64,000 bases of DNA. Origin: Methylococcus geothermalis. Lineage in GTDB: Bacteria > Pseudomonadota > Gammaproteobacteria > Methylococcales > Methylococcaceae. The translations under genes and the position numbers were made by a program. The stretch spans positions 2,308,501 through 2,372,500 of the forward strand of contig NZ_CP046565.1 of the NCBI RefSeq assembly GCF_012769535.1, read 5' to 3'. Numbering within the stretch: the stretch's first letter is position 1; each line of letters begins with the position of its first letter. Shown in pieces: positions 1 through 64,000 of this stretch. The notes under the pieces were generated by a model. It worked only from the letters and a program-made list of their open reading frames with translations, was not told the DNA's origin and made no database searches.

Positions 1-525
1 ATGTTCCTGTGCCCAGCTCTGTTGGATGATCGAGGTATGGGCCAGGTTATGGACCTGTTCGATCACGTTCAGCTCGACCAGACGGCCGATTCGTTCCTCT
101 TCGGTGCCCAGCGCCTCGATCTCGTCGGCATGCAGCCGATAGATATCCTTGACGTGTTTCAGCCACTTGTTCACGATCAAAAGCCTGGCGCTCTGTTTTT
201 GCAGCGCAGCCCTGATGCCGCCACAGTTGTAGTGTCCGCAGACGATGACGTCGCGCACCTTGAGCACGTCGACCGCATACTGCAAGACGCTCAAGCCGTT
301 GAAGTCCGTGGTGATCAACTGGTTGGCGATGTTGCGGTGGACGAAGATTTCGCCGGGCTGGGCGTGGACGATGATTTCCGCCGGCACTCGGCTGTCCGAG
401 CAGCCGATCCAGAGCACGGCCGGACTCTGATCGACCGCCAGTCGCTCGAAATAATCGGGTTCTTTCAAGGTCTGTTCCGTGGCCCAGGCCTTGTTTTCCA
501 GCAGCATCCTCTCGAAAGCTTCCAT
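1..525 (-). CDS. can: Beta-class carbonic anhydrase (C-terminus cut by window edge)
   Basis: Interconverts CO2 and bicarbonate in the cytoplasm. Reading the minus strand from the ATG at 525, the protein has the zinc site of the beta class: Cys42 and Asp44 in CSDSR, and His98 and Cys101 in CGHYNCGG. These positions match my recollection of the E. coli Can numbering. Only 175 codons are inside the window; the family is usually about 210-220 residues, so the last part lies beyond position 1. The gene starts 54 nt after the SulP transporter stop on the same strand, which suggests one transcript for bicarbonate transport and hydration. No strong ribosome site precedes the ATG; the frame stays open further upstream, but homologues begin close to this Met. 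Confidence 0.93.
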   Translation of the reverse strand, partial: MEAFERMLLENKAWATEQTLKEPDYFERLAVDQSPAVLWIGCSDSRVPAEIIVHAQPGEIFVHRNIANQLITTDFNGLSVLQYAVDVLKVRDVIVCGHYNCGGIRAALQKQSARLLIVNKWLKHVKDIYRLHADEIEALGTEEERIGRLVELNVIEQVHNLAHTSIIQQSWAQEH

Positions 526-579
526 CAGCTCGCACTTTTTGTCTTTAGGAGATGGTGAACGGTCCGGCCGACACGGGCG

Positions 580-2187
580 TCAGCCGGAAATTTTGTACAG
601 AGGGCTCGCCCCGGCGTCGCCTTGTCGGGTTTCGGGTTCTCTGCCGGTCGGCCTCGGCGCGGATCTGAGATTCTTCAGATGAACCACGATCCGGTCCTCG
701 GGCGATGCCTTGACGAAGTCCTCGATGGTTTCCAGGATGTCCTGGTCCACGAATGCCGCGTCGGTTCCGTCGATGATCAGCTCGCTGTCGGGTTCGACCT
801 GATCCAACAGCTCGCGCAGCAGGGCCTTGTTCAAGAACGAGACATCCTTTCGAAGCCGCAGCAAATAATGGTTGCGGTGCCGGGTCAGGGAAATGGCGGC
901 GCGGAAATTCGCCCGGATGACGTAATACAAACCGCAGGCGACGCCGATGGCAATCCCTTTGAGCAGGTCCGTCGCCAGTATCGCGATGACGGTGACGGCA
1001 AACGGGACGAACTGTGTCGTTCCTTTGCGGTACATCTGGAGCACCATCGCCGGCTTGGCCAGTTTGTAGCCGGTCACCAGCAGAATCGATGCCAGCGCGG
1101 CCAGAGGAATGTGATTGAGATAGCGGGCAAGGAAGCCGACGCTCAGCAGCAGAAGGACGCCGTGGATGAAACATGCCACTTTGGTCCGCCCGCCGGCATT
1201 GATATTGGCCGAGGAACGGACGATGACGGCCGTGATCGGCAAGCCTCCCAAGAGACCGGCCAGCAGGTTGCCCAGGCCTTGCGCCTTGAGTTCCCGGTTG
1301 GTCGGCGCCACCCGCTTCAGCGGATCGAGCTTGTCGACTGCCTCCAGGCTGAGCAGGGTTTCGAGGCTGGCAATCACGGCAACGGTGAACGCAACGGTAT
1401 ACACCGCCGGGTCCATGATGCGGCTGAAATCCGGGAAGACGAGCCGCCCGGCCAAGTCGTCGAAGCCCTGAATGTTCGGAAGCTGCACCATGTGTTCCGG
1501 CGCGATCGCCAGGGACGATCCCGCCATCGAGACGTTGAACCCCACCGCCCAGAGTATCGCCGCCAGTGGACCGGGAATCTGCGCCAGCAGCGGCACGAAG
1601 CGGATCAGCCGGGTCTCCCACAGCACCATGATGGCGATCGCTACCGCACTCACCAAAGTCGAACCCGGCGAAATGGCGTCCATGGCGTGCAGCAGTTCCG
1701 AGAACGTACCCTCGGCGTCCTGAGGCAGATAGGTTTCTTCTCCCATGAGGTCCTGGCCGTAGCCGACGGCATGCGGGAGCTGCTTGGTGATCAGGATGAG
1801 CCCGATGGCCGACAGCATGCCCTTGATGACGGACGACGGGAAATAGGCGCCGATGGTTCCCGCCCTGAGGAAACCGAGAGCGAGTTGCATCAGCCCCGCC
1901 AGGATCACGGCGAGCAGAAAGTGCTCAAAGCCGCCGAGCTTTTCGATGCCCTGCAGCACGATGACCGTGAGGCCCGCGGCGGGGCCCGACACGCTCAACT
2001 GCGAGCCGCTGGCCCAGGACACGATCAGTCCGCCGATGATGCCCGCGACCACACCGGAAAGCAGCGGCGCGCCGGACGCTAGGGCAATGCCCAAACAGAG
2101 AGGCAGCGCGACCAGAAAGACCACGATGCCGGCGGGGATGTCCTGCTTGAGATGCTCAAGGTAATACGAGAGATGCTTTCTGACCAT
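580..2187 (-). CDS. SulP-family inorganic anion (probably bicarbonate/sulfate) transporter
   Basis: A 535-residue inner membrane transporter with many hydrophobic helices from about residue 17 to 425 and a C-terminal STAS-like domain (about 445-520, with SELIIDGTDAAFVDQD). The N-terminal SulP signature region includes SGPAAGLTVIV. The frame is open to 2304, but the Met at 2187 (MVRKHLSYYL) begins at the usual place before the first helix and has GGAAAG about 10 nt upstream. The carbonic anhydrase follows directly on the same strand. SulP proteins paired with carbonic anhydrase often carry bicarbonate, so that substrate is likely here, but sulfate or another anion cannot be excluded from sequence alone. 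Confidence 0.9.
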   Translation of the reverse strand: MVRKHLSYYLEHLKQDIPAGIVVFLVALPLCLGIALASGAPLLSGVVAGIIGGLIVSWASGSQLSVSGPAAGLTVIVLQGIEKLGGFEHFLLAVILAGLMQLALGFLRAGTIGAYFPSSVIKGMLSAIGLILITKQLPHAVGYGQDLMGEETYLPQDAEGTFSELLHAMDAISPGSTLVSAVAIAIMVLWETRLIRFVPLLAQIPGPLAAILWAVGFNVSMAGSSLAIAPEHMVQLPNIQGFDDLAGRLVFPDFSRIMDPAVYTVAFTVAVIASLETLLSLEAVDKLDPLKRVAPTNRELKAQGLGNLLAGLLGGLPITAVIVRSSANINAGGRTKVACFIHGVLLLLSVGFLARYLNHIPLAALASILLVTGYKLAKPAMVLQMYRKGTTQFVPFAVTVIAILATDLLKGIAIGVACGLYYVIRANFRAAISLTRHRNHYLLRLRKDVSFLNKALLRELLDQVEPDSELIIDGTDAAFVDQDILETIEDFVKASPEDRIVVHLKNLRSAPRPTGREPETRQGDAGASPLYKISG

Positions 2188-2340
2188 GTTCGATGCTTTC
2201 CACTCGTGTGGTGCAGGCGGCCGTGGAACGCGGCGGGTCCGCCGCCAATCTGGCCGAATGCATAGGCTGGCGAGGATGAAACGACGACACGCTCGCCGAT
2301 TCACTCGCCCATGGCTGAATTACACCAGAACGATAGGTTG

Positions 2341-2362
2341 ATTTCAACTGAGAGGTTGAAAT
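2341..2362. promoter_or_regulatory. Inverted repeat, possible operator upstream of the SulP-carbonic anhydrase unit
   Basis: A perfect 8-bp inverted repeat, ATTTCAAC-tgagag-GTTGAAAT, lies about 155 nt upstream of the SulP start in the 430-nt gap between divergent genes. It could bind a dimeric regulator. No regulator gene is adjacent, so the protein is unknown. Confidence 0.35.
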
Positions 2363-2456
2363 ACACCATACCGCACCCACTTCGGCCCGAACCTCCTACG
2401 TCTGCGGACCCGGTCACCCCGGTTCGATGACGATGACGTATCGACTCAATCATGTA

Positions 2457-2485
2457 TTGACAGTGAATCTTATGGCGCTTACTCT
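2457..2485 (+). promoter_or_regulatory. Possible sigma-70 promoter for the small membrane protein gene
   Basis: TTGACA at 2457-2462 is a perfect -35 box. A 17-nt spacer leads to TACTCT at 2480-2485, a weak -10. TATAGT lies slightly downstream at 2490. The predicted leader to the ATG at 2617 is about 125 nt. Confidence 0.35.
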
Positions 2486-2616
2486 ACCTTATAGTTTCGC
2501 TACGAAACTATTACGGCCTGCATGAAAACGGAAGGTTCGGCGCGCCCGGAATGACGCGCATCCCGTCCAGAGCTCGCGCAGGCCACTACCCGACTGACCG
2601 AGAGGAGAACAAAAAG

Positions 2617-2793
2617 ATGAACGAAGAAACCCAACCCGCGAAAGACTACTTCTGGATTTATGTTGCGCTGGCAACGGCCGCTCTGGTGGGCGTCGTCGTC
2701 ATGGCCAAGATGAGTGAAAACGACAAATACGATCCCATCCGCGCGCAGCAGAACGAAGAAATCGCGCGCATGAACATACGCGTTCTTAACTGA
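2617..2793 (+). CDS. Small single-pass membrane protein, function unknown
   Basis: A 58-residue protein with one hydrophobic helix at about residues 12-31 (WIYVALATAALVGVVVMA), a charged N-terminus and a charged C-terminal tail of about 27 residues. The ATG at 2617 has a good ribosome site (GAGGAG, about 12 nt upstream). The frame extends upstream to 2551 but without a better site. I do not recognise a family. It precedes another small exported protein and the pqq cluster on the same strand, but the pqq promoter lies between, so a role in PQQ metabolism is not supported. Confidence 0.65.
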   Translation: MNEETQPAKDYFWIYVALATAALVGVVVMAKMSENDKYDPIRAQQNEEIARMNIRVLN

Positions 2794-2834
2794 ATACGGA
2801 ACCCCATCGCCCGCTTCGGCGGAAGGACACTCCC

Positions 2835-3206
2835 ATGATCGATACAAGCTTGAAACTCTATTCTCTCCTGCTTCTTGCGTGGGTCTCGGCACTGCCGGGA
2901 AGCGTTTTCGCAACGGAATACATCTATCGCGACCTGATCGGCAATACGCTCCCGCCCCAGAAATGCGCGGCGAGAGCCGAAGCCGAGGCGAGTGCGGCCG
3001 ACGAATACAATCTCAAGAAACACGCCAGGATATTCTGCGAATCCCAAGGTTACGGCTGGCATGTCGAGCAGCGCAAGAGCGCAGGCAAACTGGTCTGCGA
3101 GGAGTGCGGCGACAGGGACCGGTTCCACTGCCACATGGAGGACGTCGTCGTACAATGCAAGCGGATCAAACCCGGCTCCGTCGGCCTGATCCCCGGCCGG
3201 GGATGA
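2835..3206 (+). CDS. Exported cysteine-containing protein, function unknown
   Basis: A 123-residue protein beginning with a signal peptide (hydrophobic residues 9-20, probable cleavage near SVFA-TEY). The mature part contains six Cys, including a CEEC pair and a CHM motif, so disulfides or metal binding are possible in the periplasm. The ribosome site GGAAGGA lies about 10 nt before the ATG. It sits 41 nt after the small membrane protein gene and may be co-transcribed with it. No family recognised. Confidence 0.7.
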   Translation: MIDTSLKLYSLLLLAWVSALPGSVFATEYIYRDLIGNTLPPQKCAARAEAEASAADEYNLKKHARIFCESQGYGWHVEQRKSAGKLVCEECGDRDRFHCHMEDVVVQCKRIKPGSVGLIPGRG

Positions 3207-3282
3207 ACCTCCTTCCCCCATCCATGAGAGAGGAGGCTTCCGCCGGTGGATGGCAACGACCGCCATTTCGGGAAAAACTCTG

Positions 3283-3311
3283 TTGCGTCGAAACGGGGCG
3301 GTACGTATACT
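3283..3311 (+). promoter_or_regulatory. Probable sigma-70 promoter of the pqq operon
   Basis: TTGCGT at 3283-3288 and TATACT at 3306-3311 are separated by 17 nt. Transcription would begin near 3318, about 60 nt before pqqA. The -10 box matches consensus at five of six positions; the -35 matches only at TTG. Confidence 0.5.
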
Positions 3312-3380
3312 GGCTGCCGAGCTGTAACCTGCTCTTTCTCTTGAAGACCAGACGTATAACATTATCTGGAGGACATTAAG

Positions 3381-3455
3381 ATGCGTTGGGAAAAACCGAG
3401 CTACAACGACATGCGCTTCGGCTTCGAAGTCACCATGTACATCTACAACCGTTAA
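3381..3455 (+). CDS. pqqA: PQQ precursor peptide PqqA
   Basis: A 24-residue ribosomal peptide, the substrate from which pyrroloquinoline quinone is built. The conserved Glu16-x3-Tyr20 pair lies in [10 protein letters not shown]; these two side chains are cross-linked by PqqE and become the cofactor. The family is typically 22-29 residues. A strong ribosome site GGAGG lies at 3368-3372, 8 nt before the ATG, as expected for a peptide needed in large amounts. It is the first gene of pqqABCDE and is separated from pqqB by a stem-loop that could raise the pqqA mRNA share. Confidence 0.96.
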
Positions 3456-3472
3456 TCTCAAACGGTTGTGCG

Positions 3473-3504
3473 AAAGCGGGGTTCGATCGTTCGAGCCCCG
3501 TTTT
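3473..3504 (+). terminator. Stem-loop with T-run between pqqA and pqqB (attenuator or leaky terminator)
   Basis: Arm CGGGGTTCGA (3477-3486) pairs with TCGAGCCCCG (3491-3500) around a 4-nt loop, with one G-U pair. The stem can extend through AAAG against the following TTTT (3501-3504). It starts 18 nt after the pqqA stop and 38 nt before pqqB. Partial termination or 3' protection of the short pqqA transcript would make pqqA more abundant than pqqBCDE, a pattern known in other pqq operons. Confidence 0.7.
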
Positions 3505-3541
3505 CGTTTGCGCGGCAGCATCAACTCCTCAGAGCTTCCCT

Positions 3542-4456
3542 ATGATCATTCGTGTGCTCGGAGCCGGCGCCGGCGGCGGGTTTCCGCAATGGAACTGTAA
3601 CTGCAGCAATTGCCGGCGTTTCCGCGAAAAGAGCCTGAACGCTCGCGGCCGGACCCAGTCCTCGATCGCGATCAGCGCCGATGGCAAGCGCTGGGTGCTG
3701 TTCAATGCCTCGCCGGACATCCGCAGCCAGCTCGAGGCTTTTCCTGCCAGCCATCCGCGCGAGGGTGTCCGCGACAGCGGCATCCACGCCATCGTGCTGA
3801 TCGACAGCCAGATCGACCACACCACTGGCCTATTGATGCTGCGCGAATCCACCCGCCCACTGCAAATCTATTGCAGCGAGATGGTGAAACAGGATTTGTC
3901 CACCGGCTTCCCGGTATTCCGGATGCTGGAACATTATTGCGGGGTGGAGCACCATGCCGTTCCGCTGGACGGCGGCAGCTTCGCGATTCCCGGCATCAAC
4001 GGCTTGAAATTCTCGACCCATTCGCTGAAAAGCAAGGCGCCGCCCTATTCGCCCCACCGCCACGATCCGCACGACGGCGACAACATCGGCGTGATCGTCG
4101 AAAACACGGAAAACGGCCGTAAACTTTACTACGCGCCCGGCTTGGGCGAGATCGAACCGCACGTCCAGGCAGCCATGGAAACCGCCGATTGTCTGCTGGT
4201 CGACGGTACCTTCTGGCGCGAGGACGAGATGCACCATGCCGGCATCTGCGACAAACAGGCGCGGGAGATGGGCCACCTGCCGCAGTCTGGCCCCGGCGGC
4301 ATGCTGGAAATCCTGAATGCCTCGCCGGATGCCCGCAAGGTCTTGATCCACATCAACAACACCAACCCGATTCTGGACGAAGATTCGCCGGAGCGGCAGA
4401 TCCTGACCCAAGCCGGGGTCGAGGTCGCCTACGACGGTTTGGAAATCGTTTTGTGA
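3542..4456 (+). CDS. pqqB: PQQ biosynthesis protein PqqB
   Basis: A 304-residue member of the metallo-beta-lactamase fold used in PQQ biosynthesis, thought to act as an iron-dependent hydroxylase of the tyrosine-derived moiety. The N-terminus ([18 protein letters not shown]) and the zinc-type motif CNCSNC at about residues 18-23 are diagnostic. The frame is open back to 3386, overlapping pqqA, but the ATG at 3542 starts exactly at the family N-terminus and follows the stem-loop. pqqC follows after 8 nt. Confidence 0.96.
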
Positions 4457-4464
4457 GGAATCCC

Positions 4465-5199
4465 ATGAGCCAAGACACGACCCCCTGGAGCCGCGAAGAA
4501 TTCGAAGCCCGGCTGCGCGCAAAGGACAAGTTCTATCACATCCATCACCCCTACCACGTGATGATGGCCAACGGCGAACTGAACCGCGAGCAGATCCAGG
4601 GCTGGGTGGCGAACCGCTTCTATTACCAGATCGCCATTCCGCGCAAGGACTCGGCCATCATGGCCAACTGCCCGGACCGCGAAACCCGCCGCAAATGGAT
4701 GCAGCGCGTGATGGACCACGACGGCTACGGCGACGACCCCGGCGGCATCGAAGCCTGGATCCAGCTCGGCATCGCCTGCGGCCTGAGCCGGGAGGACCTC
4801 ACCTCGCTCAAGCACGTGCTGCCCGGCGTGCGTTTCGCGGTCGACGCCTACGTCAACTTCGCCCGCACCGCGACCTGGCAGGAAGCCGCCTGCTCCTCGC
4901 TCACCGAGCTGTTCGCGCCGACCATCCACAAGCAGCGGCTGGCCGGCTGGCCGGACCTCTACCCCTGGATCGCCGCCGACGGCCTTGCCTACTTCCGCAA
5001 GCGGGTGACCCAGGCCAGCCGCGACGTCGAACACGGCATCGAAATCACGCTGGATTACTTCAAGACCCGCGAACAGCAGGAAAGGGCGTTGGAAATCCTC
5101 CAGTTCAAGCTCGACATCCTGTGGTCGATGCTGGATGCCATGTATCTGGCCTATATCGACAACAAGCCACCTTACTTCAACATCGCCGGAGCCGCATGA
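4465..5199 (+). CDS. pqqC: Pyrroloquinoline-quinone synthase PqqC
   Basis: A 244-residue cofactor-free oxidase that performs ring closure and the eight-electron oxidation in the last step of PQQ synthesis. The N-terminal [15 protein letters not shown] and [16 protein letters not shown] segments are strongly conserved in the family. The length is typical. It starts 8 nt after pqqB (GAGGAA ribosome site) and its stop overlaps the pqqD start as ATGA, indicating translational coupling. Confidence 0.96.
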
Positions 5200-5477
5200 G
5201 CCTGCAACCCGACACACTGCTGGAAATCTCGCCCCTGCTGCGCTTGCAATGGGAGGAAGCTCAGCAGCGCTACGTCATGCTCTACCCCGAAGGCATGATC
5301 GAACTGAACGAGACGGCCGCCGCGATCCTGGAACTTTGCGACGGCAAGCACAATCTCACTCACATCGTGGAAAAACTGGAACAAAAGTACGAGGCGACCG
5401 GAATCGAACCCGATGTGCGCGAAATGCTCGAAAGTGCCTTGAACAATGGCTGGATCAGAGAATTCGTCCCTCAGTAA
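5196..5477 (+). CDS. pqqD: PqqA-binding chaperone PqqD
   Basis: A 93-residue peptide-recognition (RRE) domain protein that holds PqqA and presents it to the radical SAM enzyme PqqE. Family features include [20 protein letters not shown] near the N-terminus and [14 protein letters not shown] in the middle. The start overlaps the pqqC stop by 4 nt (ATGA). Its 3' end overlaps the probable start of pqqE by 32 nt, consistent with coupled synthesis of two proteins that act as a complex. Confidence 0.95.
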
Positions 5478-6567
5478 ACCGCGCTGGCTGCTGGCGGAAC
5501 TGACTTACTCCTGCCCGCTGCAATGCCCCTATTGCTCCAACCCGCTGGATTATGCCCGTTTAGGGCATGAACTGAGCACCGAGGAATGGAAGCGGGTGCT
5601 GAGCGAGGCCCGCGCGCTCGGCGCCGTGCAGCTCGGGCTATCCGGCGGCGAACCGCTGACCCGCCGCGACTTGGCCGAGATCGTCGCGCACGCCCGCCAG
5701 CTCGGCTATTACACCAACCTCATCACCTCCGGCTACGGCCTGGACGAAGCCCGTATCGCCGAGCTGAAATCGGCCGGCCTCGACCACATCCAGGTCAGCA
5801 TCCAGTCGCCGGAAAAGCTGCTGAACGATAAGCTCGCAGGCACCGAGTCGTTCGAGCACAAACTCGAGGTCGCCCGCTGGGTGAAGCGGCACGGCTATCC
5901 GATGGTGCTGTGTGTGGTGATCCATCGCCAGAACATCCACCAGATGCGGCAGATTCTGGAGATGGCCGAGGAACTCGGGGCGGATTACCTGGAGCTGGCC
6001 AACACCCAGTATTACGGCTGGGCGCTGCTCAACCGGGACCATTTGCTGCCGACCCGCGAACAATTCGCCGAAGCCGAAGCGATCGCCCAGGCCTACAAGG
6101 AAAAGGTGAAGGGCCGGATGAAGATCTACTACGTCGTCCCGGACTATTACGAAGACCGGCCCAAGGCCTGCATGAACGGCTGGGGCACGACCTTCCTCAC
6201 CATCGCGCCGGATGGCATGGCGCTCCCCTGCCATGCCGCCCGAGAACTGCCAGGGCTGGACTGCCCCAACGTGCGCGATTTCAACGTGCGCGACATCTGG
6301 TACGAATCGGACGCCTTCAACCGCTTCCGCGGCTATGGCTGGATGAAAGAGCCCTGCCGTTCCTGCCCGGAAAAGGAAAAGGACTTCGGCGGCTGCCGCT
6401 GCCAAGCCTATCTCATGACCGGCGACATGACCGATGCCGACCCGGTTTGCAGCAAATCCCCGCACCACCATCGGGTGGCGGAAGCCATCGCCTCTGCGCA
6501 GCGGTCGCTGGCGGACAGACCTTTGGTCTTCCGTAATCCCAAGAATTCCCGAGCCCTGAGCGGCTGA
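5446..6567 (+). CDS. pqqE: PqqA peptide cyclase PqqE (radical SAM)
   Basis: A 373-residue radical SAM enzyme with a SPASM domain that forms the C-C bond between Glu and Tyr of PqqA. The SAM-cluster cysteines are Cys23, Cys27 and Cys30 (CPLQCPYC). [10 protein letters not shown] follows as the SAM-binding GGE motif. The C-terminal SPASM part has [31 protein letters not shown] and a final Cys in VCSKSPHHH. The ATG at 5446 lies inside pqqD (32-nt overlap). No better start exists before the conserved [15 protein letters not shown], so it is accepted. No pqqF or pqqG protease gene follows in the window. Confidence 0.95.
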
Positions 6568-6576
6568 TTCGACTCA

Positions 6577-6595
6577 GGCCACGGAAAATGTGGCC
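6577..6595 (+). terminator. Small hairpin after pqqE
   Basis: GGCCAC (6577-6582) pairs with GTGGCC (6590-6595) around a 7-nt A-rich loop, 10 nt after the pqqE stop. There is no following T-run, so termination, if real, would be weak or Rho-dependent. Confidence 0.3.
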
Positions 6596-6718
6596 GCTTC
6601 CCCTGTTACCCCCCCTTGTTCCGGCGAAATGCTCATCGTAGCTTTCGCTAAGATGAGCCCGATCGAAGCCGCATGAGAACTCGGCGGCTGGCGGATCTGA
6701 ACGGTGGCTGAGCCAGCT

Positions 6719-7657
6719 CTAAAGCGCCGCTTTCACCACTGCCAACCCGCTCGCGATCAAACCGCCCGCTTCACTCTCCAGCCAAGTAGCCTCGGTCTCC
6801 TTCCGCAACCAAGTGTACTGCCGCTTGGCGAACTGCCTGGTGGCGATGATGGCGCGTTCGACGAAGGTATCGAAATCGCATTCGCCCTCGAGATAGGCCC
6901 AGGCCTGCCGGTAGCCTACGGCGCGGATCGAGGGCAGGGTTTCGTTCAGGTCGCCGCGGCGGTACAGGGCTTCGACTTCCCCCAGGAAACCATCGTCCAG
7001 CATCCGCCGGAACCGCTCGGCGATCCGCTCCGCCAGCACGGCCCGGCTCGATGGGGCCAGCACCAGGCGCAGCGGCCGGAACGGCAGCTCGGGGTTTCGG
7101 CTTCCCTCCCACAGTTCGGACAGCGGTTGTCCGGTGAGGTAGAACACCTCCAGGGCGCGCTGGAGGCGCTGGGGATCGTTGGGGTGGATGCGCGCAGCCG
7201 CCGGAGGGTCGATGCGGGACAGTTCGGCGTGAAGCGCTTGCCAACCTTCCCGCACCGCCCGCTCTTCAAGCTCGCGGCGGATTTCCGGATGGGCGGGTGG
7301 CAGTTCCGCCAATCCGCGCAGCAGCGCGTTGAAGTACAGCATGGTGCCGCCGGCCAACACCGGCAAGCGGCCGCGGGCGGCGATGTCGGCGATCAGGGCC
7401 AGCGCCCGGTCGCGGAACTGGCCGGTGGAGAAGGTTTCGGACGGGTCGAGGATGTCGATCAGGTGGTGCGGCACCGTTGCGCGATCGGCGGAGGTGGGCT
7501 TGGCGGTGCCGATGTCCATGCCGCGGTAGACCAGGGAGGAATCGACGCTGACGATCTCGCCGTTCAGGGCGCCGGCGATCTCGATCGCCAGCCGCGATTT
7601 GCCGGAGGCCGTGGGCCCCATCAGCGCCACGACCGGCGGCAGCTCGGAAGCGGTCAT
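6719..7657 (-). CDS. miaA: tRNA dimethylallyltransferase MiaA
   Basis: A 312-residue enzyme that transfers the dimethylallyl group to A37 of tRNAs reading UNN codons. The P-loop GPTASGKS lies near residue 14, followed by [25 protein letters not shown] and the C-terminal [12 protein letters not shown] motif. A longer frame runs upstream, but the ATG at 7657 overlaps the mutL stop (ATGA) and matches the family start. mutL-miaA is a common gammaproteobacterial order; hfq, often next, is not downstream here. Confidence 0.96.
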
Positions 7658-9456
7658 CGGCCGCGCAGGAACAGCCGGTCGAGTTCCTGGGTATCGAGCT
7701 GCACCCAGGTCGGCCGGCCGTGATTGCATTGCCCGGCGCGCTCGGTCGCCTCCATTTCGCGCAGCAGCGCGTTCATCTCCGGCACGGTGAGCTTGCGGCC
7801 CGCCCGCACCGAAGCGTGGCAGGCCATGGTGGCGAGGGTCGCGTGGACGGTGTCCTGCAGACGATCGGAAGACCCGTGCTCGCGCAGGTCGGCGAGCACA
7901 TCCCGCACCAGGCGCTCGACATCGCCCCCCTCCAGCAAAGCCGGCACCGACCGGACCAGCACGCTGTCCCCGCCGGTGCGCCGCAGTTCGATGCCCAGCC
8001 GCGCCAGGTGCTCGCCGTGCTCGTCGGCCAGCTCGGCATCGGCTAGACCCAGCGTGATCCGCACCGGCAGCAGCAAGGGCTGGCTGGCGATCCGGCCGGA
8101 CTGATATTGCCGCTTCAAGCGCTCGTACGTGATCCGCTCGTGGGCGGCATGGCCGTCGACCAGGATCAAGCCTCGAGCGTTCTCCGCCAGGATGTACACT
8201 GCTTTGAGATGGGCCAGGGCGTAACCCAGCGGGGGGATATCCTGTTCGGCGCGGGTGTCGGGCCGGTTCGGGACGGGCGCGGGCGCTGAATAGAGTTTGC
8301 GCAGATCGCCCAGGGTATCGACCACGCTGCCGGTTTGATAAGCCTGACGCGGCGCCTCGGCCACCCGGAACAAGGGTTGCTGGCGGGCGGACGGCTCGTA
8401 GGAAGACACCGGGCGCTCCTGAACGGGCGCTTCCATCGCAACCGCCGTCTGCCCAGGCTTGTGCCCGGCGATCGAGCGGTGCAGCGCGCTGAACAGGAAA
8501 TCGTGCACCATCCGCCCTTCGCGGAACCGCACTTCCAGCTTGGCGGGGTGGGCGTTGACATCGACCAGGGCCGGGTCGATCTCCAGGTACAGCACATAGA
8601 CCGGCTGGCGCTGGTGGTACATCACGTCCTGATAGGCTTGGCGGATGGCGTGGCCGACCAGCTTGTCGCGGATCAACCGGCGGTTGACGTAGAAGAACTG
8701 CAGGTCGCCCTGGCTGCGCGAGAACGTCGGCAGCCCGACCCAGCCGTGCAGGCGCAAGCCGCAGGATTCGAAATCCACCCGCAGCGACTGTTCGAGGAAA
8801 TCCGGTCCGCACAGCGCACCGATGCGTTCGGCCCGGTCGGTGTCCTCTCCGCCCGCCCGCAGCCTGAGAACTTCGCGCTGGTTGTGGCGCAGCGCGAAGC
8901 CGACGTCGAACCGAGCCAGTGCCATCCGCTGCACCAGGGTCTGGACGTGGCCGAATTCGGTCTTCTCCGCGCGCAGGAACTTGCGGCGGGCCGGGGTGTT
9001 GTAGAACAGGTCTCGCACCTCGACCGTCGTTCCCTGCGCGTGCTGGGCGGGCTGGATGTCGAAATCGCTCTCGCTGCCGTCGGCGCTCACCTGCCAGCCG
9101 CACGGCGCATCGCCGGTGCGGGAAGTGAGCGTCAACCGCGCCACCGAGCTGATGCTGGGCAGCGCCTCGCCGCGAAAACCCATGCTCGCCACCCGCTCCA
9201 AGTCCTCCAGCGAGGCGATCTTGCTGGTGGCGTGGCGGGACAGGGCCAGGCCTAAGTCTTCGCGGTCGATGCCGCAGCCGTCGTCGCGAATCCGGATCAG
9301 CCGGGCGCCGCCCTGCTCGATATCGAGTTCGATCTGGCGGGCGCCGGCATCGAAGGCGTTTTCGACCAGTTCCTTCACCACGGAAGCGGGCCGCTCGATG
9401 ACCTCGCCGGCGGCGATCTGGTTGATCAGTTGCGGGGGGAGCTGACGGATGCGCAT
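7654..9456 (-). CDS. mutL: DNA mismatch repair protein MutL
   Basis: A 600-residue GHKL ATPase that links MutS mismatch recognition to strand incision. The N-terminal ATPase motifs are all visible: [25 protein letters not shown] and [14 protein letters not shown]. The C-terminal dimerisation domain ends with [12 protein letters not shown] and CNHGRPT. A DQHAxE-type endonuclease motif is absent: the related position reads DGHAAHER, as expected for an organism using MutH-type incision. The gene overlaps miaA by 4 nt. Confidence 0.96.
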
Positions 9457-9591
9457 GGCGGGGAAGAGAGGGCTGAAAGCGCCGGACCGTTTATCCGGAA
9501 AGCCTTCGTCCGTTCAGGCAAGAAATCGTGGGCGACCAGGACGGCGCCTCCCTGGCCGTTTCGGAAGGCCGTCGGCCGCTCCGTGGGTGTC

Positions 9592-10203
9592 TCATTTTGG
9601 GGGTGCATACACTGCTCGGGCCTTGACGCCGGGATCGGCCGAGACCTTTGACTTGCCCTGCTTGTCCCAGACGAGCTGGTACTGGTCGAAACTGGACAGC
9701 CAGTAATGCCACACCGGCGCATCCAGCGAAGTCGTATCGCTGGTCAGAGGATAGCCGACCGCCATGATGGCCTGTTCCTTGGTCATGCCCTCCAGCATCT
9801 TGCCGATCCGGATCGCTTCCTGCACTTCGGCCGGGAACGTGGCAAGACGGACCTTCGGGTCCTTCGTCACGACGACCTTCTCGACCCACTGCTGCAGGCT
9901 TTCCTGTTTGCGCCCGTAATCGTGCCCCAGCCGCATCAGACGGCCGCCGATCTCGGCATAGGCCACATTCCCGCTCATGCCGTACACCTTGACCGGAGTA
10001 CCCGCAGCGATGAATGGCTCATCACCGTAGTTGCCGTCGCTGATCCAGTCGCCCTCGAAATGCAGGTTACAGCAGGTATAGCCGGTTCTCAAAGCCGGGG
10101 CATTCGGATCGTAGCGAGGGGCGCATGCCGCGATACCGGCCACCGCCAGGGAAAACGAGGCAAGGCGGCAGGCACTTTTCAAGTTCCAAACGGGGTTGTT
10201 CAT
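9592..10203 (-). CDS. Lipoprotein with BamE/SmpA-like repeat
   Basis: A 203-residue predicted outer membrane or periplasmic lipoprotein. The signal peptide ends with the lipobox IAAC (Cys27). The C-terminal half contains GMTKEQAIMAVGYP followed by VWHYWLSSFDQYQLVWD, the helix-turn-strand pattern of the SmpA/BamE fold. The N-terminal half is not recognised. It lies between mutL and trxB, both on the same strand, with 48-nt and 135-nt gaps. The precise role is unknown; an envelope assembly or stress function is inference only. Confidence 0.7.
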   Translation of the reverse strand: MNNPVWNLKSACRLASFSLAVAGIAACAPRYDPNAPALRTGYTCCNLHFEGDWISDGNYGDEPFIAAGTPVKVYGMSGNVAYAEIGGRLMRLGHDYGRKQESLQQWVEKVVVTKDPKVRLATFPAEVQEAIRIGKMLEGMTKEQAIMAVGYPLTSDTTSLDAPVWHYWLSSFDQYQLVWDKQGKSKVSADPGVKARAVYAPPK

Positions 10204-10251
10204 CTGCGACTCCTTGACATGGGACAGGGACGACCGGAGGGCGCTTGCGGC

Positions 10252-11238
<987 letters not shown>

Positions 11239-11397
11239 TTATACGGCGCCGCGGAGCGCGATTTCTAACCGGACGCTCAGCGGGGAGGCGTGCGCCGGAC
11301 ACGGTGCGCCTTGCGGATCGGCGCGCACATTTGAAACAATATCGAGTTCCTTTATTTGATTGATTTGGTGGGCCTTTTGGCGAGAGCGGACAAGAAA

Positions 11398-13737
11398 ATG
11401 ACACAGGCGGACGATCTGCGCTCCTCCCTGGTGCGGACTTTGAGAGAGGGAGCGTTCCTCGCCTATCTGGCGCTCGCCTCGTTCTTCCTCATCGCTCTTG
11501 TCACCTTCGACCTCGAGGATGCCGGCTGGACCCATACCGGCAGCCGCCGGTCGGTATCCAACGGCGCCGGTGCGGTAGGTGCCTGGCTGTCGGATTTTTC
11601 GTTTTCCCTGTTCGGGATCATGGCCTACCTGTTGCCCCTGCTCCTGGCTGGCTACGGCTACCGGATCTACCGGGGACGCAGTGCGCAGCACCGGTTCTCG
11701 CTGCTGGACTCCACGCTGCGGTGGCTCGGGCTGGGTGCGGCCATTGCGGCCGGCTCCGGCATCGTCGACCTGCAATTGCTGCGGGTTCCCCTGCCACTGC
11801 CGGAGACGACGGGAGGCATCGTGGGCCGGGAACTCGCGGACCTCGTCACCGGATCGTTCGGCGTCAAAGGCGCATCGGCCCTGCTCGGCGGCGTCTTCCT
11901 GGCCGGGATATCCTTGGCTACCGGCCTGTCCTGGCTGGGACTGGTGGATACCATCGGCCAGACGGTGCTGACGCTGATCCGCGCGGTCACGACCGTTCCC
12001 GCTTTCCTCACGAGGGGCGCGCACCCGCCCCAACCCGCTCCCGCGCCGCCACAGCCGGCCGCAGCCGCGCCGGCGAAGCCTCGTCAAACTGCACCGCGCC
12101 CGGCCAGGCCGCAGGAGCCGTCCGCGATGCCGGCCCAGACCCCAGAACCCCCCGCGCAGCGCACTCCGGTGATTCCCTTCCTGCAACCCAGGAAACCGCC
12201 GGCGGCACCTGTCGCGCGGAAGCCCGCCAGCGGAGCTCTGCCCGCCCTGAGCCTGCTGAACGACACCTCGGCCAAGGTGCATGCCTATTCGCCCACGGTG
12301 CTGCAGCAGATGTCCGAATTGGTGGAAACGATCCTTGCCGATTTCGGCGTGGACGTCGAAGTGGTCTCGGTCCATCCCGGCCCGGTGATCACCCGCTTCG
12401 AGCTGCAGCCCGCGGCCGGGGTCAAGGTCAGCCGGATCAGCGGCCTGGCGAAGGACCTGGCGCGAGCGCTGTCGGTCACCAGCGTGCGCGTGGTCGAGGT
12501 CATTCCGGGCAAGTCGGTGGTAGGCCTGGAAATTCCCAACCGGGAACGCGAAATCGTGCTGCTGCACTCGGTTCTGTCGTCGGATGCCTACCAGCAGGCG
12601 CCCTCCCCGCTCACCCTGGTGCTTGGCAAGGACATCAGCGGCCACCCGGTGGTGGCCAATCTGGCCAAGATGCCGCATCTGCTGGTCGCCGGCACCACCG
12701 GTTCGGGCAAGTCGGTCGCCATCAACGTGATGATCCTGAGCCTCTTGTACAAGGCCAGCCCCAGCGAGGTCCGCCTGATCATGATCGACCCCAAGATGCT
12801 GGAGCTTTCGGTCTACGAAGGCATCCCGCATCTGCTCACCCCGGTGGTCACCGACATGAAGGAGGCGGCCAACGCCCTGCGCTGGTGCGTAGCCGAGATG
12901 GAGCGGCGCTATAAGCTGATGTCGCTGGTCGGGGTGCGCAATCTCGAAGGCTTCAATCAGCGGGTGCGGGAGGCCGCCGACGCCGGCAAGCCGCTGCGCG
13001 ATCCGCTGTGGAACCCGAACCTGGCTTTGGGCGACGAGGAGCCGCCGCTGCTGGAGCCCCTGCCCTGCATCGTCATCGTCATCGACGAACTGGCGGACAT
13101 GATGATGATCGTGGGCAAGAAGGTGGAGGAACTGATCGCCCGCCTGGCGCAGAAAGCGCGCGCCGCGGGATTGCACCTGATCCTGGCCACCCAGCGGCCG
13201 TCGGTGGACGTGATTACCGGCCTCATCAAGGCCAATATCCCGACCCGCATCGCCTTCCAGGTGTCGTCCCGGATCGACTCGCGCACCATCATCGACCAGG
13301 GCGGCGCAGAGGCCCTGCTCGGCAATGGCGACATGCTCTATCTGCCGCCCGGCACCGGCTTCCCGCAGCGCGCCCACGGCGCCTTCGTGTCCGACCATGA
13401 TGTCCACCAGGTGGTGGAATTCCTCAAGAGCACCGGCGAGCCGGACTACATCGAAGACATCACGCGTTTCAACGAGGACAGCGGAGACGGATCAGGGTTT
13501 CGCGGCGGGAACGGCGACGGCGGCGGAGGTGACGAAAGCGACGCCCTTTACGACGAAGCGGTGCGGTTCGTGACGGAGAGCCGCAAGGCTTCCATTTCCG
13601 CCGTGCAGCGCCGCTTCAAGGTGGGCTACAACCGCGCCGCGCGGATGATCGAGGACATGGAGCGCGCCGGCGTGGTCACCCCGGCCGATACCAACGGCAG
13701 CCGCCAGGTGCTGGCCCCGCCCCCGCCGCCGGTCTGA
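11398..13737 (+). CDS. ftsK: DNA translocase FtsK
   Basis: A 779-residue septal DNA pump that clears and resolves chromosome termini at division. The N-terminal part has four or more membrane helices (first about 20-38). A Pro/Ala-rich linker follows, shorter than in E. coli. The motor domain carries Walker [15 protein letters not shown] and Walker [14 protein letters not shown]. The gamma winged-helix domain ([18 protein letters not shown]) binds KOPS sites. A TTG at 11356 would add 14 residues. The ATG at 11398 places the first helix as in other FtsK proteins, so it is preferred. Confidence 0.95.
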
Positions 13738-13748
13738 AGGAGACGGAA

Positions 13749-14246
13749 TCAGGCCGGTTCGGTCTGCTCGACGCTGTCCCGCCCCGGCCGCTGCGGCAAC
13801 GCGAATCCGCCGTTGCCGTAACGCTTCGCCGCCTGGCTGCAGAACGCTGTCACCAGCGATTCCATCACTTCCTTGAAAATCCCGCCCAAAGCCATCTGCA
13901 GCAGCGGGTTCGCGAATTGGAAATCCACCCGGAACGAAACGTCGCAGCCGCCGTGCGGATTGGGGTCGAAGCGCCAGTTGCCGCGCAGATATTTGAAAGG
14001 CCCATCCACCAGTTTCATATGGATGTGCCGGCCCGGCTCCATCGTGTTGGCCGTGGTGAAATTCAGCCGTACGGCGCCTTTCGCCAGGGTAATGGTCGCC
14101 TTGATTTCGCGCTCTCCGGCCGAAAGCACTCTTACGTCGCGGCAGAGCGGCAGGTATTTCGGATAGTCGGCCACGTCGTTGACGAGCTCGTACATCTGAT
14201 CTTGCGTGTAGTTCACGCAGACGCTGGTCGATATTGTCGGCATCAT
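13749..14246 (-). CDS. ratA: RatA/COQ10-type START-domain protein
   Basis: A 165-residue polyketide-cyclase/START-like lipid-binding protein. Family features are QMYELVNDVADYPKYLPLC near the N-terminus, GAVRLNFTT in the middle and FQFANPLLQMALGGIF near the C-terminus. Homologues are annotated either as the ribosome association toxin RatA or as a coenzyme Q-binding protein; the sequence does not decide. It converges on ftsK with only 11 nt between stops. The usual partner smpB is not adjacent. Two Met codons begin the gene; translation could start at either. Confidence 0.88.
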   Translation of the reverse strand: MMPTISTSVCVNYTQDQMYELVNDVADYPKYLPLCRDVRVLSAGEREIKATITLAKGAVRLNFTTANTMEPGRHIHMKLVDGPFKYLRGNWRFDPNPHGGCDVSFRVDFQFANPLLQMALGGIFKEVMESLVTAFCSQAAKRYGNGGFALPQRPGRDSVEQTEPA

Positions 14247-14467
14247 TTCCCTCGAAAGTTTGGCGGTCGTGCCGGCTTGCGCGTTTTGAGCCGCAACGCA
14301 AGCCGAATGCCGAAATGATAAAGCAGTTTGCCGCAGGGATCGAAGCCGGACGTCTTGGGCAGGCGGCCGAAGAAGACGAATGCCATGCGCTCTCGAGATC
14401 CCTGGCCCCTCACACCGAGGCGCCGCAAACCTCTAGGGTTTGACCGGGCGACGGACGAGAAATTCAA

Positions 14468-14494
14468 GGAAGCTCCGATCGACCCGGAGCTTCC
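14468..14494 (-). terminator. Terminator of the flavodoxin gene
   Basis: A perfect 9-bp stem, GGAAGCTCC (14468-14476) with GGAGCTTCC (14486-14494), lies 36 nt after the flavodoxin stop. In the minus direction it is followed by TTGAATTT, a moderate T-rich tail. Confidence 0.6.
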
Positions 14495-14529
14495 TTCGCG
14501 GTATTGCTGAGTTGGGCAGTGCGGAACGG

Positions 14530-15066
14530 TCAGGTGCCGAGCAAAGCCGGCTTGACGATCGCCAGCCACTCGTCCAGGCGCTCATCGGTCATTTCGCTCT
14601 GGTTTTCGTGGTCGATCACCAGGCCGACGAACTTACCGTCCACGATCGCCTTCGACTTTTCGAACTCGTAAGTGTCCGTCGGCCATGCGCCGACCACGCT
14701 GGCCCCGCACTCGATCATCTGCTCGTAGAGCTCGATCAGTGCGTCGACGAATTCATGGCCGTAACCCTGCTGATCGCCCAGGCCGAACAGCGCCACGGTC
14801 TTTCCCGACAGGTCCTTGCCCTTGAACTTGGGTAGGAATTCGGCCCAGCTTTCCTCCGATGCTCCGGAGTCCAGGCCCGGCAATTCGCCATCGCCCAGGG
14901 TCGGTGTTCCCAGAATCAGTGCATCGTATTTGAGCACATCGTCGATGCTGGCCTTTTTGACATCGACCGGAGCATCCGCATCATCGCCCAGCTTCTTGGC
15001 AAGCTGCTTGGCGACGCGGCGGGTATTGCCGGTATCGGAGCCGAAAAAGATCCCTATCTTCCCCAT
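14530..15066 (-). CDS. fldA: Long-chain flavodoxin
   Basis: A 178-residue FMN electron carrier. The phosphate loop is GSDTGNTRRVAKQL at residues 9-22, and the FMN-flanking segments are GTPTLGDGELPG and FGLGDQQGYGHEFVD. The size indicates the long-chain class with the extra loop. The frame continues upstream to 15378, but MGKIGIFFGSDTG at 15066 is the standard start, with AGGAAAC just upstream. It could serve general reductive metabolism or nitrogenase (NifF-like); there is no nif gene beside it, so the function is left open. Confidence 0.93.
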   Translation of the reverse strand: MGKIGIFFGSDTGNTRRVAKQLAKKLGDDADAPVDVKKASIDDVLKYDALILGTPTLGDGELPGLDSGASEESWAEFLPKFKGKDLSGKTVALFGLGDQQGYGHEFVDALIELYEQMIECGASVVGAWPTDTYEFEKSKAIVDGKFVGLVIDHENQSEMTDERLDEWLAIVKPALLGT

Positions 15067-15263
15067 GACTGTTTCCTCTATAACATATTGTTCAACAAGG
15101 GTTATAACTGCGCCTGAACCGGTCTGGCCCGGTCTTCTCGCCGAGCCGGGACTTCCGACACCGCCGGCTGGTTCCTTACGAAAACAGCGATCCCGCACCT
15201 GCGGCAGATGTCCACGATTCAGGCATCCACCAGGATCAAGCAATAACCGGACCAATAGTGGGG

Positions 15264-15783
15264 TCAAGTCCGGATGACGGACGTTGGACCGTTTCCACAT
15301 CCGAAAACTGTCCACAGAATCTGTGGATAAGCATGTGGGCTTGCCCGGCAATAAAGCATCAGGCCATTGAAAATCCAAGAAAACATTGCAGCGGCCAGCG
15401 CTTTTCCAGACGCGCGCGGAAACGGTGCGGATGCCGTAACCGATGCACGGCCCTGAGGCACGCGTTGTCGGAAATAACGTGAGTTGACGAGGAAAGGGAT
15501 TCCGATGGCGGCAAGATTACCAAGCAGGATGACCGGGCACCATTTCAGATGGCTGCTGAAGCTGTATCGTCCTCTGGTCATGCCGAGCAGAGCGATGGCC
15601 GGCAGGCTCCCTACCCCCAGGGTCAGCGTCACCAGCAACCACCGCCCTTCGGGCAATCGGGGCGCATGCTCAGGACGGCGAACATCAGAGTTCCGTTATC
15701 GACGAACGCGGACAGCGCGTTTGCGAACGAGGCGCTGTGCTGGCCGTACGGCCAAGCCGAGACGGCATCCGGCTCGCAGTGAC
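15264..15783 (-). pseudogene. Possible decayed or frameshifted membrane-protein gene in the 717-nt gap between flavodoxin and the ABC exporter
   Basis: Two overlapping minus frames look like parts of one membrane protein. The first, after the permease stop, reads FANALSAFVDNGTLMFAVLSM and stops near 15629. The second frame continues from about 15656 with RWLLVTLTLGVGSLPAIALLG and a further hydrophobic run, VILLGNLAAIGIPFLV. A single frameshift near 15650 would join them. The pattern loosely recalls small DUF2834-type membrane proteins, from memory. No convincing start or ribosome site is visible. The rest of the gap (15067-15300) shows no gene. Confidence 0.3.
15308..15330. promoter_or_regulatory. 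Perfect DnaA box within a palindrome
   Basis: TGTGGATAA at 15322-15330 is the exact complement of the DnaA box TTATCCACA. A second, inverted box with two mismatches (CTGTCCACA, 15308-15316) lies next to it, and together they form the palindrome TCCACAGA-A-TCTGTGGA (15311-15327). It is about 240 nt upstream of the flavodoxin start. No replication genes are nearby, so this is not an origin on present evidence. Confidence 0.35.
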
Positions 15784-16893
15784 TCAATAAAGCCGCCTTC
15801 GGAACATCCAGGCCGCCAGGAAGAGCGTCGCCAACCCGATCAACGCCATCGGCCAATATTGATCCAGCAGCAAGGACATCGGGATTCCTTCAAGCATGAC
15901 GCTGCGCACGATGACCAGGAAATAACGTAACGGATTCAGCAAAGTAAAGGTTTGCATGACCTCAGGCATGTTCGCGATGGGTGTGGCGAACCCCGACAGA
16001 ATGATGGACGGCACAATAAACAGAAAAGCACCCAGCAGTCCCTGTTGCTGAGTGGCGGCAAGGGACGAAATCATCAGGCCGGTGCCGACGGTCGCCGTCA
16101 CGAACAAGACGATACCCAGGTAAAGTGCAAAGACTTCCCCGACAAACGGTACGCTAAACCAATACACCGCCATCAGAAGGATGAAAGTGGACTCGACCAG
16201 ACCGATCAGAACGCCGGGGAGCGCCTTGCCGACGAGAATTTCCAGCGGTGTGAACGGCGTGACGAGGAGCTGGTCGAAGGTGCCCTGTTCCCGTTCGCGG
16301 GCCACCGACAGCGCCGTGACCAGCGTGGTCACCACCAGCGTCAGCAATCCGACGATGCCCGGCACGATGAACCATCGGCTGGTCAGATTGGGGTTGAACC
16401 AGGCGCGGATATCCAAACGGGTGGCGGGCAACGGGAGATGTTGTTGCTCCGCCCAGCGGCGGTTGAAGTCGGCCAGAATGGTTTGGGCGTAATTGAGGGC
16501 GATCAGGGCGGTGTTGGAATTGCGCCCGTCGATGACAAGCTGAACGCTGGCCGGTCGGCGGTTGGAAAGATCGCGGCTGAATTCGCGCCCGACATGCAAG
16601 ACCAGCAAGGCCTTTTTGGGATTGATGAACTCGGCGATGTCGGATTGCCGGGCAATCCGGCCCACCACGCGGAAGGCTCTGGCGCCGGCGAAACGGGCGA
16701 TCAGTTCGCGCGAGGCCGATCCCGTGTCCTCGTTATAGATGGCGATGGGCGCGCGATTGAGATCGAAGGTCGCCGCATAGCCGAACACCAGCAACTGGAT
16801 GATGGGTGGGCCGATCAGTACGAAACGGCTCTTCTTGTCCTTGAGCAGCGCCAGGAACTCCTTTTTCAGCGGTCCTAAGATCGCGCGCCACAT
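15784..16893 (-). CDS. ABC-2 type exporter permease (YbhR-like)
   Basis: A 369-residue inner membrane subunit. One helix lies near the N-terminus (VLIGPPIIQLLVFGYAATF), followed by a large periplasmic domain of about 140 residues and five helices in the C-terminal half. AREREQGTFDQLLVTP is the conserved ABC-2 motif that contacts the ATPase. It begins 4 nt after the upstream permease, as the last gene of a five-gene exporter unit. The pair corresponds to YbhS/YbhR. The substrate is unknown; YbhFSR systems export drugs or cations. Confidence 0.9.
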   Translation of the reverse strand: MWRAILGPLKKEFLALLKDKKSRFVLIGPPIIQLLVFGYAATFDLNRAPIAIYNEDTGSASRELIARFAGARAFRVVGRIARQSDIAEFINPKKALLVLHVGREFSRDLSNRRPASVQLVIDGRNSNTALIALNYAQTILADFNRRWAEQQHLPLPATRLDIRAWFNPNLTSRWFIVPGIVGLLTLVVTTLVTALSVAREREQGTFDQLLVTPFTPLEILVGKALPGVLIGLVESTFILLMAVYWFSVPFVGEVFALYLGIVLFVTATVGTGLMISSLAATQQQGLLGAFLFIVPSIILSGFATPIANMPEVMQTFTLLNPLRYFLVIVRSVMLEGIPMSLLLDQYWPMALIGLATLFLAAWMFRRRLY

Positions 16894-16897
16894 CGAC

Positions 16898-18049
16898 CTA
16901 CCCCAAGCGCCGGGGCATGCGGCGCGCGGCCAGCGTCAGAAAGACCGCCGCCATCGCTGCCAAGGCCAGGGCATTGGGGACGATCACCTCCCACACGTCG
17001 CCAGCCAGAAAGACGGTTTGCAGAATGGCGACGAAATAACGCGCCGCAATCAGGTAGGTGAAGGCCTGTACGGCGGCGGGCATGCTGCCGATGTCGAAAA
17101 TGAAGCCGGACAGGATGAAGGCCGGCAGGAAGGTGGCGATGATGGCCACTTGCCCGGCGACGAACTGGTTCTGGGCGACGATGGAGATGAAAAGCCCCAT
17201 TCCCAAGGCGGCCAATAGAAACAGCGTGCCGGTCGCCAGCAACACCCAGAGCGAGCCGCGCAGCGGAACGTCGAACAGATACAGGGCCATGCCGATCGAC
17301 AGGATCATGCCGCCCATTCCCAGCAAATAATAGGGCGCGAGCTTGCCGACCAGCACCTCGCCGACACTGACCGGGGTCGCCATCAGCGCCTCCAGGGTGC
17401 CGCGATCCCACTCGCGGGCCACGACCATCGCGGTCAGCAAGGCGCCGATCAGGGTCATGATCACCGCGATCAAGCCCGGAACCAGATAATCCCGGCTGCG
17501 CACGGCCGGATTGAACCAGATGCGCTGTTGCATCTGCACCGCCTGCATCGATGCCTGCGCGCGCTGGTCGGCCTGCCGGTTCAGCCATTGCGTCCATGCG
17601 CCCTGCAGATACCCCGAAACCAGGCGGGCGGTATTGGCGTCGACGCCGTCCAAGAGGACCTGAATCGGCGCCGTCTGCTTGTTCAAGGCTTGACGGGCAA
17701 AGTCGCCGCGCAAGTGCGCGATGGCGCTCACCTCCCGCCGGTCCAAGGCCTCCTGCGCCTTGCTCAGGTCAGGGAAATACGCCGGTTGGAAATACTCGGA
17801 GCGTTGTAGTCCCGCAAAAAAATCCGCCGTCTCTGGCCCCGGATTTTCGGCCACCAGGCCTATCCGTACATGCTTGGCGTCCAGCGAGACCCCGTAGCCG
17901 AATATGATCAGCAGCACGATAGGCAACAGGAAGGCGATGCCGATGCTGGAGGGATCGCGCCGGATCTGCAGAAATTCCTTGCGGATCAGACCCGCCAGAT
18001 GAAGCCGCCGGGCGGCCCGGCGGGGTAATGCGAAAGGTTCGGCATTCAT
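16898..18049 (-). CDS. ABC-2 type exporter permease (YbhS-like)
   Basis: A 383-residue permease, paralogous in layout to the next gene: an N-terminal helix (IAFLLPIVLLIIFGYGVSL), a long periplasmic loop, then a helix bundle with AREWDRGTLEALMATPVS as the coupling motif. Its start overlaps the stop of the double-ATPase gene (ATGA), so the two are translationally coupled. Two distinct permeases probably form the heterodimeric channel driven by the fused ATPase. Confidence 0.9.
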   Translation of the reverse strand: MNAEPFALPRRAARRLHLAGLIRKEFLQIRRDPSSIGIAFLLPIVLLIIFGYGVSLDAKHVRIGLVAENPGPETADFFAGLQRSEYFQPAYFPDLSKAQEALDRREVSAIAHLRGDFARQALNKQTAPIQVLLDGVDANTARLVSGYLQGAWTQWLNRQADQRAQASMQAVQMQQRIWFNPAVRSRDYLVPGLIAVIMTLIGALLTAMVVAREWDRGTLEALMATPVSVGEVLVGKLAPYYLLGMGGMILSIGMALYLFDVPLRGSLWVLLATGTLFLLAALGMGLFISIVAQNQFVAGQVAIIATFLPAFILSGFIFDIGSMPAAVQAFTYLIAARYFVAILQTVFLAGDVWEVIVPNALALAAMAAVFLTLAARRMPRRLG

Positions 18050-19815
18050 GGATGGGAGGATTCCGATTGTTCAAGCAACAGGATGAAGGCGTCTTCCAGG
18101 GTCGGGTTGGGCCGCTCGGGGCGAAGGGCCTTAGCGCGAATCTCCTGGGGCCGGCCGGCGGCGAGCAGGCTGCCCGCCGCCATGATCACCAGGCGGTCGC
18201 AATATTCGGCCTCTTCCATGAAGTGCGTGGTCACCAGCACGGTGACGCCCTGTTCCGCCAATACATTGATCGCCGACCAGAAGGCGCGGCGCATCAAGGG
18301 ATCGACGCCCGAAGTCGGTTCGTCGAGGAACAAAATCTCCGGTTCGTGCAGCAGGGCGCAGGCCAGCGCCAGGCGCTGTTTGTGCCCCAGTGGCAAGTCC
18401 CCGCTGGCGCTTTCGGCATAGGCCGTCAGCTGAAATTCCTTCAAGGCCCAATCCAGACGGACCCGCCGCTTCCCCTTGTCCAAGCGGTAGGCGCTGGCGA
18501 AAAATTCCAGATTCTGGCGGACGCTAAGAGCGCCATAGAGGGAGAACTTCTGCGACATGTAGCCAATCCGTCGCCTGGCCTCGGAGGCGGCGCTGCGCAG
18601 ATCGACGCCGGCGACGCGAAGTTGACCCCGGCTCGGCGGCAACAGTCCGCACAACATCCGGAAGGTGGTGGTCTTGCCGGCGCCGTTGGCGCCCAGGAGT
18701 CCGAAGACCTCGCCCCGCTTCACCTCGAAACTGATGCGCTTGACCGCCTGAAAAGCGCCGAACCAGCGCTCCACCTCCTGTACCTCGATCACCGATCCCT
18801 CTCGACCTAGCGGTTTGGATGAAGCCGATATGGCCCGCCCCAGGGCCACCGGCTCCACCAGGGGTTTGAGCCGGGTGATGAAACCGTCTTCGAAGCGGGG
18901 CTGCACGGGTGTAACGGTCAGCGCCGGGAACTCCGCGGCGAGATCATCGAGCTTTGGGGCTTGGGGCCGGACCGTCACCACCCGCACCGCATCTCCTTGA
19001 ATCACGGTATCGATCATCTCCGGACGTTCCTCCAGCCGGCTTTGCAGGCGGCGGGTAAGGTTTCCCGCGCCCCGGATTTCGTAACAGCGCCCCGCCAAGA
19101 GGGCGAGTTCCGCGTCGGGAGCGCCATGCCGCATCAGTTGTCCGGCATGGAGCATGAAAATCTCGCGACAGCGTTCGGCCTCGTCCAGATAGGCGGTACT
19201 CATCAGCACGGTGGCGCCGCTCTCCACCATCGCCTCGATGATGACCCAAAGCTCGCGCCGCGACACCGGATCGACGCCCACCGTCGGTTCATCCAGCAGC
19301 AACAGCCGTGGCCTGGCCACCAACGTGCAGGCCAACCCCAGCTTTTGCTTCATGCCGCCGGACAACTTCCCTGCCAGTCGGTCCCGAAAAGAAACCAACT
19401 TGGTCATCTCCAACAGTTCATGGAACCTCCCCGCCCTGAGGCAGGAGGGGACGCCGTGCAGATCGGCATACAAGTCGAGGTTCTCCTGCACCGTCAGGTC
19501 TTCATAAAGGCCGAATCGCTGCGGCATGTAACCGGTGATGGCATGGACGGCGTCCGGCTGCGCTACCGGATCCAGGCCGAATACCGAGATCGCGCCGCGA
19601 TCCGGGGCCAGCAAACCGGCGATCAGGCGCAACAAGGTCGTTTTCCCCGCCCCGTCCGGCCCGATCAGCGCGCTGACGGCGCCGGTCCGAATGCTCAGCG
19701 TGACGCCTTCAAGCGCCGTCATCTGTCGCCGGCCCACGGTAAAGCGTTTGCCGATGCCGGTCGCTTCCACGGCAACAGCCGCGTCCTTTTCCGTCGAAGG
19801 CGGCGCCTTCGTCAT
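18046..19815 (-). CDS. Exporter ATPase with two fused ABC domains (YbhF-like)
   Basis: A 589-residue cytoplasmic protein with tandem ATP-binding domains. Domain 1 has Walker A GPDGAGKTT (residues 52-60), signature LSGGMKQKLGLA and Walker B LLLLDEPTVGVDP. Domain 2 has GANGAGKTTTFRM, a degenerate signature LPLGHKQRLALA and ILFLDEPTSGVDP. That non-canonical second signature is, from memory, normal for YbhF-type proteins. The frame extends upstream to 20127 within the HlyD gene, but the ATG at 19815 overlaps the HlyD stop by 4 nt and is the natural start. Confidence 0.93.
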   Translation of the reverse strand: MTKAPPSTEKDAAVAVEATGIGKRFTVGRRQMTALEGVTLSIRTGAVSALIGPDGAGKTTLLRLIAGLLAPDRGAISVFGLDPVAQPDAVHAITGYMPQRFGLYEDLTVQENLDLYADLHGVPSCLRAGRFHELLEMTKLVSFRDRLAGKLSGGMKQKLGLACTLVARPRLLLLDEPTVGVDPVSRRELWVIIEAMVESGATVLMSTAYLDEAERCREIFMLHAGQLMRHGAPDAELALLAGRCYEIRGAGNLTRRLQSRLEERPEMIDTVIQGDAVRVVTVRPQAPKLDDLAAEFPALTVTPVQPRFEDGFITRLKPLVEPVALGRAISASSKPLGREGSVIEVQEVERWFGAFQAVKRISFEVKRGEVFGLLGANGAGKTTTFRMLCGLLPPSRGQLRVAGVDLRSAASEARRRIGYMSQKFSLYGALSVRQNLEFFASAYRLDKGKRRVRLDWALKEFQLTAYAESASGDLPLGHKQRLALACALLHEPEILFLDEPTSGVDPLMRRAFWSAINVLAEQGVTVLVTTHFMEEAEYCDRLVIMAAGSLLAAGRPQEIRAKALRPERPNPTLEDAFILLLEQSESSHP

Positions 19816-20855
19816 GGGGACTTGCAGTAATCCGACAATGAAGCGGGAGGCGTGCGAGTTTCCCCGTTCAGGAGAAGCGTGACGGTGGCGGGCATGCCGA
19901 GCCGCAATTCCTGATCGGGATCGCAGGTATAGACGCGCGCCTGGTAAACCAGGCTGGTGCGCAACTCCGGTGTTTCGACGGCTTTGGGGGTAAACTCGGC
20001 GACCGGGGAAATATAACCGACCCAACCACGATAGGATTTGCCCGGATAGCTGTCGGTGGTGATGCGGGCCGGCAGCCCTAAACGGATCTTGCCCAGGTCG
20101 GATTCGTTCACGTAAGCGCGGCACCACTTAGGATCGGTAAGCGCCAGCGTGAACACCGGACTGTTGGCCGTGACCACGGCGCCAGGCTCCAGGATGCGGG
20201 TGCGGATGACGCCGGCCGTGGGCGCCTTCAGCGTGGCGCGCCCGAGACGGTAACGGAGCAGCGCCAGATTGGCGCGCTGCGCCTCGACTTCCGCGCGTTG
20301 CTGATCCAGCTGCTCCCGGCGAGTCCCTTCCAACAGCAAGGCCAGATCCTCGCGCGCCTTCTTCAGGTCCGCTTCGGCCACGAGGCGCTCGGCATTCGTC
20401 GTGTCTGCCTCTTCCCTCGAAGCGGCGCGTTCGTGCGCGTCGATCAAACTCACGCGCCGGCTATGGATCAGAGCAGCGTTCGCCAGCGCGGCCTCGGCGG
20501 CCTGCACGGTGGCACGCCCCCGCTCGATTTCTTGCGGTCTGGGTCCATGAACCCCTTCGGCCAGTCGCGCCTCGGCCAGTTTCAGCGTCGCTTCGGCGGC
20601 CTGAACGGCGTCCAGGAAGGCATCCTGCTCTAGAATCGCCAGCGTCTGCCCGGCTTCCACGCGGTCGCCTTCCTCCACCAGAACCTGGTCGATCGGGCCG
20701 TCGACGCCGAATCCCAAGTCGACCTCGCGAATGTCCATGTTGCCGTAAAGCGTCAATTCGCTTGCGGAATCGCCACCGGTCTTCCACGGCCAGTAGGCCG
20801 CCGCGAGGCCGGTGCTCAAAGCACACAAACCGAACAGGAGAATCTTCTTTTTCAC
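19812..20855 (-). CDS. HlyD-family periplasmic adaptor (YbhG-like)
   Basis: A 347-residue membrane fusion protein that bridges inner and outer membrane parts of the exporter. An N-terminal signal anchor (ILLFGLCALSTGLAAAYW) is followed by a lipoyl half-motif (VDGPIDQVLVEEGDRVEAG), a coiled-coil hairpin from about residue 75 to 205, and the second lipoyl half (LKAPTAGVIRTRILEPGAVV). A GTG at 20855 with GGGAG 5 nt upstream gives the compact start. An ATG at 20888 would add 11 residues but has no ribosome site. Confidence 0.9.
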   Translation of the reverse strand: MKKKILLFGLCALSTGLAAAYWPWKTGGDSASELTLYGNMDIREVDLGFGVDGPIDQVLVEEGDRVEAGQTLAILEQDAFLDAVQAAEATLKLAEARLAEGVHGPRPQEIERGRATVQAAEAALANAALIHSRRVSLIDAHERAASREEADTTNAERLVAEADLKKAREDLALLLEGTRREQLDQQRAEVEAQRANLALLRYRLGRATLKAPTAGVIRTRILEPGAVVTANSPVFTLALTDPKWCRAYVNESDLGKIRLGLPARITTDSYPGKSYRGWVGYISPVAEFTPKAVETPELRTSLVYQARVYTCDPDQELRLGMPATVTLLLNGETRTPPASLSDYCKSP

Positions 20856-20916
20856 ATGAACTCCCTTGAACTCGTCATGGAAAGTCATTCAGGAAGGGGG
20901 CGACAGAAACATTCGC

Positions 20917-22521
20917 TTACCGCGGGGGCTGGTCTGCGCGCGCACCGTCTTCCGGCGACTGCCAGCCGCCGCCCAGCGCTTTGTAAAGCGCCACCAGATC
21001 CGCCGCCAGCGTGCTCGTGCTGTTGGCGTAATCCTGTTCCGCCTGAAGAAGCGTGCGTTGGGCGTCCAACACTGGCAGGAAGTTGGAAATCCCTGCGCGG
21101 TACCGGCGCCGCGCGAGATCCAGCGTCTGTCGGCTCGATTGCACGGACTGGTTCAGCGCATCGTTTCGCCGTTGCTCGTCGGCATAGGCCGTCAAGGCGT
21201 TGTCCACCTCGTGCCAGGCCAGCAGCACCGTGTTGTGGTAGACGATGGCGGCTTCCTGTTGCTGGGCTTCGCGCAGTTCCAGGGTGGCTTTGAGCCGTCC
21301 GCCCTCGAAAATCGGCAGGGTGATGCTTGGCCCCAGCGCATATTGCCGGGCCGCCCAATTGCCGAGATCCTTGAACTGCAGAGCCTGCATTCCGACGCTG
21401 CCGGACAGAGTAATGCGCGGATAGAAATCGGCGACCGCCACGCCGATATCGGCCGTCGCCGCATGCAGTTGCGCCTCGGCCTGGCGGATGTCGGGCCGGC
21501 GCCGCGCCAATTCCGATGGCAGACCGATGGGGACGCGTGGGGGAACGGGCGGCACCGGACGCGGCGCCGTCAGCTCGGTCTGCAATGCTCTCGGCGGCTC
21601 GTCCAGCAACAAACCGAGCTGGTTGACGGCCTGCGCCGATTGTTGGTCAAGCTGAGGAATCTGCGCCTGAATATTGGCGAGCTGCGTCCGCGCCTCGGCG
21701 ACCTCAAGATCGTTCACCAGGCCGCTCTCCGCCCGCTGCTCCGTCAGTGTGAGGCTTTCTTGTGCCAAAACCGCGTTCTCCCGTGTGAGGGTCAACAACC
21801 GCTGGACCCGGCGTAGTTCGATGTAATCGCGCGCCACCTCCGCCATGACGGAAATCAGCAAATCCCGCTGCGCCTCGCCGGAGGCCTCGACGCTGGCATC
21901 GGCGGACTCGACTTCACGGCGAACCCGTCCCCAAAGATCCAGCTCCCAGGACGCATCAAAGCCGTACTGCCAGAGGTTGAACGGTTTGATGTTGGCCGCA
22001 GGCGCGGCGATCACCCCGATGCCGGTCCCATTCGCGGCGGCGCCCAAGCCCGCTCCGCTCGCCGCGCTGGCGGTGGAGCCGCCGCCCAGGAGACTGCTCA
22101 TGATGCTGAAGACGCCTTTTTCGCTCGGCTTGGCGCGGGTATAGGAGGCATTGCCGCGCAGTAAAGGGAACTGGTCGGCGGCGGCGATGCCGCGCTGTGC
22201 CCGGCTCTGGGTCAGCCTGAGCGCGGCGGTGCGAAGCGAAAGGTTGGCTTTTGCCGCCCGTTCCTCCAATGAAGTCAGCACCGGATCATTGAATGCTCGC
22301 CACCAGGTCGCATCCATCGGTCCGGTCACCACCCGGCTCGGCAGTTGCGTAAACGCCGGGTTCGAGCGGATGGGCGAGGCGGACCAGCTCGGCGGCGCGA
22401 GGGCTTTCGGTTGCTCGAAATCCGGCCCCACCGCGCATCCACAAAGACTCAGCGCAAACAGCCAATGAAGTCCTTTGAACCAAGATTCTGTTGAACCTTT
22501 ATTATCAGACAAGAGATTCAC
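20917..22521 (-). CDS. Outer membrane efflux lipoprotein (NodT/OprM family)
   Basis: A TolC-type outer membrane channel of about 530 residues, the first gene of the ABC exporter unit. The signal peptide ends in the lipobox LCGC before AVGPDFEQP, typical of NodT proteins. Two repeated efflux domains follow, with WELDLWGRVRREVESA and LPSELARRRPDIRQAEAQL as family motifs, and LYKALGGGWQ at the C-terminus. A Gly/Ala/Ser-rich stretch near SSLLGGGSTASAASGAG is an unusual insert. The frame opens at 22740, but the hydrophobic signal begins only after the GTG at 22521, so that or the TTG at 22512 is the likely start; neither has a strong ribosome site. Confidence 0.85.
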   Translation of the reverse strand: MNLLSDNKGSTESWFKGLHWLFALSLCGCAVGPDFEQPKALAPPSWSASPIRSNPAFTQLPSRVVTGPMDATWWRAFNDPVLTSLEERAAKANLSLRTAALRLTQSRAQRGIAAADQFPLLRGNASYTRAKPSEKGVFSIMSSLLGGGSTASAASGAGLGAAANGTGIGVIAAPAANIKPFNLWQYGFDASWELDLWGRVRREVESADASVEASGEAQRDLLISVMAEVARDYIELRRVQRLLTLTRENAVLAQESLTLTEQRAESGLVNDLEVAEARTQLANIQAQIPQLDQQSAQAVNQLGLLLDEPPRALQTELTAPRPVPPVPPRVPIGLPSELARRRPDIRQAEAQLHAATADIGVAVADFYPRITLSGSVGMQALQFKDLGNWAARQYALGPSITLPIFEGGRLKATLELREAQQQEAAIVYHNTVLLAWHEVDNALTAYADEQRRNDALNQSVQSSRQTLDLARRRYRAGISNFLPVLDAQRTLLQAEQDYANSTSTLAADLVALYKALGGGWQSPEDGARADQPPR

Positions 22522-22705
22522 TAAAAAATGATGCCGATTGTTCTCAGCTGCGATGGCGAAAATTAGAGTTCTATTATATGTCTGAACTTTCGAAAGCCTG
22601 TCAGCACAAAACCGCGCACTTTCAGGCTTTTGCCTGGATTCGACTTGTGCGTACCAGTCTGGCGGGATTGAATCCCTGAATCGATACCGAGCGACCTTAC
22701 CCGGT

Positions 22706-24775
22706 TCATGGAATCGCTCCCAGAACAGCCAAGGTGGCACCGACTGCCAGGACGAAGGCGGGATGCCATGTGAAGCGGATGAGCAAGACCATCGCCACGG
22801 CCATGAGGAGTAGCGCCCTCCACGAAGGGATGGCGGAATGCCAGAGCAGCAAGGCAGCGGAGGCTATCAAGCCCACGACGGTTGGAGCCACAGCGGCCAG
22901 GAAGTCCTGTGCCTGTGACGAAGTTTTGAGGCGTTCGTAGGCAATACAGATAACCGCCATAAGAATCATGGCGGGGGTCAAAAGAGCCACGGTAGCCAGC
23001 AAGGCTCCGGAAACTCCCAGCAGGTGGTAACCGGCAAAGGTCGCAAGAACGGCGATGGGCCCCGGCGTGAGGTTGCTGATGGCTACACCGTCCAGGAATT
23101 CCTGCGGCGTCAGCCAATGGAGATGCTCAACGAGTTGCTGGTGCAGAACCGGGATGAGAACAAAACCGCCACCGAAAAAGACCAGGCCGATCTTCAGGAA
23201 GGTCAGACCCACCGTGGCAAACGAAGCTGAGCCAACATTTGCGCCCAGTGAAGGGAAGGCCAGGAATGCCATGGCGCCTGTTTTCGGAGAAGATGGTTCT
23301 TCAGTATTGGCATTCGACTGCTTCGGCTCCGATCCCTTCACCAAGCGTTTTCGCCCTACCAGAAGCCCGACGATGCCTGCCGTCAGGAGTACCCAGATGG
23401 CGTTCACCTTGCAGGCACCCGTCACAACGCCCGCCACAGCAAACACCACGGCGGGCCAGCCGGTCAAAACTCTGCGGCCCATTGACCACGCCGCGGCGAG
23501 TATGAGCGCTATCACCACAGGCCCCAGGCCCACCAGAACTCCCTGCAAAGCAGGGATGGCGTGATAACGTGAGTATAAAAATGAAAGGAAGATTACGATC
23601 GTTACGGAAGGCAGCAGGAATGCCGCCACTGAGACCAAGGCACCGAATAAGCCATAGTGCCGGTAACCCAAAAAGAATACCGTATTGGGAGCAAAGGACC
23701 CGAGAATTTCAGCCAAGCCGACAGCATGAAGAAATTCTTCTGCTGGAAGCTGCCGTCGCTTCTGAACAAATTCCTGCTCCAGGATCGCGATCACGGCCAT
23801 GCTTCCACCAAAACCGATGGCACCGATCTTAAGAAAAAGCCCCAGCATGCTCGGCAGAGACAGTGGGGCTGCTGTGGATCGATCCGCCTCGGCCATCCGG
23901 CTGTGAGAGCTTTCCACCTCATGAAACCGGCTGTAATCGATCGAACGCTCGCCATCAGGGGCGATCGACAGAATATCGACGAATTTCCCACCCCAACGGA
24001 TATCGGCTGCGCCATATGATTTATGGGCCTGGATCGTCTGCAACATCGTTTCATTCAGTCCGCTGAAGGAGACGAGAATCGCGCAATCATTGAGCGTTTC
24101 GGGGGTGCGGCCGTAGAACGGGCTGGATTCGTCGATGACATGCATCACGGTCCAGCTCAGCGCCAAGATCGGCGCACGGTCCCGGACTAATTTCAGGTCG
24201 TGACAATGAAGGAAATCGTCACCCGCCTTCGAGACTTCATTGAGAAATATGAGACTCATGCGAACGGACGGTTCGACGATCAGGTCATGGCGCTTGTTCG
24301 CCACGCGAATCATAAACGTGGTCACACCATTAAACGGGCCAATGACGGCCACATCGCTGAACAATAAACACGGCCTTGGCCGCGAGAAGCGCGCAAACAT
24401 CAGGCCGGTGGCCATGGCGAAACCCAGCATCCCCGCCAGAACCTCCGTCATCGACACGATATGGCTGTAAAGCGTGTTCGGGCTCATGATGCCGTAACCG
24501 ACGGTCGCCATGGTCTCAACGCTGAAGAAGAATGCGTCGCTGAAAGAGCCGGGGCGCGCGTTTAGTATCCCGTTCCCGTCCGCGAGATAGGCCAAAGCAA
24601 ACAGAGCGTTTGCCCCCAGATAAAGGGCGATCAGGACTGCAAAAAAACCCGGCCAAGACAGGGTCAGCGCCATGTGATAGACGTCATGCCACCGGTATCG
24701 GGGTAAACCCAGTCGGGATACCTGCACGCTGCCGATCTGGATGTGCGGAGTTTTTTTGCCGGATGCCGATTTCAT
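22706..24775 (-). CDS. KirBac-type potassium channel fused to a two-domain chromate (CHR) transporter
   Basis: One uninterrupted 689-residue frame. Residues 1-290 are a complete inward-rectifier channel: a slide-helix region, outer helix (about 43-64), pore with selectivity filter TVGYG (91-95), inner helix, FARFSRPRPCLLFS, then the cytoplasmic Kir domain with LSWTVMHVIDESSPFYG, ending at IDYSRFHEVE. After a short linker, residues 306-480 and 515-689 are two CHR domains, each starting with an FLKIG...FGG motif, with NLTPGPIAVLATFAGY in the second. A normal ChrA is about 390 residues, so both partners look complete. An internal Met294 (23896) might allow separate synthesis of the transporter part. 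I know of no standard family with this order. Confidence 0.88.
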   Translation of the reverse strand: MKSASGKKTPHIQIGSVQVSRLGLPRYRWHDVYHMALTLSWPGFFAVLIALYLGANALFALAYLADGNGILNARPGSFSDAFFFSVETMATVGYGIMSPNTLYSHIVSMTEVLAGMLGFAMATGLMFARFSRPRPCLLFSDVAVIGPFNGVTTFMIRVANKRHDLIVEPSVRMSLIFLNEVSKAGDDFLHCHDLKLVRDRAPILALSWTVMHVIDESSPFYGRTPETLNDCAILVSFSGLNETMLQTIQAHKSYGAADIRWGGKFVDILSIAPDGERSIDYSRFHEVESSHSRMAEADRSTAAPLSLPSMLGLFLKIGAIGFGGSMAVIAILEQEFVQKRRQLPAEEFLHAVGLAEILGSFAPNTVFFLGYRHYGLFGALVSVAAFLLPSVTIVIFLSFLYSRYHAIPALQGVLVGLGPVVIALILAAAWSMGRRVLTGWPAVVFAVAGVVTGACKVNAIWVLLTAGIVGLLVGRKRLVKGSEPKQSNANTEEPSSPKTGAMAFLAFPSLGANVGSASFATVGLTFLKIGLVFFGGGFVLIPVLHQQLVEHLHWLTPQEFLDGVAISNLTPGPIAVLATFAGYHLLGVSGALLATVALLTPAMILMAVICIAYERLKTSSQAQDFLAAVAPTVVGLIASAALLLWHSAIPSWRALLLMAVAMVLLIRFTWHPAFVLAVGATLAVLGAIP

Positions 24776-24881
24776 CCTGCGCCTTCATCCAATGGGGTAT
24801 GCGTCGGCCCGCATCCGGGCATGGTGGATTTGCATGCCGCCGGATGGCGCTGCGGTTGTTACGGACATTTCAGGTTTTTTC

Positions 24882-24938
24882 TCATCGGATTTTTTTAATA
24901 TTCTCGACATCATGATACCGACTGTAATCGATCGAACC
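24882..24938 (-). pseudogene. C-terminal relic of a second Kir channel gene (in the 454-nt gap 24776-25229)
   Basis: Reading the minus strand, this stretch encodes GSIDYSRYHDVENIKKIR and a stop. GSIDYSRYHDVE matches the end of the intact Kir domain (RSIDYSRFHEVE), and the DNA is clearly similar to about 23920-23955. No channel core precedes it. The rest of the gap shows only an inverted repeat (25085-25108) and no gene I can support. Confidence 0.6.
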
Positions 24939-25084
24939 TATTTTCCTCATCTTCTTCCCGCTGCTGTCCGGCCCGTCCGTGCCGGCAGAGGTCCGTTTCC
25001 CCGTCGTATCGGCCTAGCGCGCCCGCTTCATCACCTGGACCTGCATGAATCTTGCCTACCTACTGGATCAGTAACGTTGGGCTG

Positions 25085-25108
25085 GTTCTGGACACCGAAG
25101 TCCAGAAC
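25085..25108. repeat. Perfect 9-bp inverted repeat
   Basis: GTTCTGGAC (25085-25093) and GTCCAGAAC (25100-25108) flank a 6-nt loop between the porin gene and the Kir relic. Neither strand has a T-run after it, so it is reported as a hairpin or operator-like repeat rather than a terminator. Confidence 0.45.
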
Positions 25109-25229
25109 GGCAAGGCCGATTTCTTCGACAGCGGATTCATTCGATTTCCATTTAATTTACAAAGCGGCGCGGTTCGATGGGCGGGGAATACAAGATGTGA
25201 TCCCGGTTCGCGGCCAAAGGCTGCTGGCG

Positions 25230-26603
25230 TCAGAAAGTCACGATCACATCGGCGGAAAACAGGAATTGGTCCGAGCGTTTTCCCGCATCGAAAATCTTGA
25301 TGTTGTCGGACCAGTCATAGCGGGCGTTGGGGCGCAAGGTGACCCAGTTCAGAGGTTTCCAGTTCAAGCCCAACGTCAGCGCGTAATACCCGCTGCCCTG
25401 AAACGGATAGACCGTGGAAAAATCCGGATTGCAGGCATAGGGCCGCGCGGCTCCGGCGCCGTTGCCATTCATGCTCCCGCTGCAGCGCGGCGGTCCGGAG
25501 ACGCGAAAACCGTTGTTGTCCCGCCACCATTCGGCACGCAGGCCGACCGACCAGTGTTCCTCCAGCGCATAGGTCAGCCACTGGGCAATGCCGTACCACT
25601 GGGCATTTTCCAGCTTCCCACCGTTGCGGTCGTAATTGGCGGTCTGCACCTGATCCGCGAAGCCATGGGTGTGCTCGATGACATAATGCAGCGTGTTGTC
25701 CAGGAAGCCGGTCTTGCCCACCAGGCTATATACCGCCCAAAGGTCGCCGAACCGTTCGGAACGCCCCCCCGCCATCGAGGTCAGGTTGAGTGAATCGCTC
25801 TTGTCGTCGCTGGTCCAGGCTGCACCGCCCAGGAAATCCCAATTGCCGAGCTGCTGATCCCAGCCGCCGTCGCCGCCGCCGGTGGCGCTGCCGGTCACCG
25901 CGCCGGCCGAGACCGCCCAGTTGGCAGCGACCGCGTAACTGGAAAGAATGCCGGTATGGGTGAAGGGATTGAATTGGAAGGTATAAGGCTTGGTGATGAA
26001 AAAGTTGTCCGGCGCGGTGACCATTTCATAGCCCAGCGGAGTGTAGAAATGGCCGGCCTTGACGCTGAGGCCGCTGCCGAGGGGCAGATTGAATTCGGCA
26101 TATGCCTGAGGTAGAGCGATGCCGTAGAAGCGGTCCGACCAGCTCGCAAGATGGAGGTCCCAATGTCCCCGATTCAGCGGCCGCCCGGTTCTCGGATCGA
26201 CATAGGGGATGCCGTACGCCTGGGTGAAAATGGAATCGGTACCGTACACGAAATCGAAACGGCCACCGACATCCCACTCGTCGGAACTGACCACGACCGC
26301 ACGCTCCAGAAACAGATAGAACTGGTTCATCTGGAGTTCGCCGGTACGGTCGTTGAACGAAACGGGACCATTGAAGTTGTCCGCCGGACTGCTTGCGTTA
26401 TAGGTCACGCTGGCATTCAACCACCCTCCCAGACGGATGCCTGCACGCTGCATCCAGGCGCTGCCGTTCACATCGGCACCGACATGCTCCAGCAGGCCCG
26501 ACGCATTGACCTGGGCCATCGCGAGGGGACATGCCAGGAATAAGATCGCCGTGGCGATACGGTTTCGAGCCCAGGGGCACAGCCTCTTCAGCGCCAGACG
26601 CAT
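25230..26603 (-). CDS. Outer membrane beta-barrel protein (OmpL-like porin, BBP2 type)
   Basis: A 457-residue exported protein. The signal peptide (ATAILFLACPLAMA) is cleaved near residue 30. The mature part alternates hydrophobic and polar residues with many Trp, Tyr and Asn, and ends with FLFSADVIVTF, the terminal Phe of outer membrane barrels. Motifs such as AGIRLGGWLNASVTYN, GRFDFVYGTD and KAGHFYTPLGYE fit the putative beta-barrel porin-2 family. It is upstream of the Kir-ChrA gene on the same strand, 454 nt away. The substrate is unknown. Confidence 0.85.
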   Translation of the reverse strand: MRLALKRLCPWARNRIATAILFLACPLAMAQVNASGLLEHVGADVNGSAWMQRAGIRLGGWLNASVTYNASSPADNFNGPVSFNDRTGELQMNQFYLFLERAVVVSSDEWDVGGRFDFVYGTDSIFTQAYGIPYVDPRTGRPLNRGHWDLHLASWSDRFYGIALPQAYAEFNLPLGSGLSVKAGHFYTPLGYEMVTAPDNFFITKPYTFQFNPFTHTGILSSYAVAANWAVSAGAVTGSATGGGDGGWDQQLGNWDFLGGAAWTSDDKSDSLNLTSMAGGRSERFGDLWAVYSLVGKTGFLDNTLHYVIEHTHGFADQVQTANYDRNGGKLENAQWYGIAQWLTYALEEHWSVGLRAEWWRDNNGFRVSGPPRCSGSMNGNGAGAARPYACNPDFSTVYPFQGSGYYALTLGLNWKPLNWVTLRPNARYDWSDNIKIFDAGKRSDQFLFSADVIVTF

Positions 26604-26719
26604 TCGATTTCCCGAATGGAAAAAGAACGCAGTTTAGCCATGAGGCGGTAAAAAGTGCGTAAAAAAACCCTTCTGCATCCATGACTGCTGGGCTCGGAGG
26701 GTCACCCGGAAGGGAAAAC

Positions 26720-26775
26720 CGCGACTGATCCCGACGCTTGCCCGCGTCGAAAATCTCGATGTTTTCAGACCAGCC
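26720..26775 (-). pseudogene. 3' relic of a second copy of the porin gene (in the 420-nt gap 26604-27023)
   Basis: The minus strand encodes WSENIEIFDAGKRRDQ, compared with WSDNIKIFDAGKRSDQ near the end of the intact porin. About 36 of 45 nucleotides agree with 25265-25312. Upstream and downstream sequence does not continue the match, so only the tail of a former copy remains. The rest of the gap holds short open stretches (for example from about 26848 on the plus strand) that I cannot assign. Confidence 0.6.
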
Positions 26776-27023
26776 TGGGCGACAAATACGATGATCGGCA
26801 AGATTGCCGATGAGGGAGCGCCCGTCGCCGAGTACGCGTTCGGCTGATGCGCCTGCGGGTCACGCCGACCTCCGATCGGGCAGCGAAGACACTCGATCGG
26901 TCCCGGACGATGGACCTCGACGAGGCGTTGCGCGCCATTGCCGACGTCCAGCGGAGGCCCAATGATACGGCGACTGGGGCATAGCGCGAAACCCGGCGGC
27001 GGCGAAAAGAAGTTGTTGCGGTC

Positions 27024-27227
27024 TCAGGCCGCCATGTCTTGCTGTTCCAGCATGGCGTTTTCCGCGGCAGTCTCTTGGATGAGAGTCTTGACCTCCAGTG
27101 CGCATTTGCCGCACTGGCTGCAGGCATCCATACGTTTTCGCAGCGTGCGCAGATTGCACACGCCGTGCCGAACGACGGCTTCCCGAACCTGGCGTTCAGT
27201 GACGTTCCTACAGATGCAGACGTACAT
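27024..27227 (-). CDS. bfd: Bacterioferritin-associated ferredoxin Bfd
   Basis: A 67-residue [2Fe-2S] protein that delivers electrons to bacterioferritin to release stored iron. The cluster ligands are Cys4 and Cys6 (MYVCIC) and Cys39 and Cys42 (CGKC). An extra Cys36 lies nearby. The frame opens at 27287, but Met at 27227 is the family start. It lies 133 nt downstream of bfr on the same strand, the usual partnership, and the gap has an operator-like palindrome suggesting separate control by iron. Confidence 0.93.
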   Translation of the reverse strand: MYVCICRNVTERQVREAVVRHGVCNLRTLRKRMDACSQCGKCALEVKTLIQETAAENAMLEQQDMAA

Positions 27228-27271
27228 AAGCGTGAACCTCAAGACTTGGTATGAGCTTAGACTAGCAGAAC

Positions 27272-27286
27272 TGAGAACGTTTCTCA
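27272..27286. promoter_or_regulatory. Palindrome upstream of bfd, Fur-box-like
   Basis: TGAGAA-CGT-TTCTCA is a perfect 6-3-6 palindrome 45 nt before the bfd start. It partly resembles the 7-1-7 Fur consensus (TGATAAT-ATTATCA). bfd is iron-repressed in other bacteria, so Fur control is plausible but inferred. Confidence 0.35.
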
Positions 27287-27360
27287 AACAAGAATTAGAA
27301 AAAAATTTTGTTTCCTCTTCGAGACAGGCGCATGGCCCGGCCTGGCGCTGAAATCGCCGT

Positions 27361-27840
27361 CTAGACCCCGTCTTCCATTTGGCTTTGCAAATAGTTTTCC
27401 AGGCCGACCCGCTCGATCAGCCGAAGCTGGGTCTCCAGCCACAAGCTGTGATCCTCCTCGGTGTCTTCGAGCAGGATTTGAAGGATGCGGCGGGTCTCGT
27501 AGTCGCCCTTCTCCTCACATAAGCCGATCACCTCGCGCAGATGGCCGATGACGGCATATTCAACGTCCAGGTCGTGCTTCAGCATTTCCGGCACGTTCCT
27601 TCCGACGTGAATCGCATCCCGGCTCACGACGTCCGGAATGCCTTCCAGAAACAGGATTCGCTTGATCAGCGCACTGGCGTGGGTCTGCTCCTCCTGCATT
27701 TCGTGGGCGGTGTGCTCATACAAAGCATGAAATCCCCAGTCCTGGTACATCATCGCGTGGATGAAATACTGGTCGATCGCGGCCAGCTCGCCCGCCAGCA
27801 GCCGATTCAGCGCCGTTATCACTTCAGGTTGACCTTTCAT
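27361..27840 (-). CDS. bfr: Bacterioferritin subunit lacking the haem-ligand Met
   Basis: A 159-residue four-helix ferritin that oxidises and stores iron as a 24-mer. The ferroxidase ligands are all present: Glu18, Glu51, His54, Glu94, Glu128 and His131. Position 52, the Met that binds haem between two subunits, is Gln here (EEQTHA instead of DEMKHA). The subunit may therefore not bind haem, or may need a partner subunit, as in two-subunit bacterioferritins. The start at 27840 has GGGAG and AAGGAA upstream; an ATG at 27876 is possible but would add a non-family extension. Confidence 0.93.
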   Translation of the reverse strand: MKGQPEVITALNRLLAGELAAIDQYFIHAMMYQDWGFHALYEHTAHEMQEEQTHASALIKRILFLEGIPDVVSRDAIHVGRNVPEMLKHDLDVEYAVIGHLREVIGLCEEKGDYETRRILQILLEDTEEDHSLWLETQLRLIERVGLENYLQSQMEDGV

Positions 27841-27887
27841 TTCCTTATCTCCCGGGACGCGGCCCTTCGGGGCCATTGTGGTTGTCG

Positions 27888-27912
27888 TACGTAATTGAAA
27901 CAGAATTACGTA
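27888..27912. promoter_or_regulatory. Perfect 9-7-9 inverted repeat between bfr and the YcxB-like gene
   Basis: TACGTAATT (27888-27896) and AATTACGTA (27904-27912) flank a 7-nt spacer, 48 nt upstream of bfr. TATACT at 27911-27916 could be a -10 box for the divergent plus-strand gene. The site is well placed to act as an operator; the binding protein is unknown. Confidence 0.45.
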
Positions 27913-28018
27913 TACTAGTCAGCTTAGGAAAGGCACCCCGCTTCTTTCAAATTTACGCCCGATCCGCCGCGCTGGCGGCAAGAAAACAACAACATCGGCG
28001 ACCGGAACACCTTGACAG

Positions 28019-28543
28019 ATGAACGAAATCGAATACGAACTGCGCGAACAGGACTTGCTGGCCTTCAGCGAGCATCAGATACGGGAAACCAAGGCACTGC
28101 GAAAGCGGCGGCAGCGGCATCAGTCGACGATCCCGGCTTTCTTCGTCGTCATCTCGCTGTTTCTCTGGTTCTACTACAAGGACATGGTGTCCGCAGCCTA
28201 CGTAGGCGTCATCGCGCTGTCCTGGGGCTTCCTGGTTCCCGCCTACATGCGATGGACCACACGCAAGCAATTGCTCGCCATGTACTCCGACGAAGACAAG
28301 CAGCGTATCCTGGGTCGCTACCGGTTGAGCGTGGCGAAAGACGCGCTGATCGAGAAGAAGCTGGACGGCGAGGAAAGCCGCATTCCCTGGAGCGAGATCC
28401 TGCGGATCGAGCTGACCGACAAATACGCTTTCATTTTCGTGGCGATCGATGCAGCGCTGATCGTGCCACGAGCCACCGTCAAGGCGGGCAAGCTGCGCGA
28501 TTTCGTGCGGGCGGCCGACGAACGGATTGCCGCGGCGGACTGA
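28019..28543 (+). CDS. YcxB-like membrane protein
   Basis: A 174-residue protein with two close membrane helices (about 38-54 and 59-76: IPAFFVVISLFLWFYY and AAYVGVIALSWGFLVPAYM) and a cytoplasmic C-terminal domain. The segment GEESRIPWSEILRIELTDKYAFIFV is typical of the YcxB-like domain, a PH-like fold of unknown role. An ABC-F gene follows after 18 nt, so they may share a transcript. Confidence 0.7.
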   Translation: MNEIEYELREQDLLAFSEHQIRETKALRKRRQRHQSTIPAFFVVISLFLWFYYKDMVSAAYVGVIALSWGFLVPAYMRWTTRKQLLAMYSDEDKQRILGRYRLSVAKDALIEKKLDGEESRIPWSEILRIELTDKYAFIFVAIDAALIVPRATVKAGKLRDFVRAADERIAAAD

Positions 28544-28561
28544 GCGGCTGAGCCATTCGCT

Positions 28562-30463
28562 ATGATCGGGTTTCGCGACGTCACGCTGAGAATCGGCGGC
28601 CGAATACTGTTCGAGCATGCCTCGTTCAGCATATTCCCGGGTCAGAAGGTCGGTGTCACCGGCGCCAACGGGGTCGGCAAGTCCAGCCTGTTCAGGCTGG
28701 TGACCGGCAGCGGTCAGGCCGACACCGGAGAAATCCAAACCCCGCCGGACTGGGTGATCGCCCATGTCGCCCAGGAGACGCCAAGGGATGCGCGGGCGGC
28801 GATCGAATTCGTCATGGATGGCGACGCCGAACTGCGCGAAATCGAACGGGAGATCGCCGCGGCCGAAACTTCGGGAGACGGCCTCGCGCTGGCTCGCGGC
28901 CATGCCCGCTATGAGACCATCGGCGGCTACCAAGCCAGAGCGAATGCAGCGCGGCTGATCGCGGGTTTGGGCTTCGCTCCGGGCGACGCCGAACGTCCGG
29001 TCGACACCTTCTCCGGCGGCTGGCGCATGCGCCTGGCCCTGGCGCGGGCGCTGATGTGCCGCTCGGACCTCTTGCTGCTGGACGAGCCGACCAACCACCT
29101 CGACCTCGATGCCGTGCTATGGCTGCAGGAATGGCTCGCCGCCTATCCCGGCACCCTGCTGTTCGTCTCGCACGACCGCGATTTCCTCGACGGCCTGGCG
29201 GACCATATCCTGCACATCGAAAACGGCGAAGTGGTCCTGAACACCGGCAACTTCTCCGCCTTCGAACAGGCCCGGGCCCAGCGGCTGGCACAGAACCAGG
29301 CCGCCTTCCGCAGGCAGCAGGCCGAAATCGCGCGCTTGCACGGCTTCGTCGACCGGTTCCGGGCCAAAGCGACCAAGGCCCGCCAGGCCCAGAGCCGGCT
29401 CAAGCTGCTGGCGAAGATGGAGGTCATTTCGCTGGCGCATGTGGATTCACCGTTCGAATTCGCCTTCCGCACGCCGGAAAAGCTGCCCCGGCCATTGCTG
29501 CAAACCGATGAGGTGGCGGTGGGATACGACGGCGTTCCGTTGCTGGCCGATATCGGCCTGTCCTTGATGCCGGGCGATCGCGTCGGGTTGTTGGGCCGCA
29601 ACGGCGCCGGCAAATCGACTTTGATCCGGTTGCTGGCCGGATTGCAGCCGCCCTTGTCCGGCGAGCGCAGAGTCTCCAGCGAGCTGCGGCTGGGCTATTT
29701 CGCCCAGCACCAGTTGGAACTGCTGCGTCCCGACGAAAACGCGATCTTCCATGTCCAGCGGTTGGATGAAAAAGCGTCGGAAAAGGATATCCGCGATTTC
29801 CTCGGTGGATTCGGCTTTAGCGGCGAGCGGACCTTCGAAGCGGTCGCTGGGTTTTCGGGTGGTGAGAAAGCCCGCCTGGTGCTTGCCCTGATCGTCTACC
29901 AGCGTCCGAACCTGCTGTTGCTGGACGAGCCTACCAACCACCTGGACCTGGAAATGCGTCTGGCGCTGATCCGGGCGCTGCAGGATTTCGAAGGTGCGGC
30001 GGTACTGGTGTCACACGACTGCTACCTGCTCAGGGCGGTGGCGGACAGCTTTTTCCTGGTCGGCGACGGCCGGGTCATGCCTTTCGACGGCGATCTGGAC
30101 GATTACCGCATCTGGCTGCGCAACCGGAACTCATCCGAAACCCCCGCGGACAACCGCCGCGACACCGCACCTTCCCGCCGCGACGCCCGCCGGGCCGACG
30201 CCGAAAGACGCCAGCAGCTCCGGCCTTTGCGCCTGCAGCTCGAACGTGCCGAAACCGAACTGGAACGCTGCTCGAAGCGGCGCGACGAGCTCGAGGCGCA
30301 ACTGGCCGATCCCGGCCTTTACGCCGAAGAAGCCAAGGACCGTCTCAAGCGGCTGCTGCTGGACAAGGCCAAGGCCGAAGAAGCCCTGACCCGTGCGGAG
30401 ACGGCCTGGTATGCCGCCACCGAGATGCTGGAACAGGCTCAGACCTTGCCGGATATGGCCTGA
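28562..30463 (+). CDS. ABC-F family ATPase (YheS-like)
   Basis: A 633-residue soluble protein with two ATP-binding domains and no membrane segments. Domain 1 has [24 protein letters not shown] and LLLLDEPTNHLDLD. Domain 2 has GRNGAGKST, FSGGEKARLVLAL and LLLLDEPTNHLDLE. Between them is the charged linker (FRAKATKARQAQSRLK) that reaches the ribosomal peptidyl-transferase region in ABC-F proteins. A coiled-coil C-terminus follows (about 555-630). It probably acts on stalled or initiating ribosomes; the exact subfamily function is not established. Confidence 0.92.
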   Translation: MIGFRDVTLRIGGRILFEHASFSIFPGQKVGVTGANGVGKSSLFRLVTGSGQADTGEIQTPPDWVIAHVAQETPRDARAAIEFVMDGDAELREIEREIAAAETSGDGLALARGHARYETIGGYQARANAARLIAGLGFAPGDAERPVDTFSGGWRMRLALARALMCRSDLLLLDEPTNHLDLDAVLWLQEWLAAYPGTLLFVSHDRDFLDGLADHILHIENGEVVLNTGNFSAFEQARAQRLAQNQAAFRRQQAEIARLHGFVDRFRAKATKARQAQSRLKLLAKMEVISLAHVDSPFEFAFRTPEKLPRPLLQTDEVAVGYDGVPLLADIGLSLMPGDRVGLLGRNGAGKSTLIRLLAGLQPPLSGERRVSSELRLGYFAQHQLELLRPDENAIFHVQRLDEKASEKDIRDFLGGFGFSGERTFEAVAGFSGGEKARLVLALIVYQRPNLLLLDEPTNHLDLEMRLALIRALQDFEGAAVLVSHDCYLLRAVADSFFLVGDGRVMPFDGDLDDYRIWLRNRNSSETPADNRRDTAPSRRDARRADAERRQQLRPLRLQLERAETELERCSKRRDELEAQLADPGLYAEEAKDRLKRLLLDKAKAEEALTRAETAWYAATEMLEQAQTLPDMA

Positions 30464-30481
30464 ATCTGGAGAAATCGCCGC

Positions 30482-30985
30482 ATGGCACTCATACGACTGT
30501 TCATCGAAATCTGCCTGTTTCGCAGAGGCCCGCAGGATGTCCCATCATCCATGCTGCTGTTCTGGCTGGTGGCGGGTGCCTATCTGCTGGTCGGTTTCAT
30601 CCTGCTGGGGTTGGAAGTGGCATGGCTGCCGGCGATCGTCGAATCGCTGGTGGAACTGGCGATGCTTCTGGGATTCGTCTGGCTGTTGCTGGCGCTGTTC
30701 AAGAAGACACCGCGTTGGCAGAAAACGGCGACCGCCATGCTGGGCAGCGACGTCGTCATCAGCACGCCCGCCATCCCTTTGGTGGGCTGGACCCTTGCAG
30801 TCCCGGATGCCACCGCCATCCATCTCCTGCTGTTCGGCATGATGCTCTGGCACGTCGCCGTGGTCGCGCACATCTTCCGTCATGCGCTGTCCAAGCCCTG
30901 GGCCACCGGCCTGCTGCTGGCCGTCGCTTATGTGGCGGGAAGCTACAGTGTCATGATGACGCTGTTCCCGCCTTCGGCCGTTTGA
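30482..30985 (+). CDS. Membrane protein, function unknown
   Basis: A 167-residue protein with four predicted helices: LLFWLVAGAYLLVGFILLGL, a segment around VELAMLLGFVWLLLALF, one around AIHLLLFGMMLWHVAVVAHI, and one near ATGLLLAVAYVAGSY. It begins 18 nt after the ABC-F stop with GGAG upstream. I do not recognise the family. The position suggests co-expression with the ABC-F ATPase and the next gene. Confidence 0.7.
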   Translation: MALIRLFIEICLFRRGPQDVPSSMLLFWLVAGAYLLVGFILLGLEVAWLPAIVESLVELAMLLGFVWLLLALFKKTPRWQKTATAMLGSDVVISTPAIPLVGWTLAVPDATAIHLLLFGMMLWHVAVVAHIFRHALSKPWATGLLLAVAYVAGSYSVMMTLFPPSAV

Positions 30986-31050
30986 CGGCATCGGCAGTCG
31001 TCCCCCTCCGCTCCTGTCAAGTTTCACCTGCGCACCGCCGCCTTCGCTAC

Positions 31051-32136
31051 ATGACCGCATTCCTGCGCCAGCCACATCACCGTTACGAAGATCCCCTGGC
31101 GCGAATCTGGATCGCCTGTGCCGAAAACGTGGGATTCCGCATCGTGCGCAGCCCCGATGTGTACGCATCCACCGATGGGCGCGGCACGATCCTGATCGGT
31201 AGCGACGATTCGCTCGACCCGGACGACTCGCTCGCCCAGATGATTTTTCACGAGCTGTGTCATGCCCTGGTGGAGGGCGAGGCGGGCGAAAACCGGATCG
31301 ACTGGGGATTGGACAACACCAGCAACCGGCATCTGTGGCGCGAGCAGGCGTGTTTACGGCTCCAGGCCTATCTGGCCGACGGCGTGGGCCTGCGCGATTT
31401 CTTCGCCCCGACCACCGATTTCCGCGTCAAATTCTGGCCGACCCTGGGCGAAGATCCGATGGCGGCACCGGCCGATAAAGGCGGCCGCCGCGAACCTTCC
31501 TGCGTCGCCGCACGGGTGGCCGCATGGCGCGCCTCGCAGCCGCGCTGGGCGCCTCATCTTCAGGCCGCGTTGACGGCGACCGCGACCATCGCCGCCGTTG
31601 TTCCCCGCCGTACCCGGAGCGATGACGCCGGCGGCGCGCGGATGCCCTCCTTGTGGGGCACGGTCGCCCCGTCGCCGCCGCGACATCCCGCAGGCCATGC
31701 CATTGTCGCACTCCACCGCGCCGGCGACGCCTGCGTGGGCTGTGCCTGGTCATACGTCGAGCGCAAGGGAATTCGCTGCCGACATGCGCCGAAGGTTCGC
31801 ATCGCCTCCGATGCGCCGGCCTGCAGCCGCTGGGAGCCGGCGAAGGAGCTGGATTGCCTGACCTGCGGCGCCTGCTGCCGGGAAGCCTATCAGGCCGTGG
31901 AACTATCGGCGCGTGAAAGGGTTGCCCGCAAACATCCCGAATTGGTCATGGTCGCCGACACGCGCCGGAAACTGCGCCGCGACGGCGAGCGCTGCGCCGC
32001 CCTGGCCGGCGGCAACAGTCCAACTGAACCGTATGCCTGCCGGATATACCAAGACCGCCCGCGGACCTGCCGGGAGTTCACCCGCGGCAGCGCGAATTGT
32101 CTGGACGCCCGGCGGAGAGTCGGCCTGTCCCTATAG
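31051..32136 (+). CDS. Two-domain protein: HExxH metallopeptidase-like plus CxxCxxCC (YkgJ) metal-binding domain
   Basis: A 361-residue protein. The N-terminal domain carries HELCH (His67, Glu68, His71), a zinc-peptidase-type motif in a context of an otherwise unrecognised fold. A low-complexity Ala/Arg-rich middle (about 145-215) follows. The C-terminal domain begins at Cys269 with CLTCGACC, the signature of the YkgJ-type zinc/iron-chelating family, and has later Cys in YACRIYQDRPRTC. The frame opens earlier, at 30622, inside the previous gene, but the ATG at 31051 gives the natural start. The role is unknown. Confidence 0.75.
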   Translation: MTAFLRQPHHRYEDPLARIWIACAENVGFRIVRSPDVYASTDGRGTILIGSDDSLDPDDSLAQMIFHELCHALVEGEAGENRIDWGLDNTSNRHLWREQACLRLQAYLADGVGLRDFFAPTTDFRVKFWPTLGEDPMAAPADKGGRREPSCVAARVAAWRASQPRWAPHLQAALTATATIAAVVPRRTRSDDAGGARMPSLWGTVAPSPPRHPAGHAIVALHRAGDACVGCAWSYVERKGIRCRHAPKVRIASDAPACSRWEPAKELDCLTCGACCREAYQAVELSARERVARKHPELVMVADTRRKLRRDGERCAALAGGNSPTEPYACRIYQDRPRTCREFTRGSANCLDARRRVGLSL

Positions 32137-32461
32137 CCGTCCGCACCGGATGACAACGCCAACAGATTACGGAGCTGATACTTGCTATGGCCGCTCCGGA
32201 CAAAAGAGGGCTTCCTCATGGCCCACGCCCTCGATGCCACTCTCGCTTTCGATCACGTCGAGCAGAAGGGGCATAGCGTATGCCCGAGAAACCGATCAGT
32301 TCCGCCTTGCCCCGCAACTCTGCCGGCTTGCGGGATGGTGACCCCTACCTAGATTACCTATTTGTCAATCTTCCATGGCGGCGATGGGCGGAATAGGGTT
32401 TGTCAATATCTTTGATTGAGAGGCGTCAAATGGAATACCCAGCGTCGAACGTCCCGAACCA
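32137..32461. other. Intergenic stretch without a supported gene
   Basis: These 325 nt separate the HExxH/YkgJ gene from the rodZ stop (convergent). Short frames exist on both strands, but none has a ribosome site with a recognisable product. A decayed gene is possible but not shown. Confidence 0.5.
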
Positions 32462-33367
32462 TCAATGGGCCGTCTCCTTGGGAACGATGAATCTGACGGA
32501 CGTACGATTGCTCTTGTAGCCATGATCGTAAGCCTGCCCGTTGTATTCCAAAAGGGTGTCCGCCGGGCGACCGAGAGTTATCTTGAAGGGGGCCTTCCCC
32601 TGGACGGTCCTGACCTGCCCTTTGGCCACCGTCTGATAGAGCAGTTTTTTTCCGTCCGCATCGATTACGCTGGCCCAAGAGTCGCCTGAGAAACTCAGCA
32701 CGAGGGTAGCCACCTCCGGCTGCCCGGATTGGCCGGACGGCTGTGCTAGCCCAGGCGCAGGCGCGGGCGTATCCGACCGAACGCTCGGCGCCGGAGACGC
32801 GCCGGCAACCTCCAATGGCCTCACGGCGGTCGCCGGCATGTTGGAAGGATGCGGCGTTTCAGCGTCCGCCGGCAAGCCGGCTCCCCTCGCCGCCGACTCC
32901 TCCGGAGCAGGTCCGGAAAGCCCCACCGGCGAAGGAACCGGTTCGGATGTTTGGGACGAACGCCAGTACTGGTAGCCCCAGATTCCCAACATGCCTACCA
33001 GGAGCCATCCCAGCGGACCGGCCCAGGAGGCAGGTCTTGCCTCGCCCTGCCCGCGCGCCGCGGGATGTAACGCCGGCTCAGCCCCCTCGCCTACGACGCG
33101 ATGGTAGGCATCGACCGCCTCCTGCTCGGGCAAACCCAGCAGACGGGCGTAACTGCGGACGTAACCCCGTACGAAAGTCGGCGGCGGCAATACGGAGTAG
33201 TCATCCCGCTCAAGTGCCCCGACCGTCTCCACGGGAAGGTGCAGCTCCCGGGCGATCTTGTCGATCCCCCAACGGCGAGCTTCCCTGGCGGCCTTGAGGA
33301 TCGCCCCCAGGCTCCTTCCCTCGCCATCCTGCCGGTCTTCAAGATCGTGACCCATCGCTTCGCTCAT
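32462..33367 (-). CDS. rodZ: Cytoskeletal shape protein RodZ
   Basis: A 301-residue bitopic membrane protein that links MreB to the cell-wall elongation machinery. The N-terminal cytoplasmic helix-turn-helix (about residues 19-95) has LGAILKAAREARRW and PTFVRGYVRSYARLLGL. One membrane helix lies near 115-134. A Pro/Ser/Ala-rich periplasmic linker precedes the C-terminal DUF4115 domain (LSFSGDSWASVIDADGKKLLY). The usual downstream neighbour ispG is not present here, so the gene is isolated. Confidence 0.9.
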   Translation of the reverse strand: MSEAMGHDLEDRQDGEGRSLGAILKAAREARRWGIDKIARELHLPVETVGALERDDYSVLPPPTFVRGYVRSYARLLGLPEQEAVDAYHRVVGEGAEPALHPAARGQGEARPASWAGPLGWLLVGMLGIWGYQYWRSSQTSEPVPSPVGLSGPAPEESAARGAGLPADAETPHPSNMPATAVRPLEVAGASPAPSVRSDTPAPAPGLAQPSGQSGQPEVATLVLSFSGDSWASVIDADGKKLLYQTVAKGQVRTVQGKAPFKITLGRPADTLLEYNGQAYDHGYKSNRTSVRFIVPKETAH

Positions 33368-33628
33368 ATCTCATTCCGCCTTCCCAAAACGACGTATTGC
33401 AGTCCACCTGTTGGCTCTAAGATTCGCGTTCATGTGCATCTACCAATGGCTTTGCAAACATGATGCTACCCTGCAAACCTTGCGAAGGGATATCTGATCG
33501 TAGTTGCGGCCGATCTCATTGATGTCAAAATGGTTCCGCCGGGCAAGTGTTCCGGCGAACGGCTATGCAGTCTCCACTCCCAAATAACAAGGGCATCTCG
33601 GCCCGATCACAGAACGAGGAGGAAAATG

Positions 33629-33880
33629 ATGGAAGTCGGCACCTGCGCAAACTGCGGCGCGAAAATATCTGTGCAAACGCCCCTCTGTCCCAGTTGCGGA
33701 AAACCGATCGAATCGTCCGGTTCCGACAGCGAGCCGCCCATCCGGAAGCTTGGAGGAAAATTCCAGGCCGTCGGTATTCTGATCTTGGCGGCAGGTATCG
33801 TGGCGACCCTTGTCGGGGCCTGGTGGGGACCTGCGCTGGGCATGCCGGGCGTGGTGCTTTTCATGCTCGGAAAATTATAG
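33629..33880 (+). CDS. Small zinc-ribbon membrane protein, function unknown
   Basis: An 83-residue protein with an N-terminal zinc ribbon (CANC and CPSC, spaced by about 15 residues) and a hydrophobic C-terminal segment (VGILILAAGIVATLVGAWW and a second short run). Two Met codons lie in tandem at 33626 and 33629; GGAGG at 33618-33622 is better spaced for the second. The ribbon is in the short class found in many prokaryotic membrane proteins. It is separated from neighbours on both sides. Confidence 0.7.
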   Translation: MEVGTCANCGAKISVQTPLCPSCGKPIESSGSDSEPPIRKLGGKFQAVGILILAAGIVATLVGAWWGPALGMPGVVLFMLGKL

Positions 33881-33895
33881 AACACTGCCGGATAG

Positions 33896-33916
33896 GAAGG
33901 GGGCATGGCCCCCTTC
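33896..33916 (+). terminator. Hairpin after the zinc-ribbon gene
   Basis: GAAGGGGGC (33896-33904) pairs perfectly with GCCCCCTTC (33908-33916) around a 3-nt loop, 15 nt after the stop. There is no clear T-run. The next 313 nt, up to 34229, contain no gene that I can support. Confidence 0.45.
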
Positions 33917-34229
33917 ATCGCTTCGCCAAGGGAAGTACGCTTCGTTCCTCTGAAATAGCCCGTCGCCACGAGCCGGAGAAGTTCATTCGAGCAGTTCACG
34001 ATAGCCTTGACGTCTTGGTTGAAATTTCGAGGGATGGCTCGACACCGTCGAAGGCTTAAGGCATGCTTGAGTCGTGTTGCGGGCCAAGGCATCAGGAACC
34101 GGTCATCCCGAATCAGCCACGGGCTGAAGCCCGCTCCCGCGCGCGCTTCGCCCAAGTGTGCGTGGTGGATGCCGCCAACCGATCAGCGATCATTTCCAGG
34201 ACCTTGACTCAGGCAGGATTCCGTACAGG

Positions 34230-35825
34230 ATGGAACCCAGAATCGATGCATTCAAATCCGCCGGAATCCGGCTGCTTCTGATCCTTCCGGCACTTCTTGC
34301 CGCTGGCTGCACCAATAAGATCGGGCCGGACTACCAGACCCCCGAAACCCAGGTATCGCCCGACTGGCTCGAAAGCGACGACTCTCGGGTCTCCAAAAAG
34401 GAGGGCAATTTCCGCGAATGGTGGCGGGTGTTCAAGGACCCTGTCCTGAATCAACTCGTGGAAACCGCTTATTCGCAGAATCTCCCGCTCCAAATCGCCG
34501 CCGTCCGCGTCCTGGGTTCGCGCGCGGAACTGGGCGTCGCGACCGGCAATCTGTTCCCGCAGAGCCAGGGCTTCCAAGGCCAGACCGAAAAAATCAGCCT
34601 GCCTTTCCTCCGGGATCTGGGGCTGGGAAGTGGCGACAGTCTCTGGTACACCCGCATCGGCGTCATGTCGAACTGGGAAATCGACATATGGGGCAAGTAC
34701 CGCCGGGCCATCGAGTCGGCCGATGCGCAGTTGATGGCCTCCGTCGCCGAATACGACGACATCCTGGTCACCCTCACCGCCGACGTGGCCAACACCTATG
34801 TGCAGATCCGGACCCTGGAAAAGCGTTTGGACATCGCCCAACAGAACGTCAAGACCCAGAGCGAGAGCCTGCGCATCGCCGATGCCAAGTTCCACGGCGG
34901 CACCAGCACCCAGCGCGACGTGGAGCAGGCGAAGACCGTGCTCGCCAGCACCCAGGCCACCATCCCGGTGCTGGAAGGACAGATTCGGCAGGCAAAAAAC
35001 ACGCTGTGCTACTTGCTGGGCATGCCGCCCAACAAGCTCGACAAGCCCTTGGGGTCGGAAGACCGGTTCGGCAAGATTCCGGCCCCGCCGGTCCAGGTCG
35101 CCGTCGGCATTCCCGTCGATCTGCTGCGGCGGCGCCCGGACGTGCGCCGCGCGGAACAGAGCGCCGCGGCGCAATCGGCCCGCATCGGCATCGCCAAGGC
35201 GTCGCTCTATCCGGCCTTCTCGATCAGCGGCAGCTTCGGCTTCGTCTCCACCAATTCCCAGGGCCATAGCCTGGGCGACCTGTTCAACTGGGGCCAGCAC
35301 TTCTACCGCTTCGGGCCCTCGGTGCAGTGGAACCTGTTCAATTACGGCCAGCTCACCAATCAGGTCCGGGCCCAGGACGCCCGCTTCCAGGAGCTCGCAC
35401 TGAGTTACCAGAACACGGTGCTGAAGGCGCAGCAGGAGGCCGAGAGCGCGTTGATCGGCTTCCTCAAAACCCAGAATTCCGCGGAGTTCCTGGCGGAGAG
35501 CACCGCCGCCGCCCAGCGCTCGCTGGATCTGGCCACGCTGCAGTACCGCGAAGGCATCACCGATTTCACCACCGTGCTGACCGCGGAGCAGGATCTGCTC
35601 AAACAGCAGGACAATTTCGCCCAGACCCTCGGCAGCATCGCCACCCATCTGGTCGGCGTCTACCGCACCCTGGGCGGCGGCTGGCAAATTCGCGAAGGCA
35701 AGGACTTCGTGCCCGAACCGATTCAGGCAGCCATGGCCGAGCGGACCAACTGGGGCGATCTGTTGAAGCCGGGGGCAGTGCCCGCAGCGCCGCCATCCAG
35801 CCTCATCCGGGCACCGGACTGGTGA
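34230..35825 (+). CDS. Outer membrane efflux lipoprotein (NodT/OprM family) of an RND system
   Basis: A 531-residue TolC-type channel. The signal peptide ends with the lipobox LAAGC, followed by TNKIGPDYQTPE. The two efflux repeats carry SNWEIDIWGKYRRAIESADA and IPVDLLRRRPDVRRAEQS, and the C-terminus has YRTLGGGWQIREG. The frame opens at 34158, but the ATG at 34230 places the signal peptide correctly. It is the first gene of a tripartite RND operon with the adaptor and pump behind it. Confidence 0.92.
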   Translation: MEPRIDAFKSAGIRLLLILPALLAAGCTNKIGPDYQTPETQVSPDWLESDDSRVSKKEGNFREWWRVFKDPVLNQLVETAYSQNLPLQIAAVRVLGSRAELGVATGNLFPQSQGFQGQTEKISLPFLRDLGLGSGDSLWYTRIGVMSNWEIDIWGKYRRAIESADAQLMASVAEYDDILVTLTADVANTYVQIRTLEKRLDIAQQNVKTQSESLRIADAKFHGGTSTQRDVEQAKTVLASTQATIPVLEGQIRQAKNTLCYLLGMPPNKLDKPLGSEDRFGKIPAPPVQVAVGIPVDLLRRRPDVRRAEQSAAAQSARIGIAKASLYPAFSISGSFGFVSTNSQGHSLGDLFNWGQHFYRFGPSVQWNLFNYGQLTNQVRAQDARFQELALSYQNTVLKAQQEAESALIGFLKTQNSAEFLAESTAAAQRSLDLATLQYREGITDFTTVLTAEQDLLKQQDNFAQTLGSIATHLVGVYRTLGGGWQIREGKDFVPEPIQAAMAERTNWGDLLKPGAVPAAPPSSLIRAPDW

Positions 35826-35928
35826 GGCCGGCACCCTCGCAAGCCTCATGACTCAAGACCTCGCGGCGAGCGCCTCCTCACACGGTCCCGCCGCCGCTAC
35901 CGGAAACGACTTCAGGGAGACTCTTCCA

Positions 35929-37134
35929 GTGATTCGCACGACTCTTTGCCGCTCGGGGACTCCATGGCGAGCGCTTATCGGTACGGGCACGTCCATGCTG
36001 CTGCTGGCTTCCGCCGGCTGCGAGAAACCCAACACCTACGTGCCGCCGCCGGCACCGAAAGTGATCGTCAGCCAGCCGGTCGAAGGCCCGGTCACGCCTT
36101 ACCTCGAGTTCACCGGCAACACCCAGGCGATCAAGACCGTGGAACTCCGGGCCCGCGTCGAGGGCTACCTGGAAAAAATCCTGTTCCGGGAAGGCGAAAT
36201 CGTCAAGGAAGGGCAGTTGCTGTTTCTGATTCAGCGGAACACTTACGAGGCCAAACTGAAGGAGGCCAAAGCGCAAGTGCTGGCGGACAAAGCCCGCCTG
36301 ATGCATGCCGAAACCGAGTTCGCCCGTTTCTCCGGACTGCTCAAGCAGAACGCCGCGGCCCAGACCGACGTCGACAAATGGCATTACGAGCGGGATTCCG
36401 CGCAGGCCGCCGTCATGGCCTCGGAGGCCAACGTGGACCTGGCCCAGCTCAATCTGAGCTATACCGAGGTCAGGGCGCCCTTCAACGGCCGCGCCGGCCG
36501 CCGCCTCGAGGATCCCGGCAACCTGGTCGGCGCCGGCGAGAAAACCGTATTGGCCGAGATCAACCAGATCGACCCGATCTATGCCTATTTCACGATCAGC
36601 GAGCAGGACTTGCTGAGAGTCCGGGGGAGGCGCCAGAATGAAGCAGCGAACCCCCGGACGCCCGACGTGCCGATCTTTCTGGGCCTCGCCAACGAGGACG
36701 GCTACCCGCACCAAGGCAAGCTCGACTTCGCCGGCATCCGGCTGGACCCCACCACCGGCACCCTGCTGCTGCGCGCCGTCTTTCCGAACCCCGATTACGC
36801 CATTCTTCCCGGCCTGTTCGCCCGCCTCAAGGCCCCGGTCGACGCGGCCCAGTCCGCGCTGCTGATCCCGGTGGAAGCCATCAGCTACGACCAGATCGGC
36901 CCTTACGTGCTCGTGGTCAACGACAAGAATCTGGTCGAACGGCGCACCATCACCACCGGCCCGCCTTCCGGCCGCATGATGTCGGTCAGCGACGGCTTGA
37001 AGAACAGCGACTGGATCGTCACCGACGGCCTGCTGCGCGCCATTCCGGGCAAGGAAGTGGCGCCCGTCCGGCAGCCGCTGCCCGCCGCCGCGGCAAGCGA
37101 CACCGGTGAGCCGGCGGGAGCACCCGCCCGATGA
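35929..37134 (+). CDS. RND efflux periplasmic adaptor (membrane fusion) lipoprotein
   Basis: A 401-residue adaptor. A GTG at 35929 with GGGAGA 8 nt upstream is the best start and gives a signal peptide with the lipobox LASAGC. An ATG at 35848 would add 27 residues ahead of the signal. The halves of the lipoyl domain (RARVEGYLEKILFREGEIV and YTEVRAPFNGRAGRRL) flank an alpha-helical hairpin. The C-terminal beta domains end in a Pro/Ala tail. Its stop overlaps the pump start (ATGA). Confidence 0.92.
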   Translation: MIRTTLCRSGTPWRALIGTGTSMLLLASAGCEKPNTYVPPPAPKVIVSQPVEGPVTPYLEFTGNTQAIKTVELRARVEGYLEKILFREGEIVKEGQLLFLIQRNTYEAKLKEAKAQVLADKARLMHAETEFARFSGLLKQNAAAQTDVDKWHYERDSAQAAVMASEANVDLAQLNLSYTEVRAPFNGRAGRRLEDPGNLVGAGEKTVLAEINQIDPIYAYFTISEQDLLRVRGRRQNEAANPRTPDVPIFLGLANEDGYPHQGKLDFAGIRLDPTTGTLLLRAVFPNPDYAILPGLFARLKAPVDAAQSALLIPVEAISYDQIGPYVLVVNDKNLVERRTITTGPPSGRMMSVSDGLKNSDWIVTDGLLRAIPGKEVAPVRQPLPAAAASDTGEPAGAPAR

Positions 37135-40100
37135 TCTCCAAGTTCTTTATCGAACGGCCTATCTTCGCCAACGTCATCGCGATCATCACGATCATCCTGG
37201 GTGTCGTCAGCCTCATCAATTTGCCGGTCGCCCAGTATCCGGACATCGTCCCCCCCACCATCCAGGTGACCACCCGCTATCCCGGCGCCAGCGCCGAGAT
37301 CATCGCGAATACGGTCGGCATCCCGATCGAGCAGGCCGTCAACGGGGTGGAAAACTCGCTGTACTTGTCCTCGACCAGCGGCAGCGACGGCTCCTACACC
37401 TTGACCGTCACCTTCAGGGTCGGCAGCGACCTCAACACCGCCCTCGCCCTGGTACAGAACTTCGTCAACGGCGCCCTGGCCCAGTTGCCTGATACAGTGC
37501 AGAAACAAGGCGTTACGGTACGCAAGGTCTCGACCGACATGCTGCAGGTCATCAGCCTGTATTCGGACGACGACCGCTTCGACGAAACCTATCTTTCCAA
37601 TTACGCCGTCATCAACCTGCAGTATCCGTTGGCCCGCATCCATGGCGTCGGGCAGATCAAGGTCGTCGGCGCCGGCTCCTACAGCATGCGGGTATGGCTG
37701 AATCCGGAGAGGCTGCGCTACTACGGCCTCACCGCCAAGGATGTGGCCGACGCGATCCAGCAGCAGAACGTCGAGGTCGTGGCCGGCCAGCTCGGCGGCC
37801 CGCCAGTGCCCGAGGACCAGCCCTACCAGTTCACCATCAACGCCTTGGGCCGTTTGGCCGATGTCTCGGAATTCGAGAACATCATCATCAAGACGAGCCG
37901 GGGAAAACCACAGCAGTCGGTCACGAATGAAGATACGGCCCGGATGGTGCGCGTGAAGGACCTCGCCCGAGTCGAATTGAGCCAACAGACTTATACCAAC
38001 TACGCCGAGGCCAGCGGCCATAGATCGACCCAGATCGTGGTCTATACCCTGCCGGGGGCCAACGCCATCGACGTCGGCGAAAAGATCAAGAAATCGATGG
38101 AGGAAATGAGCCGGGACTTTCCGGCAGGGCTCAAATACGCGATCTTCTACGACACCACCAAGTTCATCGATCAATCGATCCACGCGGTCTACGAGACTTT
38201 GTTCGAAGCCGGCGTGCTGGTGTTGATCGTCATCATGGTGTTCCTGCAGAACTGGCGGGCCACCCTGGTGCCGGCCACGACCGTCCCGGTGACCATCATC
38301 GGCGCCTTCGCCGCGATGGCGATGCTGGACTTCTCGGTCAACCTGATGACACTGTTCGCCTTGATCCTGGCGATCGGCATCGTCGTGGACGACGCCATCA
38401 TGATCGTCGAGAACGCCTGGCACTACATCGAGAAGGGATTGACGCCGAAGGAGGCGTCGATCAAGGCCATGAGCGAGATGACCGGCCCGGTCATCGGCAT
38501 CACCCTGGTTCTGACGGCGGTATTCCTGCCTTCGGCCTTCCTGCCCGGCATCACCGGCCAGATGTTCCGGCAATTCGCCCTGGTGATCGCTTCCACCGCG
38601 GTCATCAGCGCCATCAACGCCTTGACCCTCAAACCGGCCCAGTGCGCCCTCTACCTCAAGGCCAGGCCGGCCGATCACCGTCCGAATGCGTTCTACCGCG
38701 GTTTCAACAAAGTCTATGGCGCAATCGAGGCGGCCTATACCCGGCTGGTCCGCTGGATGGTGAACCGGACCGGAACGATGGCCGCGGTTTTCTTTGCCGT
38801 CATCGCCGTGGGCGGCTGGCTGTTCAGCATCCACCCCACCGGCTTCCTGCCCAGCGAGGACCAAGGCTATGCCATAGTCATGACGCGCCTGCCCGACGGT
38901 GCCGCGCAGCCCAGACTCCGGCAGGCTAGCCGTAAACTGGATGAGGTTCTGAAAAAAACCCCCGGCGTCAACGCCTGGGTCGTGATCGGCGGCTTGTCGA
39001 TTCTCGATACCGCCAACCTTTCGAACACCTCCACGACCTTCGTCATCTACGACGACTGGGACAAGCGCGGCGAGGCGCTGACCCAAGCGCACATTCTCGG
39101 CGGATTGAAAAAACAGCTCGACGCCATTCCCGAGGCCCAGTTCGCGATCATGATCCCGCCGCCCATCCGCGGCCTCGGCCAGGCCGGCGGTTTCCAAATG
39201 ATGGTTGAAGACAGGCGCAGTCTCGGCCTGCCCGAATTGCAGAAAGACGTACTGGAACTGACCCGCGCCGGCTCCACGCAATCCGGTATCGGCTTCGTGG
39301 GCTCGACCTTCAGCAACCGCAGCCCCCAGCTCTATCTCGACATCGACCGGACCAAGGCGCAGTCGCTGGAAGTCCCGATGAACAACGTATTCGCCACCTT
39401 GCAAAGCTATCTGGGATCGACTTACGTCAATCTGTTCAATAAGTTCAACCAGTCGTTCCAGGTCTACGTCCAGGCCGACGCCCCCTACCGCCTGCGCCCC
39501 GAAGACATCAAGAATCTGTACGTGAAGAACGTCCGCGAGGAAATGGTGCCGCTGGGCACCCTATTGACGGTGAACCACAAGCTGGGTTCCGAACTGGTCA
39601 CGCGCTACAACCTCTATCCGGCTGCGCCGGTGTTCGGCACCGCCGCCCCCGGGTTCAGCTCCGGCGAGGCGATCGGACTGATGGAGCAGGTCGCCAAGAA
39701 CACCTTGCCGCAAGGCATGAACTTCGAGTGGACCGCGACGGCATTCCAGGAAAAGCAGTTGGGCAACCAGGCGTATTACATCTACGCGCTTTCCATCGTC
39801 CTGGTGTTCCTGGTGCTGGCGGCCCAATACGAAAGCTGGGCCAGCCCCGCCGCAGTCATCCTGGTGGTGCCGATGGCGCTGGTGGGTGTCATCGTTTCGC
39901 TCATCATCCGCCACTTCGACAACAACCTCTACACCCAGGTCGGACTGGTCCTGATGATCGCGCTGGCCAGCAAGAACGCCATCCTGGTGGTGGAATTCGC
40001 CCGGGAATTGCGCGCCGAGGGCATGGCCATCGCCGACGCCGCGGTGGAAGCCACCCGCCGCCGGTTCCGGCCCATCATCATGACCTCGTTCGCCTTCATC

Positions 40101-40295
40101 CTGGGCGTCGTCCCGCTGATGAAGGCTGGCGGCGCAGGCGCCGCCAGCCAGCAGGCGATCGGCACGGTGGTATTCGGCGGCATGCTGGCCTCGACCATCC
40201 TGGCCATCCCCTTCGTGCCGGTGTTCTACGTCATCACCCAGCGCTGGAGCGAGCGGAAGACAAGAGCGGGGGCGACATCTGCAACGGCCGGCTGA
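37131..40295 (+). CDS. RND multidrug efflux pump (HAE-1/AcrB family)
   Basis: A 1054-residue inner membrane proton-driven pump. The N-terminal MISKFFIERPIFANVIAI is the family start. Twelve membrane helices and two large periplasmic domains are visible from the internal repeat. The proton-relay Asp pair lies in helix 4 (GIVVDDAIMIVENAW), with the Lys partner in helix 10 (ALASKNAILVVEFA). The sequence resembles the MexF/OqxB branch. Drug range cannot be read from sequence. The pump, adaptor and outer membrane factor form one operon. Confidence 0.95.
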   Translation: MISKFFIERPIFANVIAIITIILGVVSLINLPVAQYPDIVPPTIQVTTRYPGASAEIIANTVGIPIEQAVNGVENSLYLSSTSGSDGSYTLTVTFRVGSDLNTALALVQNFVNGALAQLPDTVQKQGVTVRKVSTDMLQVISLYSDDDRFDETYLSNYAVINLQYPLARIHGVGQIKVVGAGSYSMRVWLNPERLRYYGLTAKDVADAIQQQNVEVVAGQLGGPPVPEDQPYQFTINALGRLADVSEFENIIIKTSRGKPQQSVTNEDTARMVRVKDLARVELSQQTYTNYAEASGHRSTQIVVYTLPGANAIDVGEKIKKSMEEMSRDFPAGLKYAIFYDTTKFIDQSIHAVYETLFEAGVLVLIVIMVFLQNWRATLVPATTVPVTIIGAFAAMAMLDFSVNLMTLFALILAIGIVVDDAIMIVENAWHYIEKGLTPKEASIKAMSEMTGPVIGITLVLTAVFLPSAFLPGITGQMFRQFALVIASTAVISAINALTLKPAQCALYLKARPADHRPNAFYRGFNKVYGAIEAAYTRLVRWMVNRTGTMAAVFFAVIAVGGWLFSIHPTGFLPSEDQGYAIVMTRLPDGAAQPRLRQASRKLDEVLKKTPGVNAWVVIGGLSILDTANLSNTSTTFVIYDDWDKRGEALTQAHILGGLKKQLDAIPEAQFAIMIPPPIRGLGQAGGFQMMVEDRRSLGLPELQKDVLELTRAGSTQSGIGFVGSTFSNRSPQLYLDIDRTKAQSLEVPMNNVFATLQSYLGSTYVNLFNKFNQSFQVYVQADAPYRLRPEDIKNLYVKNVREEMVPLGTLLTVNHKLGSELVTRYNLYPAAPVFGTAAPGFSSGEAIGLMEQVAKNTLPQGMNFEWTATAFQEKQLGNQAYYIYALSIVLVFLVLAAQYESWASPAAVILVVPMALVGVIVSLIIRHFDNNLYTQVGLVLMIALASKNAILVVEFARELRAEGMAIADAAVEATRRRFRPIIMTSFAFILGVVPLMKAGGAGAASQQAIGTVVFGGMLASTILAIPFVPVFYVITQRWSERKTRAGATSATAG

Positions 40296-40369
40296 GCGCA
40301 CGTCTCGGCTTGCCGGTGGCTGCAGGAACGCCAAGGGAGGTCGGCTTTGACCCGCTCCCATGATTGCGG

Positions 40370-40400
40370 TTGACAAGCAGGCTTAGCTTGACGAAAGTGT
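40370..40400 (+). promoter_or_regulatory. Possible promoter region for the nuo operon
   Basis: TTGACA at 40370-40375 is a perfect -35 box 95 nt upstream of nuoA, with a second TTGACG at 40388. No good -10 box is evident at 17 nt, so the exact promoter is uncertain. GGGAGA at 40455-40460 is the nuoA ribosome site. Just before nuoA, ATGAGCACATGA forms a 3-codon frame whose stop overlaps the nuoA ATG. Confidence 0.3.
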
Positions 40401-40469
40401 AGCCAGCTTGGTGGTACCTCCCCCGCCTCGGCGGAGGATGCTTACGCGAACATCGGGAGACATGAGCAC

Positions 40470-40889
40470 ATGAGTTCCGCTGGCGTTCCACATACCGATC
40501 TTTGGCCGCTCCTGCTCTACTTCGGGCTGGTGCTGGTCGTGGTGGGCACCATGCTCGCCCTGCCTCCCTTCCTGGGGGAGCGCCGCACCCGCCGCACCCA
40601 GGCGACCGGGCAGCCTTACGAATCCGGCATCGTCGCGGTGGGCAGCTCCCAGCTCCGCTTCTCCGTCCGCTTCTATCTCATCGCGATCTTCTTCGTCATC
40701 TTCGACCTGGAAGCCGTTTTCATCTTCGCCTGGGCCATCGCCTTCCGCGAAAGCGGTTGGCCCGGCTACATCGAAATCCTGATCTTCATCGGCGTCCTCG
40801 TCGCCACGCTGGTCTATCTGTGGCGGATCGGTGCGCTCGACTGGCGCACGCCACGCCAGCGCATCGTCGAAGCCAAAATCCACCTGTAG
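40470..40889 (+). CDS. nuoA: NADH-quinone oxidoreductase subunit A
   Basis: A 139-residue membrane subunit of complex I with three helices. The conserved motif QPYESGIVAVGSSQLRFSVRF between helices 1 and 2 and DLEAVFIFAWA in helix 2 identify it. It starts the complete nuoABCDEFGHIJKLMN operon and sits at the junction between the quinone channel and the membrane arm. nuoB follows after 9 nt. Confidence 0.96.
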   Translation: MSSAGVPHTDLWPLLLYFGLVLVVVGTMLALPPFLGERRTRRTQATGQPYESGIVAVGSSQLRFSVRFYLIAIFFVIFDLEAVFIFAWAIAFRESGWPGYIEILIFIGVLVATLVYLWRIGALDWRTPRQRIVEAKIHL

Positions 40890-40898
40890 GAGCCCCCC

Positions 40899-41540
40899 AT
40901 GCGCTGGAGCCTGACACGAGCGGACCAAAGCCCGATGCCCCAGCCGGGCCGGCAGACCTACGAGGAAGCCCTGCGGCGCAACATCCTGTTCGCCCGCCTG
41001 GACGACCTGGTGCGCTGGGGCCGCAAGAATTCGATCTGGCCGTTCAATTTCGGCCTGTCCTGCTGCTACGTCGAAATGGCGACGGCCTTCACCAGCCGCT
41101 TCGACATCGCCCGCTTCGGCTCGGAAGTGATCCGGGCCAGTCCCCGCCAGGCCGACCTGATGGTGATTTCCGGCACGGTGTTCCGCAAGATGGCGCCGGT
41201 GGTCAAGCATCTCTACGACCAGCTGCTCGAACCCAAGTGGATCATTTCCATGGGCTCTTGCGCCAATTCCGGAGGGATGTACGACATCTACAGCGTCGTC
41301 CAGGGGGTGGACAAGTTCCTGCCGGTGGACGTCTACGTGCCGGGCTGCCCGCCGCGACCGGAAGCCTTGCTGGAAGGCCTGATCATGCTGCAGGAATCGG
41401 TGGGGAAGGAGGAACGGCCGTTGAGCTGGCTGGTCGGTCCGCAAAGCATCGAGAAGGCCCCGCTGCCAAGCCGGCGCGACCTCAAGCAGGCCGAACGCAA
41501 TCGGGCCTTCGAACTGCACGATCCGTTCAGCCTGGATTGA
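40899..41540 (+). CDS. nuoB: NADH-quinone oxidoreductase subunit B
   Basis: A 213-residue peripheral subunit that binds the terminal cluster N2 and passes electrons to quinone. The ligands lie in [10 protein letters not shown] (adjacent Cys pair), [11 protein letters not shown] and VPGCPPRPE. The extended N-terminus and the C-terminal tail are normal. AGGAG precedes the ATG by 7 nt. Confidence 0.97.
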
Positions 41541-41558
41541 ACGAGAAGGAACCCGGAC

Positions 41559-43322
41559 ATGGCGGCCTCGATGACGGAACATGCTGGAACCATCGTCCCG
41601 GACCTGTGCCGGCGCTTTGGCGGCGAGACCTTCATCCCGCAAGTCACCGCCGACGGCATCCCGACGCTGTGGCTCCCCTCCCAAACCATCGTGGAGATGG
41701 TCCGCTACCTGCGGCTGGAAATCGACCGGCCCTACGCCCTGCTGTTCGACCTGAGCGCCATCGACGAGCGAGTCCGCCAACACCGCGACGGCTTGCCGGC
41801 CAGCGCCTACACCGTCGTCTACCATCTGATTTCCCTGGAGCGCAATGCCGACGTCCGGCTGAAAGTCGCCCTCCCGGAGTCCGACCCCGCCCTGCCCAGC
41901 ATCACCGCGGTCTGCCCTGCCGCCGACTGGTACGAGCGCGAAGTCTGGGACATGTTCGGCATCCGCTTCGACGGGCATCCGAACCTGCGCCGCCTCATCA
42001 TGCCGCCGACCTGGCAGGGCCATCCCTTGCGCAAGGACCACCCGGCCCGCGCCACCGAGATGGAACCGTTCAGCCTGCCGGACGACGTGCAGCAGCGCGA
42101 GCAGGAAGCCCTGCGCTTCGTGCCCGAGGAATGGGGGATGCGGCGTCAGAGCGAGGATACCGATTTCCTGTTCCTGAACTTGGGGCCCAACCATCCCAGT
42201 GTGCATGGCGTGTTCCGGGTCGCCCTCCAGCTCGATGGCGAGGAGATCGTCGACGCCGTACCGGACATCGGCTATCACCACCGCGGCGCCGAAAAGATGG
42301 GGGAGCGCCAGTCCTGGCACAGCTACATCCCCTACACCGACCGGGTCGACTACCTCGGCGGTTCGATGAACAACCTGCCTTACGTCATGGCGGTGGAGAA
42401 GCTGGCCGGGATCGAGGTGCCGGAGCGCGCCCGGGTCATCCGGGTCATGATCTCCGAGTTCTACCGGATCGCCAGCCACCTGCTGTTCTACGGCACCTTC
42501 GCCCAGGACGTGGGGCAGATGTCGCCGATCTTCTACATGTTCACCGACCGCGAGAAGGTGTTCGAAATCATCGAATCCTTCACCGGCGCCCGGATGCATT
42601 CCAGCTTCTTCCGCATCGGCGGGGTGGCCATGGACCTGCCGGAGGGCTGGGACAGGCTGATCCGCGAGTTCATCGCCTACTTTCCCAAGCGCCTGGCCGA
42701 GTACGACAAGGCCGTGATGGCCAACAAGCTGATCCAGCGCCGCACCCGCGGCATTGGCGCCTACACCACGGCGGAGGCCATCGACTGGAGCGTGACCGGC
42801 GCGGGGCTCAGGGCCACCGGCCTCGCCTGGGACTACCGCAAGGCCCGGCCCTATTCGGGCTACGAGAACTTCGAATTCGAGATTCCCATCGGCGCGAACG
42901 GCGACTGCTACGACCGCTGCGCGGTGCGGGTGGAAGAGATGCGGCAGAGCCTCCGGATCATCGAGCAGTGCGTGAACCACATGCCGTCCGGCCCCTACAA
43001 GGCCGAGCACCCGCTCACCACCCCACCGGCCAAGGAGCGCACGATGCATGACATCGAGACGCTGATCCAGCATTTCCTCGGCGTTTCCTGGGGCCCGGTG
43101 ATCCCGCCCGGCGAAGCCTGCATGACCATCGAGGCGACCAAGGGCCTGAACGGCTATTACCTGACTTCCGACGGCGGCACGATGTCGTACCGTACCCGCA
43201 TCCGCACCCCGTCCTTCCCCCACCTGCAGATGATTCCGCTGATGAGCCGCGGCATGATGGTCGCCGACCTGATCGCAATCCTCGCCAGCATCGATTTCGT
43301 GATGGCCGACGTGGACCGCTGA
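41559..43322 (+). CDS. nuoCD: NADH-quinone oxidoreductase fused subunit C/D
   Basis: A 587-residue fusion of the NuoC (30 kDa) and NuoD (49 kDa) subunits, as found in many gammaproteobacteria. The C part ends near [22 protein letters not shown]; the D part begins near [15 protein letters not shown], with the quinone-site His in that motif and [10 protein letters not shown]. The conserved C-terminus is [14 protein letters not shown]. The fusion is direct, with a linker of about 30 residues. Confidence 0.97.
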
Positions 43323-43337
43323 AGGAGCTGAAAGACC

Positions 43338-43811
43338 GTGATCCTCAACCCCGACGAAATCCAAGCCATCCGCCAGGAAGCCGGGCACTTCCCCCACCCT
43401 TCCGCGGCCGCGATCGAAGCGCTCAACATCGCCCAGCAAGGCCATGGCTGGATTTCCGACGAACTGCTGAAGGAGATCGCCGACGTGCTGGGGATGTCGC
43501 CGGCGGAGCTGGACAGCGTCGCCACCTTCTACAACCTGATCTATCGACGTCCGGTGGGCAAGCGCGTCATCCACTACTGCAACAGCGTCAGCTGCTGGAT
43601 GCTGGGCGCCGAGGACAACCGCCGCCACTTGAGCGAAAAGCTCGGCATCGGGCTGGGGGAAACCACCGGCGACGGCGAATACACCCTGCTGCCCATCGTC
43701 TGCCTGGGCGCCTGCGACAAGGCGCCGGTACTCATGATCGGCGATGAGACCCATTTCAATGTCGATCCGGCCAAGCTGGACGCCATTCTCGGCGATACCG
43801 GAGCGCCCTGA
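43338..43811 (+). CDS. nuoE: NADH-quinone oxidoreductase subunit E
   Basis: A 157-residue subunit with a [2Fe-2S] cluster (N1a). The ligands are the Cys pair in HYCNSVSCWMLG and the pair in CLGACDKAP. Translation starts with GTG at 43338, with GGAGCTG upstream. Its stop overlaps the nuoF ATG by one base (TGATG), so both are coupled; the two subunits form the NADH dehydrogenase head. Confidence 0.96.
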   Translation: MILNPDEIQAIRQEAGHFPHPSAAAIEALNIAQQGHGWISDELLKEIADVLGMSPAELDSVATFYNLIYRRPVGKRVIHYCNSVSCWMLGAEDNRRHLSEKLGIGLGETTGDGEYTLLPIVCLGACDKAPVLMIGDETHFNVDPAKLDAILGDTGAP

Positions 43812-45094
43812 TGGACAAGCCGCTCACCCGCAACATCAAGCCCGACGGCTCCGCCGCCAGCCTGGCCGAATACCGGGCCGGCGGCGGCTACGAGGGATTG
43901 AAAAAAGTCCTCGCCGAATTCGCCCCGCTGGAGGTGCAACGGCAGGTCAAGGACTCGGGGCTGCGCGGCCGGGGCGGCGCCGGCTTCCCGACGGGAATGA
44001 AATGGAGCTTCGTGCCGATGGGCGAGGACGCGCCGAAGACCAAATACCTGGTGGTCAACGGTGACGAGATGGAGCCCGGCGCGTTCAAGGACCGGCTGCT
44101 GCTGGAAGGCGATCCGCACCAGTTGATCGAGGGCGTCGCCATCGCGTCTTACGCCATCCAGGCGAACATCGCCTACGTCTTCCTCCGCGGCGAATACCGG
44201 CTGGCGGCGGACCGGCTGCGGCGGGCGATCGCCGAGGCCGAAGAACACCAGCTGCTCGGCGAGAACATCCTCGGCTCGGGATTCAACCTGGACCTACGCC
44301 TGCACACCAGCGCCGGACGCTACATCTGCGGTGAGGAAACCGCCCTGCTCAACTCGCTGGAAGGCAAGCGCGCCAACCCCCGCGCCAAGCCGCCGTTTCC
44401 GCAGGTATCCGGCCTGTTCGGCAAGCCCACCATCGTCAACAACGTCGAGACCCTGTGCAACCTGCCGCACATCCTCCGCAACGGGGTGGAGTGGTACAAA
44501 GGACTCAGCCGCACCGGCGAGCCGGGCACCAAGATCTACGGCGTGAGCGGCCGGGTCGAGCGTCCCGGCGCCTGGGAGCTGCCCATGGGCACGACGGCGC
44601 GCGAGATCATCGAGGAACACGCCGGTGGCATGCGGGACGGCTACCGCTTGAAGGGCTACCTGCCGGGCGGCGCGTCGACCGACTTCCTGCTGCCCGAACA
44701 CCTGGACATCCCCATGGATTACGGCTCGATCGCCAAGGCCGGCAGCCGGCTCGGCACGGGCACCCTGATCCTGCTGGACGACAGGACCTGCCCGGTGCGG
44801 ATGGTGCTCAACCTCGAACAGTTCTTCGCCCAGGAATCCTGCGGCTGGTGCACGCCCTGCCGGGACGGCCTGCCCTGGACCGTCAGCCTGCTCGAAGGAC
44901 TGATCGCGGGGCGCGGCCGGCCGGAGGACCTCGAGACCTTGGAGCGATTGTGCGGCCTGCTGGGTCCGGGCAACACCTTTTGCGCCCTCGCTCCGGGCGC
45001 GATGGAGCCGCTGCAGAGCGCCCTCAAGCATTTCCGCGCCGATTTCGAGCGCTATCTCCAGCCGCACAGTATCAGCGGAGGCGTGCATGCCTGA
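43811..45094 (+). CDS. nuoF: NADH-quinone oxidoreductase subunit F
   Basis: A 427-residue NADH- and FMN-binding subunit. GLRGRGGAGFPTGMKW binds the nucleotide/FMN, and the N3 cluster ligands are in ESCGWCTPCRDG and the Cys of NTFCALAPGAMEP. Its last 8 nt overlap the start of nuoG. The stop codon (45092-45094) touches the first base of the repeat inserted in nuoG. Confidence 0.97.
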   Translation: MDKPLTRNIKPDGSAASLAEYRAGGGYEGLKKVLAEFAPLEVQRQVKDSGLRGRGGAGFPTGMKWSFVPMGEDAPKTKYLVVNGDEMEPGAFKDRLLLEGDPHQLIEGVAIASYAIQANIAYVFLRGEYRLAADRLRRAIAEAEEHQLLGENILGSGFNLDLRLHTSAGRYICGEETALLNSLEGKRANPRAKPPFPQVSGLFGKPTIVNNVETLCNLPHILRNGVEWYKGLSRTGEPGTKIYGVSGRVERPGAWELPMGTTAREIIEEHAGGMRDGYRLKGYLPGGASTDFLLPEHLDIPMDYGSIAKAGSRLGTGTLILLDDRTCPVRMVLNLEQFFAQESCGWCTPCRDGLPWTVSLLEGLIAGRGRPEDLETLERLCGLLGPGNTFCALAPGAMEPLQSALKHFRADFERYLQPHSISGGVHA

Positions 45095-47903
45095 CAAAAT
45101 CGTAGGGAACGATTTTGGACAGCCGAAGGCTGGTCCGGAGGACGGACGCCAGGGAAGGAGTCCGCACAAAATCGTCGGGAACGATTTTGGACAGCCGAAG
45201 TCTGGTCCGGAGGACGGACTCCAGGGAAGGAGTCCTCACATCGACATCGACGGCAGGCGCTATCCGGTCAAGGCGGGAGACAATCTGCTGCAGGCGATAC
45301 TCTCGCTCGGCCTGGACCTGCCCTATTTCTGCTGGCACCCGGCCATGGGCTCGGTCGGCGCCTGCCGCCAGTGCGCCGTGATCCAGTACCAGAACGCCGA
45401 CGACAGCCACGGCCGGCTGGTGATGGCCTGCATGACGCCGGTGACCGAAGGCATGCGGATTTCGCTGCAAGGCGAGAGCGCCCGGCATTTCCGCGCCGGC
45501 ATCCTGGAACTGCTGATGACCAACCACCCGCACGACTGCCCGGTGTGCGAAGAAGGCGGCGAATGCCACCTGCAAGACATGACCGTGATGACCGGTCATA
45601 CCTTCCGCCAATACCGCGGCCTCAAGCGCACCCACCGCAACCAGGACCTGGGGCCGTTCATCAACCACGAGATGAACCGCTGCATCGCCTGCTACCGCTG
45701 CGTCCGCTATTACCAGGATTATTGCGGCGGGAACGACCTGCAGGTGTTCGCCTCGCACAACCACGTCTACTTCGGCCGCCATGAGGACGGGGCGCTGGAG
45801 AACGAATTCAGCGGCAACCTGGTCGAGGTCTGCCCCACCGGGGTGTTCACCGACAAGACCTTCAGCCGGCATTACAGCCGCAAATGGGATCTGCAGACCG
45901 CGCCCTCGGTCTGCGTCCACTGCGGGATCGGCTGCAACACCAGCCCCGGCGAGCGCTACGGCAGCCTGCGGCGGATCGTCAACCGCTATCACGGCGAGGT
46001 CAACGGCTATTTCCTGTGCGACCGCGGGCGTTTCGGCTACGACTTCGTCAACGGCCCGGCGCGCCTCCATCAGGCCCGCTCGGCCGAGGAAGGTCCGCTG
46101 GACCCGAACATGGCCGCCGGCCGGTTCGCCGCCGCGATCCGGGACGCTCAGGGGATCATCGGCATCGGATCGCCCCGCGCCAGCCTCGAGGCCAATTTCG
46201 CACTGCGGGAACTGGTCGGCGCGGAGCGTTTCCATGCCGGCATCGGCGATACCGAACACGGCTGCCTTCGAACCCTCCTCGGTATCGTCCGGGATTTCCC
46301 TGTGCACCTCGTGTCCCTGCGGGAAGCCGAACAAGCCGACGCGGTGCTGGTGCTGGGCGAAGACCTGACCCAGACCGCGCCGCGGCTGGCGCTGGCGCTG
46401 CGCCAGGCGGTGCGCCAGCGCGCCCATGCCATTGCCGAAGGGCTGGGCATCCCGCGCTGGCAGGACGCCGCCGTGCGGGAAGCGGCCCAGGCCGAAAAAA
46501 GCCCGCTGTTCGTCGCCAGTCCAGCGCCGACCCGGCTGGACGAGGTCGCCGCGCGAACCTGCCGCGCCGACCCCGGCGCCATCGCCCGGCTGGGCTTCGC
46601 GGTCGCGCACAACATCCACCCCGAGGCGCCGGCCGTCGCGGGGCTGACGCCCGAACACGAGGCGCTGGCCGCGGAAATCACCGGAGCGCTGGCGGGCGCC
46701 GAACGGCCCCTGATCGTGTCCGGCACCGGCTGCCTGAGCGAGGACGTGCTGCGGGCCGCCGGGCAGATCGCCGCTGCGCTGGCGGCGAAACGGCCGGGCC
46801 AACCCACGGCTGTGCATTTCGCGGTGCCGGAATGCGACAGCCTGGGGCTGGCGATGATGGACGCGCAAGCTCTGGCACACGCCTTCCAGACCATCGAGTC
46901 CGGAATGGCCGACACGCTGCTCATCCTGGAGAACGACCTCTACCGGCGGGCGGACAAAGCCGCGGTCGACGCCCTGTTCGATCGGGCCAGACGGGTGATC
47001 GTGATCGACCATACCCTGCACGAGACCGCCGAGCGCGCCCACCTCGCCCTGCCGGCCGCGAGCTTCGCCGAGACCGAAGGGACGCTGGTCAGCAGCGAAG
47101 GCCGCGCCCAGCGTTTCTTCTCGGCGATGCAACCCATCGGGGACAGCCGCGACGCCTGGCGCTGGCTCGGGCCCTGGACCCGCATCGACGATCTGACCCG
47201 GGCGCTGGCCGAATCGCTGCCGGTGTTCCGGGAAATCACCGATTGCGCGCCGGGAGCGGCCTTCCGCATCGCGGGCCAGAAGATTCCGCGCCAGCCGCAC
47301 CGCTACAGCGGACGCACCGCGATGCTGGCCGATGTCCGCATCCATGAACCGAAGCAGCCGGACGATGCGGATTCGGCCCTGGCCTTTTCCATGGAAGGCG
47401 CGGCGCTGGACCATCCACCGGCGCTGAATCCGTTCGTGTGGGCGCCGGGCTGGAACTCGAACCAGTCGGTCGGCAAATTCCAGGACGAAGCCGGCGGTCA
47501 TTTGCGCGGCGGCGATCCCGGCATCCGCCTGATCGGCGACGGCGGAGTCGGCGAGGCCTCCTGGTTCGCGCCGCCGGAAGCCGAGGCGCCCCCCTCGGAC
47601 GCCCTGCGGCTGGTGCCGCTGCACCACATCTTCGGCAGCGACGAGACCAGCATGCGCTCGGCCGCGGTCGCCAAGCGGGCGCCGCACCCGTATCTGGCCC
47701 TCAACCCCGAGGACATGGCGCGCCTCGGTCTCACCGAAGGCGAAGAACTCGAACTCGCCAAGGACGTCTGGCTGCCTGTAAAGCGCCTCCCCGGTCTGGC
47801 GGCCGGCGTCGCCGGCGTGCCGGCCGGCCTGCCCGACCTGCCTTTCCTGGAAACCGCGTCGCGTCCGTGGACGCCGAAAAAAACCGGAGAAGATGCGCCA
47901 TGA
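45087..47903 (+). CDS. nuoG: NADH-quinone oxidoreductase subunit G with a repeat-derived N-terminal extension
   Basis: A 938-residue iron-sulfur subunit. Cluster ligands are visible in [44 protein letters not shown] and [14 protein letters not shown], followed by a long molybdopterin-oxidoreductase-like domain. Standard NuoG begins two or three residues before the segment seen here as [15 protein letters not shown] (residue 52). Here residues 4-27 and 28-51 are two copies of a 24-residue sequence ([11 protein letters not shown]...RSPH) encoded by a 72-nt DNA repeat. There is no ATG, GTG or TTG between the repeats and the conserved part at a suitable distance, so the extension is probably translated. 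The stop overlaps nuoH (ATGA). Confidence 0.95.
45094..45165 (+). repeat. 72-nt palindromic repeat, copy 1, in frame in nuoG
   Basis: Copy 1 starts on the last base of the nuoF stop. It contains AAAATCGT and ACGATTTT, a perfect 8-bp inverted pair around 5 nt, then GTCC-GGA-GGAC, then GGACGCC and GGAGTCC around 6 nt (one mismatch). It differs from copy 2 at 4 of 72 positions (11, 36, 55 and 71). Confidence 0.9.
45166..45237 (+). repeat. 72-nt palindromic repeat, copy 2, in frame in nuoG
   Basis: Copy 2 follows copy 1 without a gap. Its second hairpin (GGACTCC and GGAGTCC around AGGGAA) is perfect. GGGAAGGAG near its end looks like a strong ribosome site, but the codon at the right distance is ATC, not a usual start. 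Seventy-two nt equals 24 codons, so the reading frame is kept. Confidence 0.9.
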
Positions 47904-48850
47904 CCGTCGGATCGCCCTATGCCGTCGTCGGCATCCTGCTCTCGGTCGTGGTCGTCGCGGCCTGGCTGATCTGGGTGGAGCGCCGCCTGATCGGTATCTG
48001 GCAGGACCGGCTCGGGCCCAACCGGGTCGGTCCGCTGGGGCTGGGACAGGTGGTGGCGGACATGGTCAAGATCTTCTTCAAGGAAGACTGGATTCCGCCT
48101 TTCGCCGACAAGCCGGTGTTCGTCATCGCGCCGGCCATCGTCATGGTGACCATGCTGCTGGGCTTCGTCGTCGTGCCGTTCGCACCGGGGGTCGGGGTCA
48201 TCGACTTCAATTTCGGCCTGCTGTATTTCTTCGCGCTGTCTTCCCTGGCGGTCTACAGCCAGGTGCTGGCGGGCTATGCCTCGAACAACAAATACTCGCT
48301 GCTCGGGAGCCTGCGGGCCGCCGCCCAGAGCATCAGCTACGAGGTGTTCATGGGCCTGGCCGCCATGGGCGTGGTGATGCTGTCCGGCAGCTTCAACCTG
48401 CGGGAGATCGTCGAGGCGCAAAAGGATTGCTGGTACGTGCTGCCGCAGTTCGCAGGCTTCCTTGCTTTCCTGGTGGCGGCCGTGGCGGAATGCCATCGCG
48501 CGCCCTTCGACCTGCCGGAAGCCGAGCAGGAGATCACCGGCGGCTTCCACACCGAATACTCCGGCATGAAATTCGGCATGTTCTTCGTGGGGGAATATCT
48601 GGGGATCACCTTGAATTCGGCCATCCTGGTGACGCTTTTCTTCGGCGGCTGGCTAGGGCCGGGCTTCCTGCCGCCTTTGGCCTGGTTTGTCCTGAAGACC
48701 CTGGTGTTCATCCTGTTCTTCATCCTGCTCCGGGCAGCGTTGCCCCGGCCGCGCTACGACCAGCTCATGAGCTTCGGCTGGAAGGTGATGTTGCCGCTGA
48801 CCCTCGTCAATATCGTCGTCACCGGGGCCGTCGGCCTGTCGGCGCCATGA
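47900..48850 (+). CDS. nuoH: NADH-quinone oxidoreductase subunit H
   Basis: A 316-residue membrane subunit forming much of the quinone chamber. Conserved motifs are [21 protein letters not shown] near the N-terminus and [21 protein letters not shown] in the middle loop, with the acidic residues of the proton path. The ATG at 47900 overlaps the nuoG stop; an upstream open frame to 47438 is inside nuoG and is not used. About eight helices. Confidence 0.96.
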
Positions 48851-48863
48851 AGGAGGAAGCGAG

Positions 48864-49379
48864 ATGATCAGCCAACTGCGCACCCTGTGGATCGTGCTCA
48901 AGCACACCTTCACCCGGGCGGACACGGTCCAGTACCCCGAACAGCGGCCCAAGCTCTATCCGCGCTATCGCGGCCGCATCGTGCTCACCCGCGACCCCGA
49001 CGGCGAGGAGCGCTGCGTCGCCTGCAACCTTTGCGCCGCCGTATGCCCGGTGGCCTGCATCGCGCTGCAGAAGACCGAGGACGTCGACGGCCGCTGGTAT
49101 CCGGAGTTCTTCCGCATCAATTTCTCGCGCTGCATCCTCTGCGGACTGTGCGAGGAAGCCTGCCCGACCTACGCGATCCAGCTCACCCCCGATTTCGAGC
49201 TGTGCGAATACGACCGCCGCAACCTCGTGTACGAAAAGGAGCACCTTTTGATCCAGGGCACCGGCAAGTATCCGGGCTACAGTTTCTACCGGGTGGCGGG
49301 GAAAGCCATCGCCGGCAAGGACAAGGGGCAAGCGGAAAACGAAGCGCCCCCGATCGACGTCCGGAGCCTCCTGCCCTGA
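48864..49379 (+). CDS. nuoI: NADH-quinone oxidoreductase subunit I
   Basis: A 171-residue ferredoxin-like subunit with two [4Fe-4S] clusters (N6a and N6b) that link the hydrophilic arm to NuoB. The ligand sets are [16 protein letters not shown] and [24 protein letters not shown] precedes the ATG. Length and motifs are standard. Confidence 0.96.
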
Positions 49380-49401
49380 CCGCAACCCCACAGGCATCGA
49401 C

Positions 49402-49896
49402 ATGGAACTGACCCTCTTCTACCTCGCCGCCCTGGTCGCTATCGCCGCCACCTTCATGGTGGTGATCCAGTGCAACACCGTGCATGCCCTGCTCTACCTC
49501 ATCGTCTCGCTCCTCGCCTCGGGCTTCATCTTCTACCTGCTGGGGGCGTTTTTCGCGGCGGTGCTGGAAGTCATCATCTACGCCGGAGCGATCATCGTGC
49601 TGTTCGTGTTCGTGGTGATGATGCTCAATCTCGGCAGCGAGACGATCGAGCAGGAGAGACAATGGCTGTGTCCCGGCATCTGGCACGGACCCGCCGTGCT
49701 CTGCGCCATCCTGTTCGCGGAGCTGCTGGTCGCCCTGACGCGCTCCGGCGCCCATGAGGCGGGCCGGATCGTCGAGTCCAAGACGCTCGGCATCGCCCTG
49801 TTCGGCCCCTACCTGCTGGCGGTCGAAACGGCCTCCATGCTGCTGCTGGCGGGGCTGGTCGGCGCCTATCACCTCGGCCGCCCCCTCAAGTCTTAG
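49402..49896 (+). CDS. nuoJ: NADH-quinone oxidoreductase subunit J
   Basis: A 164-residue membrane subunit with five helices. The third helix has [20 protein letters not shown], which contains the conserved Tyr and the pi-bulge region important for coupling. It lies between nuoI and nuoK, the usual order. Confidence 0.95.
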
Positions 49897-49907
49897 GAGC
49901 TGAAGCG

Positions 49908-50216
49908 ATGGCGCCGATTCCGTTCGAACACGCACTGCTCCTGGCCTCGGTCCTGTTCGTGCTGGGCCTCGTCGCCCTGCTGATCCGCCGCAACCTGATC
50001 GTGATGTTGATGTCGGTGGAGATCATGTTGAACGCGGCGGGGCTGGCCTTCATCGCCGCCGGCTCGCGCTGGGGCCAGCCCGACGGCCAGGTCATGTTCC
50101 TGTTGATCCTGACCCTCGCCGCCGCCGAGGTCGGCGTCGGTCTGGGGCTGGTGCTGCAGATCTACCGGCGTTACAAGACGCTGGACGCGGATCGCCTGAG
50201 CGAAATGCAAGGCTAG
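49908..50216 (+). CDS. nuoK: NADH-quinone oxidoreductase subunit K
   Basis: A 102-residue antiporter-like subunit homologous to MrpC, with three helices. The conserved acidic residues lie in [15 protein letters not shown] and [19 protein letters not shown] lies shortly before the ATG. Nine nt separate it from nuoL. Confidence 0.96.
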
Positions 50217-50224
50217 GAGTCGTC

Positions 50225-52090
50225 ATGCTGAATCTGTTGTGGCTGGTTCCCTTCCTTCCTCTGGCGGGCTTCCTGATCCTCACCGGGACCGAAGGCCGGC
50301 TGCCCAGGGCCTGTGTCCCCTGGATCGGCGCCGGCTCGGTAGGCCTCTCGGCGGCCCTGGCGGCATCCCTGGCTTTCGAGCTTCTGGCCCTGGCGCCGGA
50401 AGCCCGGGTGTTCCGGCAGACGCTGTGGCACTGGATGGCGGCGGGCGATTTCGGCGTCGATTTCGCCTTCTACCTCGATGCCCTGTCGCTCAACATGCTG
50501 CTGGTGGTCACCGGGATCGGCTTCCTGATCCACGTCTATTCCGCCGGCTACATGGCGGACGATCCCGGCATCAGCCGCTTCTTCGCCTACATGAACCTGT
50601 TCGTGTTCGCCATGCTGATCCTGGTGCTGGCGGACAACCTGCCGCTGCTCTACCTCGGCTGGGAAGGCGTGGGGCTGTGCAGCTACCTTCTAATCGGATT
50701 CTGGTACGAGAAACCCGAGAACGGCTACGCGGCCCGCAAGGCCTTCGTCGTCACCCGCGTCGGCGATACCGCCATGGCGCTGGGCCTGTTCCTGCTGTTC
50801 GCCCAGCTCGGCACGCTCGACGTCCAGGAGGCCATGGCCAGGGCGAATGCCCAATGGCCGGCGGGTTCGACCCTGGCCACCGCAGCGGCCCTGCTGCTGC
50901 TCGGCGGCGCCGTCGGCAAGTCGGCCCAGTTGCCGCTGCAAGTCTGGCTGCCGGACGCCATGGCCGGCCCCACGCCGATCAGCGCCCTGATCCACGCCGC
51001 CACCATGGTGACCGCCGGCGTCTACCTGATTGCCCGCACCCACGCCCTGTTCATGCTCGCCCCGGCCGTGCAGACCCTGGTCGCGGTCATCGGCGCGCTC
51101 ACCCTGCTGATGTCCGGCTTCAGCGCCCTGACCCAGACCGACATCAAGCGCATCCTGGCCTATTCCACCATCAGCCAGATCGGCTACATGTTCCTGGCGC
51201 TGGGCGTGGGCGCCTGGTCCGCAGCGATTTTCCACCTGACCACCCATGCCTTCTTCAAGGCCCTGCTGTTCCTCGGCGCCGGCGCCGTCATCCTGTCGCT
51301 GCACCACGAACAGGACATCTTCAGAATGGGGGGCTTGCGGCGCAGCCTGCCGCTGGTGTTCTGGACCTTCGTCGTCGGCCTGGCGGCCCTGGTCGCCCTG
51401 CCGTTCACGTCGGGCTACTACAGCAAGCACGAGATCCTGCTGGGCGCCTACGGATCGGGCGATGCCGGGCCGTTGCTGTGGGCCGCGGGCACGGCGGGCG
51501 CGATCCTCACCGGCCTCTACAGCACCCGGCTGCTCCTGATCGCCTTCTTCGGCACGGAACGGACCCGGGCCCATCCGCACTACGGCTCGAACATCGGCGT
51601 GCCGCTGATCGTCCTCGCCTTGCTTTCCCTGGCCGGGGGATGGGCAAAGCTGCCGCTGTTCCCGGCGCTGCCTGAAACCGGAACCGAGCTCGCCCCGAGC
51701 GGAGCCGAGGGGGAAGCCGGTGGCTCGATCGGCCTGGCGACCACGGCGGCGCCCTTCCTCGGCATCGCGATCGGCTTCCTCGTCTACCGCACCGGAACCG
51801 CTTCCGCCGAGGCCCTGCTGAAGCTCCCCGGAGGAGAGGCATTGCGCCGCCTGTGGTTCAGCGGCTGGGGCATGGACTGGCTGTACGACCGGCTGTTCGT
51901 CCATCCCTTCGTCGCGCTCGCCCGGCTGAACAAGGCCGATGGGGTCGACGGCCTGTATCGGGGCGTGGTCGCTCTCGCCCGGCTCGGCCATCGCCTGTTG
52001 GTCCCCACCCAGACCGGCCAGCTCCGGCGCTATGCCGCCGGCATGCTGTTCGGCGCCGCGCTGATCCTGGCCGTGGGGGTGTGGGCATGA
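50225..52090 (+). CDS. nuoL: NADH-quinone oxidoreductase subunit L
   Basis: A 621-residue antiporter-like proton-pumping subunit with a long C-terminal lateral helix. Key motifs are YLGWEGVGLCSYLLIGFWYE (helix 5 Glu), AMAGPTPISALIHAATMVTAGVYL and LTQTDIKRILAYSTISQIGYM. The C-terminal part is slightly Ala/Gly-rich around 51700. Its stop overlaps nuoM (ATGA). Confidence 0.97.
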   Translation: MLNLLWLVPFLPLAGFLILTGTEGRLPRACVPWIGAGSVGLSAALAASLAFELLALAPEARVFRQTLWHWMAAGDFGVDFAFYLDALSLNMLLVVTGIGFLIHVYSAGYMADDPGISRFFAYMNLFVFAMLILVLADNLPLLYLGWEGVGLCSYLLIGFWYEKPENGYAARKAFVVTRVGDTAMALGLFLLFAQLGTLDVQEAMARANAQWPAGSTLATAAALLLLGGAVGKSAQLPLQVWLPDAMAGPTPISALIHAATMVTAGVYLIARTHALFMLAPAVQTLVAVIGALTLLMSGFSALTQTDIKRILAYSTISQIGYMFLALGVGAWSAAIFHLTTHAFFKALLFLGAGAVILSLHHEQDIFRMGGLRRSLPLVFWTFVVGLAALVALPFTSGYYSKHEILLGAYGSGDAGPLLWAAGTAGAILTGLYSTRLLLIAFFGTERTRAHPHYGSNIGVPLIVLALLSLAGGWAKLPLFPALPETGTELAPSGAEGEAGGSIGLATTAAPFLGIAIGFLVYRTGTASAEALLKLPGGEALRRLWFSGWGMDWLYDRLFVHPFVALARLNKADGVDGLYRGVVALARLGHRLLVPTQTGQLRRYAAGMLFGAALILAVGVWA

Positions 52091-53562
52091 TCCTGCTCTG
52101 GCTGATCCTGATACCCCTGATCGGCGGGCTGTTGTCGCTCCCGGCCGGGCACTGGCGGGACCGGGCGCCGGGCTGGGTCGCGCTGGCCGCGCTGGCCGTC
52201 GACGCCGTGCTGGTCCTGACCCAGTTCGCGGACACCGGCGCCGCCCCCCAAACCGCCTGGCTGGCGCAGATCGACTGGGCCTGGATCCCGCGCTTCGGCA
52301 TCCGCTTCCATCTGGCTTTGGACGGGCTCAGTCTGCTGTTGATCGCGCTGACCGTGTTCCTCGGCTTCGCCGCGGTGCTCTGCTCCTGGACCGAGATCCG
52401 CGAACGGCAGGGTTTCTTCCATTTCAACCTGCTGTGGACGCTGGCGGGGGTCATCGGCGTGTTCCTCGCCCTGGACCTGTTCCTGTTCTTCTTCTTCTGG
52501 GAAGTCATGCTGATCCCGATGTATCTGCTGATCGGCATCTGGGGCCACGAGAACCGGGCCTATGCGGCCATGAAGTTCTTCATCTTCACCCAGGTCAGCG
52601 GCCTGTTGATGCTGATCGCGATCCTCGCCCTGGTGTTCCTGCACTACCAGACGACGCGGACCCTGAGCTTCGACTATTTCGAGCTGCTCGAGGCCGATCT
52701 GTATCCGGGCGCGGCGCGCTGGATCATGCTCGGCTTCTTCGTCGCCTTCACGGTCAAGCTGCCGGCCATTCCCTTCCACACCTGGCTGCCGGACGCCCAT
52801 ACCCAGGCGCCGACCGGCGGCAGCGTCATCCTGGCCGGGGTACTGCTGAAGACCGGCGCCTACGGCCTGCTGCGCTTCGTGGTGCCGCTGTTCCCCGGCG
52901 CCGCACAGGATTTCGCCCCCATCGCCATGGCGCTGGGCGCGGTCAGCATCCTCTATGCCGCCAAGCTCGCCTTCGCCCAGAGCGACATCAAGCGCCTCAT
53001 CGCCTACACCAGCGTCAGCCACATGGGCTTCGTGCTGCTCGGCGTCTTCGCCGGCAACGCCGCGGCGCTGCAAGGCGCGGTGATGACCATGCTGGCCCAC
53101 GGCGTCAGCGCGGCTGCGCTGTTCATGGTCGCCGGCGCCCTGCAGGAGCGGCTCCACACCCGCGACATGGACAAGATGGGAGGCTTGTGGACGCTGGCGC
53201 CCCGCATCGGCGCCATCACCCTGTTTTTCTCGGTCGCCGCGCTGGGCATGCCGGGGCTGGGCAATTTCGTCGGTGAATTCCTGGTGCTGCTGGGGAGCTT
53301 CCGCGTCGATACCGCCATCACCGCGTTCGCCGCCCTCGGCCTGATCCTGGCTCCGGTCTATGCGCTTTACGTGATACAGCGGGCATTCCACGGACCGGCC
53401 TCGCCCCGCGAAGTCCGGGACTTCGGCCTGCGCGAAATGGGCGTGATGCTGTTCCTGGTCGCCGCGACCGCCTGGATGGGGCTCCATCCCCAATCGATGC
53501 TGGCCTACACCGATGCCACGGTAAACGGACTGACCCGGACCCTGGCTCAGCGAGGAACCTGA
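52087..53562 (+). CDS. nuoM: NADH-quinone oxidoreductase subunit M
   Basis: A 491-residue antiporter-like subunit. Characteristic segments are FFFWEVMLIPMYLLIGIWG, PFHTWLPDAHTQAPTGGSV and AQSDIKRLIAYTSVSHMGFV. A longer frame opens inside nuoL at 51853, but the ATG at 52087 overlapping the nuoL stop is the family start. Confidence 0.97.
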   Translation: MILLWLILIPLIGGLLSLPAGHWRDRAPGWVALAALAVDAVLVLTQFADTGAAPQTAWLAQIDWAWIPRFGIRFHLALDGLSLLLIALTVFLGFAAVLCSWTEIRERQGFFHFNLLWTLAGVIGVFLALDLFLFFFFWEVMLIPMYLLIGIWGHENRAYAAMKFFIFTQVSGLLMLIAILALVFLHYQTTRTLSFDYFELLEADLYPGAARWIMLGFFVAFTVKLPAIPFHTWLPDAHTQAPTGGSVILAGVLLKTGAYGLLRFVVPLFPGAAQDFAPIAMALGAVSILYAAKLAFAQSDIKRLIAYTSVSHMGFVLLGVFAGNAAALQGAVMTMLAHGVSAAALFMVAGALQERLHTRDMDKMGGLWTLAPRIGAITLFFSVAALGMPGLGNFVGEFLVLLGSFRVDTAITAFAALGLILAPVYALYVIQRAFHGPASPREVRDFGLREMGVMLFLVAATAWMGLHPQSMLAYTDATVNGLTRTLAQRGT

Positions 53563-53563
53563 C

Positions 53564-55048
53564 GTGACCGCCGACGCATTCACTGCCCTGCTCCCCTTCC
53601 TCGTGCTGTCGGCGGCCGCCGTCGCCGTGATGCTGGCCATCGCGATCCGGCGGAGCTTCCGCCTCATTTTCTGGCTGACGGTCGGCGGGCTGCTGGCGAG
53701 CCTGTCCACCCTGCCCCACGCTTTGGCCGTCGCACCGCTCCGGGTCACGGACCTGCTGCTGGTCGACGCCTACGGCCTGTTCTTCCATGCGCTTTTGCTT
53801 CTCGCCGCGCTCGCCGTCGCCCTCCTGTGTCTGGCTTATTTCCGCCGGCGTGAAAACGAGAACGAAGAAATCTTCGTGCTGCTCCTCACTTCGACCCTGG
53901 GGGCCCTGCTGCTGGTATCCAGCGCCCATCTCGCCATGTTCTTCCTCGGCCTGGAGGTGCTGACGATCTCCCTGTTCCCGATGATCGCCTACAGCGTCCG
54001 GGCCTCCCGCCCCCTGGAAGCGGGCATCAAATACCTGATGCTGTCGGGACTCGCCTCCTCCTTCCTCATGTTCGGCATGGCGCTGGTCTACGGCGACCTG
54101 GGCGGACTCTCGTTCGAACAGATCGGCGCGAGTGGGGCGGCACTGGAGCAAAAACCGCTCGCTCTCGCCGGCATGTTCCTGATCCTGGCCGCGATCGGCT
54201 TCAAGCTGTCGCTGGTGCCGTTCCACCTGTGGACGCCGGACGTCTACCAGGGCGCGCCCGCGCCGGTCACCGCCTTCCTGGCGACCGTGTCGAAGGCGTC
54301 CGTGTTCGCCCTGCTGCTCAGGTTTTTCACCACCGTCCATGCCGAGCGCTCGGAAACCTTTCTCTGCGTGCTCGGCCTCCTGGCCGTCGTGTCCATCCTG
54401 GCCGGCAATCTCCTGGCGCTGCTGCAGGACAGCCTGAAACGCCTGCTCGCCTACTCTTCGATCGGCCACATGGGTTACCTGCTGGTGGGATTCGTCGCCG
54501 CCGGGCTGCTGCGGCGGGACCTGCAGGCGGAAACGATCGCCTTCTACCTCGCCGCCTACACGCTCACCAGCCTGGCGGCCTTCGGCGCCATCTCGGCCAT
54601 TTCCGACGACGCCCGCGAATCCGACCGGCTCAGCGACTACGCCGGCCTGTTCTGGCGCTCGCCCTGGCTCGCCGCGGTGCTGACGCTCTCCCTGCTGTCT
54701 CTGGCGGGAATCCCGCTCACGGTCGGCTTCGTCGGCAAGTTCTACGTCTTCGCCGCCGGCGTGCAGGCGGAGACCTGGCCACTGGTGGCCACCGTCGTCG
54801 TCGGCAGCGGCATCGGCATCTACTATTACCTACGGGTCGTGCTGGCCATGATCCAGCCGGCTGACGCCGGGCATCGGCTCGCACTGCATCCGGCGGCCGG
54901 AACCGCTTTGGCCGTCACGGCGCTGCTCGTCCTCGCGGCCGGGTTGTTCCCGCAGCTCCTGATCGACGCGGCGGCGAATACGCCACATTCGCCCACCACC
55001 GCTGACAGCCCGCACCAGGCCGCCGCTTCGCCGGCCGCCAGCCGCTAG
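53564..55048 (+). CDS. nuoN: NADH-quinone oxidoreductase subunit N
   Basis: A 494-residue antiporter-like subunit starting with GTG one nt after the nuoM stop. Motifs include FFLGLEVLTISLFPMIAYS, PFHLWTPDVYQGAPAPVTAF and LLQDSLKRLLAYSSIGHMGYL. The C-terminus carries an unusual short Ser/Pro/Ala/His tail (HSPTTADSPHQ...). It is the last gene of the nuo operon and is followed by a strong palindrome. Confidence 0.96.
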   Translation: MTADAFTALLPFLVLSAAAVAVMLAIAIRRSFRLIFWLTVGGLLASLSTLPHALAVAPLRVTDLLLVDAYGLFFHALLLLAALAVALLCLAYFRRRENENEEIFVLLLTSTLGALLLVSSAHLAMFFLGLEVLTISLFPMIAYSVRASRPLEAGIKYLMLSGLASSFLMFGMALVYGDLGGLSFEQIGASGAALEQKPLALAGMFLILAAIGFKLSLVPFHLWTPDVYQGAPAPVTAFLATVSKASVFALLLRFFTTVHAERSETFLCVLGLLAVVSILAGNLLALLQDSLKRLLAYSSIGHMGYLLVGFVAAGLLRRDLQAETIAFYLAAYTLTSLAAFGAISAISDDARESDRLSDYAGLFWRSPWLAAVLTLSLLSLAGIPLTVGFVGKFYVFAAGVQAETWPLVATVVVGSGIGIYYYLRVVLAMIQPADAGHRLALHPAAGTALAVTALLVLAAGLFPQLLIDAAANTPHSPTTADSPHQAAASPAASR

Positions 55049-55072
55049 CCCGCCCCAGGGCTGATCTTGGAA

Positions 55073-55096
55073 CCCGTCGGCAAGCTTGCCGACGGG
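55073..55096 (+). terminator. Perfect 24-nt palindrome after nuoN
   Basis: CCCGTCGGCAAG (55073-55084) and CTTGCCGACGGG (55085-55096) form a 12-bp arm palindrome 24 nt after the nuoN stop. There is no T-run. As an RNA hairpin it could end the nuo transcript or stabilise its 3' end. Confidence 0.5.
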
Positions 55097-55115
55097 CGGC
55101 GTCCGGGAGTCGGAA

Positions 55116-55124
55116 TGCTATGAT
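55116..55124 (+). promoter_or_regulatory. Possible extended -10 promoter for the CRISPR-Cas operon
   Basis: TGCTATGAT has the extended -10 TGn and a TATGAT box (five of six consensus positions). No clear -35 is visible. Transcription would start near 55131, about 27 nt before cas6, after the nuo terminator. Confidence 0.4.
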
Positions 55125-55157
55125 CAATCACCAAAGCAACAAGACATCGCTCGCTAA

Positions 55158-56150
55158 ATGACTTGGCCTGGTCTCCCGCTCGCCCATTACCGATTCGAAT
55201 TCTCCGCCGACCATCCGATCCGACTACCCGACTATCCCGGCTCGGCTTGGCGCGGCGCCTTGGGCCACGCCCTCAAGCGCACGGTCTGCGTCGTGCGTGG
55301 CACGTCCTGTCCGGACTGCCTGCTGTACCGCGCTTGCGTCTACTCCTATGTGTTCGAAACGCCACCACCGGCAACGGCCATCAAGATGCGGAAATACAAC
55401 GCCGCTCCGCATCCTTTCATCCTCGGCATGCAAACCAGTCCTGCGTCCCAAGCCTTCCGGCTGAGCCTGACGCTGATCGGCCACGCAGAACACCAGCTTC
55501 CCTACCTCGTGCACGCCTTGCAGCAAGCCGGGCGTCAGGGTATCGGCAACCGGGACAACCGGCTGGAACTCCAGGCCGTTCGGCAGACGGACTCGGACGG
55601 CGACCCGCGCCTGATCTGGACCGCCGAACAGCCGCTCAGCCCCTTGCCAGCCAGGACTCCCGCTGTCCCGCCCGTTCCGAAACGCTGCTTGGTTCACCTG
55701 GAAACGCCCTTGCGCCTGCGCCGGGAGGGGCGCCAGATCGGTCCGAGCGAATTCGGCTTCGCGGACCTGTTCGGAAACCTCCTGCGACGCATCTCCATGC
55801 TCAGCTACTTCCACACCGCCACACCGCTGGAAATCGACTTCGCCGGCCTCAATGCCCAGGCGCGCGGCATCGCCGTGGAGGAGCCGGAGCTGGTCTGGCA
55901 CGACTGGACCCGCTACTCCTCGCGCCAGGACACGACCATGCAGATGGGCGGCCTGATCGGCAGCTTCGCGCTCGACGGCGCGGCCCTCGCGCCTTTCTGG
56001 CCCTACCTCTGGCTAGGCCAATGGACTCACGCCGGCAAGGCCACCAGCATGGGGCTGGGGCGCTACCGGATCGAAGCCGTTTCGGCAAGCCGGGTCCCCG
56101 CCCCCGCGGAATCCCGGGCAAACTTGCCGCAGCCCGCAACGAACGCTTGA
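55158..56150 (+). CDS. cas6: CRISPR RNA-processing endoribonuclease Cas6
   Basis: A 330-residue RAMP protein expected to cut the repeat transcript into crRNAs. Four Cys near the N-terminus (Cys44, Cys51, Cys54, Cys60; CPDCLLYRAC) followed by YVFETPPP form the likely metal-binding insert of one Cas6 branch. The C-terminal glycine-rich loop is AGKATSMGLGRYRIEA. His residues for catalysis cannot be fixed without alignment. There is no strong ribosome site before the ATG. It is the first gene of the type III-A operon; the next gene begins after 30 nt. Confidence 0.88.
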   Translation: MTWPGLPLAHYRFEFSADHPIRLPDYPGSAWRGALGHALKRTVCVVRGTSCPDCLLYRACVYSYVFETPPPATAIKMRKYNAAPHPFILGMQTSPASQAFRLSLTLIGHAEHQLPYLVHALQQAGRQGIGNRDNRLELQAVRQTDSDGDPRLIWTAEQPLSPLPARTPAVPPVPKRCLVHLETPLRLRREGRQIGPSEFGFADLFGNLLRRISMLSYFHTATPLEIDFAGLNAQARGIAVEEPELVWHDWTRYSSRQDTTMQMGGLIGSFALDGAALAPFWPYLWLGQWTHAGKATSMGLGRYRIEAVSASRVPAPAESRANLPQPATNA

Positions 56151-56180
56151 TCCCCCGAGCGACCATCGCCCCGGCATCGC

Positions 56181-57311
56181 ATGGAAACGCCAGAACCTCG
56201 TCATCCAAAGCGCATCCTGCTTGCAGTGACCGGCCTCACCCCGCAAGTCGTCACTGAAACCCTCTATGCCCTTTGGCGTTTAGGGGATGAAGCCCTGCCG
56301 ACCGAGATCCACCTGCTCTCCACCGCCGAAGGCATAGAACGCGCCCGGCTCACCCTGCTCAGTGACGAACCCGGCTGGTTCCATCGGCTGCGGCGGGATT
56401 ACGCACTCCCTGCCATGCACTTCACTGAAGCCTGCCTGCACGTCCTCGTAGACGGCACCGGGCGGGCGCTGACCGACATCCGCACCGAAAGCGACAACAT
56501 CGCCGCTGCCGATACCATCACCGACTGGATCCGGCATCTCACCGCCGACGATGCCTCCCAACTCCACGTTTCGCTGGCCGGCGGCCGCAAGTCCATGGGG
56601 TTTTACGCCGGCTACGCCCTCTCGCTGTACGGCCGGCCCCAGGACCGGCTCTCCCATGTGCTGGTGATGCCACCCTACGAGTCGCACCCCGACTTCTTCT
56701 ACCCCACGCCGACCAGCCGCATCATCTACACCGCTGGCGCCGACAGCCGCCCGCTGGACACCAAGGCCGCCGCCGTCACGCTGGCCGACATCCCCTTCGT
56801 TCGGCTGCGCCAGGGTCTCCCCAAGACCTTGTTGAAGGACCGCACGCCGTTTTCGCAGGCCGTCGATGCCGCGCAATCCTCGCTGAGCGAGCCGAAGTTG
56901 ACGATCGACCTGGCACAGCGGCGCATCCAGGCCGGGGGCGTCATCATCAACCTGCCCCCCACCCAGCTAGCCTTCCTCTCATGGCTGGCCCGCCGCCGGC
57001 TGGCGGGGGCACAGGCTCTCTCCTGCCCCGCCGACGGCGTACCGGAATCGGAGTACGCCGGCGCCTATCTGGCCGAATACATCAAAATCATTGGCGCCAT
57101 GGGCGATGGCGACCGCACCAACGAACGGCTCCGCCACGGCATGGACAAAGCCTTCTTCGAGCAGACCAAATCCAAGCTGCATCGCCATCTGAAAGACGCG
57201 CTCGGCCATGCCGCCAGCCCCTACCTCATCGATCACGACGGCGATCGTCCCCGCCGCTTCGGCCTGACTCTTCCGGCGGAGGCCATCAAGTTCGGAGCAG
57301 CGGGTGGCTGA
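56181..57311 (+). CDS. CARF-domain CRISPR accessory protein (NE0113 family, Csm6-annotated)
   Basis: A 376-residue protein. The N-terminal Rossmann-like CARF domain has LLAVTGLTPQVVTETLYAL and SLAGGRKSMGFYAGYALSLY, the two loops expected to bind cyclic oligoadenylate made by Cas10. The C-terminal part (about 240-370) looks like a helical/winged-helix region, and no convincing HEPN catalytic motif is seen. Members are annotated as Csm6 or as ring nucleases; whether this one signals to, cuts or removes the messenger is open. Confidence 0.85.
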   Translation: METPEPRHPKRILLAVTGLTPQVVTETLYALWRLGDEALPTEIHLLSTAEGIERARLTLLSDEPGWFHRLRRDYALPAMHFTEACLHVLVDGTGRALTDIRTESDNIAAADTITDWIRHLTADDASQLHVSLAGGRKSMGFYAGYALSLYGRPQDRLSHVLVMPPYESHPDFFYPTPTSRIIYTAGADSRPLDTKAAAVTLADIPFVRLRQGLPKTLLKDRTPFSQAVDAAQSSLSEPKLTIDLAQRRIQAGGVIINLPPTQLAFLSWLARRRLAGAQALSCPADGVPESEYAGAYLAEYIKIIGAMGDGDRTNERLRHGMDKAFFEQTKSKLHRHLKDALGHAASPYLIDHDGDRPRRFGLTLPAEAIKFGAAGG

Positions 57312-57608
57312 TCCCATCGCGGAGGTCACGGCGGGCCCGATCAGCGGGACGGGTTTGGCGAACACGGCGCACGTCAATCCATACGGCGCATCAACCAGGA
57401 TGACACGGCATGCTCTGGCGGACAGCGCGCGTCAAGCCAACCAAGGCCCGCTACCAACCGACCGAACGGCGCCTTTGGGTCCCGTGCAAGTCGGGCGGAC
57501 TCCCCGCCGTCCTCACCGTACTCACGGCGGCAAGCTTGCCAGCATCGAATCGGACCGATGCCCTGTTGTAGACTTCACCGGAACTCAACGCCACAGGAGC
57601 GAATCCCC
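57312..57608. other. Non-coding gap before cas10
   Basis: These 297 nt inside the Cas operon contain no supported gene and no CRISPR-like repeats. A ribosome site AGGAG (57595-57599) near the end serves cas10. A promoter for cas10 could lie here, but I cannot point to a clear one. Confidence 0.5.
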
Positions 57609-60374
57609 TTGACCGACCAACCACGTCTGGCTGCTTCGAGCCGGGTAGCTCTGGCGGCCTATCTGCACGACTTGGGCAAGTTTGCCGAACGCGCCCGTAT
57701 CGGCGAAGCAAAGGAACAATTCGCCGATGGCACTGTTCGCGTCGAATTGGAGAAACAGCTCCACTGCCCCAGCTTCAACGGACGCCATACCCACATTCAC
57801 GCGGCCTATACAGCCATCGGCTTCGATCTGCTGGAACAGCACCTGCCCGATCTGGTAGGCGAAGACATGGCCCCATTCGCCCCCTGGCGGGACCGCAACG
57901 CCGACGATTCCATCATCAACGCCGCGGCGCGGCATCACCGTCCCGGCACCTATCTGCAGTGGATCGTGGCAACGGCGGATCGTCTGGCGTCCGGCTTCGA
58001 GCGGGAGGAGTTCGATACCTACAATGCCGCGCCGGACGAAGAGACGCAGAAACTCAATCACTACACCAAGCGGCAGCTCACCTTGCTCGAACAGATCCGG
58101 CTTCAGGCGCATCAGAATGGCGAGGTGCCGAAGTTTCGCTATCCGCTGGCGCCGTTGTCGCCGAACTCCCTTTTTCCGGTCCGGGCGGAGGAGCATGAGA
58201 GGCCAGATAACGCGGCCGCACAACGGCTTTATGCCAAGCTGTGGGAAGGTTTCAAGACAGCGCTAGGCCAGATTCCGCAAACTCACCGCTCCAGTCTGCC
58301 GCTGTGGCTGGATCATTTCGACTGCCTTTGGCAAACGTTCACGCATGCCATTCCGGCGGCGACGGCGGGACAGGTCAAGCCGGAGGTGTCTCTGTACGAC
58401 CATTCCCGCACCACCGCGGCGCTGGCGGTAGCACTGTGGCGCTACCACTCGGATTGCGCTCATGACCTTGGCGCGGTGCATGATTCCTTCCGCGCCCTGT
58501 GGGACCGGCAGCGGGAAGGTTCCGATATCGCGCGAGAGGCATGGAAGGAGGAAAAATTCCTGCTGATTCAGGGCGATTTCTTCGGAATCCAGGATTTCAT
58601 CTTCGCCACCGGCGGGGAGACGCAAAGGCGCGCCGCCAAGCTGCTGCGCGGCCGCTCGTTCTATGTGTCGCTCCTGACCGAACTGGCGGCGCTGCGCTTG
58701 CTGGAGACACTGGATTTGCCTCCGACCAGCCAGGTGGTGAACGCGGCCGGCAAGTTTCTGATCTTGGCGCCCAATACCCCGGAAGCGCGCGAGACGGTCA
58801 CGGCGGTTCAAGCGGAATTCGACCGTTGGTTCCTGCAACACACCCATGGGCAGTCCGGCATCGGTCTGGCGATGCTGCCGGCGCGAGCGCGGGATTTCCA
58901 GGCCGGCAAGCGGGGCGAGGAAAGCCCGTTCCGCGCGCTGACGAAACGGCTGTTCGAGCAACTGGAAGAAACCAAGCTGCGGCGCTTCGGGCTGTGTAGC
59001 GGCACGCCTGCCCCGCCGCTGTTCCAGGGTTTTCTCGATGCCTTCGACTCCAACAAGGGTGCTTGCGCTGTCGACGGACGATCACCCGCCAAGGCGGCTT
59101 TGGAGGGAGAGGAAAACCTCTTCGTTTCTGATCTGGCGGCGGATCAGATCAAGACCGGCCATTGGTTGGCGACCCAGCAGCGAGTGTTGATCACCGCCCA
59201 AACCTTAGACCATCACACCCTGGATCTGCCGATCTTTGGCTACCGAGTGAACTTCACCGAGGGCGAGGACGATACGGGCCGCTTCGGGCGCGAGGCGAAA
59301 ACCGGCAATCTGCGCCGCTGCTGGGATTTTTCCTTGCCGGCGTCCTTCGATGCGCCGTTGTGGAACGGCTACGCCCGCCGTTACATCAACGCTTACGTGC
59401 CGCGCTTCCACGCCGTCAACGAGTGGGAAGCGGAACGCTACCGCGGCATGGAAAACCCGGCAACGTTCGATCCCCACCCGGATGAAATCAAGACCTTGAA
59501 CCATCTGGCGCGGGATGACCGGCAGGTCGACCCGAACGGACACTGGTATGGGCAGGAAGCCCTGATGACACTCAAGGGCGACGTGGATGATCTGGGTTTG
59601 ATCTTCCAGAAGGGCCTGGAGCGGCCGAGCTTCGCCAAGATGGCAGCGCTGTCGAGGCAGATGAACGCCTTCTTCGCCGTGTATCTGCCCTGGCTGTGCG
59701 CACACGGCGAGGAAGACGGAGTGAAACGCTACCGCAATACCTACACGGTATTCGCCGGCGGCGACGACTTCTTCCTGATCGGGCCTTGGCATTCCACATT
59801 GCGGCTGGCGCAGCGCATGAAGAAGGATTTCGCCCGTTACGTGGCCGATAACCCGGAGATTCATTTCTCGGCCGGGTTATCCATGACCAAGCCGGGTTTG
59901 CCGATCCGGCAACTGGCCGCGCTGGCGGAAGAGGGGCTGGAAGCGGCGAAGAGCTACCCGCCCTCGCGCCCCCCGGACACTTCGCCGACCAAGAACGCCG
60001 TGAGTTGCTTCGGTCAGGCGGTCAGCTGGAGCGATTTCGACGCCATCCTCGCTCAGGAAACGGTGCTGGAAAGGCTGGCCGGCGAGTTCGGCCTATCAAC
60101 CGGCTATCTTTACGGCCTGCTGCATCTGACCGACATGGCGGCGCAGGTGAGCCAGCGTCCGGAAAACGCACTCTGGCACGCCTATTTCGCCTATCGCACC
60201 CGGCGCATGCTGGAGTCGCGGGTCAAGGGCGGCGAAGACCGGGAGGCCACGGAGCGCAAGCGGCGAACCCTGCAAAGCGAACTGGCGCTGGAAATCGCGA
60301 ACAAAGGCATCGCGCAGTTCGGGGCGGCCTACAAAATCGCCCTGTTTACCTATTTGTATCAGCAACGGGATTGA
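57609..60374 (+). CDS. cas10: Type III-A CRISPR effector Cas10/Csm1
   Basis: A 921-residue large subunit of the Csm complex. The HD nuclease motif is AYLHDLGKF (His20, Asp21). The first palm domain holds KGDVDDLGLIF. The second has the cyclase motif GGDD at residues 717-720 (FAGGDDFFLIG). Both are intact, so target-activated DNA cleavage and cyclic oligoadenylate synthesis are expected. The TTG at 57609 with AGGAG nine nt upstream is preferred; an ATG at 57558 would add 17 residues not typical of the family. Confidence 0.94.
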   Translation: MTDQPRLAASSRVALAAYLHDLGKFAERARIGEAKEQFADGTVRVELEKQLHCPSFNGRHTHIHAAYTAIGFDLLEQHLPDLVGEDMAPFAPWRDRNADDSIINAAARHHRPGTYLQWIVATADRLASGFEREEFDTYNAAPDEETQKLNHYTKRQLTLLEQIRLQAHQNGEVPKFRYPLAPLSPNSLFPVRAEEHERPDNAAAQRLYAKLWEGFKTALGQIPQTHRSSLPLWLDHFDCLWQTFTHAIPAATAGQVKPEVSLYDHSRTTAALAVALWRYHSDCAHDLGAVHDSFRALWDRQREGSDIAREAWKEEKFLLIQGDFFGIQDFIFATGGETQRRAAKLLRGRSFYVSLLTELAALRLLETLDLPPTSQVVNAAGKFLILAPNTPEARETVTAVQAEFDRWFLQHTHGQSGIGLAMLPARARDFQAGKRGEESPFRALTKRLFEQLEETKLRRFGLCSGTPAPPLFQGFLDAFDSNKGACAVDGRSPAKAALEGEENLFVSDLAADQIKTGHWLATQQRVLITAQTLDHHTLDLPIFGYRVNFTEGEDDTGRFGREAKTGNLRRCWDFSLPASFDAPLWNGYARRYINAYVPRFHAVNEWEAERYRGMENPATFDPHPDEIKTLNHLARDDRQVDPNGHWYGQEALMTLKGDVDDLGLIFQKGLERPSFAKMAALSRQMNAFFAVYLPWLCAHGEEDGVKRYRNTYTVFAGGDDFFLIGPWHSTLRLAQRMKKDFARYVADNPEIHFSAGLSMTKPGLPIRQLAALAEEGLEAAKSYPPSRPPDTSPTKNAVSCFGQAVSWSDFDAILAQETVLERLAGEFGLSTGYLYGLLHLTDMAAQVSQRPENALWHAYFAYRTRRMLESRVKGGEDREATERKRRTLQSELALEIANKGIAQFGAAYKIALFTYLYQQRD

Positions 60375-60385
60375 GGACACCCATC

Positions 60386-60883
60386 ATGGATATATTCTCG
60401 TTTAACCTCGCTACGAATCCGCCACTATGCAGTTGCAACACCAAGATATTCCCTTTGGATAAACCTGACGCTAAGCTTTTTGACGAAACCGCGAAAGCGG
60501 TTGCCGAGGAGTTAGCAAATCCGCAACTAATAAAAGAAATCGGCCAAGGTAAAAATAAGCAGTGGAAGGTTATCGAAGACAAGAACAAGAAAGCCAATGC
60601 ACCGACGCAGATTCGGAAATTCTATGACGAAGTCTGTCTTTGGGCTGAGAAAACTCAAAGCGTCGAAATCTTCGAAAGGAATCTGCCATTTATCAAAATG
60701 ATGAATGCCAAAGCTGCCTATGCCCGCGGCAGAGAATTGGTGGATGATAAATTTGTGGCTTGGTTTTCCAGTTGTCTTGGCCAGATTACTACTGCGAACT
60801 CCGAAGGTTTAATAAGGCTTCACAATTTCAGAACCTTGTTTGAAGCTTTCGTAGGTTTCTATAAACTTGCTCGGCCGAAGTGA
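60386..60883 (+). CDS. csm2: Type III-A small subunit Csm2
   Basis: A 165-residue helical protein that lines the target RNA channel. Family segments are TQIRKFYDEVCLWAE, AYARGRELVDDKFVAWF and LHNFRTLFEAFVGFYK at the C-terminus. The first 40 residues are an extra, less conserved leader. The gene is visibly richer in A and T, and uses more AAA, TTT and AAT codons, than its neighbours. It starts 11 nt after cas10 and ends 16 nt before csm3. Confidence 0.9.
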   Translation: MDIFSFNLATNPPLCSCNTKIFPLDKPDAKLFDETAKAVAEELANPQLIKEIGQGKNKQWKVIEDKNKKANAPTQIRKFYDEVCLWAEKTQSVEIFERNLPFIKMMNAKAAYARGRELVDDKFVAWFSSCLGQITTANSEGLIRLHNFRTLFEAFVGFYKLARPK

Positions 60884-60899
60884 GGACAGAATAAATACC

Positions 60900-61625
60900 A
60901 TGAAACTCATCGCAATCCAAAAACTCACCGGCGTCATCGAGCTGGTCTCCGGCCTGCACATCGGCTCCGGCAACACCGAGATGCACATCGGCGGCACCGA
61001 CAACCCGGTCATCAAGCATCCGCTGACTCAGCACCCCTACATCCCCGGCTCCAGCCTCAAGGGCAAGATCCGCAGCCTGCTGGAATGGGAACTGGGGGTG
61101 GTTGGCATCACCGACGGTCAGCCGTTGGGCTTCAAGCACATCGGTAAACTGGCGCCGGACCAGCAGGAGGCCGCCAAAAGCCTTCTGCGCCTGTTCGGCG
61201 GCGCGCCGGAGAGCGGCAACCACAACAGCGACCTGGTGAGGGAGATCGGCCCGACCCGCCTGGCCTTCTGGGACTGCGCGCTGGATCCCGCCTGGGTGGA
61301 CGAAATGAACCGCCGCAACCTGCTGCTGACCGAAAACAAGTCGGAAAACATGATCGACCGCATTCGCGGCGTGGCCGAGCATCCGCGCAACACCGAACGG
61401 GTGCCGGCCGGTGCGCGCTTCGAGTTCAATCTGACCGTGCGGGTGCACGACACCGACACCGGTCTGTTCGATACCGTGTGGAAAGGCCTCAGACTGCTGG
61501 AACTGACCGGCCTCGGCGGATCCGGCTCGCGCGGCTACGGCAAGCTGAAGTTCAGCCAGCTGGAGCTGGAGGGTGAGAACGTGTTGCCCGAGCTCGACAA
61601 AGTCAGCTTCAGCGTGGCGGCTTGA
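60900..61625 (+). CDS. csm3: Type III-A backbone RNase Csm3
   Basis: A 241-residue RAMP that forms the repeated backbone and cuts target RNA at 6-nt spacing. The catalytic Asp is Asp34 (IGGTDNPVIK), equivalent to Asp32 of the Staphylococcus protein as I recall. The conserved PYIPGSSLKGKIRSLLE follows, and the glycine-rich loop GLGGSGSRGYGKLKF is near the C-terminus. The frame opens at 60867, but the ATG at 60900 is the family start. Confidence 0.95.
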   Translation: MKLIAIQKLTGVIELVSGLHIGSGNTEMHIGGTDNPVIKHPLTQHPYIPGSSLKGKIRSLLEWELGVVGITDGQPLGFKHIGKLAPDQQEAAKSLLRLFGGAPESGNHNSDLVREIGPTRLAFWDCALDPAWVDEMNRRNLLLTENKSENMIDRIRGVAEHPRNTERVPAGARFEFNLTVRVHDTDTGLFDTVWKGLRLLELTGLGGSGSRGYGKLKFSQLELEGENVLPELDKVSFSVAA

Positions 61626-61659
61626 GGCCATCCCGTCGATGTCAGGTGAGGAGTTCGAC

Positions 61660-61749
61660 ATGCCACCGATTCGCCAGATCATCAACGATGCGCCGGAAAG
61701 CATTTCCGTCCCGGAAGCCCCGAGTCACCATCGGGTGGAACCGACATGA
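61660..61749 (+). CDS. 29-residue ORF coupled to csm4, possible antitoxin-like relic or leader
   Basis: A 30-codon frame with the ribosome site GGTGAGGAG about 8 nt before its ATG and a stop that overlaps the csm4 ATG (ATGA). The peptide contains PIRQIINDAPESISVP and SHHRVEPT. This loosely recalls the start of small antitoxin-like proteins with a DAPe-VPe-HRxVEV pattern, from memory. It may be the truncated remains of one, a coupling leader that sets csm4 translation, or chance. No other ribosome site for csm4 is evident. Confidence 0.45.
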   Translation: MPPIRQIINDAPESISVPEAPSHHRVEPT

Positions 61750-62720
61750 ATGGGTACCGGATCGTCATTCTCCCGTGCTCGGCCTTCGGCTCGGAACCGC
61801 TGGGAGACATGCTGTTCGGGCAACTGTGCTGGACCGTGCGCAACCGTTACGGCGAAGACCGGTTGCGTAACCTGCTGGAGGGCTACACTGGAAACCGGCC
61901 CTTCGCGGTGATGTCCGATGCATTGCCTTCCGGCTACCTGCCGCGTCCCGCCCTGCCCGGCCACTGGTTTGAAAGCGCGCCCGACCAAGACCGCAAATCG
62001 GCAAAGAAGCGGGTCTGGATGCCGTTGAATCTCGCCGCCACCACACCTGTGGCCGAGTGGCCCAGGCACTGCCAAACACCGGCCGAGATCCCCGGCGCGA
62101 TCCCGAGGGAACACTCCCAGCCTCACAACAGCATTCACCGCCAGACCGGCACCACCGGGGAAGGCCGCCAGTTCGTGCCCTACGCCATGAACCAGCTCTG
62201 GTACGGCGATGACGCGGAACTTGACATCTATGTGGTGCTGGATGACGCGCGATTGAACGCCCAGGAACTGGAAACCCTGTTCAACGATATGGGCGCCTTC
62301 GGTTTCGGCCGCGATGCCAGCGCCGGTCTGGGCAAGTTCCGGGTGAAAAGCCTCGAGCCTTTTTCCTGGCCTGAGCCGCTCAGCGCCGATGCCTGGCTGA
62401 CCCTGGCCCCGTGCGCACCGCAAGGACTGGGGTTCGACGCCAGCCGGAGCTTTTACCGGGTGTTCACCCGCTTCGGCCGACATGGCGACATGGGCGTGCA
62501 CCAGGGGCATCCCTTCAAAACGCCGGTCCTGCTGGCTCAAACCGGGGCGGTCTTGACGCCAACGGCGGACGGCAAGGGCCCGGCGGAACGGACGAGGCTT
62601 TTCCTCGGCCAGGGCCTGGGCGGCGACGGCCAACTGTCCCGTTCCCTGCCCGCCACGGTGCACCAGGGTTATGCACCCGTCATCGGAATCCAACTGCCGC
62701 GAAGGGAGGCGGCCGTATGA
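61746..62720 (+). CDS. csm4: Type III-A crRNA 5'-handle-binding subunit Csm4
   Basis: A 324-residue RAMP. SAFGSEPLGDMLFGQLCW near the N-terminus is typical of Csm4 and Cmr3 proteins. IPREHSQPHNSIHRQTG lies in the middle and the glycine-rich loop GAFGFGRDASAGLGKF at about 180-195. It joins Cas10 at the base of the complex and holds the crRNA repeat-derived tag. Its ATG overlaps the stop of the preceding 29-residue ORF and its stop overlaps csm5 (ATGA). Confidence 0.93.
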   Translation: MNGYRIVILPCSAFGSEPLGDMLFGQLCWTVRNRYGEDRLRNLLEGYTGNRPFAVMSDALPSGYLPRPALPGHWFESAPDQDRKSAKKRVWMPLNLAATTPVAEWPRHCQTPAEIPGAIPREHSQPHNSIHRQTGTTGEGRQFVPYAMNQLWYGDDAELDIYVVLDDARLNAQELETLFNDMGAFGFGRDASAGLGKFRVKSLEPFSWPEPLSADAWLTLAPCAPQGLGFDASRSFYRVFTRFGRHGDMGVHQGHPFKTPVLLAQTGAVLTPTADGKGPAERTRLFLGQGLGGDGQLSRSLPATVHQGYAPVIGIQLPRREAAV

Positions 62721-64000
62721 AGGCTTTCACCAGTTACCGGCTGCACATCACGCCACTGTCGCCCCTCCACATCGGCACTGGCGAAAGCTACGAACCGACC
62801 CACTACGTGATCGAGGACGGCGTCCTCCATGAATTCGATAGCGTGGCCGTGATGGATGTGTTACCGATGCAGGATCGGAAAGAACTGCTCGCCATCGTCA
62901 GCCGCAAACCGAACCCGGACATGATCAAGGCGATGCAAGGCTATTTTTATAAGCGCCGCGGCGCCCTCATGCCTTGGGCCATCAACCGGATCCCGGTGTT
63001 GCCTGGCGTAGCCCGTTTGTATGCCAGCCGGGTGGGACAGACCGCCAACCCCGAGAGCCAAGGCGGACAGGATAACAACTGGTTGGAAATCGACCGTACC
63101 GCCTTCAACCCCATCAGCCGGAAACCCGTATTGTTCGGCTCTTCGCTGAAAGGCGCGATCCGGACGGCCTTGCTGGACAAGGCCAATGGCGGCGCGCGGG
63201 CGCACGAACCCAAAGGATTGCACGAGTTTCAAGGCCGCGTGTTCGGCTATCCCCCTCTTGAACTCGATCCCCTGCGCCTGGTGCAGTTGTCGGACGCAAG
63301 CTGGCAGAGCGAGTCCGGACTCACGGCCACCGAGGTTCATTGCGCCGTCAACCGCAAGAAAGCACCGGTCAGGGATGAAAAAGGCCAGCTGCGCAAGGCC
63401 CTGGGCGAGAACAAGAATCTGTATCAGATCCTGGAATGCGTATCGGCTTGGCGCTACCGGGCGTTTTCGGCCCAGCTCAATCTGCAACGAGTCGATGACC
63501 TGCCGCAGCAGGACAAACTGCCCGCCCGGAAATTCCGGTATTCCCTGGAGGCGCTAGCCCACGACTGCAATAACTTTTACCTCCCCGTGCTTAGCGGAGA
63601 AATCCGGCTGTTGAAAGAACGAGCTTTCATCGACAACGATTGGTTTGAAAGCATCCAGCAACTATTGAAACTGTGTCAGGACAAGCTGAAAAGCGGCCAG
63701 GCCTTCCTGCTGCGCGCCGGACGTCACAGTGGAGCCGAGTCGGTCACGGTCAGCGGCGCCCGTAACGGCAACATCAAGATCATGAGGGGCAAGGGGCAAC
63801 AGCCCGAATACGCCGACGCGCCCAAAACCCTCTGGCTCGCCGCCCAAACCAAGGAACAGCAAACCGGCCTGCTGCCGTTCGGCTGGCTGCTGGTGGAAGT
63901 CGAACCCCTGGACGCTCCCGAAACCGACTGGCCGGAACTGCAAGCCTTGTGCGAGGCGCGCCTGGGGGACGCGCGCAAGCTGGCGGAACGGCTCGAAGCG
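62717..64000 (+). CDS. csm5: Type III-A subunit Csm5 (3' end beyond the window)
   Basis: At least 428 codons of a RAMP that caps the crRNA 3' side and helps its maturation. SPLHIGTGESYEP at the N-terminus and PVLFGSSLKGAIRTALLD at about residues 137-155 are diagnostic. The frame is open to the last base, so the C-terminus and any following genes (cas1, cas2 or the array) are not visible. The start overlaps the csm4 stop by 4 nt. Confidence 0.93.
   Translation, partial: MKAFTSYRLHITPLSPLHIGTGESYEPTHYVIEDGVLHEFDSVAVMDVLPMQDRKELLAIVSRKPNPDMIKAMQGYFYKRRGALMPWAINRIPVLPGVARLYASRVGQTANPESQGGQDNNWLEIDRTAFNPISRKPVLFGSSLKGAIRTALLDKANGGARAHEPKGLHEFQGRVFGYPPLELDPLRLVQLSDASWQSESGLTATEVHCAVNRKKAPVRDEKGQLRKALGENKNLYQILECVSAWRYRAFSAQLNLQRVDDLPQQDKLPARKFRYSLEALAHDCNNFYLPVLSGEIRLLKERAFIDNDWFESIQQLLKLCQDKLKSGQAFLLRAGRHSGAESVTVSGARNGNIKIMRGKGQQPEYADAPKTLWLAAQTKEQQTGLLPFGWLLVEVEPLDAPETDWPELQALCEARLGDARKLAERLEA

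Follow-up and report, generated by a model that had tools for sequence, protein, structure and literature searches.

A KirBac-type potassium channel continuous with a chromate-type transporter in one open reading frame of Methylococcus geothermalis

Our analysis of the window, by which we mean the whole stretch of 64,000 nucleotides, indicates that a KirBac-type potassium (Kir) channel and a transporter of the chromate (CHR) family are encoded there in a single open reading frame of 689 amino acids, on the minus strand at 22706-24775. The Kir-CHR joint in the sequence is real; both component families are already known, and their join is new to the literature searched. Our best reading is that the fusion is restricted to its lineage, and it is known from one genome. 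As to function, we tentatively favor a channel and transporter acting as one protein, in which an exporter of chromate or a similar oxyanion would be given a counter-charge path by the K+ channel, at what we judge to be a little less than an even chance. A fuller proposal is rather doubtful as a whole: that a Kir pore carries four anion exporters on a single type of chain and supplies them with charge balance or a gate, that this arrangement is older than the split between the locus in the window's genome (G000) and that in a relative of the same family (G070), and that the only copy still intact is the one in the window, with relics left of two others.

The frame opens with ATG and runs through 689 codons with zero internal stops in the list of open reading frames. 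Compared with its own genome, the fused protein returns one unbroken match (query 1-689, open frame 692, stops 0), and this ORF is its sole match there. The first-pass annotation had placed it correctly, the minus strand being our addition, and had described a full Kir channel with its filter and complete cytoplasmic domain, running without a stop into two CHR domains, with both halves of normal family size; family searches bear this description out. In the Kir half (amino acids 1-293; 23897-24775, minus), with its two transmembrane helices, pore and cytoplasmic domain, Pfam places the transmembrane part, IRK, at amino acids 27-133 (24.8 bits against a cut-off of 22.7), Ion_trans_2 at 66-130 (41.2 against 22.5) and the cytoplasmic IRK_C at 137-294 (91.3 against 22.5), while a motif search puts the selectivity filter TVGYG at amino acids 91-95 (24491-24505, minus). 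The closest PDB entry to this half by sequence is KirBac3.1 (amino acids 14-291, best E 1.3e-80), which is also matched by fold. The CHR half (amino acids 294-689 plus the stop; 22706-23896, minus) consists of two CHR repeats: Chromate_transp (PF02417) matches in two stretches at 256.8 bits against 28.6, and the NCBIfam chromate efflux transporter TIGR00937 at amino acids 314-682 with 220.6 bits against 171.7. The ChrA/ChrB equivalogs NF053760 and NF053759 score 101.4 and 109.2 bits, both under their cut-off of 250, so we do not file the CHR half as either equivalog subtype; a PDB search by sequence gave it zero relatives at E up to 1. Judged on the sequence, two full-length domain matches of such strength in one frame exclude chance. 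Two pmoA/amoA-type genes in the same genome point to a methane oxidizer as the host. Scans of 22300-25300 for promoters (0 sites against 1.5 expected) and for terminator-like sites (5 against 3.5 expected) were uninformative.

In an AlphaFold2 model of the fused protein (mean pLDDT 83.7, pTM 0.54) both halves are folded, and pLDDT falls below 50 only at amino acids 292-301 of the linker and in the loop 482-514. The linker, amino acids 292-306 (23858-23902, minus), leads into predicted CHR helices at 307-480 and 519-684, which the low-confidence loop separates; the model of the CHR half rests mainly on three close rows of the underlying alignment, 19 of whose 22 CHR rows were aligned poorly, partly over the Kir half. 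The list of fold matches to the model was filled by the Kir half, and chains of the KATP channel Kir6.2 were included in it.

Constraint on the Kir half can be read from its only close relative, the unfused Kir of G070 (locus L002), which is 83% identical over 289 residues and ends after 315 amino acids. Between the two, dN is 0.094 and dS 0.603, and the resulting dN/dS of 0.16, a pairwise value for the Kir half only that averages both branches, implies purifying selection on that half; differences at the three codon positions number 39, 19 and 85. When the amino-acid changes are polarized by three outgroup rows, the fused branch takes 9 and the unfused one 8, with 32 left unassigned, so the Kir of the fused branch has not evolved faster. 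It keeps 39 of the 43 columns conserved in 90% of the other Kir rows, departing at 135, 164, 189 and 241, inside the range of 0-7 departures in the 24 other rows; R189L is a change at a well-kept position. GYG is present in 23 of these 24 rows. The exception, locus L113 of genome G994, is a Kir homologue without the TxGYG filter and is perhaps of the NirBac type as given in the available part of PMC4607889.

Of the 34 columns conserved in 90% of the other rows, 4 are changed in the CHR half, inside the range of 0-9 in 20 other rows; F599L and G628A lie at positions kept in nearly all relatives, and P360S likewise at a conserved place. Its 396 codons are free of stops and frameshifts. The CHR motif is printed as GGX12VX4WX16PGPX10GX7G in PMC2751784; the part GGX12VX4WX16PGP occurs once in the CHR half, in the second repeat, and the printed tail spacing of the full motif fits 0 of 21 CHR rows. 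The first repeat has GGX12V and neither the W nor the PGP, as in loci L031-L032. Among the adjoining genes, no chromate genes were recognized. Taken together, both halves are probably functional. The claim of the first-pass annotation that this is a two-function protein rather than a broken gene is thus strengthened as regards the gene, since both halves are conserved, the joint frame is open and purifying selection acts on the Kir half; that the halves work jointly is an interpretation which we discuss below.

How did the two come to be joined? Downstream, the window and G070 are collinear over about 7 kb at 80-82% DNA identity. In both genomes a gene for a NodT-type outer-membrane efflux lipoprotein follows (20917-22440, minus, in the window; named from sequence, without a family search), and in L002 it stands directly after Kir, while an oxidoreductase-rhodanese gene precedes Kir without a gap. 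Between the Kir and NodT-type genes of L002 lies a scar of 68 bases, 54 of which agree with the beginning of the CHR half in the window (E 1.5e-11), with the protein reading GAIGFGGGTAVIAIMKRESAQK against GAIGFGGSMAVIAILEQEFVQK; from this it follows that G070 once had a CHR gene behind Kir and then lost it. The NodT-type gene of G070 starts in frame inside this scar (L002 2415-2482), and the N-terminal stretch of its protein seems to be a CHR remnant. Directly upstream of the fusion, the window carries a relic of another Kir/CHR copy at 24843-24937 (minus), the C-terminal end of a Kir and, behind it, a region like the start of CHR. Over 95 bases it is 87% identical to L002, and its Kir end runs into a stop in the present frame. 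Next to it, at 24776-24844 (minus), comparison with L002 reveals what is left of the oxidoreductase-rhodanese gene's 3' end, and the two relics are joined at a short shared sequence. An intact oxidoreductase orthologue, 85% identical, lies about 150 kb away in the window's genome with no Kir or CHR gene adjoining.

The scar in L002 and the Kir-end/CHR-start relic of the window establish that Kir and CHR were neighbors in an ancestor. They suggest, moreover, that the fusion derives from such a neighboring pair, adjacent before the fusion arose or when it did, and we read the upstream relics as a trace of an ancestral unit of oxidoreductase end, Kir and CHR that would have been duplicated in tandem and, on one occasion, largely lost. 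The frame at the joint differs between the two relics: the L002 Kir frame meets no stop up to the CHR-like start region, ahead of the deletion point, while the window's relic is stopped. The G+C content is 0.56 in the Kir half and 0.58 in the CHR half against 0.66 in the NodT-type gene, and the 5 further genomes of its genus yielded no real Kir, a combination that fits either transfer or loss. The closest CHR found is a free-standing transporter of 406 amino acids from an uncultured Desulfobacterium (L031), 67% identical. A donor among the Desulfobacterota was considered and set aside: L031's genome yielded no IRK_C in a profile search that returned no match whatever, IRK_C occurs in 5 of 395 Desulfobacterota genomes in open frames of 302-341 amino acids, none fused, and across 85 genomes of L031's order every CHR match except that of L031 itself stays at or below 34% identity. 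We also rejected a tblastn match to L031 beginning at residue 274 as homology reaching into Kir, because it passes through a stop ahead of the ATG of that gene, an artefact of extension. Beyond the NodT-type gene, the stretch 15784-20888 (minus) carries ORFs for an HlyD-like protein, a double ABC ATPase and two ABC-2-type permeases; it is collinear with G070, at a DNA identity of about 80-82%. At 34158-37134 (plus) a second NodT-like gene precedes one for an RND-type membrane fusion protein. All of these are named from sequence.

We searched widely for a second fusion. The first-pass annotation was aware of no described system of this type, and in the literature searched, most subscription papers lying outside it, no Kir-CHR fusion is described. 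Its suggestion of looking for the same domain order in databases yielded no second fusion among the genomes sampled. Among 301 genomes of the order, 223 had some match to the fused protein, and of the matches listed only that of G000 covers amino acids 1-689; 13 other genomes are listed with Kir matches, in open frames of 254-411 amino acids. A real Kir is present in 5 of 38 genomes of the family including G000, whose Kir alone is fused. IRK_C was found in 16 of 398 genomes of a phylum sample (open frames 300-440 amino acids, against 692 in G000) and in 4 of 350 of a class sample, where the three besides G000 have frames of 317-330; 369 class genomes compared with the fused protein gave no second fusion among the matches listed. 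These order, family, phylum and class samples overlap and are drawn from larger groups. Of 72,556 plasmids, 351 records match the fused protein and 0 cover 80% of it. Elsewhere, then, no listed Kir match sits in an open frame longer than 440 amino acids, and none is a Kir-CHR fusion.

Nor do the two genes recur as neighbors. A species-wide scan with six peptide patterns, which reaches close relatives only, gave 22 loci (L031-L052), all of them matching the CHR part only, from residue 274 or later, and none with a Kir beside the CHR gene. A recurring Kir-CHR partnership was rejected from the Kir side too, with CHR near Kir in 0 of 31 other Kir loci: 0 of 26 with wider flanks, some shortened by contig ends (L081-L106), and 0 of 5 with flanks of about 1.5 kb (L121-L125); neither the Kir fragment of L015 nor any of the Kir loci L107, L109 and L113 enters into this count. 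The condition that the first-pass annotation had named as arguing against a functional fusion, relatives with two separate genes and no fused version, therefore has a mixed outcome, as no fused relative was found and no intact separate pair either. Four Rokuibacteriota records (L037, L038, L040, L041) show two CHR-like matches in succession on one strand, which may be CHR genes in a pair or in tandem.

Which other readings of the open frame must be weighed? That a sequencing or assembly error near 23880 hides a stop or frameshift, a concern of the first-pass annotation, is now disfavored and in our estimate very improbable. There is a single genome, with no second copy for comparison, and the closest relatives of this site are either unfused or relics; against an error, the genome is one contig of 3,371,031 bases with completeness 100 and contamination 0.21, which makes a draft-assembly artefact unlikely, and the linker differs from both relics in many bases and in length, so that a single error would not yield the relic form. 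A neutral or decaying fusion, in which a stop was mutated away after duplication and one half is kept while the other is being lost, as CHR was in L002, accords with the scarred region, where the Kir/CHR and oxidoreductase relics lie directly upstream, with the deletion of CHR in G070 and with the absence of Kir from the other genomes of the genus. We regard it as unlikely, given a CHR half that has kept all its codons open while remaining as close as it does to the free-standing L031 transporter, few departures at conserved sites and no excess of changes in Kir.

More serious, though still somewhat unlikely in our view, is the production of two proteins from the one ORF, through a start also at Met294 or cleavage of the linker, so that channel and transporter act apart. 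The Met294 codon (23894-23896, minus), a possible ancestral or still-used CHR start, lies at the family-typical beginning of CHR proteins, near which L031 and other rows begin; a Shine-Dalgarno-like GAGGTGG upstream of it reaches -7.3 kcal/mol in pairing with the anti-Shine-Dalgarno sequence, on a par with the top 5% of sites in the ORF and stronger than the Met1 site (-3.5), and the linker is predicted by the model to be disordered. However, at least 15 bases separate GAGGTGG from Met294, which is far from the usual optimum for a Shine-Dalgarno sequence, and with no stop between the halves the long product would also be made if Met1 is used. Alternatively, the Kir part could be a regulator, its cytoplasmic domain sensing anionic lipid, pH or a ligand and gating the CHR transporter. 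The IRK_C domain is complete and placed directly before the transporter, and KirBac activity responds to acidic pH and anionic lipids according to the available part of PMC4607889; but the TVGYG filter and pore are intact, so conduction looks selected for, the model predicts a flexible linker, and we consider this reading distinctly improbable.

We return to the preferred reading, the channel-transporter acting as one protein. KirBac channels assemble as tetramers, and by analogy the Kir half should do so as well. The product would then be a single membrane protein, a KirBac-type K+ channel subunit followed by a linker of about 15 residues and a long-chain CHR anion transporter, and a Kir tetramer would hold four transporter units round one channel. 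In each subunit the Kir part would have its N-terminus in the cytoplasm, cross the membrane with two helices and end in an immunoglobulin-like domain in the cytoplasm. The cytoplasmic domain of KirBac proteins ends inside the cell, so the CHR part must begin inside; we estimate that 15 residues, if extended, span up to about 50 Å, enough in principle to regain the membrane. The N-terminus of Pseudomonas ChrA is reportedly inside by experimental topology. For Shewanella ChrA, TMHMM predicts an N-terminus outside, according to the available part of PMC5699817, and this, if so, speaks against the fusion. The transporter would export chromate or a similar oxyanion. Compensating charge may find a path through the K+ channel, which would also keep the membrane potential inside-negative; CHR proteins are driven by proton motive force, going by the title of a reference listed in the available part of PMC8940164. 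Balancing the charge of an anion exporter with K+ is our preferred mechanism, held with low confidence. Against joint working stand the occurrence in one genome only, the lack of a recurring partnership, the departures at conserved sites, the pTM of 0.54 and the want of adjoining chromate genes.

If one polypeptide does have both activities, it would be a ready system for studying how a K+ leak aids electrogenic anion export, what drives CHR proteins and what role KirBac channels play, a role in bacteria called less well defined in the available part of PMC4607889. If the fusion is instead neutral, it documents well how the genes of a two-gene unit become fused and lost. Among known systems, the unfused Kir of G070 has the same downstream genes and a CHR scar at the same place, its CHR gene having been deleted. 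Known KirBac proteins of the IRK-C family, such as KirBac3.1 and KirBac1.1, end after the cytoplasmic domain, whereas the fused protein adds a transporter of about 400 amino acids. Like the long-chain CHR proteins (LCHR, ChrA-like; TIGR00937, PF02417 twice), it has two repeats, normal size and a score above the cut-off; it differs from them in an N-terminus covalently joined to a K+ channel and in P360S, F599L and G628A. KATP channels, in which Kir6 combines with SUR, are alike in working only, as a Kir pore complexed with a transporter-type protein, and SUR is a distinct polypeptide, an ABC protein unrelated to CHR. If the fuller proposal of a Kir pore carrying four exporters is true, the fused protein would resemble the KATP channel in design, as a bacterial counterpart in which the Kir pore and the transporter-type protein are paired covalently.
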